Source: Eubacteriales bacterium (lineage in GTDB: Bacteria > Bacillota > Clostridia > Oscillospirales > Acutalibacteraceae). From it: a DNA stretch of 34,323 bases. Below are positions 1 through 34,323 of the stretch, one piece after another. Below the pieces are notes generated by a model. That model searched no databases and was not told the origin of the DNA. It saw only the letters and a list, made by a program, of their open reading frames with translations. How positions within the stretch are numbered: position 1 is the stretch's first letter; every line of letters starts with the position of its first letter. Both the position numbers and the translations under genes were made by a program. The stretch lies in NCBI GenBank assembly GCA_029219885.1, contig JAQXUH010000001.1:1-34323 (forward strand). The letters run 5' to 3'.

Positions 1-26
1 AGAAGCCTGAAGCTTACGAAATTTAA
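1..26 (+). CDS. rplM: Ribosomal protein L13, C-terminal end (partial)
   Basis: Only the last seven codons and the TAA stop at 24-26 are inside the window; in frame they read KPEAYEI. This resembles the usual L13 C-terminus, and L13 is almost always encoded directly before S9, which follows after 17 bases. Identity rests on that short tail plus the conserved rplM-rpsI order, so it is an inference from context. The gene starts outside the window. Confidence 0.7.
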
Positions 27-43
27 CAGGAGGTATCTGAGTT

Positions 44-442
44 ATGTATGAAACTAATCCATATTTCTACGGTACAGGCAGAAGAAAAGAATCTGTAGCT
101 CGTGTACGTGTTTACGCAGGTACCGGTAAAATCACAATCAACGACAGAGACATTGACGATTACTTTGGCCTTGAAACTCTCAAGCTTATCGTTCGTCAGC
201 CTCTTAACCTTACTGAAACAACTGAGAAGTTCGATATCGTATGCCGTGTAAACGGCGGCGGTGTTACCGGTCAGGCTGGTGCTATCCGTCACGGTATTGC
301 AAGAGCACTTCTTCAGTATGACGAGTCACTTCGTCCTGCTCTTAAGAAGGCAGGCTTCCTCACTCGTGACCCACGTATGAAGGAAAGAAAGAAGCCAGGT
401 CTCAAGGCTGCTCGTCGTGCACCACAGTTCAGCAAGAGATAA
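44..442 (+). CDS. rpsI: 30S ribosomal protein S9
   Basis: Encodes S9 (132 aa, normal bacterial length), a small-subunit head protein whose basic C-terminal tail reaches the P-site tRNA. The sequence shows the family core: the N-terminal [13 protein letters not shown] motif, [21 protein letters not shown] in the middle, and the lysine/arginine-rich end [18 protein letters not shown] finishing in SKR. An AGGAGG ribosome binding site at 28-33 sits 10 bases before the ATG. It follows the rplM stop at 24-26, so the two are co-transcribed. Transcription ends in the hairpins directly after the stop codon. Confidence 0.98.
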
Positions 443-484
443 TTGTTTCAATCAAAAAGCTCAAGTCGAAAGATTTGGGCTTTT
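436..484 (+). repeat. 49-bp direct repeat, left copy (spans rpsI stop and terminator 1)
   Basis: Bases 436-484 are identical to 587-635 (offset 151). The copy begins in the last codons of rpsI (GAGATAATTG) and runs through the terminator hairpin. Similarity is still visible a little upstream (CAGTTC at 425-430 and 575-580). The two copies flank a 102-base insert. Confidence 0.95.
455..484 (+). terminator. rpsI terminator, copy 1
   Basis: A 13-bp stem (455-467 with 472-484, two G-U wobbles) is closed by a GAAA tetraloop and followed by a T-rich run. It lies 13 bases after the rpsI stop. It is part of the 49-bp sequence repeated at 587-635. Confidence 0.85.
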
Positions 485-586
485 GTTTTACAATATTTCA
501 CTGTGGGTCCTCACAGCATAGCTGTTGCGGTCGAAGCTAAAAACAGTCCACAGGACTGTTTTCCTAACGCTCCGACAGTTCTCGAG
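485..586. repeat. Palindromic REP/MITE-like insert between duplicated terminators
   Basis: This 102-base segment separates two identical terminator copies. It holds a perfect 10-bp inverted repeat with a 3-base loop (540-549 with 553-562, AAAACAGTCC/GGACTGTTTT), a smaller CTGTG/CACAG pair at 501-516 and CAGC/GCTG at 514-524. It has no credible coding potential. Dense palindromes in an intergenic site with flanking duplication suggest a non-coding interspersed element. Whether it occurs elsewhere in the genome cannot be seen here, because no second copy was noticed in this window. Confidence 0.6.
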
Positions 587-635
587 GAGATAATTGTTTC
601 AATCAAAAAGCTCAAGTCGAAAGATTTGGGCTTTT
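587..635 (+). repeat. 49-bp direct repeat, right copy
   Basis: Identical to 436-484. It carries the second terminator hairpin (606-618 with 623-635). The bases before it, CGACAGTTCTCGAG, loosely resemble the codons before the rpsI stop, which suggests duplication or microhomology at the insertion joint. Confidence 0.95.
606..635 (+). terminator. rpsI terminator, copy 2
   Basis: Same 13-bp stem and GAAA loop as the copy at 455-484, followed by ACTTTTAC, which is a weaker T-run than copy 1. It would act as a backup for read-through from rpsI. Confidence 0.75.
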
Positions 636-648
636 ACTTTTACACAGA

Positions 649-683
649 AAAACAGACTGCTCACATTGTGAACAGTCTGTTTT
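649..683. terminator. Bidirectional terminator between rpsI and the giant TadG-like gene
   Basis: The arms AAAACAGACTG (649-659) and CAGTCTGTTTT (673-683) are perfectly complementary, and the loop itself holds TCAC/GTGA. T-runs lie on both sides, so the hairpin can serve rpsI on the plus strand and the convergent Tad operon, whose last gene stops at 699, on the minus strand. Confidence 0.85.
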
Positions 684-698
684 TGTTTTGTTTGAGTT

Positions 699-3600
699 CT
701 ATCCTTCTTCACCAAAGTTGAAGAACAGATTCGCACCGTTTGACATATCCCTGATTGCTGTATCGCGGTCAGTCATATAGATATCGTCAACATTATCCTC
801 TGCGTTCTCATATTCTGACTTTGAAACAAGGAATACACTTGATGACTCGGCAATATGAAGATTCATAGTACGCCAGTTTGTAAATCTGTGCATATTGAAG
901 TAATAAGCATTTACATCTACTGTGTCACCGAGACCGCATCCCCAAATTTCTGTATAATATCCGTCGATATCGAGATTTCCGTTAGGTGCATAGAAAAGAG
1001 CACCAATCTTGCCGTACATAGCAAAGTAGTCGATATCGCCGTAATATGAGGCTACTGCATTCGGAAGCTGTTTTGCGTTATACTCTGCATTTTCGCTCTT
1101 TGAATAAATATTGTAAAGCTCAACGTCACCGAGGTTTGCCACAAGATATGTAAGCTTCATATCAATTGTTGTGGTAATCTTGATATCGTTATTAGCAAAT
1201 ACAACTACCGGGAATGCTGTATTATTTGATGAATCGGATGCTGTACCATAGCTATCAAAGCCAACTACTGAGGTTTCACCTGTAATGGAATCCCAAGTAA
1301 GATTTACATTAGGTGCGGAGCATTCAAAATTATGTCCCATATACACAAGTGCGTCCTGACGAAGTACACATTGACCGAGAATAATCGTGTCATAAGTACC
1401 CATAAGAGAGGCGTTCTTGTTAAGAGTAAGCTGACCGAGAGTATAGATACTGCCGTTCTTTGGCGAGAAAGTCTGCTGAATGTTAAAGCCTATCTCCTTA
1501 ACCTTATCAATAATATCGCCGAGAAGTGTGCCGTCGCTTTGGCTGACATACTGCTTTTTGATAAATGTGTCATTATCAAAGGTTTCAGGCATTACCCACA
1601 TATCCGAGTTGTGACGGAGGGTAATATATTTAGGTGTGAATACATACTCGCCTACTGCTACACGGGAATAAGCAAATTCCTTAATATAGCTTGTATAGGA
1701 GGCAAGAGTTTTGCCGATATAGAACTGTCCGCCTTTTGCAAGGTCTGATTTATCGTCTGCCAGCTCTGCCTCGGTATCCAAGGTCTGAGTATCCTTAATT
1801 GCCTCTTCAGCTGTGGAATCATCGCCGGCGTCTGTACTTTCGCCAATCTTGTCGCCGGTTTCATCATCATCACTATCGTTGTACTCGCACTCTTCACCTT
1901 CGGTTACGCCGTGAATATCCGACTCGCTGACAGTATATTTTCCTGCACTTGTTTCAGTAACAGTTCTTGTGTAATCGCCGTACTTGCCAAGCTCAATATA
2001 CCTCATAGCAGTCATATTACCGCCTACTACAACAGTAGTGCAGTCACGAAGCTTGATAAATGATGTTAAAGCCTGCATACTGCCTGCAATATGGAACTGT
2101 GAATATGAGCCGCCGTCGATTGAAGTAGCTGCCTTAAGCTTTTTGCCTACATAAATTTTAGCATCGTGACGGAGTGTCAGATACTTATGTGAAACAAAGT
2201 CGCCCTTTACCCTAAGTGTGGTAGAAGCGTAAACCTTTGTATATCCACGGCTGTCAAAATCACCGTCAACATACATTTCACCTGCGTTGGAGAAAATATA
2301 TTTAACCTTAGTTTCGCCCTTGGCTCTGTACAGTTCCTCAACTGCTTGTGACTGGTCTCTGTCATCATCGTAAAGTGATTTACCGATTTCAACATAGTTA
2401 TCGCAGTTAAAATCGCCGTAGATATAATTCTTAACCATATCACGCATTTTGCAGGTATCACGGACATACATATCGCCGTTTACCGCAAGTCTTGAACAGA
2501 TATTTTCATCAAGGCTCTGATAAGCAAAGAATTTATAATCTGTGCCATCAATAAGGTTTTGGATAGTATTCCTGATTGTGCCGTTTTCCAACGAATCCAG
2601 AATAGTATCAAGAGAGCTGCCGCTGGAAATACTCTTTTGTCCTGCAATAAGCATTGTTACATTCTGTTTCATAACAACCTTACTGTTTGCATAAAGAGAA
2701 CCGCCAACATAGATATTTGCATTAGAGTAAATATCAAAATTACGTGAATAGTTTTTCGGAACCTTTTCGGCACTCATTGCTCGAACGTTTTTACCAAGAG
2801 TGTTGACAAGCATATTGCCGCCTACATAAACATACGCACTTGAAAGCTCGTCATCATTTGAGTCTTCATTATCGTCGTAGTATGTGTACCACTCTTTGTA
2901 AACATTAGAGCTTGCACCGCAGCGGCAGTTAAGCTTTGTACTTCTCTTTGACTGATAATCGCCGCCACACATAAATATGCTATCCTCGCCTACTACTACA
3001 CCTGCTCCTGCAAATACATTTTCAGATACAAATGTCTTTGTATCGTTGAAAAGCCAAAGAGCAGTTCTGTAATAAGAGTTATCCTTATTTGTGTAGCAAA
3101 GAAGCTTTCCGCCGATATAAGCAGTACCGAAGCTGATAAATGAGCCTGAATTACCTGCTGATTCAGAAGTACCAAGCTTCATATCACCACCGCAGTAAAT
3201 AAGGGAATTAGGATATGTAGTTGAGTCAAGGTCCTTTGAAATAGTGTAAGAGCCGTTACGTATTGCTGTACTGCTGGAATCTCTGTAGCTTCTGTTATTT
3301 ACAGTTTCGTTAGTCTGCTCATCATTGGTGATTGTACCTGTAACGATAAATGTGCCACAGTTATAAAGACTGCAACCGAATTTGAAATTACCCTCTGTTG
3401 CAAAGACAGAATCAACGCCGTTGAGCATTGCGTTGGAGTTCATATACATATTTCCTGCAAAATGAGCAATAGCACCATCCTGATTAAGGAAAGCAATATC
3501 CGCTGCCGGTGCAGTACTTGAAGAATAATATCCCTGAATATTTGCACCGCCGTTACAGTAAATACTGCCCCAGTTTTGAAGTGAACCGCCAATTTTAATG

Positions 3601-6600
3601 CCGTTAGAACCGCCGATATAAATAACAGCAGTTGTTATTTGAGTTTTTTCGCTGCCACCGTTTCGGATTGAAAAGCCTTTTTTAAGGTTTGATACGCTGT
3701 CATACTTTTCGTAATCACTGAACTCGCCGTCGTTGTAATAATTGAGATTATCTAAAATTATGAGCTTACCGAGATTATAGATAGCACTGCCCACATTAAG
3801 ATTCTTACAGCTTACCGAGCTGTTTTGTTCAACATAAAAAGCACGCTTGTGGTCATTTATTGAAATATCACCGCTGACATATGTATTGCCGTTTTGGACG
3901 ATAAACGCCTCAAGTCTGTTTTGAACATAATCAGCAGCCTTGCCGTTATAGTAGCCGTTTATGTTAAGGTTATTTTCAATATAAATATTACCCTGACCGC
4001 AGAAATATCCCTTATAATCGAGACTACCTAAGCCGTCTGCGGAATTTGAAGCAATAAACGTATCGGAATTCGGACCGAGTGCGATATCGCAGTATGTATT
4101 TGTCGCGTTTGAGGCAGACATATCAACGCCGCCCATAAGATACATATTGCCGTAGCTTGTAATTGTACATCCGCTGATTGTCAGCTTTTCTGTAGCGTAA
4201 AACAATCCGCCCTCTTTAATGTAGAAATAACCTGCTACATAAACAGTTTCAGGACATACAAATCTGCCATACTGACCGATTTCAAGCTTGCTGAGATTAT
4301 AAATCGGCTGACCGTCAAGGTCCTGAGACGGAGTATAGAAACCGCCGTTTATTACAAGCTGACCGCCTGAACGAACCTTTGAGCCTTGACCGCAGTAAAG
4401 CTCGGAAAGATAATCTGCGGTGTCGCTGTCGATGTTGATATTACTGCTTTCGACAGTCTTCATTCCCCAAACCTTAGACTTGTTGCTGACGTTAATAGTA
4501 TCAACAGTAAGATTTCTTTTGCAGACAAGTCTTGAGCTTTCGCTGATATTAAGTGCAGAAGCCTTAAGAGTTGTGTTGCAGAGAATTCTTGACGAGCCTG
4601 ATGCGGAAATTGTACCGCTTGAGGTAACGCTGTTTGTAAATACTGCCCTTGAGCCGCCGCTGAAAATAAGATTTGCAAAAGATGCAGAGCTTTGACAGTA
4701 AAGTGTATGTGCATTAGATACTGTTATATCGCCGCTTGCAACTGAAAAGCCCTTTTCAAATGTGGAGCTTCCGTATCCGCTGAGGATAAGTTTTGCTGAA
4801 CCTGTAAGTTCAAGCTTGTCATAACAGTAAAGTGTGCCGTAATTCTGGAAAGTGTTAGGGAAAGATATTGTAATCGTTGCATAGTTATTATCTGCAAGTC
4901 TGCCATCGCCGATATAAACTACAGAATTAGATTGAGTATTACAAAATTCTTTAACGTTTACAAATGGCTTTCTGCTTGACTGCAAAGTGTAGTCTCTGTC
5001 ATATCCGTAAATGCTGACGACAGAACCAGTGCCGTCGTGCATATAGAAGTGACGCTCGGCTGATGACTTTGTACCTACACTACCGCCTACATAAAGATTA
5101 CACGTACCTGACAAATCAAGGAAGTTATAAGCATTACTATCCGTCTTGCTGTTATTAGATGCTGTTACGTTACCGCCCACATACATTTCAGCATTACTCA
5201 TAACAATCTTAAAGTTTGCCGCAACATCACCTGAAGCATAAATTTTGCCGTAGCTTTCAACAGACATCCAATCTTTATCACCATTAAAGACCATATCACC
5301 TTTAGCCTTAATTGTGCCGTGAAGCTCAAGCTTAGGCGTCATATTAACTTGGCTCATTGAAAGGAGATTACCGTTGACAATCATAAGAGCATCGTCATTA
5401 CCTGTAAATATGATAGTTGACGCTTTTACCGTCGAAGTAGCAGTATCTACATATTCGGTTTTGCTGTTTGACTTAAACTCAGCTATACCATAGGCATTGA
5501 GGTAAGAACCTTCGCCGAGATTGATAGTTTTAGTAGTAAAGTTACCCTTAGCACTTACAAGAGCATTATTGCCGATGTTGGAGTTACCGCTGACGCTGAT
5601 ACTGCCGTTGCAGTAAATCTTTCCGCCGGGTTCAACGAGAAGTTTACCTGTACTGATATTACCTGTGCAGTAGAGGATACAGTTTTGTCTTACCTGAAGC
5701 TCTTCTTCAACTGAAATACTGCCGGTTACAATAAGAGTTGCATTTGAGCCTCCGCCTTGACCAACATCAAGATTACCGCCGTTGCCCCAGAAGTTCTTCT
5801 CAACTTTTACATCACCTGTAACAAGTGAAGAGCCGCCTGATGAAACATGCGGATGGAAGCCTGAAACACTGAAGCCTGAATAATACTTGCCTGCCATATC
5901 AGAGTCTTTGCTGCTTGGCTTACTGCTGCTTGTAAGCGTTCTTGACTCTGTTGAGCCGCCGCCCCAAGTTGAACCGCCTATCATATTAACGGTAATTGTA
6001 CCATTGCCGTTATCGTTATATGTCGGCATAATTATATCAACTGTTCCGCCTGTAACGCCTGCAAGTGTATAGTTCATCTGAGCATTAAATTTTTCTCTTT
6101 CAGCATATGCGGTATAGTCGCCGATAAGACCGAGAGAGGTAAACTCTGACATATCAGGGCCTAAGAAAATATTCTTTCTGTAAGGGAGCGTAGGAAGATT
6201 GCTTTCTTCCACATTTGTTGCGTTGACTTCCGCCTGCTTTGATGAAAACTGACTTCCATACTTACCGGTAAGGCTATCCTTTTTCTTTTGAACAGCGTCG
6301 GCAGCGTAATTGCCTGCAACGTTATCATTATAATAGGTTTTAACTGCACCCTTTGAATATTTGCTTTCGCCGTTTGCGTCAGGTGCAATATTCTTTTCCC
6401 AAAATTCCTTTGTAAATTCCGCAGGAGTCTTGAGCTTATCATTGCTGTTATAGAGCTTCTCACCCAAAAATGTGGTGTGAGCATCCTCGGTCAGCGTTGA
6501 AAGACCCTCGTTCTTTGTTCTCTTGTACCGAGTGAAAAGAAGTGAAGTGTCCTTTTTTGTATAATCGCTAACATCCGAATAAGTATTATCCTCGTAGGAT

Positions 6601-8318
6601 GTTTTTTCTAACAAGTCCTCAAGGTCACCGGACATAGTCTTGACAGCCTCACGTACTGTACGGTCCCCTGCTGCAACGCTTTCGCCGAAATCTTCTCTCG
6701 ACTTAGTTGCGTTTCTGATTGACTGATTAACCTGACGGACAAAGTATGGCTTCATATTAGGAACAGGAATATAGCCGTCTGTACCGAGCTTTTCCTGGAA
6801 TGTTCTTGTTAAAGCAAACTTTGCACCTGTAACAGTAGCGTTGGTTGTTGAAGTAACAGACGCTCCCGTTTTCTGCAAATCTCTGTTAATCTGTGCACCC
6901 TGAACATTTACGTTAACATCGTCAAGGTCGTTTCCGTCAGCGTCCTTATGAGAAATTACAATACTGTACTTTATGCCGCCTTTAGAGGCTTTATCAGCAA
7001 TATTTAAGAACTTAGGAGTTGTAGTTCCGGAAGCATAAAGCTCGTCGGTACCTACTATATTAAGCTCGTCCACAACTCCGCTTAAGGTCTGCTCATTAGC
7101 CATATTAAGGAGTGTTTTAGCATCTCCTTGAGATACGTCATAAACTATCATTGACTGATTTTGGAGACTGATAGTTCCGTCGTCGTTATATGCAAGATTG
7201 TCTGCCTGGTCAATGATTTTCTGCTTTTGAGCGTTTGTTACGGTTACCTTGTTTTCAAGATAGCTTTCTGCCTTTCTGCGATATTCTCTTTGAAGGTCTG
7301 CGGTGCTAGAAATAGAGCTTAAATTCATCTCATTGAGAATAGTCAGAGCATTCTGGGTCTGCTCTATATACTGCTGATTCTGAACATACACGTGAGTAGA
7401 TGCGTCACGGCTTGTATTAGTAAATACTATTGAATCAACAGCTGTGTATGTAACCTGACCGTAATCGTCATACTCGTTTTCGTCAGGCAGTATTTCTGTA
7501 TTTTCGTCAACCGAATTAGTTTCCGTACCGGTATAGTCCTGGTCCTTAACTCTTGCAGCGTTAAGAGCCTGTACACCGATTGAAATGTTTGAATTAGAAT
7601 GAACGTCTCCGTTTGTAATAGCCTCTGAAATATTAATATGAACAAGGTCTGTCATATTAGGAGTACCGCCGAAAATGCCGATAATCGGCTGAACTATCTT
7701 TTCGTTTACTCCGTTGATAACCATTTCAAGAGTAGAGACAACATAGTTGGTAACATCACCTGTTCTGCCGTTAATTTCAAGTGCAGGATTATTTGTGCTG
7801 CCGTTTGTTGAGCCTGCGAAAAGAGAATATTTAAGTGCTCTCGGCATTTCAACATAGTTTACATCGCACTTAACGAACGCACTTTTTTGCAGTTTCCAAG
7901 AGTCAATGTTGAATATATTTGCCGCCACGGCGTCGCTGTCTATTGTAACAATAAGCTTAATATATCCTGAAGTGATGTAATCATAATCAATAGTTTCCGA
8001 GTCAAGAACGCCCTTACGCTCAATTCTTACGTTGATAGCATCCTTGTATTTATCCTCTACGTCAATTCCGTTTTTTTGCAGATAAGAAAGTGCAACTCCC
8101 TCAAGGGAAGAATCAGTGCTCTCGAAGCTGGAACCAACTGCCACAGCGGCAGCATCTACTGCATTTTGAAGCTTTGCACCCTGATAATAATAAAGTCCGA
8201 AATCAAGTGCAAAGGCAGAAAGCAGTACTAAAAACGCTATTGCAAAAGCCGACATCAGTGTAACTGCGCCGTTTTCATTTCTATTACGCCTTTGTTTACT
8301 TCTTTTTGTAGAACTCAA
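699..8318 (-). CDS. Giant TadG-like Tad-pilus-associated surface protein with beta-repeat body
   Basis: About 2539 aa, last gene of the Tad operon. A GTG at 8348 is possible, but the TTG at 8318 has AAAGGAG at 8328-8334 nine bases upstream and is preferred. Residues 1-17 are basic; 18-41 form one hydrophobic segment after a glycine (NENG then AVTLMSAFAIAF), followed by ALDFGLYYYQGAKLQNAVDA, the TadE/G-type N-terminus. It lacks the Glu at +5 that marks true pilins. Residues about 60-820 are mixed and partly helical. From about 820 to near the C-terminus runs a glycine/asparagine/serine-rich beta-repeat body with recurring YCGG, YVGG, YCNG and VVGG turns, as in beta-solenoid or bactofilin-like folds. 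An acidic insert lies near 2140-2200. No LPXTG sorting signal is visible. A surface fibre or adhesin role is inferred. Normal TadG proteins are several-fold shorter. Confidence 0.85.
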   Translation of the reverse strand: MSSTKRSKQRRNRNENGAVTLMSAFAIAFLVLLSAFALDFGLYYYQGAKLQNAVDAAAVAVGSSFESTDSSLEGVALSYLQKNGIDVEDKYKDAINVRIERKGVLDSETIDYDYITSGYIKLIVTIDSDAVAANIFNIDSWKLQKSAFVKCDVNYVEMPRALKYSLFAGSTNGSTNNPALEINGRTGDVTNYVVSTLEMVINGVNEKIVQPIIGIFGGTPNMTDLVHINISEAITNGDVHSNSNISIGVQALNAARVKDQDYTGTETNSVDENTEILPDENEYDDYGQVTYTAVDSIVFTNTSRDASTHVYVQNQQYIEQTQNALTILNEMNLSSISSTADLQREYRRKAESYLENKVTVTNAQKQKIIDQADNLAYNDDGTISLQNQSMIVYDVSQGDAKTLLNMANEQTLSGVVDELNIVGTDELYASGTTTPKFLNIADKASKGGIKYSIVISHKDADGNDLDDVNVNVQGAQINRDLQKTGASVTSTTNATVTGAKFALTRTFQEKLGTDGYIPVPNMKPYFVRQVNQSIRNATKSREDFGESVAAGDRTVREAVKTMSGDLEDLLEKTSYEDNTYSDVSDYTKKDTSLLFTRYKRTKNEGLSTLTEDAHTTFLGEKLYNSNDKLKTPAEFTKEFWEKNIAPDANGESKYSKGAVKTYYNDNVAGNYAADAVQKKKDSLTGKYGSQFSSKQAEVNATNVEESNLPTLPYRKNIFLGPDMSEFTSLGLIGDYTAYAEREKFNAQMNYTLAGVTGGTVDIIMPTYNDNGNGTITVNMIGGSTWGGGSTESRTLTSSSKPSSKDSDMAGKYYSGFSVSGFHPHVSSGGSSLVTGDVKVEKNFWGNGGNLDVGQGGGSNATLIVTGSISVEEELQVRQNCILYCTGNISTGKLLVEPGGKIYCNGSISVSGNSNIGNNALVSAKGNFTTKTINLGEGSYLNAYGIAEFKSNSKTEYVDTATSTVKASTIIFTGNDDALMIVNGNLLSMSQVNMTPKLELHGTIKAKGDMVFNGDKDWMSVESYGKIYASGDVAANFKIVMSNAEMYVGGNVTASNNSKTDSNAYNFLDLSGTCNLYVGGSVGTKSSAERHFYMHDGTGSVVSIYGYDRDYTLQSSRKPFVNVKEFCNTQSNSVVYIGDGRLADNNYATITISFPNTFQNYGTLYCYDKLELTGSAKLILSGYGSSTFEKGFSVASGDITVSNAHTLYCQSSASFANLIFSGGSRAVFTNSVTSSGTISASGSSRILCNTTLKASALNISESSRLVCKRNLTVDTINVSNKSKVWGMKTVESSNINIDSDTADYLSELYCGQGSKVRSGGQLVINGGFYTPSQDLDGQPIYNLSKLEIGQYGRFVCPETVYVAGYFYIKEGGLFYATEKLTISGCTITSYGNMYLMGGVDMSASNATNTYCDIALGPNSDTFIASNSADGLGSLDYKGYFCGQGNIYIENNLNINGYYNGKAADYVQNRLEAFIVQNGNTYVSGDISINDHKRAFYVEQNSSVSCKNLNVGSAIYNLGKLIILDNLNYYNDGEFSDYEKYDSVSNLKKGFSIRNGGSEKTQITTAVIYIGGSNGIKIGGSLQNWGSIYCNGGANIQGYYSSSTAPAADIAFLNQDGAIAHFAGNMYMNSNAMLNGVDSVFATEGNFKFGCSLYNCGTFIVTGTITNDEQTNETVNNRSYRDSSSTAIRNGSYTISKDLDSTTYPNSLIYCGGDMKLGTSESAGNSGSFISFGTAYIGGKLLCYTNKDNSYYRTALWLFNDTKTFVSENVFAGAGVVVGEDSIFMCGGDYQSKRSTKLNCRCGASSNVYKEWYTYYDDNEDSNDDELSSAYVYVGGNMLVNTLGKNVRAMSAEKVPKNYSRNFDIYSNANIYVGGSLYANSKVVMKQNVTMLIAGQKSISSGSSLDTILDSLENGTIRNTIQNLIDGTDYKFFAYQSLDENICSRLAVNGDMYVRDTCKMRDMVKNYIYGDFNCDNYVEIGKSLYDDDRDQSQAVEELYRAKGETKVKYIFSNAGEMYVDGDFDSRGYTKVYASTTLRVKGDFVSHKYLTLRHDAKIYVGKKLKAATSIDGGSYSQFHIAGSMQALTSFIKLRDCTTVVVGGNMTAMRYIELGKYGDYTRTVTETSAGKYTVSESDIHGVTEGEECEYNDSDDDETGDKIGESTDAGDDSTAEEAIKDTQTLDTEAELADDKSDLAKGGQFYIGKTLASYTSYIKEFAYSRVAVGEYVFTPKYITLRHNSDMWVMPETFDNDTFIKKQYVSQSDGTLLGDIIDKVKEIGFNIQQTFSPKNGSIYTLGQLTLNKNASLMGTYDTIILGQCVLRQDALVYMGHNFECSAPNVNLTWDSITGETSVVGFDSYGTASDSSNNTAFPVVVFANNDIKITTTIDMKLTYLVANLGDVELYNIYSKSENAEYNAKQLPNAVASYYGDIDYFAMYGKIGALFYAPNGNLDIDGYYTEIWGCGLGDTVDVNAYYFNMHRFTNWRTMNLHIAESSSVFLVSKSEYENAEDNVDDIYMTDRDTAIRDMSNGANLFFNFGEEG

Positions 8319-8327
8319 AGTGATTCG

Positions 8328-8334
8328 CTCCTTT
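8328..8334 (-). promoter_or_regulatory. Ribosome binding site deciding the TTG start of the giant gene
   Basis: AAAGGAG on the minus strand, nine bases before the TTG at 8316-8318. The upstream in-frame GTG at 8346-8348 has no comparable site, so the protein probably begins ten residues later than the longest reading. Confidence 0.7.
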
Positions 8335-8365
8335 CTTATATTCAGCACACGTAAAAATTACGTAA

Positions 8366-9031
8366 TTATTCGTTATCTTCTCCCGAAGCAACATCCTCTG
8401 CCTTTGAATGAGCAAGAGAAAGCTCTGTCTGAAGACGGTAAATCAAATCTTCCGCCTTATCAATTGCACTTGCATAAATTTGGGAAATCTCCGAATATTT
8501 CTTTGCAGAATCTGAGGACATACCAACCTCCAGCTCCTGCTTTAAATTATTTATTTCAAATCTGTTTTTATCTGCTTTTTTAGTAAGATGAGTAACATCT
8601 CTTTGCAGGTCTCTGTTCTTTTCCTCAAGCTTTCTGTTTTCCTCGCCTAAAAGCCTGTTCTTTGAAATAAGGCTGTCAATTTTTTCCTGAAGCTCGCTGA
8701 TTTTTACAGAGTCTGCCTGAGTTATTACAGGTCCGTCAAGCTGTGACTTATATTCGTCACGCTGTCTTCTACAGTTTTCATAAAGAGCATTGATTTTTTC
8801 AAACTCGCCCTTTATCTGTGACAGCTCGCAGGAAAGCATTGAATTTTCGTTTTGAATCTCGCTGAAACGCTGGTCAAAAAGCTCGCCTGCATTTTTGTTG
8901 GCCGCAAGCAGATTGTTGATATATTCGTTTACCTGCTTGACATCGTAGCCACGAAGGACCTTGTCAAAACCGAAATCCTGAACCTCTTTGCCTATAATTT
9001 GATCTCTGTTTACAATGTCATTGTTACTCAT
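8366..9031 (-). CDS. DivIVA-domain coiled-coil protein in the Tad operon
   Basis: 221 aa. Residues about 20-42 match the DivIVA N-terminal signature (FDKVLRGYDVKQVNEYINNL). The DivIVA family binds curved membrane at poles and septa and recruits partners. Residues about 60-170 are a long charged heptad-like coiled coil (LQEKIDSLISKNRLLGEENR and following), consistent with oligomerisation. AGGAG lies shortly before the ATG. It sits 56 bases after the DUF192 gene and 47 bases before the giant TadG-like gene, so it is very likely co-transcribed with the pilus genes. A function in localising the Tad machine or the giant protein is inference; a general cell-division role is the alternative, though its setting far from division genes argues against this. 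Confidence 0.8.
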   Translation of the reverse strand: MSNNDIVNRDQIIGKEVQDFGFDKVLRGYDVKQVNEYINNLLAANKNAGELFDQRFSEIQNENSMLSCELSQIKGEFEKINALYENCRRQRDEYKSQLDGPVITQADSVKISELQEKIDSLISKNRLLGEENRKLEEKNRDLQRDVTHLTKKADKNRFEINNLKQELEVGMSSDSAKKYSEISQIYASAIDKAEDLIYRLQTELSLAHSKAEDVASGEDNE

Positions 9032-9087
9032 AAATTTTCTCCTGAACTAAAATTGCCGAACTTGAATGATGCAATAGCATCAAATAA

Positions 9088-9435
9088 TTAACTGACAAAC
9101 TCCAAACAATCGCCATCACGAATACAAAGCCTGTCTGCCATTCCGGAGCAAAGCTCCAAAACCTTGTACCCGTTTTTGACCTTTTTGCGAACCTTATTGG
9201 GAGGAACGCTTCTGTCAATAAACAAAACCTTATTGTTTTTATCGAGAGTGATTGTATCAATATCAAATCTCATACCGAAAGTGTGAATTTCGTTACAAGG
9301 CATTAAAAGTAAGCCGTGATTTGAATTCATACTTTTGCGGTACATAAGTCCCATAAATCGTCTGAAAAAGTGATTTGCGTTTTCAATCTCCTGAATAAGC
9401 AGCTCACCGTCTTTATAAAGCTTTAATAATTTCAT
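9088..9435 (-). CDS. DUF192 family protein
   Basis: 115 aa. It shows the DUF192 pattern: GLMYRKSMNSNHGLLLMPCN, then IHTFGMRFDIDTITLDKNNK, and near the end VLELCSGMADRLCIRDGD. Family members are small beta-rich proteins of unknown biochemical function, often secreted; this copy has no clear signal peptide, so it is probably cytoplasmic. It begins 11 bases after the tadC stop and has a GGTGAG site close to the ATG, so it belongs to the Tad operon. DUF192 genes are known neighbours of tad genes in some bacteria, which suggests an accessory role in pilus assembly, but no function should be assigned. Confidence 0.85.
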   Translation of the reverse strand: MKLLKLYKDGELLIQEIENANHFFRRFMGLMYRKSMNSNHGLLLMPCNEIHTFGMRFDIDTITLDKNNKVLFIDRSVPPNKVRKKVKNGYKVLELCSGMADRLCIRDGDCLEFVS

Positions 9436-9446
9436 ATTCTCACCGA

Positions 9447-10397
9447 CTAAAACATTCCCGACATTGAATCCATTACCATTATAATAATAGGGGCCATAAC
9501 GATAATAATGATTGCGGGCAGGATAAACAGTACGGTGGGAATCGTCATTTTTGAAGGAACCTTTGCGGCAACGGTTTTAATTTCTTCCCTCTTTGAAAAT
9601 CTAAGCTGTTCCGATTGTGCCGCAAGTACATTGGTAATAGGAATACCAAGCTGATTTGCCTGAATAACGGCAGAGATAAACGTTTTAAGCTCTGCAACAT
9701 CAGTTGAATCGGAAAGCTCCTTAAGTGCCTCATTTCTGTTTTTACCAAGCTGAATTTGCTTGAATACCGTTACAAGCTCGTCAATCAGCGGGCCTTCCAT
9801 TCTCTCGGAAATCTTAACAAGAGATGCGTCAAAGCTGAGACCTGCCTCCATACATACACTCATAAGGTCGAGAGTGTCTGGAAGCTGAGAACGTATTGCC
9901 TGCTGATGACCGCTGACTCTGGTTTTCAAAAACATATTCGGGCCTAATATTGCAATAAGGCAGCCAATTAAAATAACAAGATAGAAATAGTTTGTAACAT
10001 TCATCAAGGCAAGACCGATACCTACTGAAATTACTAATGTAATAAGCATAAATGCTGTTTTAAAAAACTGAAAATTCGACACTGAAATATGAAGACCTGC
10101 TTGCCTGAGCTGTCTTGCAAGCTGAGCATTCTGTTTCTTTTTCTGTGCGTTTTTAGTTGGCTTTTTTCCGTTTTCGTCAACATTATTCAATTTATCAACA
10201 AAGGGCTTAATAACTCTTTCGTAAAATGATGTGTCAACATTTTTGTAATCAGAGCTTACAGTTTCCTTGCCGATGGCTTTCATTCTGCGAAGGTTGTTAT
10301 CCTCCTCCTTGCCTTTTTTGCCGAGGATAAGCACAACTATAACAAGAACAAGTGCCGTATATGAAATTACCAAAAAAGGTACAATATAGCTGCTCAT
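9447..10397 (-). CDS. tadC: TadC-like inner-membrane platform protein (T2SS-F family)
   Basis: 316 aa type II secretion F-domain protein. An N-terminal membrane helix (about 5-25) is followed by a basic cytoplasmic stretch, two adjacent helices around 120-160, the F domain with QLPDTLDLMSVCMEAGLSFD and LGIPITNVLAAQSEQLRF, and a C-terminal hydrophobic helix. With TadB it would form the membrane platform that couples TadA ATPase motion to insertion of Flp subunits. It lies 100 bases downstream of tadB and is followed after 11 bases by DUF192. It was assigned TadC, not TadB, by its position second after the ATPase and by the spacing of the F-domain motif; the two families are paralogous. Confidence 0.9.
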   Translation of the reverse strand: MSSYIVPFLVISYTALVLVIVVLILGKKGKEEDNNLRRMKAIGKETVSSDYKNVDTSFYERVIKPFVDKLNNVDENGKKPTKNAQKKKQNAQLARQLRQAGLHISVSNFQFFKTAFMLITLVISVGIGLALMNVTNYFYLVILIGCLIAILGPNMFLKTRVSGHQQAIRSQLPDTLDLMSVCMEAGLSFDASLVKISERMEGPLIDELVTVFKQIQLGKNRNEALKELSDSTDVAELKTFISAVIQANQLGIPITNVLAAQSEQLRFSKREEIKTVAAKVPSKMTIPTVLFILPAIIIIVMAPIIIMVMDSMSGMF

Positions 10398-10416
10398 AAT
10401 GTTTCAAAGCCTTTCC

Positions 10417-10456
10417 GACTACGAAATTTGCCGAGGTTTTACACCATACCGTAGTC
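10417..10456 (-). other. Inverted repeat in the tadB-tadC gap
   Basis: GACTACG (10417-10423) and CGTAGTC (10450-10456) can pair across a 26-base loop within the only sizeable gap between tadA and tadC. There is no T-run after it, so it is not a terminator; it might be an mRNA stability or processing element. Weak evidence. Confidence 0.3.
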
Positions 10457-10497
10457 TGCGTGGTGCGTATACTTTTAATACTGCCGATAAACCGACT

Positions 10498-11478
10498 TTA
10501 CATTTTTATATCTGTAATCTTTCTTATAATAGCAAAGCATATAATCTCAAGTATAGCTGCGATTATCAAACAGGTGTGACCGATTGTTGTAGTAAACAGC
10601 GGCTTTATAAAATCGAAGTTTACAAGTGCAAACATACCGAGAATTACAACAGGCATACAGCCTACAATCATACCGGTCATTCTTCCTGAAGCAGTTGCCG
10701 CCTTGAGCTCTTTTCTGAGTTTCATTTTTTCCTTAATGGAATTTGAAATATTCTCAAGTATTTGAGAGAGATTACCGCCTGTCTGCCTTTGAACAAGAAC
10801 TGCGGAAATCATAAGTGAAAGATAACTGCTTTTAATTCTCTTTCCCATATTTTCGAGGGCATCGTCCATAGATGTACCCATATTCAGCTCCTGAATAACA
10901 TAGGAAAATTCGGTGCTGATTGGTGCATCCATATCCTTTGCGATAGTTTCCATAGCCTGAGTAAAGCTAAGACCTGACTTAAGACAGCTGCACGCAATCA
11001 TCAATGCGTCTGCAAGCTGATTGTCAAATTTCTTAACTCTGGACTTTTGCTTGTTTTTAACATACATCATAGGAATAACAAGTCCCACGACAAGCAAAAT
11101 CACGGCAATAGCAGCATTTCCTGTGAACATAACAACCAAGCTTGCAGGAACAACGCTTACGATAAGCCAAATTGTCAAAAACTCCTCAGGACGCATCTTA
11201 ATATCGGCAGCCTGAAGTTCCTTATAAAGAGATGACGCCATCTTTTCAAAAAAGCTGTTGTTATTCTTTTTATTTTTTCTACGCTGTGTCAGCTTGCTTT
11301 CGTGCTTGACAAGAGCAATATCCGCTGCGTCGCCTTCCTTTTTCTTAAGCTCTTCAAGTCGCTTATTCGAAGCGATTTTGTTAGAAGACAAAAGAGAGGC
11401 AATTATGAAAACCGTTACAAATACAAGCAGAGCAAATGAAACAGTTAAAATTATTATATTAGTTAGAGAACCAGTCAT
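10498..11478 (-). CDS. tadB: TadB-like inner-membrane platform protein (T2SS-F family)
   Basis: 326 aa F-domain protein, paralogue of the next gene. A membrane helix at about 8-28 is followed by a basic region, paired helices about 100-140, the F domain (NQLADALMIACSCLKSGLSF, then ISAVLVQRQTGGNLSQILEN) and two C-terminal helices. Partner of TadC in the pilus assembly platform. Its ATG lies inside the end of tadA (20-base overlap, 11459-11478), which indicates translational coupling with the ATPase. Confidence 0.9.
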   Translation of the reverse strand: MTGSLTNIIILTVSFALLVFVTVFIIASLLSSNKIASNKRLEELKKKEGDAADIALVKHESKLTQRRKNKKNNNSFFEKMASSLYKELQAADIKMRPEEFLTIWLIVSVVPASLVVMFTGNAAIAVILLVVGLVIPMMYVKNKQKSRVKKFDNQLADALMIACSCLKSGLSFTQAMETIAKDMDAPISTEFSYVIQELNMGTSMDDALENMGKRIKSSYLSLMISAVLVQRQTGGNLSQILENISNSIKEKMKLRKELKAATASGRMTGMIVGCMPVVILGMFALVNFDFIKPLFTTTIGHTCLIIAAILEIICFAIIRKITDIKM

Positions 11479-12799
11479 TGTTTACAGCCACTCCGTTTTC
11501 GCGAATTTTTTCAACACATCTCGGGACAATACCTGTTGCCCTGAATTCTCCTTTAAATTTATTGTTTGCATCAAGCTCACCTGATGTATCATAGGTGAAA
11601 ATTTCCTGCATTCTTATAGTGTCGCCCTCCATTCCCACAATTTCGGAAATGGAAACAACCTTTCTCGAGCCGTCTCTGAGACGAGCCTGCTGAACAATAA
11701 GGTTAATAGCAGATGCGACCTGGTCTCTGATAGCCTTTGAGGGAAGCTCCGAGCCGGACATCATAACCATTGTTTCAATACGGGAAATTGAATCTCTCGG
11801 TGAGTTGGCATGAATAGTTGTAAGTGAGCCGTCGTGACCTGTGTTCATAGCCTGAAGCATATCGAGGGTTTCCTCGCTACGAACCTCACCTACGATAATT
11901 CTGTCAGGTCGCATACGAAGGGCGTTTACTACAAGGTCACGGATACTTATACGTCCCTTGCCCTCCATATTTGCAGGACGGCTTTCAAGTGTTAATACGT
12001 GCTCCTGATGAAGCTGTACCTCGGCAGAGTCCTCAATTGTTACAATTCTTTCGTCTGCCGGAATGTATGAGGATAAAACGTTAAGCAAGGTTGTTTTACC
12101 TGAACCGGTACCACCGGAAACAATAATGTTGAGCTTGCCTTTAACGGCGGCCTCAAGAAATTCTATCATTCTCGGTGAAATTGAGCCCCAGGTAACAAGA
12201 TTGTCTGCCGTGATAGGCGTTTTACCGAATTTACGGATAGTAAGAATCGGACCAATAAGTGATACAGGCGGAATAATTACGTTAACACGGGAGCCGTCGG
12301 GAAGTCTTGCGTCAACCATAGGACTTGCTTCGTCAACGTGACGGCCAACCTTTGTAACAATTCTGTCGATAATCTGCATCAAATGCTCGCTGTCCTTAAA
12401 TTTAATATCTGTCTGCACAAGCTTACCGTGAGACTCAACATAAATCTGGTAAGGACCGTTTACCATTATTTCGGAATAAGCGTCGCTGTCAACAAGACAC
12501 TGAATTGGGCCATAGCCCAAAATATCATCAATCAACTCTTCCTGAACGGCACCTCTGTCCATTCTTGCTATTCCGTATTCCTGCTTATTGACATACTCCT
12601 CAATAAGCTTTCGCATTCCGTCCTCGGTAAACGCCTCATCGTTACCGAGCTGACTTGCTATAATGGCAGCGTGTATTTTTGATTTTGCCTCTTCGTAAGG
12701 GTCTTTAACTGTGTTTTCACCCTTTGCCCCGAAGACTGCCTTGCTGCTTTTTGAATTTTCCTCAGGTACAGGAGAGGAATATCTATCTAATAATCCCAT
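11459..12799 (-). CDS. tadA: TadA/CpaF secretion ATPase
   Basis: 446 aa GspE/VirB11-type hexameric ATPase that drives Flp pilus assembly on the cytoplasmic face of the membrane. Visible motifs: Walker A GGTGSGKTT (229-237), an Asp box RIVTIEDSAEVQL (251-263), Walker B region RIIVGEVRSEETLDML (300-315), and a His box GSLTTIHANSPRD. The N-terminal domain includes the CpaF-typical DDILGYGPIQCLV and EIMVNGP. Length fits the family. It starts 7 bases after tadZ and overlaps tadB by 20 bases. All catalytic motifs look intact, so the pilus motor should be functional. Confidence 0.96.
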   Translation of the reverse strand: MGLLDRYSSPVPEENSKSSKAVFGAKGENTVKDPYEEAKSKIHAAIIASQLGNDEAFTEDGMRKLIEEYVNKQEYGIARMDRGAVQEELIDDILGYGPIQCLVDSDAYSEIMVNGPYQIYVESHGKLVQTDIKFKDSEHLMQIIDRIVTKVGRHVDEASPMVDARLPDGSRVNVIIPPVSLIGPILTIRKFGKTPITADNLVTWGSISPRMIEFLEAAVKGKLNIIVSGGTGSGKTTLLNVLSSYIPADERIVTIEDSAEVQLHQEHVLTLESRPANMEGKGRISIRDLVVNALRMRPDRIIVGEVRSEETLDMLQAMNTGHDGSLTTIHANSPRDSISRIETMVMMSGSELPSKAIRDQVASAINLIVQQARLRDGSRKVVSISEIVGMEGDTIRMQEIFTYDTSGELDANNKFKGEFRATGIVPRCVEKIRENGVAVNNDWFSN

Positions 12800-12806
12800 T
12801 TAGTTA

Positions 12807-13994
12807 TTACTTCTTTCGCTTGCTTTTTAATTTTTCGCTTGTCAGTTTTCCTTCTCTTTCCAGAATAAGCTTGTCCGCAAAGGCTTTGATATCCTTAGCT
12901 ATAACTGCTCTCGGCTTAAAGGTGATAAAAGGCTGACCGTTATTAAGTGAGTTATTTACTGTCTTTAAATCGCTTGAAACTACTGCATAAGCTTCAAGTC
13001 CCAGCAAATTCTCAAAATCTGAAATCTTAACGTTGTTTTTCTTAACGTTCTTGTTAATCAAAAGCCTAACTTTATCCTGCTGATTTATCTGCTGTAATAC
13101 GTTTTGGCAAAGCTTGGCTCTCTTGAGCGAAAGAATGTTTACATCGTTTACCATAAATATTTCATCTGACGATTCAAGTGCCGTAATTATCGGGTCGGTA
13201 AGTGCACATCCGCAGTCGAGAATAATATATTCATAGTAGTTTCTTGCTACATCTATAATTGCTTTTGAATGATTTGACTGAACATATTCCGCAAGCTCAG
13301 GAGAGCTTGGTGATGCAAGAACTGAAAGACCTGATGAATGAGTTATACAGCAGGAAGTCAGGTTGTCGATTGAAATGCCGTTTGAATCTCTTACCAAATC
13401 AACAATAGTTTCTTTAGGGTCAAGGTCAAGTGCCATATCTGCGTCACCGAACTGAAGGTCAAGGTCAACAAGCAAAACATTTTTGCCCATTGATGCAAGG
13501 CAAACTGCTGTATTTGTGCAGATTGTTGTTTTGCCTACGCCGCCTTTACCGCTGAAGAAAGCATAAACACGTGAACGTTCTTTCTTTCCGACGTTCATAT
13601 TTCTGCTGAATTTTCTCTCGTTGGAAACTATCTTGCCGATGTTTCTGCAAAATTCTTCGCCGCCTACGCTGAGTGACATTACCTGCCTGATGCCGTACTG
13701 AGCAGCACTGTTTACCAAATCAACAGTAACATTATCGGTCATTATTACAGCAGAACAACCAAATGAGCCTAAATTCATATCGTCGATATAATCAAAGAAC
13801 TCATCGCTGATATCAACGCTGTCAATAACAAAGACTGCAACATCTGGAACAAAGCCCTTAAGTCTTGTCTTTGCCTCCGGTGAAAAATCGGAATAGCCTA
13901 TTATTGAATATTCATCATTATTTTCAAGCTTGTTTTTGAGTGCAACCTTATATTCGGTTTTCTCGGAACAAACAACTATGTTAATCTTTTCCAT
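12807..13994 (-). CDS. tadZ: TadZ/CpaE-type ParA-like ATPase
   Basis: 395 aa. Residues about 1-125 resemble a response-regulator receiver fold but lack a clear phospho-acceptor pattern (atypical receiver, as in known TadZ/CpaE). Residues 145-380 form a MinD/ParA ATPase with deviant Walker A FFSGKGGVGKTT (147-157), the second motif LLVDLDLQFGDAD, and YIILDCG. TadZ/CpaE proteins localise the Tad secretion complex, commonly to a pole. AAGGAG lies 11 bases before the ATG. It is placed between rcpC and tadA, the usual order. The basic C-terminus (KLKSKRKK) is as seen; its role is unknown. Confidence 0.92.
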   Translation of the reverse strand: MEKINIVVCSEKTEYKVALKNKLENNDEYSIIGYSDFSPEAKTRLKGFVPDVAVFVIDSVDISDEFFDYIDDMNLGSFGCSAVIMTDNVTVDLVNSAAQYGIRQVMSLSVGGEEFCRNIGKIVSNERKFSRNMNVGKKERSRVYAFFSGKGGVGKTTICTNTAVCLASMGKNVLLVDLDLQFGDADMALDLDPKETIVDLVRDSNGISIDNLTSCCITHSSGLSVLASPSSPELAEYVQSNHSKAIIDVARNYYEYIILDCGCALTDPIITALESSDEIFMVNDVNILSLKRAKLCQNVLQQINQQDKVRLLINKNVKKNNVKISDFENLLGLEAYAVVSSDLKTVNNSLNNGQPFITFKPRAVIAKDIKAFADKLILEREGKLTSEKLKSKRKK

Positions 13995-14025
13995 AACTGT
14001 ATAAACTCCTTAGGGTATTTGCTGA

Positions 14026-14700
14026 TTAATCTCTTGGGTTAAGAATAAGCTTGTAGCTGTATGTATTTTCAATATCGTAAAGCTCAAGAGCTTGTTCTTT
14101 TGTTACCTCAACGGTAAGTGTGCTGTACTCTGTAATTGCGGAGCCGTTTTTACTTGCCTTTGAGTTATCGGAATTAGTTGAAACACGAAGAATTTTCAAA
14201 CCTTTGTAGGCGATTTCTGACTTTTCCTTGCCTTCCTCATCCTCATAAATAAGTACGTCAACCGTATCGCCCTCGCTGATATAACCGTCAACACTTGTTA
14301 CGGAAGGTGCGTCGAAGGAGTAAGCAACCTTGCCCTTTGCAAGCTTAAGTGAAAGTGCCACATCCTCGCCGTCAATACTCTCCAATCTCTTTGAGTTAAT
14401 CTGCTCGCCTGCATAAAGAGTATCAATTGTTACCATATCCAAAAGCTCTTCCTTTGAGGTAACTGCGTTAGGAGCCTTGTCCTCAGCAATTACTGTTTTT
14501 GTGGCAAACACGCCTGCGTCCTCTGCAAACATATCCTCGGTGATTGAGGTGTTTGCCTCAATATCAGCAACAGGAACGAATACCGTAACAGTATCAGCAT
14601 CCTTGATTGTCGATTTTTTATCAATTTCGCTTGCGAACATATATGTTGCAAAGCCTGCGATTAAAGCAAATAAAACTGCAATGAGATAAACCTTTTTCAT
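14026..14700 (-). CDS. rcpC: CpaB/RcpC pilus assembly protein (SAF domain)
   Basis: 224 aa. An N-terminal membrane anchor (about 4-24, VYLIAVLFALIAGFATYMFA) is followed by the SAF-domain pattern VTVFVPVADIEANTSITEDM and TLYAGEQINSKRL, then a second beta domain (SEGDTVDVLIYEDEEGK). In diderms CpaB/RcpC acts with the secretin; here no secretin gene is present, as expected for a monoderm, so this extracytoplasmic protein may interact with peptidoglycan or guide the fibre (inference). AAAGG lies 9 bases before the ATG. It lies between tadE and tadZ in the operon. Confidence 0.88.
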   Translation of the reverse strand: MKKVYLIAVLFALIAGFATYMFASEIDKKSTIKDADTVTVFVPVADIEANTSITEDMFAEDAGVFATKTVIAEDKAPNAVTSKEELLDMVTIDTLYAGEQINSKRLESIDGEDVALSLKLAKGKVAYSFDAPSVTSVDGYISEGDTVDVLIYEDEEGKEKSEIAYKGLKILRVSTNSDNSKASKNGSAITEYSTLTVEVTKEQALELYDIENTYSYKLILNPRD

Positions 14701-14786
14701 ATTTCTGTGCCTTTCGTATCAAAAAGTTATTTGAAAAATAATCTTTCAGGATTTAAATTTTTTAATATATAATCAAAACTCACGGA

Positions 14787-15374
14787 CTATTCGGAGTCAT
14801 CGGAGCTGTTTCTTTCTACCTTATATGTTGACTTTGAACCAACGTCACGCAGCATATGGTTATCGGCGTTACCAAGAATTGGCGTCAGAACTCTCAACTT
14901 TCCCGAAACGTAAACAGTAACATCGCCGTTACACCTGCTGTTGACGTTATAGTCAAGAGCTGCGGAGCTGTCATAACTATAGCTGACCTTTACTGTCACA
15001 TCCGATATAGAGCCCGGAAGCGTATCTACTGCCGTTCTGACAATATTAATTTCCTGCTCTGTATAAGGAATTTGGTCAGGGTCCATTCCGGAAGTGTTAA
15101 AATAAGGCTCAACATCTTCAACGGCAAACACCTTGCCCTCGCCGTCAGGACCTGTCTCAGGCGTTTTGCTTTCATCGTCGTAACAGCATTCCTGATACTC
15201 AACGCAGGCAATTCTGGCAGCGTTTCTTGCGGAATTTTCCACCGAAATATAGTTATAAAACAGCCATCCAAAGTCTACAACAATCAATATGACAAATACA
15301 AAAATAGGAAAAATCAAGACAAATTCAAGTATTGCCTGACCGCTTTCCTTATCTTTTTTTTGTTTATTTTTCAT
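14787..15374 (-). CDS. tadE: TadE-like pseudopilin
   Basis: 195 aa from the ATG at 15374, which has a GAGGTG site nine bases upstream; a GTG at 15386 would overlap this site and is less likely. After a basic lead peptide, ESG then QAILEFVLIFPIFVFVIL gives a class IV/TadE processing site (cleavage after Gly, Glu at +5, Phe at +6) and the hydrophobic pseudopilin helix. The rest is an extracytoplasmic domain with a cysteine cluster (ACVEYQECCYDD) and the usual SVENSARNAARIA segment. It is probably processed by TadV and acts as a minor pilin in Flp assembly. It lies directly downstream of the flp terminator, so it is expressed by read-through or from an unseen promoter. Confidence 0.9.
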   Translation of the reverse strand: MKNKQKKDKESGQAILEFVLIFPIFVFVILIVVDFGWLFYNYISVENSARNAARIACVEYQECCYDDESKTPETGPDGEGKVFAVEDVEPYFNTSGMDPDQIPYTEQEINIVRTAVDTLPGSISDVTVKVSYSYDSSAALDYNVNSRCNGDVTVYVSGKLRVLTPILGNADNHMLRDVGSKSTYKVERNSSDDSE

Positions 15375-15416
15375 CGAGATTTTCACCTCATATCTTTGAA
15401 AAGTGCTAATCTAAAA

Positions 15417-15446
15417 ATATAAGGGCAGGATTCCCTGCCCTTATAT
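15417..15446 (-). terminator. Strong terminator/attenuator after the Flp pilin gene
   Basis: A perfect 13-bp stem (15417-15429 with 15434-15446, ATATAAGGGCAGG arm) and 4-base loop are followed on the minus strand by a T5 run. It sits 20 bases after the flp stop and upstream of tadE. Such a site would give abundant short pilin mRNA with limited read-through into the machinery genes. Confidence 0.88.
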
Positions 15447-15466
15447 AGTGTTTTGTTAAATATAAA

Positions 15467-15646
15467 TTATTCACCGCCGGTAGCGTCTTCGATAGTTGCC
15501 ATTTCGCTCTCAAGGTCATCAGCCTTATTCTGAACAATATTTCTGATAACTACGATAGCAATAACTGCGATAACAGCTACAAGAGCAATGATAAGTACAT
15601 ACTCTATCATACCCTGTCCGCTTTCGTCCTTTAAAAACCTTGTCAT
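15467..15646 (-). CDS. flp: Flp-type major pilin prepilin
   Basis: A 59-aa gene. The protein begins MTRFLKDESG then QGMIEYVLIIALVAVIAV. This is the Flp prepilin signature: short basic leader, cleavage after Gly10, Glu at +5 and Tyr at +6, then a hydrophobic helix, leaving a mature pilin of about 49 residues that ends in a short acidic tail (ATIEDATGGE). An excellent AGGAGG (15655-15660) precedes the ATG. It lies between the prepilin peptidase that would cleave it and the terminator at 15417. It would be the structural subunit of the Tad pilus. High confidence from motif and context. Confidence 0.95.
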   Translation of the reverse strand: MTRFLKDESGQGMIEYVLIIALVAVIAVIAIVVIRNIVQNKADDLESEMATIEDATGGE

Positions 15647-15688
15647 AATTTTTTCCTCCTGTTTAGATTTTAATAATTTATTTGTTAA

Positions 15689-16372
15689 TTAGAATACGCC
15701 AACCTCTGATACCAGAGAATCAATCAAAGGAAAGCACATTGAAATTACTGTTCCTGCCGATAGGAACGGTCCCATCGGAATTAAGGTTTTCATACCGCCC
15801 TTTTTTGTTACCTTAAGGATGATATAGGCACCTAATGCCAAAAGTCCCATAATCACCATGGCTTGAAGATAACCGCCGAGGTAGAGGCAAAGCCCGATTA
15901 CTCCGCTGTACTTAATGTCGCCGGCACCAACAGGGATTCTTAATAAACTTGGTGCAGTACAAGCAAGAAGTCCAATGAAGGCTCCTATCAAGGAGGCTAT
16001 CAAAACCTGCGATGTTTTGGTTGCTATTGAAACATAAACCGCATAAACGGCATGTGTAACAATCATTACTAATAAAAGTGAGTTTGGAATTTTCCTGATA
16101 ATTGAATCAACAACCGCTATACTGAAGATTGGTATTAATAAAACCAAATTTCTGATAAGGAGCGGTGTATCATCAACTGTGAGCATCAAGCCCACCGAGG
16201 AGAAAACTCCGAGAATAACCAAAGAAGCAATCAAAAGCTTGTTTTTAAGAAGTATCGTATCACCCGGATCTTCGCTTCTTGATATGATTAACTTCTTTGA
16301 TAAAGGAATTGTCACGACGGATAACGCCAAACCATAGACAACTCCAATAATTATCTTAACTAAAACTGACAT
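15689..16372 (-). CDS. tadV: Prepilin peptidase, A24 family (TadV/CpaA)
   Basis: 227 aa polytopic membrane aspartyl protease that removes the leader from Flp and pseudopilins. Both catalytic aspartates are visible: VVDSIIRKIPN (Asp89) and GAGDIKYSG (Asp152, the GxGD motif). It lacks the N-terminal methylase domain of PilD, as is typical of TadV/CpaA. First gene of the Tad operon, with a promoter 56-84 bases upstream of the start codon. The ATG at 16372 has only a weak GGAT-like ribosome binding site, so translation may be low, which suits an enzyme needed in small amounts. The flp gene follows after 42 bases. Confidence 0.94.
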   Translation of the reverse strand: MSVLVKIIIGVVYGLALSVVTIPLSKKLIISRSEDPGDTILLKNKLLIASLVILGVFSSVGLMLTVDDTPLLIRNLVLLIPIFSIAVVDSIIRKIPNSLLLVMIVTHAVYAVYVSIATKTSQVLIASLIGAFIGLLACTAPSLLRIPVGAGDIKYSGVIGLCLYLGGYLQAMVIMGLLALGAYIILKVTKKGGMKTLIPMGPFLSAGTVISMCFPLIDSLVSEVGVF

Positions 16373-16427
16373 ACTAACTATCCATTGAATTCGTTAAGTT
16401 GTACACCTAACTTTTGATTACAACTGA

Positions 16428-16456
16428 ATTTTAGCACATATTACTAAAGTTTTCAA
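16428..16456 (-). promoter_or_regulatory. Sigma-A promoter of the Tad operon
   Basis: On the minus strand TTGAAA (16451-16456), 17-base spacer, TAAAAT (16428-16433), with a TGC extended -10. It lies upstream of tadV and would start transcription near 16420. The leader then contains AAGTT-N8-AACTT around GTGTACAAC (about 16395-16412), a possible operator or small hairpin. Confidence 0.75.
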
Positions 16457-16512
16457 CAGCTTTTGAGAATTTTGTATAAATTAACCATTCGATTAACAAA
16501 ATAAAAACAAAA

Positions 16513-16550
16513 TGTACAACATTCGTTCAATTACGAACAAATGTTGTACA
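16513..16550 (-). terminator. Terminator after the methyltransferase gene
   Basis: A 16-bp inverted repeat with one mismatch (TGTACAACATTCGTTC against GAACAAATGTTGTACA) and 6-base loop. On the minus strand it follows the 16581 stop and is followed by TTTTGTTTTTATTTTG. It separates the metabolic operon from the Tad operon. A symmetric operator is a less likely alternative. Confidence 0.75.
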
Positions 16551-16580
16551 CGTTAAATTACATATTAAAAAAAATGCACA

Positions 16581-17750
16581 CTATTCTTTTATTGCACTGC
16601 CGACTGTTAAATGTTCTATTTTGTACTTTTCGTCAGAATATACAGAAAGATTGTCCCTGAGCATTTTATCCAAAGCGTCCTTTTTCTTAGGATTCATATA
16701 CTTAATTTTCTTTTTTGTGGAATTTGCGTCATAATACATAAGCTTGCCGCTTTCAGCCTTTGCACAAGCAAACTGATGCACTATCTTGTCGCCGTCGAAA
16801 ATATCGTAGATGTCAATATCGCCGTCTGCGTCGCTGTATAACGCAAACTCTGCCATTCCGCCCTCATAGCCTGTACCGCTTTTGAAATCTCTTGAAAGAA
16901 CTGCGTTGAAAGCTGCCATTGGTGAACAGCCTGCTGATTTTTGTGCAAGTGTAACAGAATACTCTTTTACGGAATTAATATCTGACGCTCTCATAAGCAT
17001 ACATTTTTCTGCGTTCATATTTATACCGCAGGCGGACAGTGCTTTCATCCATCCAAGCCAGCCGTAATCGGCAGTATATCTTTCAACAGAAAGCACAAAG
17101 CCGTCATTCTTAAGATTATCGGATATAGCCTGAGCATAACCCGAAAACGCCTGACAGTACATATTCTCTCGCCTTTCCATCTCTCCGAAAAACGGCAGAG
17201 ATGAGGTTTTTTCAAAGCAGATATCAAGAAGTCCCCTGAACGAGCAGATTGTGTCCGCTTTATCATCTGCGTGATAATCGTTTACATCGGCACAGACAAA
17301 ATCTACATTGTCAAGGCTCAACTTCTCTGCAAGCTGTTTTCCGTTTTCAACGGCAGAAGAGTTTATATCAACGCCTGTTACACGGCAACTCGGGTACATT
17401 TTTGCTATAAAGCAGGTAACGATACCGCAGTCACAGCCCATATCAATTATAGTTTTTCCGTCAAAAAGCTCTTTGCTGTCAATAATCAAATTGCCGAGAT
17501 GCCTGAAAAGACCGCCGTCAAAGGCTGCGGAAATATAAATTGATGCTGTCAGGCTTTCGTTTTTCATTTTATAGAATACGGAATTTGATGTTACCTGACC
17601 TGTACCTCTCGCGTTAAGCTCCTGTGCCACCTTTAAAGCGTAGTTCTTATCTGTTCTGTATGTAAGTCCTGCAATAAAATCGTTGGAATTTTTAATATAT
17701 TTCAGCCCGATTTCCTGCATATAGGCTTCAACCTGTTCATATGCTTTCAT
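16581..17750 (-). CDS. SAM-dependent methyltransferase of unknown substrate
   Basis: 389 aa. A class I methyltransferase core is visible in the middle: motif I TIIDMGCDCGIVTCF (near 140), acidic end of strand 2 VTGVDINSSAVENGK, and VDFVCADVNDYH. The N-terminal ~130 residues and the C-terminal ~90 residues do not match anything I recognise; the C-terminus ends with a basic region (STKKKIKYMNPKKKD). GGAG lies six bases before the ATG. It is the last gene of the ispE operon (37-base gap), followed by a terminator. The substrate cannot be deduced; small molecule, protein or RNA are all possible. Confidence 0.8.
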   Translation of the reverse strand: MKAYEQVEAYMQEIGLKYIKNSNDFIAGLTYRTDKNYALKVAQELNARGTGQVTSNSVFYKMKNESLTASIYISAAFDGGLFRHLGNLIIDSKELFDGKTIIDMGCDCGIVTCFIAKMYPSCRVTGVDINSSAVENGKQLAEKLSLDNVDFVCADVNDYHADDKADTICSFRGLLDICFEKTSSLPFFGEMERRENMYCQAFSGYAQAISDNLKNDGFVLSVERYTADYGWLGWMKALSACGINMNAEKCMLMRASDINSVKEYSVTLAQKSAGCSPMAAFNAVLSRDFKSGTGYEGGMAEFALYSDADGDIDIYDIFDGDKIVHQFACAKAESGKLMYYDANSTKKKIKYMNPKKKDALDKMLRDNLSVYSDEKYKIEHLTVGSAIKE

Positions 17751-17787
17751 AAATTTCTCCCTATTTCATCAAAATAAATGCAGTATG

Positions 17788-18657
17788 TCAGCAGATTTTA
17801 CAGCCTTTGCTGACAGGAACGGTTACGGCAATATCCTTGGCGTAAGGCTTAAGCTGTTCTGCCGCATTCTGTGCCTTTTCCTTATCATCAAATATGCCGA
17901 AAACGGTAGGACCGCTGCCACTCATACAAACACCGAGAGCACCGCACTCTCTCATTACATTTTTAATATCCACCTTATACGGTACTTCGATAAACTGCTC
18001 GAAAACATTTTCCATTTTCAAACAGATTTCATTTAAATCTCTGCTCTGCATTGCGTAAAGCATACCGAGCTTATCAGGCGTGTGGAACTTTCCCTGAGTA
18101 TCAAACTGACTGTAAGCAAGTCCTGTATTAACGCCGTAATCAGGCTTTGCAATAAGAATGTGACACTTTCTCAAAGGCTTTACCTTATTGAGCACATCAC
18201 CTATTCCTTGAGCAAGAAGTGTACCGCCCTTGATACAGAACGGAACATCTGCACCGATTTTAACGCCGATTTTGCAAAGCTCGTCGTCGGTCAGATTTGT
18301 CTGGCACAGCTCATTGAGTGCCACAAGAACGCCTGCACCGTCGGCACTTCCACCTGCAAGACCTGCTGCGTGAGGTATTCTTTTAACTATATCAATATTT
18401 ATACCTTTATTTTTTACACCTGTTGCGACAAAGAAAGCTTTCGCTGCCTTATGAGCAATATTCTTCTCGTCAAGAGGAATATCGTCAATATTGCAGGTGA
18501 TGGTGATTTTTTTTGATTTTGTCTGCGTAACAGTTACAGTATCGTAAAGGCCTATGCTCTGCATAATCATAAACAGGTCGTGATAGCCGTCTGTTCTTTT
18601 GCAGACTATATCAAGCATAAGATTAATTTTTGCGTAGGCATTAACTTTAATTTCCAT
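17788..18657 (-). CDS. ispE: 4-diphosphocytidyl-2-C-methyl-D-erythritol kinase
   Basis: Cytoplasmic GHMP kinase that phosphorylates CDP-ME in the MEP isoprenoid pathway. It shows the N-terminal AYAKINLMLDIVCKRTDGYH motif, the ATP loop PHAAGLAGGSADGAG and the C-terminal VCMSGSGPTVFG. The start at ATG 18657 gives 289 aa, the normal length, with GGAG six bases upstream and an 11-base overlap with the preceding aminotransferase stop. Longer starts at 18669 or 18702 are possible but add non-homologous residues before the family start and have poorer sites. Its presence indicates that the organism makes isoprenoids by the MEP route. Confidence 0.95.
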   Translation of the reverse strand: MEIKVNAYAKINLMLDIVCKRTDGYHDLFMIMQSIGLYDTVTVTQTKSKKITITCNIDDIPLDEKNIAHKAAKAFFVATGVKNKGINIDIVKRIPHAAGLAGGSADGAGVLVALNELCQTNLTDDELCKIGVKIGADVPFCIKGGTLLAQGIGDVLNKVKPLRKCHILIAKPDYGVNTGLAYSQFDTQGKFHTPDKLGMLYAMQSRDLNEICLKMENVFEQFIEVPYKVDIKNVMRECGALGVCMSGSGPTVFGIFDDKEKAQNAAEQLKPYAKDIAVTVPVSKGCKIC

Positions 18658-19852
18658 TACATTCTCCATTATTTTCGCTTTCCTCTTTAAGTTCACGAAC
18701 AAACTCGCCTATTCTTCTTACTGCTTCCTTTATATTGTCTATTGAATAACAATAAGACACACGAATATATCCCTCACCGCAGTCGCCGAAAGCATTTCCC
18801 GGAACTACTGCAACGTGCTTGCTGACAATCAGCCTTTCACAGAATTCCTCTGACGAAAGTCCTGTCGATTTGATACACGGAAAAGCATAAAACGCACCCT
18901 CCGGCTCAAAACAGTCAAGACCGATTTCACGAAAAGCGTTGACTGTATATCTGCGTCTTGTATCGTATTCCCACTTCATTTTAACAATATCCTCGTCGCC
19001 GTTTTGAAGTGCCTCGATTGCCGCATACTGAGATGTGGTAGGAGCTGACATAATCGCATACTGATGAAGCTTTGTCATCTGTTTTATAATAGGTGCCGGA
19101 CCTAAAGCGTAGCCAAGCCTCCAGCCTGTCATTGAATAGGTTTTTGAAAAGCCGTTAATGACAACTGTCCTTTCCTGCATACCATTTATTGAAGCAATAC
19201 TCACATGCTCCTGAGAGCCGAAAGTCAGCTCGCTGTAAATCTCGTCGGACAGCACGAGGATATTATGTTTTATTACAACATCTGCCACAGCCTGCAAATC
19301 TTCCTTACGCATAACTGCACCGGTAGGATTGTTAGGATACGGAAGGACAAGCAATTTAGTTTTAGGGGTTATTGCTTTTTCCAAATCGTCTGCCTGAAGC
19401 CTGAAATTGTTTTCCGCCTTTGTCACAAGGGGTACAGCCTTACCGCCGCAAACCTCAACAATAGGTTTATAGCAAACGAAAGACGGCTCAACCACAAGAA
19501 CCTCGTCGCCGGGACAAACGAGAGTACGAATGCACATATCAATACCCTCCGAACCGCCTACTGTAACTACAATTTCGCTGTCGGGATTATATTTTACCGA
19601 GTGACGTCTTTCGTAGAAAGCGGATATTTCATTTCTCAGCTCTTTAAGTCCTGCGTTGGCAGTATAGCGAGTTGCACCGTCGTCAAGTGACGCAATTCCC
19701 TTTTGCCTTATATGCCACGGAGTAAGAAAGTCAGGCTCACCTACGCCGAGAGAAATAACATCGTCCATCTCCTCGGCAATAGAAAAGAATTTCCTTATTC
19801 CGCTTGGTTTAACATCAACGATTTTGGGGTTTAAAAATTCATCATAATTCAT
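18647..19852 (-). CDS. Class I/II PLP-dependent aminotransferase (aspartate/aromatic-like)
   Basis: 401 aa fold-type I aminotransferase. It shows SLGVGEPDF near the N-terminus, the substrate/PLP region VTVGGSEGID, LLVLPYPNNPTGA, LSDEIYSEL, and the PLP lysine motif NGFSKTYSMTGWRLGYA. C-terminal arginine context GEGYIRVSYC binds the substrate carboxylate. It belongs to the AspC/PatA-like group; exact amino acid specificity cannot be told. Its ATG overlaps the Lrp stop by one base (TGATG), so regulator and enzyme are translationally coupled, an arrangement suggesting that the regulator responds to an amino acid handled by the enzyme (inference). Confidence 0.92.
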   Translation of the reverse strand: MNYDEFLNPKIVDVKPSGIRKFFSIAEEMDDVISLGVGEPDFLTPWHIRQKGIASLDDGATRYTANAGLKELRNEISAFYERRHSVKYNPDSEIVVTVGGSEGIDMCIRTLVCPGDEVLVVEPSFVCYKPIVEVCGGKAVPLVTKAENNFRLQADDLEKAITPKTKLLVLPYPNNPTGAVMRKEDLQAVADVVIKHNILVLSDEIYSELTFGSQEHVSIASINGMQERTVVINGFSKTYSMTGWRLGYALGPAPIIKQMTKLHQYAIMSAPTTSQYAAIEALQNGDEDIVKMKWEYDTRRRYTVNAFREIGLDCFEPEGAFYAFPCIKSTGLSSEEFCERLIVSKHVAVVPGNAFGDCGEGYIRVSYCYSIDNIKEAVRRIGEFVRELKEESENNGECNGN

Positions 19853-20331
19853 CAGAGTGAAATTGTCCCCCTGTCGTCCTTTTTCTTTTCTGAAAAGAGT
19901 ACGCCCTGCTCCTTATATGTTTTAAGTATAAAATGAGTTGCGGTGGAAACTACGCCGTCAAGAGGAGAAAGTCTGTTTGCCACAAACATTGCAACCTCCT
20001 GAAATGACTTGTCGGAAACCATACAGCACAAGTCAAATCCGCCGCTCATAAGATAGATACTTTCTACCTCTTCAAGCTGAGCGATTTTATTGGCAATTTC
20101 ATCAAAGCCGTGACCGAATTTAGGCTGAACTCTGATTTCGATAAGAGCCGTAACTGTTTCGGCATAGGCCTTGTTTTTGTCAATAATGGCTCTGTAGCCC
20201 TTTATAACTCCCGTCTGCTCATAAAGACGCACCTGTTCTCCCACTTCCTTTTCGGAAATGCCAAGCATAACGGCTAATTCTTTATTTGTAAGTCTTGGAT
20301 TTTTCTCAAGTAAAACTAAAAGCTTATCCAT
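19852..20331 (-). CDS. Lrp/AsnC family transcriptional regulator
   Basis: 159 aa. N-terminal winged HTH (about 1-50: NPRLTNKELAVMLGISEKEV) and C-terminal RAM/ligand domain (TVTALIEIRVQPKFGHGFDE, then VESIYLMSGGFDLCCMV). Lrp/AsnC proteins form octamers that bind DNA and sense amino acids. Overlaps the downstream aminotransferase by one base and follows the PHP gene after 30 bases. Likely target: its own operon and amino acid metabolism, not proven. The C-terminal ~15 residues (KKKDDRGTISL) are a charged extension. Confidence 0.93.
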   Translation of the reverse strand: MDKLLVLLEKNPRLTNKELAVMLGISEKEVGEQVRLYEQTGVIKGYRAIIDKNKAYAETVTALIEIRVQPKFGHGFDEIANKIAQLEEVESIYLMSGGFDLCCMVSDKSFQEVAMFVANRLSPLDGVVSTATHFILKTYKEQGVLFSEKKKDDRGTISL

Positions 20332-20361
20332 ATTTCGCCTTTCTAAAATTCAAATTATATA

Positions 20362-21171
20362 TTATTCAATCGGAAGAATAACAGGCTGCCTGTTTTCGAA
20401 AGCAACAACAAAGTCAAAACCGCATTCTTTTGCGATATCGTAGCCTGTTTCAATTCCACGGCAAACCTTTTCTGCAAAATGAGAGTCGGAGCCTACTGTG
20501 ATATATTTTCCGCCAAGCTCTTTAAATCTTTTAACAAAAGAGATATTAGGCAGCGTGTCCTTCATATCCATAAAAAGTCCTGAGGTGTTAATCTCAAGTG
20601 CCTTATCTTTCTCCACAAGAAGAGAGAAAATCGTGTCAATCCTGTCTGCAAATTTCGTCATATCAACATTTATCTTTTCTCTGGCGACAATGTATCTTAA
20701 CGGATAGGTAAGGTGTGCCAAGGAGTCAAAAGCCCCCCACTGGCAAAGCTCAAGAAGTCCGTCAAAATATCTGCCTAAAAGCTCGTAAATGTCATACTGT
20801 GAATAATCGAGAAAGAAAAAATCTTCCATATTTTCAAGATTATGAAGTGAGCCTAACACGAAATCGTAATCATAGGTTGAAAGCAGTCTTTCAGTTTCCT
20901 CTTTTCTGTAAATTCCCTGGCCGATTTCAATGCCCTTAAGCACCTTGATTTTTCCGTCAAATTCCTTTTGACATTCCGCTATATCCTTAAGCTGAGCAGG
21001 ACAGAGGGTATCAATATCCATATCCTTGCCGTCGATATCGCAATGGTCGGTTATGGCAATATATTTTGCACCTTTTTCTACGGCACTTTCGCAAAGAGCC
21101 CTGCAAGGATGATTTCCGTCAAAGCTGTGAATGCTGTGGGTGTGAGTATCAGCAATATTATTATATTTCAA
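20362..21171 (-). CDS. PHP-domain phosphoesterase, histidinol-phosphatase-like
   Basis: 269 aa. PHP metal-binding motifs are present: DTHTHSIHSFDG at the N-terminus, AITDHCDIDG near 40, and VGSDSHFAEKV near the C-terminus; these histidines and aspartates bind three metal ions. The closest known family is the HisK/HisJ-type histidinol-phosphate phosphatase, but no other his genes are adjacent, so another phosphoester substrate is possible. Start is TTG at 21171 with an AGGG-type site upstream; the codons that follow (KYNNIADTHTH) place the motif at the usual distance. First gene of the operon that continues into lrp, aminotransferase, ispE and the methyltransferase. Confidence 0.85.
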   Translation of the reverse strand: MKYNNIADTHTHSIHSFDGNHPCRALCESAVEKGAKYIAITDHCDIDGKDMDIDTLCPAQLKDIAECQKEFDGKIKVLKGIEIGQGIYRKEETERLLSTYDYDFVLGSLHNLENMEDFFFLDYSQYDIYELLGRYFDGLLELCQWGAFDSLAHLTYPLRYIVAREKINVDMTKFADRIDTIFSLLVEKDKALEINTSGLFMDMKDTLPNISFVKRFKELGGKYITVGSDSHFAEKVCRGIETGYDIAKECGFDFVVAFENRQPVILPIE

Positions 21172-21202
21172 TTTAACTTTCCCTGTTTCCTTTCGCTGAT
21201 AT

Positions 21203-21232
21203 ATTATAATGGTATTTTATCACATATATTAA
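21203..21232 (-). promoter_or_regulatory. Probable promoter of the PHP-lrp-aminotransferase-ispE operon
   Basis: Minus strand TATAAT (21203-21208) with TTAATA 18 bases upstream (21227-21232). The -10 is perfect and the -35 is weak. It would start about 30 bases before the TTG start codon. Confidence 0.45.
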
Positions 21233-21259
21233 AAAATTAAAATATATTTCTTTACTTTA

Positions 21260-21288
21260 TTGAAAAAACTTTATTACTCTGTTATAAT
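21260..21288 (+). promoter_or_regulatory. Sigma-A promoter of the ACT-domain / UPF0210 operon
   Basis: TTGAAA (21260-21265), 17-base spacer, TATAAT (21283-21288), with a TGT extended -10. Transcription would begin near 21295 and reach the GGAGGT ribosome binding site at 21302-21307. Confidence 0.8.
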
Positions 21289-21315
21289 TAAGGAAAAATT
21301 CGGAGGTATTAGGTT

Positions 21316-21585
21316 ATGAGAGCAGTTATAACAGTTGTAGGTAAAGACGCTGTTGGTATTTTAGCCAAAGTGTCTGCAATTTGTGCAGAAAGCAAAATCA
21401 ACATTACAGAGGTTACACAGTCTGTACTTGAGGATATGTTTTGTATGATTATGATGGCAGATATATCAGAAAGCACAATAGAGTTTTCTGCTTTTTCCGA
21501 TAAGCTTGCAAAATACGGTGAGGAAAACGGGCTTTCAATTCACGTTATGCACGAAGATATTTTCAACTCTATGCACAGAATTTAG
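21316..21585 (+). CDS. ACT-domain protein (UPF0237 family)
   Basis: 89 aa, a single ACT domain covering nearly the whole protein: MRAVITVVGKDAVGILAKVS, then INITEVTQSVLEDMFCMIMM. ACT domains usually bind amino acids as dimers. UPF0237 members are usually found beside UPF0210 genes, as here (the next gene starts 13 bases after this stop), which suggests that the small protein is the ligand-sensing partner of the larger one. GGAGGT lies eight bases before the ATG. Biochemical function of the pair is not established as far as I know. Confidence 0.92.
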   Translation: MRAVITVVGKDAVGILAKVSAICAESKINITEVTQSVLEDMFCMIMMADISESTIEFSAFSDKLAKYGEENGLSIHVMHEDIFNSMHRI

Positions 21586-21597
21586 GAGGAATAATCT

Positions 21598-22953
21598 TTG
21601 ATTAACACTAACGATATACTCGAAACAATAAGAATGATACAGGACGAATGTCTTGACATCCGTACAATCACAATGGGTATTTCTCTTATTGATTGTGCTG
21701 ATTCTGACATTGACAAGTCCTGCCAAAAGGTATATGACAAAATCTGCACAAAGGCTGAAAAGCTTGTGGCTACCGGTGAGCAGATTGAAAAGGAATACGG
21801 CATACCTATTATAAATAAGAGAGTCAGCATTACACCTGCTGCAATTCTTGCAGGTGTCAGCGGCGGTGACCCTGTTAAATACGCTCTTGCTCTTGAGAGA
21901 GCTGCTAAAGAAATCGGTGTAAACTTTATCGGCGGTTACAGTGCACTTGTGCAAAAAGGCTTTGCCGCAGGCGACCTTGAGCTTATCAACTCAATTCCGC
22001 AGGCACTTGCTGAAACCGAGCATCTTTGTGCCTCTGTCAACATCGGCTCTACTAAAGCAGGTATTAACCTTGACGCCGTTAAGATTATGGGACAAAAGGT
22101 TATTGAGGCTGCCGAGCTTACAAAGGATAAGGAGTGTATGGGTGCAAGCAAGCTTGTTATTCTCTGCAACGCTCCTGAGGATAATCCGTTTATGGCAGGT
22201 GCATTCCACGGCGTTTCCGAGCCTGACTGCGTTATCAACGTAGGTGTATCAGGTCCGGGTGTTGTAAGAAGTGCTGTTTCAAAGCATCCTGAATATTCAA
22301 TCAACGAGGTTGCAGAGCTTATTAAGAAGACTGCATTTAAGGTTACGAGAATGGGACAGCTTGTAGGTGTTGAGGCGTCAAAGAGACTTGGCGTTCCTTT
22401 CGGTATTGTTGACCTTTCTCTCGCTCCTACTCCTGCCGTCGGCGACTCTGTTGCTCATATTCTTGAGGAAATCGGACTTGAGCAGTGCGGTGCCGCAGGA
22501 ACTACTGCCTGCCTTGCTATGCTCAATGACGCAGTTAAAAAAGGCGGCGTTATGGCGTCATCAAGTATCGGCGGCCTTTCAGGTGCTTTCATTCCTGTTT
22601 CTGAGGATGCAGGTATGATTGACGCAGCAAGAAGCGGTGCACTTTCTATTGAGAAGCTTGAAGCTATGACAGCAGTATGCTCCGTAGGTCTTGATATGAT
22701 TGTAATTCCAGGTGATACTCCTGCCGAGGTTATTAGCGGTATAATTGCCGACGAGGCGGCAATCGGTATGGTTAATGCAAAAACTACAGCGGTAAGAGTT
22801 ATTCCTGCTATTGGCAAGAAAGCAGGCGAGGAATTGGAATTCGGCGGACTTTTCGGCAGCGGACCGATTATGAAAGTAAACACCAAATCTCCTGCACAGT
22901 TTATCAATCGCGGCGGTAAAATTCCTGCTCCTCTCCATAGCCTGAAAAACTGA
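21598..22953 (+). CDS. UPF0210 (DUF711, 'PFL family') protein
   Basis: 451 aa, full length for the family. Visible signature stretches include [58 protein letters not shown] and the glycine-rich [20 protein letters not shown]. The start is TTG at 21598, with AGGAGG eight bases upstream. The fold is related in appearance to the large subunit of pyruvate formate-lyase only distantly; there is no C-terminal glycyl-radical motif RVxGY, so it should not be called a formate acetyltransferase. Co-transcribed with the ACT gene. Catalytic role unknown. Confidence 0.93.
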
Positions 22954-22964
22954 TATATTTATTC

Positions 22965-22996
22965 AAAGACTGCACAGGTTTTCCTTTGCGGTCTTT
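22965..22996 (+). terminator. Terminator of the ACT/UPF0210 operon
   Basis: AAAGACTGCA (22965-22974) pairs with TGCGGTCTTT (22987-22996) with one wobble and a 12-base loop, followed by ATTTTTTG. It is 12 bases after the stop codon. Confidence 0.85.
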
Positions 22997-23071
22997 ATTT
23001 TTTGTCACAACGCAGTTAATTTAAGATTCATAAAATTAAAGTGATATACTTGCTTTGTTAATATCTGCGTA

Positions 23072-23091
23072 AAATATTAATGTTAATATTT
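23072..23091. promoter_or_regulatory. AT-rich perfect palindrome upstream of the J-domain gene
   Basis: AAATATTAA-TG-TTAATATTT is a perfect 9-bp dyad with a 2-base centre. It lies 27 bases before the ATG, and TGCTAAAAT (possible extended -10) directly follows, so it could be an operator overlapping the promoter. AT-rich palindromes also arise by chance. Confidence 0.4.
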
Positions 23092-23117
23092 GCTAAAATA
23101 TATTTGAGGGAAAATTA

Positions 23118-23942
23118 ATGATTACTAATCCATATAAAGTATTAGGGGTACCGGACGGTGCAAGTGAAGAGGAATGTACTAAAGCCTACAAAAAGCTTGC
23201 AAAGAAATATCATCCCGACCTTAACCCTAACGATAAAGAAGCGGAGAAGAAAATGGCGGAAATAAATGCCGCCTATGACCAGATTAAAAACGGCACCGCT
23301 AATACTCAAGGCGGATATTCATATTCTGGCTATTCGTCACGAGGCAGGCAGAAAACCACCTCTGCACCTGACTATCTTTCATCGGCGGCACAGCTTATAA
23401 GGTCAGGTCAGTATCAGCAGGCACTGAATCTGCTTAACAGTATTGAGGACAGAAACGCCAAATGGTACTACCTGTCAGCCTTAGCAAATATGAGCATTGG
23501 CAATCAAAAGGTTGCCGAGGACCACATAAGAACAGCTTATGCCAAAGAGCCTGACAATGCCACATATCAGCAGGCGTACAGAGATATAACGAACGGAATA
23601 AACCCATTGCAGCAAAATCCGTTTGGCTCATTTTTTGATTTTACAGGCGGTCAGTATTCAGGCGAATATCAGCAAAGCAGTAATAACGGCAGAAGAACTG
23701 TTTACACAACTAATCAAAACAGAGGATGTCTGTCAAGAATTTTACGTTTTATACTGATTATAATTGCAATAAGAATTGTTTTCAGGCTGGTATTTTCTCT
23801 TGTAGGCGGATATTATTACTCACAGCCTTGGAGAAGCTACAGATATCAAACGCCGTCACAGGAATATTCACAGGAATATGACAACTCTGACTCCCCCGAA
23901 TCATACTTCGGCGGCAGCAACGGAGAAACTGTTACACAATAA
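23118..23942 (+). CDS. Membrane-anchored J-domain (DnaJ-like) protein
   Basis: 274 aa. J domain at residues 1-60 with the HPD tripeptide ([15 protein letters not shown]) that stimulates DnaK ATPase. Residues about 85-160 form tandem TPR-like helices ([20 protein letters not shown], then [20 protein letters not shown]). A C-terminal hydrophobic segment at about 208-232 ([19 protein letters not shown]) anchors it, followed by a Tyr/Ser/Gln-rich tail. It lacks the Gly/Phe and zinc regions of true DnaJ, and no dnaK is nearby, so it is a specialised J-protein, perhaps recruiting DnaK to the membrane. Start ATG with GAGGG upstream. A small membrane/zinc-ribbon gene follows after 21 bases. Confidence 0.9.
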
Positions 23943-23963
23943 CGAAAGGTCGGACTAATAATA

Positions 23964-24422
23964 ATGAAAGAAAAAATCAAAAGCTTTTTTGCAAATTTAG
24001 GCTACAAATTTCAGCGTTTTATGACAGGACGCTACGGCATTGACAAGCTGTGGACAGTGCTTATCATTGCATATCTTATTGTGATAATTCTTGCAAATAT
24101 TCTCTACCGCTTTTCAAAAATATCCTACTATGCAATTTCTGTTTTAGGAATTGTTCTTGTTGTCTTTGCGGTATACAGAGTATTTTCAAAGAATATTGAG
24201 GAAAGAAGGAAAGAAAACGAGGCTTGGCTGAGATTTGCAGGCAAAATCAGGCAAAAGCATAATTTCAACAAAAATAAGTGGAAGCAGAGAAAAACTCACA
24301 AATTTGTAAAATGCTCCAAGTGCAAGAAAGTATTAAGACTTCCAAAGCACAAAGGCAAAATCAATGTCACCTGCCCTCATTGTCAAAATCAGTTCGTTGT
24401 AAATACAGGCAAAAAGAAATAA
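23964..24422 (+). CDS. Small membrane protein with C-terminal zinc ribbon
   Basis: 152 aa, no family recognised with certainty. Two hydrophobic helices (about 30-50 LWTVLIIAYLIVIILANILY and 55-75) are followed by a strongly basic linker and a C-terminal zinc ribbon: CSKCKKVLRLPKHKGKINV then CPHCQ, that is C-x2-C-x17-C-x2-C. Co-directional with and 21 bases after the membrane J-domain gene, so probably in one operon. Similar membrane/zinc-ribbon neighbours of J-domain genes occur in Clostridia as I recall. A role in membrane protein quality control with the J protein is a guess from context only. Confidence 0.75.
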   Translation: MKEKIKSFFANLGYKFQRFMTGRYGIDKLWTVLIIAYLIVIILANILYRFSKISYYAISVLGIVLVVFAVYRVFSKNIEERRKENEAWLRFAGKIRQKHNFNKNKWKQRKTHKFVKCSKCKKVLRLPKHKGKINVTCPHCQNQFVVNTGKKK

Positions 24423-24455
24423 AAATATAGTTTAACTTAAATTTAACATTTCATA

Positions 24456-24484
24456 TTGAATTTACTCCAAGAATTTGGTAATAT
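24456..24484 (+). promoter_or_regulatory. Promoter of the PAP2 phosphatase gene
   Basis: TTGAAT (24456-24461), 17-base spacer, TAATAT (24479-24484), with TGG extended -10. It lies 29 bases before the ATG. The presence of this promoter argues against a longer upstream TTG start at 24456 for the gene. Confidence 0.65.
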
Positions 24485-24512
24485 AGTTTTAAAGAAATTC
24501 AAGGAGGAAATT

Positions 24513-25403
24513 ATGAGTCTTATTCTTTTAACCTTAGGCGACACTCTTGACCGTGTGTTTTACTCATTTGATATGTGGGTATTCAACATTTTCGGCTCAA
24601 TACAGAGTTCGTTTATGACAGTTGTTGCAAAATTCTTTACCACATTCGGTGACGAAGCCTTTATGGTGCCTATTGTTGTGGTGTCAATCGTTTTGTGTTT
24701 CTTCAAGAAAACGAGGAAATACGGCTTTACTCTGCTGTTTTCAATCATCATAGGCTCGCTTATTACTAATGTAATCGCAAAGCCTGCTATATTGAGAATC
24801 AGACCTTACAACACTCTTCAGTCAAACTCTGCATACTGGTCTTGGTACATAGGTGCCGGTGCTCTTTCAGAAAGCGACTATTCTTTCCCGTCAGGTCATA
24901 CAACAGGTGCTGTTGAAATGGCAGTTGCAATGTTCCTTTGCCTCAGAAGTGACGGAAAGAAAAAGATTGCTTGGGTATTTCCTGTATTAGCATTCGGTAC
25001 AATGTGCAGCAGAATTTACCTTATGGTTCACTATCCATCAGACGTTGTAGGCGGTTTAATTGTTGGTATTATCGCAGGCAGTCTCGGTTATCTTCTTGCA
25101 AAGCTTGTTATGAAAACTCCTGTTGACAAGGTTGACGCAGAAAAGCTTTTCAAAAAGGTTGACGAAAAGAAGCGTAACAAAATCGGCACAGCAGTTATTA
25201 CAGTTGCAGTTTTGGGTATCTTCCTTTACGCATTTATTCCGTCACTTTCCGAGGGCGGAACAGATGTACAGAGATGTGCTTACGCAACAGATTCTTTCAC
25301 CTGCTATAATAAAGCAAAGGTTGACGACGAGGACTATCCTGCTATCGACGGCAAGAATTACTGCAAAATTCATTGGAAAGAGCTTTCCGGTGCAGATAAG
25401 TAA
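24513..25403 (+). CDS. PAP2-family membrane phosphatase
   Basis: 296 aa. The ATG at 24513 follows AAGGAGG (24501-24507). Several membrane helices carry the three PAP2 signatures: KPAILRIRP (K-x6-RP), PSGHTTGA and SRIYLMVHYPSD (SR-x5-H-x3-D), which form the catalytic site on the outer face. Family substrates include undecaprenyl pyrophosphate (recycling the cell wall carrier), phosphatidic acid and PGP; which one applies cannot be told. The C-terminal ~90 residues are unusual: a basic stretch (KLFKKVDEKKRNK), a final membrane helix and a soluble tail with cysteines (C-x8-C-x19-C-x2-H), possibly metal binding or disulphide linked. Confidence 0.9.
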   Translation: MSLILLTLGDTLDRVFYSFDMWVFNIFGSIQSSFMTVVAKFFTTFGDEAFMVPIVVVSIVLCFFKKTRKYGFTLLFSIIIGSLITNVIAKPAILRIRPYNTLQSNSAYWSWYIGAGALSESDYSFPSGHTTGAVEMAVAMFLCLRSDGKKKIAWVFPVLAFGTMCSRIYLMVHYPSDVVGGLIVGIIAGSLGYLLAKLVMKTPVDKVDAEKLFKKVDEKKRNKIGTAVITVAVLGIFLYAFIPSLSEGGTDVQRCAYATDSFTCYNKAKVDDEDYPAIDGKNYCKIHWKELSGADK

Positions 25404-25420
25404 ATCTTAATAACAAACAA

Positions 25421-25444
25421 AACAGCCTTCTTGCGAAGGCTGTT
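25421..25444. terminator. Bidirectional terminator between PAP2 gene and luxS
   Basis: AACAGCCTTC (25421-25430), loop TTGC, GAAGGCTGTT (25435-25444): a perfect 10-bp stem with T-runs on both strands. Serves the convergent PAP2 (plus) and luxS (minus) transcripts. Confidence 0.9.
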
Positions 25445-25460
25445 TTTTATTGCGTAAATA

Positions 25461-25934
25461 TTATTCTTCAGTTTCAGCGGTTGGATATTTCAAATCTTCT
25501 TTAGTCCAATCTTTGATAACTTCAAGGAACGCCTTTGACTCTTCTTTTGCCTGAGGGAGATTGTGGTCACGGCAGTTACCGCACTCCTTAGGTGTAGCAC
25601 CCGGAATAATTCCCCAATAATCAACGATGAACTGAAAAGCCTCTTTAATAAGACCGATAACATAATTATCGCTGAGATTGCGTGTCAAAAAATAAAAGCC
25701 TGTACGGCAGCCCATAGGACCGAAATAAATGATATTATCGCCGAACTCTGTATTGCGGACATATGTAGCAAAAAGATGCTCGATAGTGTGCATTGCTGCG
25801 TTTGTCATAACGGTTTCTCTGTTAGGCTCACGCATACGGATATCGTAGGTGGTAATATCGTCGTCAATACGGCTGATATAAATTCCTTTTTTCAAAATAT
25901 TGTGGTCAATCTGAAAGCTTGGTATAGTTTTCAT
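25461..25934 (-). CDS. luxS: S-ribosylhomocysteine lyase (AI-2 synthase)
   Basis: 157 aa, standard length. Cleaves S-ribosylhomocysteine to homocysteine and DPD, the autoinducer-2 precursor, in the activated methyl cycle. Metal ligands are present: HTIEH (His49, His53) and Cys121 in CGNCRDHNL; the catalytic Cys76 lies in FGPMGCRTGFYF. The ATG overlaps the preceding gene's stop by four bases (ATGA), so it is translated by coupling. It is the last gene of the rluA-phospholipase-luxS group and ends at a bidirectional terminator. All catalytic residues look intact. Confidence 0.97.
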   Translation of the reverse strand: MKTIPSFQIDHNILKKGIYISRIDDDITTYDIRMREPNRETVMTNAAMHTIEHLFATYVRNTEFGDNIIYFGPMGCRTGFYFLTRNLSDNYVIGLIKEAFQFIVDYWGIIPGATPKECGNCRDHNLPQAKEESKAFLEVIKDWTKEDLKYPTAETEE

Positions 25935-26851
25935 TTTACTTCAACTCCTGTTAAAAATGATAAATTTCCTGTGATTTTTTCGCAGTCGTCTCCTGACTGA
26001 AAGCGAAGAAGCATTACCTCCGCCTCCTGCCGTGCCTTGTCAAATAGCTCCTCAAAGCTATCTGTTGATTTCATATCGCTGAAAGGTGACGACCACTCGT
26101 TCCTGTCTATATTAACATATTTCTTTGCTTTTTCCAAGTCTTTTGGGCGAAGCATTGAAGTTATTTTATAATTTTTTGTTATAGGTGATACTGCCGTTTC
26201 CGCAGGAGACAGCAAAAGACGCTTTACGCCTTGACGGTCAAGAAGCATTTTTTGTGCATATTTTGTATCACCTACTGCGTTTTGTGCCTGCTTTGCCGTC
26301 AGTTTAATTCCTGTTGAAAACGGCAAAACATATTCCCAAAGCCTGCCGATTTCAGCGGTAATATTTTTATCGTCTGTTATTGTTTTTGATGTATCAAAAA
26401 GATGTGGCTTTTGAACGTACATACGTTTATTGAGAAGATATGAGTCGGCGGAATTTTCGATAATATTATGTGCCGTATGGGAATTGAGAAAACGCCTTTC
26501 CTCGGTCAGCCTATCCTGGAGAGAATAGACATAGGGATGGCATTTTCTGTCAAGAGCGTAATGGAGCATAAAGCCATAGGTGTAAGATTTTGCAATATCA
26601 TAATACAATGATTTTTCGGCATAATCACGCATTGACTCAAAGATAATTGACGGCTTTACCCTGTGGAGCTTTGAGCCGATTTTAGACAGCGGTTTGCCCA
26701 CCTGCCAAGGAAAAATTCTACCGAAGAAGAATATATCAGGCCCTTGAGAACCGATAAGCACAGCGTCATCACAGACATTAAAATCTGCCGTCTGTCTAAT
26801 GAAAGGAAGCATTTCCTTTGCAAAAATATAATGGCTTGCAAATGCAGGCAT
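25931..26851 (-). CDS. Zinc-dependent phospholipase C-like protein
   Basis: 306 aa. The N-terminal half matches the zinc-dependent PLC domain: MPAFASHYIFAKEMLPF, IGSQGPDIFFFGR, and GFMLHYALDRKCHPYVY, where histidines and aspartates would bind zinc. No signal peptide is visible, unlike secreted clostridial phospholipase C, so it is probably a cytoplasmic or membrane-associated member; substrate unknown. The C-terminal half is less typical. It starts 12 bases after the rluA-like gene and overlaps luxS by four bases. The frequent co-occurrence of this domain with housekeeping genes in Clostridia argues against a toxin role. Confidence 0.8.
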   Translation of the reverse strand: MPAFASHYIFAKEMLPFIRQTADFNVCDDAVLIGSQGPDIFFFGRIFPWQVGKPLSKIGSKLHRVKPSIIFESMRDYAEKSLYYDIAKSYTYGFMLHYALDRKCHPYVYSLQDRLTEERRFLNSHTAHNIIENSADSYLLNKRMYVQKPHLFDTSKTITDDKNITAEIGRLWEYVLPFSTGIKLTAKQAQNAVGDTKYAQKMLLDRQGVKRLLLSPAETAVSPITKNYKITSMLRPKDLEKAKKYVNIDRNEWSSPFSDMKSTDSFEELFDKARQEAEVMLLRFQSGDDCEKITGNLSFLTGVEVK

Positions 26852-26863
26852 AATATCATTTCC

Positions 26864-27715
26864 TTACTTAAGTATTGCTTTAAAATCGGCAGGAAAATCG
26901 CTGTCAACAGTCATTTCTTTTTCCGTTATCGGATGAACAAAGCTGATTGTTTTGCAGTGAAGAGCCTGCCTTTTTATTTCACTACAGTTGCCGCCGTAAA
27001 GGCTGTCGCCCAAAAGCGGATGACCGAGATGTGAAAAATGAACTCGTATTTGATGAGTTTTCCCTGTTTCAAGATTAATACGCAAAAGAGTTTTGTTGCC
27101 GAAATTCTCCACAGCGGTATAGTGAGTTACTGCTCTTTCTCCGTCATCAAAAACGCCACGGACAATTATACTTTCCTCCACTCGCCTGATAGGTAAATCA
27201 ACAGTCCCCTCACCTGTCAGTATTCCGTCACAGACGGCGTAGTAATCTTTCTTTATTTTGCCTGCAAGCTTTGACGCTGCAAGCTCGTTTTTTGCAATAA
27301 GCACAAGACCGCTTGTGTCACGGTCAAGGCGGTAAACCGAACGAAATGCAGTATCAGGCTCCATATAACAGGCGGCAACATTTGCCAAAGTATCACCGCG
27401 ATGGTTTCTGCTTTCGTGAACAGGCATATTCGCTGGCTTGTTGAGAATAAGAATATCCTCGTCATCATAGACGGCAACAACTTCACAATTTTCAAGCCTT
27501 TCAGGCATTTTACCGCTGTTTTCAATATTAACGGTCAGCGTGTCGCCTGTGTTCAAATATTCAATTGTCCTGGCAAATTCGCCGTTTAAAAGTATGCCGT
27601 TTTCAGTATGCTTAAGCTTTTTCATAAGAGATGCAGAAACGCCGAAGCGTCTTAAAAAATCTCTAATCTGCATCCCGCTGTCCTGTGGGGAAATTAAAAA
27701 TTCAATCTTTCTCAT
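26864..27715 (-). CDS. RluA-family pseudouridine synthase
   Basis: 283 aa. Isomerises specific uridines in rRNA or tRNA. The N-terminal ~75 residues look like an S4-type RNA-binding domain (IRDFLRRFGVSASLMKKLK). The catalytic domain has ILNKPANMPVHESRN, the YRLDRDTSGLVLIAKN motif with the catalytic Asp, and GKTHQIRVHFSHLGHPLLGD. The target (RluC/RluD-type or other) cannot be told. Oddity: no Shine-Dalgarno is evident before the ATG, which lies only nine bases from the ilvE terminator stem. First gene of the group leading to luxS. Confidence 0.9.
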   Translation of the reverse strand: MRKIEFLISPQDSGMQIRDFLRRFGVSASLMKKLKHTENGILLNGEFARTIEYLNTGDTLTVNIENSGKMPERLENCEVVAVYDDEDILILNKPANMPVHESRNHRGDTLANVAACYMEPDTAFRSVYRLDRDTSGLVLIAKNELAASKLAGKIKKDYYAVCDGILTGEGTVDLPIRRVEESIIVRGVFDDGERAVTHYTAVENFGNKTLLRINLETGKTHQIRVHFSHLGHPLLGDSLYGGNCSEIKRQALHCKTISFVHPITEKEMTVDSDFPADFKAILK

Positions 27716-27724
27716 AGGTATAAA

Positions 27725-27751
27725 AACAGCCTCACACGAAATGAGGCTGTT
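27725..27751 (-). terminator. Terminator of the degV-ilvE transcript
   Basis: AACAGCCTCA (27725-27734) and TGAGGCTGTT (27742-27751) form a perfect 10-bp stem with a 7-base loop. On the minus strand it follows the ilvE stop and is followed by TTTTTAT. Confidence 0.88.
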
Positions 27752-27769
27752 ACAAGTTATTATAATTTA

Positions 27770-28831
27770 TCAGTCAACCTTAACTGTCCAGCCCATAGTG
27801 TCTTCTGCTCTGCCGAACTGAATGTCAGTAAGTGTATCGTAAAGCCTCTGAGTAAGCTCGCCTGTCTTGAAGCCGTTGATTTCAACTGACTCGCCCTCAT
27901 ATGTAAGTCCGCCAACAGGACTGATTACAGCGGCTGTACCTGTACCGAATACTTCCTCAAGCTTACCGCTCTTAGCAGCATCCATAATGAAGTCGATAGT
28001 AAATCTTGTTTCGTTTACCTTGTAGCCCCATTTCTTAAGAAGCTCAATACAGCTCATTCTTGTGATACCCGGAAGAACTGTACCAACAGTCGGAGCAGTA
28101 TAAATTTCACCGTCAACCTTGAACATAATGTTCATTGAGCCAACTTCTTCAACATACTTTCTCTCAACGCCGTCAAGCCAAAGAACCTGAGAGAAACCAA
28201 GCTTATGACCTTTTTCGGAAGCGATGATAGAAGCAGCGTAGTTACCGCCGCACTTGATATAACCTGTTCCGCCTGGAGTAGCACGAACATACTCGTCCTC
28301 AACATAAATCTTAACAGGATTCATACCCTCTTCGTAGTATGCACCTGATGGTGAGCAAATAATAATAAACTTATATTCGTCTGATGCCTTAACGCCGAGA
28401 ACAGGCTCGGTAGCAATTGTGAAAGGACGGATATAAAGGCTTGTGTCAGGCTCAGATGGAACCCAATCTTTTTCAACACTTACAAGTGCCTTAACAGCCT
28501 GAACGAAATCTTCAACAGGAATCTGCGGAATGCAAAGTCTGTCATGAGTAGAATTAAGTCTTGCACCGTTCTTCTCAGGTCTGAAAAGCTGAACGCCGCC
28601 GTCAGGAGTTCTGTATGCCTTAAGGCCTTCAAAACATTCCTGTGCATAGTGGAATACGAGAGCAGATGGGTCGAGAACAAGTGGCTGATAAGGAACTATC
28701 CTTGCATCGTGCCAGCCCTCACCTGTCTTATAGTCCATAATGAACATATGGTCGGTAAAGATGTGACCGAAGCCTAACTTGCCTGTTGGCTTCTCTTTTG
28801 GTGTTTTGGTTAAATCATACTTGATTTCCAT
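27770..28831 (-). CDS. ilvE: Branched-chain amino acid aminotransferase (IlvE, type II)
   Basis: 353 aa fold-type IV aminotransferase for leucine, isoleucine and valine interconversion with their keto acids. It shows LVFHYAQECFEGLKAYR, LYIRPFTIATEPVLGV, the PLP lysine region GYIKCGGNYAAS, VEEVGSMNIMF and FGTGTAAVISPVG, all typical of the longer (about 350 aa) IlvE group. An AAAGAGGT site lies upstream of the ATG at 28831. It lies 40 bases downstream of degV and may share its promoter; a terminator follows. Confidence 0.97.
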   Translation of the reverse strand: MEIKYDLTKTPKEKPTGKLGFGHIFTDHMFIMDYKTGEGWHDARIVPYQPLVLDPSALVFHYAQECFEGLKAYRTPDGGVQLFRPEKNGARLNSTHDRLCIPQIPVEDFVQAVKALVSVEKDWVPSEPDTSLYIRPFTIATEPVLGVKASDEYKFIIICSPSGAYYEEGMNPVKIYVEDEYVRATPGGTGYIKCGGNYAASIIASEKGHKLGFSQVLWLDGVERKYVEEVGSMNIMFKVDGEIYTAPTVGTVLPGITRMSCIELLKKWGYKVNETRFTIDFIMDAAKSGKLEEVFGTGTAAVISPVGGLTYEGESVEINGFKTGELTQRLYDTLTDIQFGRAEDTMGWTVKVD

Positions 28832-28871
28832 TTTTATATTACCTCTTTTAAATTGAATTGCAATTTTATAA

Positions 28872-29729
28872 TTAAAAGCTGTAGGAAACGATAATTCCTC
28901 CGTCAGAGGCGTAAAGGGAATTAAGTCCCGAAGCTTTTATAATCTCAACTTTTCCGAAATTAAGCTTATCGGATATTTTCTGTGCCACAAGCTTTGCTCT
29001 GTCCTCACAGCAGACATAAGTTATAATAAGGCTTGCGTCGCTTAAATCTTTGCCCTCAAGTTGTTCACAGATGATTTTTGACGTCTTAATCACAGCACGG
29101 TTGATAGTCAAATCTTGAGTTACAAGTGAAATATTGCCCTCTTGGGTACGCTTGCAGATAAGCTTGACACGAATTTTTTCAAGCACATTTGCGGCTAATG
29201 CAAAAAGCCTGCCGTTTTTCTTAAGAGCGTCAAGGCTTTCAAGGCAGAAGTAAAGTGCCGTGTGGTTTACGATAAAATCTTCAACAGTATTAACTACTGT
29301 ATCAAAATCGGCACCACCGTCAGCAAGCTCCTTAATCTTCCTTGCAACAATAGTTTCAAGACCTGATGTGGCAAGGGAGTTGAAAACGTGAATCTTCTTA
29401 CCATCACCAAACTCCTCTTCATAAAGCATTTTGCCCTGAAGTGCACTGTTATAAGTACCGCTGAGCTTGTCGGTGATTGTGAGAACGAACACCTCGTCAT
29501 AATCGCCCTCATACGCTTTTTTGAAAGCGTCAGGTGCAGGGCAGGCAGATTTAGCAATACCGCCGTTTGCTTTCATACGTGAGATGAAATCGTCCTGGTC
29601 GAAATTCTCATCATCAAAAATTCTGTAATCATTTATTTCAAGAGTCAAAGGAACAACAGCGAGGTTATCCCAATTTCTCATATCTTCGGATAAATCACAG
29701 CAGCTGTCAACTACTATTTTATAGCTCAT
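28872..29729 (-). CDS. DegV family fatty-acid-binding protein
   Basis: 285 aa, usual length for DegV. Visible hallmarks: N-terminal KIVVDSCCDLSEDM, the middle LTITDKLSGTYNSALQGK loop that binds the fatty-acid carboxylate, and a C-terminal GGIIVSYSF end. DegV/FakB proteins bind a fatty acid and present it to the FakA kinase to make acyl phosphate; no fakA is seen here. A strong promoter lies 51-79 bases upstream. The ribosome binding site is AGGTGG near the ATG. Followed after 40 bases by ilvE. Confidence 0.92.
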   Translation of the reverse strand: MSYKIVVDSCCDLSEDMRNWDNLAVVPLTLEINDYRIFDDENFDQDDFISRMKANGGIAKSACPAPDAFKKAYEGDYDEVFVLTITDKLSGTYNSALQGKMLYEEEFGDGKKIHVFNSLATSGLETIVARKIKELADGGADFDTVVNTVEDFIVNHTALYFCLESLDALKKNGRLFALAANVLEKIRVKLICKRTQEGNISLVTQDLTINRAVIKTSKIICEQLEGKDLSDASLIITYVCCEDRAKLVAQKISDKLNFGKVEIIKASGLNSLYASDGGIIVSYSF

Positions 29730-29779
29730 AGGCGGCCACCTTTCAATTTGTTATATACCCTGGGGTTACATACGGCAAT

Positions 29780-29808
29780 ATTATACGCCTTTTTTTATAA
29801 GTAGTCAA
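29780..29808 (-). promoter_or_regulatory. Sigma-A promoter of degV
   Basis: On the minus strand TTGACT (29803-29808), 17-base spacer, TATAAT (29780-29785): near-consensus, the best promoter in the window. Start of transcription would be near 29773, about 45 bases before the degV ATG. Confidence 0.88.
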
Positions 29809-29873
29809 CAAAAAATAGGACATAAGCAGGCAAATATTAGCAAATAGACATCAGTCTATACATAAGCAAATTT

Positions 29874-31250
29874 TTATCTTCTGCGTCTTGGCGGCGGCAA
29901 ATCGTCAGGACCGTCATCGTATCTTTCACGTCTTGCCTGTTTTTTAGCCTCGTTCTTCTTTTTCTTCTTCAGATTTGAATAAAGCACATAAACATAAATC
30001 ACCAATGCAATTACTGCAACAACGCAGATAATCTTAACTATTGTGAGAGAAAAGAAAGATTTAATTGCGTTAATCATTTTGAGAAAAGTTGAAAGCTCGA
30101 TATCCTTGGCTGCCACCAAATCTACAGTTGCAATTACCTCATCGGCATAAATTACATTGGCAGAGCACACATAATCGCCTTTTGAAACAGGAGCACTGAT
30201 GCTTTCAGGCTTTTCAACAACATCATAGATTACGGCAGACTTATCAAGACCTGCGGGAACGATAACATTAGTATCATCCTTTGCAACGAGCTGAACACTG
30301 TCTGCGTCCTTTCCGTTTTCCACCGCAATCTCGCTGATTACCTCGCCTTTACTGATAAGCGTGGTATATTTAAGGCTGTCAAACGCCCACTCGAACAGTG
30401 ATTTTGCGTCGACAAAGGAGCATTTTGTAAGATAAGACTGACCTTTGATTTTCTGCTGTGGTGATTTTAAAACAATAGCAAGATAGTTGTAGCCGTCCTT
30501 TGACGCCTTGGTAATAACGCAGTATTCTGCCTCGTCTGTTGAGCCTGTTTTAATTCCCTGTGCGTACTCGTAATAGTAAGTCACATATCCGGGACTGAGC
30601 ATTAAATTGGTGTGGTGAAGCGTCATACCGTCATAATCGACAGAGGTTGCCGTTGCGTATTTTACGAAGTTAGGATTTTTAAGAGCCTCAAGAGTAATAA
30701 TTGACATATCTCTTGCGGTGGTATAATGATTATCATTATGAAGTCCGTCGGGATTTACGAAATTAGTATCCTTACAGCCTAAAGACTGAACCCACTTGTT
30801 CATTTCAGCCACAAAGGCCTGGGAAGAACCGCTGACATATTCTGCCAATACCTGACAGGCGTCGCAGGCTGAATGAACCATAGTGAGATAAAGGAGCTTG
30901 TCGATAGTGATTTCCTCGCCCACCTTAATGCCTGCCACCTGTGCACCTGTTCCGAGAGTTGCGTCAAAAGCAGACTGGCTCATTTTAGTTGTGGCATTAA
31001 AATCTTTAACATTGTTGATAACAACCATTGCCGTAACTATTTTAGTAAGCGATGCAGGATAGAGCCTTTCGTCAGGATTTTTCTCTGCTACTACCGGATA
31101 AGAATCATCATCAAGGTTGATGAGCATATATGATTCGGCATAAATTTTCCTGTCAGGCTTATAGGTTGCCGCCTGAGATGTAAAAGGAACGCAGAAAACT
31201 GCCGTAATAAGCATTAAAAAAGATAAAATATAGGAAAGTGTTTTTTTCAT
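29874..31250 (-). CDS. D-alanyl-D-alanine carboxypeptidase (DacF/PBP5-like)
   Basis: 458 aa membrane-anchored serine peptidase that trims the terminal D-Ala of peptidoglycan stem peptides. A signal peptide is visible at 1-28 (LSYILSFLMLITAVFCVPFT then SQA-A). Catalytic motifs: SLTK (Ser67, Lys70) and KTG (234-236). The middle motif, normally SxN, reads SACD at 127-130, with Cys in place of Asn. A beta-rich C-terminal domain follows (about 300-385), then a membrane helix near 400-425 and a very basic proline/arginine tail (DDLPPPRRRR), so unlike PBP5 it is held by a true transmembrane helix. Upstream sites: TAGAAA-17-TATAAT and an AAAGGTG ribosome binding site. Monocistronic. Confidence 0.92.
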   Translation of the reverse strand: MKKTLSYILSFLMLITAVFCVPFTSQAATYKPDRKIYAESYMLINLDDDSYPVVAEKNPDERLYPASLTKIVTAMVVINNVKDFNATTKMSQSAFDATLGTGAQVAGIKVGEEITIDKLLYLTMVHSACDACQVLAEYVSGSSQAFVAEMNKWVQSLGCKDTNFVNPDGLHNDNHYTTARDMSIITLEALKNPNFVKYATATSVDYDGMTLHHTNLMLSPGYVTYYYEYAQGIKTGSTDEAEYCVITKASKDGYNYLAIVLKSPQQKIKGQSYLTKCSFVDAKSLFEWAFDSLKYTTLISKGEVISEIAVENGKDADSVQLVAKDDTNVIVPAGLDKSAVIYDVVEKPESISAPVSKGDYVCSANVIYADEVIATVDLVAAKDIELSTFLKMINAIKSFFSLTIVKIICVVAVIALVIYVYVLYSNLKKKKKNEAKKQARRERYDDGPDDLPPPRRRR

Positions 31251-31278
31251 AGACTTGACACCTTTTAGATAAAAATAT

Positions 31279-31307
31279 ATTATATATAGTAGTTTAACAT
31301 CTTTCTA
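31279..31307 (-). promoter_or_regulatory. Probable promoter of the D,D-carboxypeptidase gene
   Basis: Minus strand TAGAAA (31302-31307), 17-base spacer, TATAAT (31279-31284). The -10 is perfect and the -35 matches four of six; about 30 bases before the ATG. Confidence 0.5.
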
Positions 31308-31348
31308 CACTAATTTAAAGACTATTTTATATTTTTTTGGAGAAAAAA

Positions 31349-32026
31349 ATGATTTATTTAACAGGCGACACTCACGGAGATATTTCGTGCTTTAAAAATC
31401 CAAAGCTTTCAAAGCTTGGAGAAAAGGATATTCTTATTGTCTGCGGTGATTTCGGCTTTATCTGGAATCCTGAGGACAGCAAGGAAAAGAAGAATCTTGA
31501 ATGGCTGAAAAAGAGAAAATACACTATCTGCTTTGTAGACGGTGCTCACGAGAATTTTGATATTCTCAACTCATATCCGCCGTACAGATGGAAAGGCGGT
31601 AACACTCACAAAATCGCCGACAACATCTACCACCTTATGAGAGGTGAGATTTTCACCTTTGAGGGCAAGACATTTTTCGTTATGGGCGGCGGCGAAAGCG
31701 ATGACGCTTATATGAGAGAGTCAGGCACAAGCTGGTGGGAGGCAGAGCTTCCAAGTGCTGAAGAGTTGAGAAACGGTGTAAATAACCTTAAGGAAACAGA
31801 CAAGGATATTAACTATATTCTCACCTATGAAGCACCGACTATTGCAAAGGACATTCTCCGTCAGCGAACTAACAAGGATATTATCATTACACCGCTGAAT
31901 ACCTATTTGCAGGAAATTCTCAATAATGTTGGATATATGCATTGGTACTTCGGCTCACTTCACATTGACCTGAATATCAGCAAAAAAATGACTGCTGTAT
32001 TCAACGAAGTTATTCAAATTTCATAA
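31349..32026 (+). CDS. Calcineurin-like metallophosphoesterase
   Basis: 225 aa from the ATG at 31349, preceded by GGAG at a 7-base distance; the in-frame TTG at 31337 overlaps that site and is rejected. Metallophosphoesterase motifs: YLTGDTHGDI, IVCGDFGFIW, VDGAHENFDIL (GNHE-like, with Ala for Asn) and near the end HWYFGSLHIDL. Two-metal phosphoesterase with unknown substrate, probably cytoplasmic. Divergent from the carboxypeptidase gene and convergent with argH, sharing a terminator with the latter. Confidence 0.85.
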   Translation: MIYLTGDTHGDISCFKNPKLSKLGEKDILIVCGDFGFIWNPEDSKEKKNLEWLKKRKYTICFVDGAHENFDILNSYPPYRWKGGNTHKIADNIYHLMRGEIFTFEGKTFFVMGGGESDDAYMRESGTSWWEAELPSAEELRNGVNNLKETDKDINYILTYEAPTIAKDILRQRTNKDIIITPLNTYLQEILNNVGYMHWYFGSLHIDLNISKKMTAVFNEVIQIS

Positions 32027-32040
32027 TTTCAGGCAAACAA

Positions 32041-32066
32041 AAACGCTATCCAATCGGACAGCGTTT
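32041..32066. terminator. Bidirectional terminator between metallophosphoesterase gene and argH
   Basis: AAACGCTATCC (32041-32051), loop AATC, GGACAGCGTTT (32056-32066), with one A-C mismatch on the plus strand that becomes a G-U wobble on the minus strand. T-runs lie on both sides. Confidence 0.85.
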
Positions 32067-32073
32067 TTTATTT

Positions 32074-33450
32074 TTATTTAGCAATAATTTCTCTTGCTTT
32101 TTTAATCTGAGCCTCTACGCTCTGTTTGCTTGGACCGCCCACAACAAGCCTGTCATTGACACATTTTTCAAGATTTATTGCGGTATATACCTCGTCATCA
32201 AAAAGGTCGCAGACGTTCTTGTATTCCTCAATAGGCAATGTTTCAAGTGTCAGTCCCTTGTCAATGCAAAGTGCCACAAGCTCCCCTGTTGCCTTATATG
32301 CATCACGGAAAGGAAGTCCCTTGCCCACAAGATAATCGGCACAGTCTGTAGCATTGATAAAGCCTTTCGCTGCTGCATTACGCATATTATCCTTGAGAAC
32401 TGTCATTGTTTCAATCATAGGAGTAAAGGCGTTAAGGCACATTTTAACAGTATCAACGGCATCAAAAATTGCTTCTTTGTCCTCCTGCATATCCTTGTTG
32501 TATGCAAGTGCAATACCTTTCATAACAGTAAGGAGTGTTGTTAAATCACCGAAAACTCGTCCGCTCTTTCCCCTTACAAGCTCTGCGATATCAGGATTTT
32601 TCTTCTGTGGCATAATGCTGGAGCCTGTTGAAAATGCATCATCAAGCTCAACAAATTTAAATTCCCAGCTGCACCACATAATAATTTCCTCGCTGAAACG
32701 GGAAAGATGCACCATAATAAGAGAAAGTGCAGATGCAAGCTCAATACAGAAATCTCTGTCGGAAACGCCGTCAAGGCTGTTTGAAGAAACATCGTCAAAG
32801 CCTAAAAGGTCAGCCACCATACTTCTGTCAAGAGGATAAGTTGTGCCTGCAAGAGCACCGCTGCCAAGAGGCAGAACGTTCATCCTTTTTTTAACATCTG
32901 CAAGGCGGTCAAGGTCTCTGCAAAGCATTGATGCGTACGCCATAAGATGATGAGCAAAGGTAATAGGCTGTGCTCTTTGAAGGTGGGTATATCCCGGCAT
33001 AATTGTATCTTCGTTTTCCTCTGCCTTGTCACAGAGAACGGAAATAAGTGACTTTACCTTGTCAGAAATCTCGTCAATTTCTTTTTTGAGAACAAGACGG
33101 ATATCAAGAGCAACCTGGTCATTTCTCGACCTGGCGGTATGAAGTCTTTTACCTGTCTGTCCGAGCCTTGCAGTAAGCTCACCCTCAACAAAAGTATGGA
33201 TATCCTCGGCCTCCATATCAATAGGAAGCTTGCCGCTTTTGATATCCTCGAGAATTCCGTTTAAGCCGTCAACGATTTTTTCGCTTTCGCTTTTTTCGAT
33301 AATTCCTGTTGCACCAAGCATTGTTGCGTGGGCGATACTGCCTTTAATATCCTCCTCATACATTCTGCTGTCGAATTTAATTGAGGAGTTGAAATCGTTA
33401 GTTTCTTTTGCAAGCTCCTTTTTGAACCTGCCTTTCCATAACTGTGCCAT
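32074..33450 (-). CDS. argH: Argininosuccinate lyase
   Basis: 458 aa, normal length. Splits argininosuccinate into arginine and fumarate, last step of arginine synthesis. It shows the fumarase/lyase signature GSSIMPQKKNPDIAE, the N-terminal LWKGRF, TARSRNDQVALDIRL, and GYTHLQRAQPITFAHHLMAY. GAGG lies seven bases before the ATG. It follows argG in the same direction, 83 bases apart, with a perfect hairpin in between, and ends at a bidirectional terminator. Confidence 0.97.
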   Translation of the reverse strand: MAQLWKGRFKKELAKETNDFNSSIKFDSRMYEEDIKGSIAHATMLGATGIIEKSESEKIVDGLNGILEDIKSGKLPIDMEAEDIHTFVEGELTARLGQTGKRLHTARSRNDQVALDIRLVLKKEIDEISDKVKSLISVLCDKAEENEDTIMPGYTHLQRAQPITFAHHLMAYASMLCRDLDRLADVKKRMNVLPLGSGALAGTTYPLDRSMVADLLGFDDVSSNSLDGVSDRDFCIELASALSLIMVHLSRFSEEIIMWCSWEFKFVELDDAFSTGSSIMPQKKNPDIAELVRGKSGRVFGDLTTLLTVMKGIALAYNKDMQEDKEAIFDAVDTVKMCLNAFTPMIETMTVLKDNMRNAAAKGFINATDCADYLVGKGLPFRDAYKATGELVALCIDKGLTLETLPIEEYKNVCDLFDDEVYTAINLEKCVNDRLVVGGPSKQSVEAQIKKAREIIAK

Positions 33451-33483
33451 TGCGTTCCCTCTGCTTTTTCGTAAATTAACACA

Positions 33484-33509
33484 CAGGGAGGGCGTGGAAA
33501 CCCTCCCTG
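33484..33509 (-). other. Strong intercistronic hairpin between argG and argH
   Basis: CAGGGAGGG (33484-33492) pairs perfectly with CCCTCCCTG (33501-33509), 8-base loop. On the minus strand the next bases are TGTGTTAATTT, not a clean T-run, so it is probably not a full terminator; mRNA processing, stability or partial attenuation are more likely. Confidence 0.6.
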
Positions 33510-33533
33510 AACAAAATCTATACTAAGTAAAAA

Positions 33534-34323
33534 TTACTTATTTTCTTCTCTTGCCTGGTCAAGAAGAGCCTTAACCTTGATTGAAAGACCGAAAAGATTG
33601 ATAAATCCTGCTGAATCAGCCTGATTGTATGCTCCGCCGTCTTCGCCGAAGGATGCAATATTTTCATCATAAAGAGTATATGGTGAAGTAATACCGGCGT
33701 TGATGATATTGCCTTTGTAAAGCTTAAGCTTAACATCACCTGTAACAGTTTCCTGTGTCTTGTCAACGAATGCTGAAAGAGCCTCACGAAGAGGAGTAAA
33801 CCAAAGTCCGTTATATACAAGCTCGCCGAACTTCTGAGCTACAAGCTTTTTATAGTGAGAAGTTTCACGGTCAAGAGTAATCATTTCAAGAAGCTCGTGT
33901 GCCTTATAAAGAATTGCACCGCCTGGAGTTTCATAAACTCCCCTGCTCTTCATACCGACAAGACGGTTTTCAACGATATCAAGGAGACCGATACCATTCT
34001 TTCCGCCAAGGTCGTTGAGCTTTTCAACAATAGCAAGAGCCTTCATTTCCTCGCCGTCAATTGCAGTAGGAACGCCCTGCTCAAAATGAATTGTTACATA
34101 TGTAGGCTCGTCAGGTGCCTGCTCAGGAGCAACGCCTAATTCAAGAAAGCCCTCCTTAGAGTACATTGGCTCGTTTGCAGGGTCCTCAAGGTCAAGTCCC
34201 TCGTGGGAAAGGTGCCAAACATTCTTATCCTTTGAATAGTTTGTTTCTCGGTTAATTTTAAGAGGAATGTTGTGCGCCTCGGCGTATTCGATTTCTTCCT
34301 CACGGGATTTTATATCCCACTCA
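33534..34323 (-). CDS. argG: Argininosuccinate synthase, C-terminal part (partial)
   Basis: The reading frame is open to the window edge, so the N-terminal part with the ATP-binding motif lies beyond it; 262 codons are visible of roughly 400. The first residues [13 protein letters not shown], then [20 protein letters not shown] and [18 protein letters not shown], are characteristic ArgG sequence. The enzyme joins citrulline and aspartate using ATP. The downstream argH makes an argGH pair. A start at the internal ATG 34166 would cut the conserved domain and is rejected. Confidence 0.96.

Follow-up and report, generated by a model that had tools for sequence, protein, structure and literature searches.

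A giant Tad-domain protein closes a tad operon of an uncultured clostridial bacterium and is a candidate pilus tip subunit with a probable beta-solenoid arm

The window analyzed here is a stretch of 34,323 nucleotides from an Eubacteriales bacterium of the family Acutalibacteraceae (GenBank assembly GCA_029219885.1, contig JAQXUH010000001.1); it is the whole of contig C1 in a genome of 105 contigs that is judged 85.8% complete. The minus strand carries a tad operon that starts with the gene for a prepilin peptidase (15689..16372; Peptidase_A24, 26.2 bits, just below the Pfam cut-off of 26.5). It is followed by the gene for a protein of 59 aa named by its motif alone as the major pilin Flp (15467..15646; GQGMIEY, with Glu at +5 and Tyr at +6), a 13-pair hairpin with a subsequent T run (15417..15446), and the genes for the minor pilin TadE (14787..15386; GQAILEF, Glu at +5), RcpC/CpaB (14026..14700), the ParA/MinD-type ATPase TadZ (12807..13994), the ATPase TadA (11459..12799; T2SSE), the platform proteins TadB (10498..11478; T2SSF) and TadC (9447..10397; T2SSF), a DUF192 protein (9088..9435) and a coiled-coil protein with a DivIVA domain (8366..9031). 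The last gene (699..8318) encodes a giant Tad-domain protein of 2,539 aa. The original prediction had assigned this gene to the end of a Tad operon, and the operon indeed contains all core tad genes; a place in one operon with Flp, TadA, TadB, TadC and the prepilin peptidase is that of a Tad minor pilin. Neither TadF nor TadD was recognized among the open reading frames scanned, and since there is no recognizable TadF, the TadE/F/G trimer of published models is not a safe assumption for this operon. No match to secretin families was found in the source genome at its 85.8% completeness, which agrees with a cell with one membrane.

Two other features of the operon recur. The DUF192 and DivIVA-domain genes follow tadC in the giant-bearing loci, and DUF192- and DivIVA-like genes, judged by eye from translations, also follow tadC in five loci that encode a short Tad protein (L016, L018, L049, L050 and L053). 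The two genes seem to be regular accessories of this type of tad operon, and their products are perhaps used to place the machine in the cell. A hairpin with a T-rich tail is located 3' of flp in L101 and L102 too; in L053, which has two flp genes, one is found after the second and none after the first. The hairpin between flp and tadE may keep expression of the major pilin above that of the minor pilins.

The frame of the giant is open throughout from 699 to 8348 (7.6 kb), with the stop codon at 699-701. If translation started at the first GTG of the frame, at 8348, the product would have 2,549 aa. However, the TTG at 8318 is the better start because the ribosome-binding site AAGGAG (8328..8333) is located 9 bases 5' of it, and we therefore keep this start and the length of 2,539 aa that had been proposed. 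The gene is convergent with the gene for ribosomal protein S9 (44-442, plus strand), which lies 256 bases from its end. An assembly artefact was considered and rejected, since frames of similar size with the same neighbors are present in many separate MAGs.

The N-terminus had been described as being of the Tad type, and this was borne out. The Pfam Tad domain (PF13400), at 8133..8270, scored 29 bits against a cut-off of 22.3, and the family was matched in 15 of 15 relatives scanned (E 0.01). The prepilin sign, a Gly at -1 with a subsequent hydrophobic stretch, was present in all 16 aligned giants that have the N-terminus. The Glu or Asp at +5 that characterizes type IV prepilins was found in none of these 16 proteins, the residue at this position being Met, Ile or Trp. 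According to a review, Glu5 is thought to aid the docking of a subunit in the growing pilus, and tip complexes are capped by a subunit without Glu5 (PMC10191384). Lack of Glu5 is therefore expected of a tip cap subunit and equally of a protein that never enters a pilus. If the latter is the case, the giant could be a permanently anchored stalk rather than a pilus subunit, with a solenoid that crosses the thick wall of a monoderm cell and either guides the pilus or displays an adhesin on the outside of the wall. The missing secretin, as in monoderms, would fit a membrane stalk, and a table in the same review lists TadG with the membrane sub-complex and not with the pilins (PMC10191384). Older work, as cited in PMC12607857, speaks for the pilus, TadG having been reported in fibre preparations.

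The Tad domain is followed by a non-repeat part (residues 63-820; 5859..8132), and from residue 820 on the protein has a different character. The original prediction had put a repeat zone of about 1,600 residues with recurring turns at residues 820-2440 (999..5861). Ser (10.6%), Gly (10.2%) and Asn (8.3%) are frequent in this region, and the turn motif [YF][VICA][GN]G occurs 9 times; in 1,000 shuffles, the average count was 0.67 and the highest was 4. Hydrophobic residues recur at spacings of 6, 12, 14 and 20 (z of 5.8, 4.7, 3.5 and 3.5, where 95% of the shuffles stayed below 3.1). In residues 1-700, no hydrophobic spacing exceeded its bound (best 3.2 versus 3.3), and a glycine spacing of 50 did (4.1 versus 3.6). 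For an internal comparison, 25 overlapping segments were taken from an alignment of 22 rows and compared profile against profile, with neighboring segments left out. A probability of more than 50% was reached by 32 of 120 segment pairs within the repeat zone; none of the 21 pairs from the N-terminal part and none of the 119 pairs between the two zones reached it. The predicted zone does hold many mutually homologous segments. Plain BLAST (E 1e-6, at least 40 residues) revealed no internal repeats in any of the 22 giants, two of which are cut, and therefore the repeats must be old and diverged.

Bactofilins are built as a parallel beta-helix, and some of the repeat segments resemble them. When compared to a profile of 20 bactofilins from the class, retained from 23 that were identified in 24 loci, the segments starting at 801 and 1401 reached 91.4% and 92.1% and those at 1201 and 901 reached 71.9% and 55.9%, respectively, in pairwise hhalign probabilities that are uncalibrated against a database. 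Values were low in the other 13 segments from 1001 on (0.25 to 20%); there was no likeness in the repeat segments covering 1501-1920 (0.25 to 0.5%), less than 4% in those starting at 2101-2301 and less than 0.3% in all eight segments starting at 1-701. On this point the original prediction of beta repeats is supported, in that the repeats have diverged and in part resemble an established family of solenoids. The giant as a whole scored 10.9 bits with Bactofilin (PF04519), far below the cut-off of 27.9, and bactofilin frames are short (114 to 483 aa). A resident bactofilin as the source of the repeats is unsupported, since no bactofilin genes were found in 20 relatives. A profile of residues 1400-2539 (22 rows) gave no match among chains of solved structure; matches of the whole giant to PDB entries at E 0.13 and 0.42 and to NCBIfam RtcR at E 0.42 were dismissed as noise.

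Judged from its sequence, the repeat region is probably a parallel beta-solenoid. Solenoids with 19 to 20 residues per rung and a rise of 0.48 nm would give an arm of about 40 nm, and the wall of monoderms has a thickness of the same order as 25 to 40 nm. Scaled to ComZ of Thermus thermophilus, whose solenoid of about 380 residues extends over about 60 A (PMC6561018), the arm would be about 26 nm long. An arm of such dimensions, being of the order of the wall, would also suit a membrane stalk. ComZ is a solved beta-solenoid pilin that is argued to be at the tip and binds DNA (PMC6561018), and a 2026 review regards its solenoid as an inserted domain through which adhesion could be gained. As a pilin with a large inserted beta-solenoid it resembles in architecture the form proposed for the giant, but its solenoid has only about 380 residues, and it is similar to T2SS pseudopilins and belongs to a competence pilus. 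Acting like ComZ, the giant could be a DNA receptor at the tip that is used for DNA uptake rather than for adhesion. We consider this improbable, because the matches of the giant to solved chains were no better than noise and its repeat region is more acidic than basic (Asp 6.5% and Glu 4.1% versus Lys 5.6% and Arg 2.3%).

Conserved synteny in tad loci had been named as support for the prediction, and the giant does have a fixed place there. Relatives were found in 31 of 80 genomes of the same genus (E 1e-5; source genome counted) and TadA in 30 (E 1e-60). Both were present in 29 genomes, only the giant in 2, only tadA in 1 and neither in 48 (Fisher p 2.6e-18, relatedness of the genomes ignored). 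The two genomes with only the giant are G583, in which the contig ends just past TadC, and G627, which is 62% complete; the genome with only tadA (G620) has a TadA with 49% identity that belongs to another tad type. Loci were fetched from 20 of the 30 other same-genus genomes with relatives. The giant is complete in 18 of these loci (2,515 to 3,671 aa) and itself runs off the contig in the other two. In all 18 complete loci, a homologue of the DivIVA-domain gene adjoins the giant upstream at a distance of 15 to 128 bases; the weakest homologue (29% identical) is that of L119, with a giant of 3,158 aa. Homologues located mainly outside tad loci, which would have argued against the prediction, were thus not what we found.

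A pattern scan of genome contigs from 84,980 species returned 21 named loci. They are labelled as uncultured Clostridia, Eubacterium, Eubacteriales, Clostridiales, Ruminococcaceae or Oscillospiraceae, and the titles of some mention goat rumen, goat reticulum, sheep ileum or red deer. Relatives are rare in samples of the family, in which the whole giant as query matched in 9 of 200 genomes (source genome counted; in 7 of the remaining 8 the match was confined to the N-terminus) and a C-terminal profile in 10 of 398, including the source genome and one more of the genus. The only giant outside the genus in these samples was that of G071, with 2,622 aa. A plasmid search with the C-terminal 610 aa of the giant gave no match. 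Known TadG proteins had been said to be several-fold shorter. Indeed, among the 75 PF13400 matches listed from 391 genomes of the class, the longest frame besides the giant's own had 1,492 aa, and the same maximum was found in 394 genomes of the order, in a survey that would miss giants with a weak Tad match. A further match to the C-terminal profile of the giants comes from a third genus (G759:C17:1425-1760), within a frame of 1,200 aa that is perhaps of intermediate size.

Several other observations were made in these genomes. The family has a second, distant tad type with a TadA of 43 to 51% identity, whose Tad-domain proteins reach 1,491 aa (L056), and G608 bears both types. Stop codons are present inside the matched stretch in four genomes, two in an N-terminal piece in G614 and one each in G603, G604 and G608; the matched stretch in G603 and G608 is the C-terminal end of the protein. 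The giant of G071 (L047:5424-13292) is otherwise built of the repeats but contains a block of BspA-type leucine-rich repeats (E 9.3e-23) at residues 519-614; its residues 2163-2206 resemble a zinc ribbon (E 3.6e-4, below the cut-off). CxxC pairs 12 to 60 residues apart, possible metal-binding loops, occur in 10 of 22 giants (L102, L108, L110, L112-L115, L118, L119 and G071), mostly toward the C-terminal part, and are absent from the window protein.

Where the giant came from is indicated by related operons. A close TadA (61 to 70% identical) was found in eight genomes of other genera besides G071. In L016, L018 and L053, the slot of the giant behind the DUF192- and DivIVA-like genes is occupied by a short Tad protein (412, 434 and 588 aa, respectively); in L049 the short protein is encoded on the other strand (359 aa) and in L050 elsewhere in the operon (383 aa). 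L051 encodes one of 649 aa whose neighbors are hidden by the ORF filter. The Tad protein of G194 is encoded on a different contig, and in G044 the contig ends before it. DUF7305 (PF23981) was matched in all four short proteins scanned (L053, L018, L016 and L051; E 7.5e-7 to 5.3e-5), in one case above the Pfam cut-off. Neither the window giant nor the G071 giant had a Pfam match to DUF7305; the window protein has a DUF7305-like C-terminal cap with a YAPNG motif at residues 2419-2470 (909..1064). A profile of six short proteins matched both ends of the giant, with 99.3% for residues 1-120, 74.7% for 101-220, the first portion of the non-repeat part, and 94.4% for 2401-2520. Giant segments starting at 801-2001 hit the repeat zone of the short proteins (columns 303-496) at 6 to 87%, in no fixed order, some over few columns, and with 4 of 13 below 10%; those starting at 201-701 and 2101-2301 gave no match (<2%). 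In the opposite direction, the C-terminal profile of the giants found seven non-giant proteins (E 5e-9 to 3e-6). When 29 TadA proteins were placed in a tree, the 17 loci that bear a giant, L119 among them, all fell into one clade with a support of 100/99; L048, in which the Tad protein lies past the contig end, is outside this clade. Since both ends and the repeats match the short proteins and the giants share one TadA clade, the giant would most simply have arisen by a single expansion of a short Tad protein and later varied in length. The giant had been thought of as a form not described before; instead, it appears as an enlarged version (2,515 to 3,671 versus 359 to 649 aa) of a short Tad-domain protein from the same type of operon. 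WD-40 chains matched the short-protein profile with E values down to 4.7e-33 but over only about 40 columns close to its C-terminal end (307-349) and were not returned by single-sequence searches with the L053 and L016 proteins; we take this for a chance likeness of a repeat motif.

The short relatives also bear on the function of the giant, as they seem too small to span a wall, which speaks against a membrane stalk. The homology of the pilin-like N-terminal part to these proteins likewise argues against a cargo that is exported and released by the Tad machine with the Tad helix as a targeting signal only, and so do the published tip models of TadG (PMC12075869); no wall-anchor family was found among the Pfam matches of the giant and 15 relatives, as would be expected of a released protein, but we regard this fate as very unlikely.

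That the long uninterrupted frame is maintained by selection had been proposed, and codon comparisons support it. The giant and that of L120 are 67.6% identical, with a dN of 0.244 and a dS of 1.61 over 1,918 codons (dN/dS of about 0.15, with dS near saturation). The last 300 codons gave a dN of 0.118 and a dS of 1.57 (about 0.08), and the first overlapping block (540-900) a dN of 0.397, with dS not computable. The giant is under purifying selection. The least conserved stretch is residues 720-1260 (4539..6161), in which relatives are 18 to 32% identical to the window protein, occupancy goes down to 0.55 and most of the extra length of the longer relatives is located. Such variability could result from functionless growth, in which the repeats of a short TadG simply drifted and swelled. 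However, the low dN/dS ratios, the presence of complete frames of giant size in separate species and the lack of recent internal duplication in any of 22 giants make this hardly credible, and we disfavor it.

Large tip subunits are not without precedent. According to PMC12075869, TadG is the backbone of modelled tips and has a C-terminal modular domain, and KilN is modelled at a Tad tip; CpaL is modelled at the tip in PMC12607857. Like the giant, these are large Tad minor pilins with a hydrophobic helix and a big extra part that are encoded together with TadE. The published description of CpaL extends to residue 626 and includes a vWA domain (PMC12607857); the giant has a beta-repeat arm instead, and no vWA family was found among the Pfam matches of the window giant or 15 relatives. 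PilB and PilC of Streptococcus sanguinis also carry adhesive modules on minor pilins of a monoderm pilus and are modelled at its tip, but these are vWA and lectin modules rather than a giant repeat arm, and the pilus is not of the Tad type (PMC9934059). In a search of largely open-access literature, none of the titles and beginnings of abstracts listed describes a giant TadG, and no paper mentions DUF7305 or both TadG and bactofilin. The claim that the giant has no precedent nevertheless does not hold, because a beta-solenoid tip pilin (ComZ, PMC6561018) and large modular tips of the TadG/CpaL/KilN kind are already published. What is new here is the size of the giant, its Tad setting and its one-time expansion.

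Taking these precedents together with the lack of Glu5 in 16 of 16 giants and the presence of TadG in fibre preparations, we favor a position at the tip. On balance, we think it somewhat more probable than not that the giant belongs with TadG, CpaL and KilN among the Tad minor pilins of the tip, as a cap without Glu5 that bears a beta-solenoid arm for adhesion. The published tip models (PMC12075869, PMC12607857) at the same time make a membrane stalk the less likely alternative.

If the giant is a tip cap, the following sequence of events would be expected. The N-terminal Gly and hydrophobic helix would keep the giant in the membrane until it is released by the prepilin peptidase. Without Glu5, it would be the first subunit, below which TadE and then Flp would be added by TadA, TadB and TadC. 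The pilus would grow outward through the wall with the giant at its end, and the repeats would fold into a parallel beta-solenoid arm of about 25 to 40 nm that is closed by the DUF7305-type cap. The arm could then bind a surface, such as plant fibre, mucus or another cell, and a retracting pilus could pull. A more far-reaching idea, which we put forward tentatively, is that the giants are single-chain pilins of 2,500 to 3,700 aa whose solenoid arm, tens of nanometres long and of different length in different species, extends past the tip of a Tad pilus that can retract. Such a long-range grapple would have arisen a single time, when the solenoid of a short TadG grew, and in some species would carry extra modules such as leucine-rich repeats or zinc-ribbon-like cysteine pairs. 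The length of the arm may be tuned to the partner surface or to the thickness of the wall.

A giant tip pilin would bear on how Tad pili of monoderm gut bacteria recognize surfaces by their tips. Since it occurs in more than one-third of a genus and combines conserved ends with a solenoid of variable length, it would allow the "adaptable tip" model to be examined in bacteria that are neither predators nor pathogens. The size up to which a pilin can still be exported by the machinery of type IV pili would become apparent as well. Should the giant attach to fibre or mucus, it would act as a colonization factor of uncultured Clostridia of the rumen and gut.
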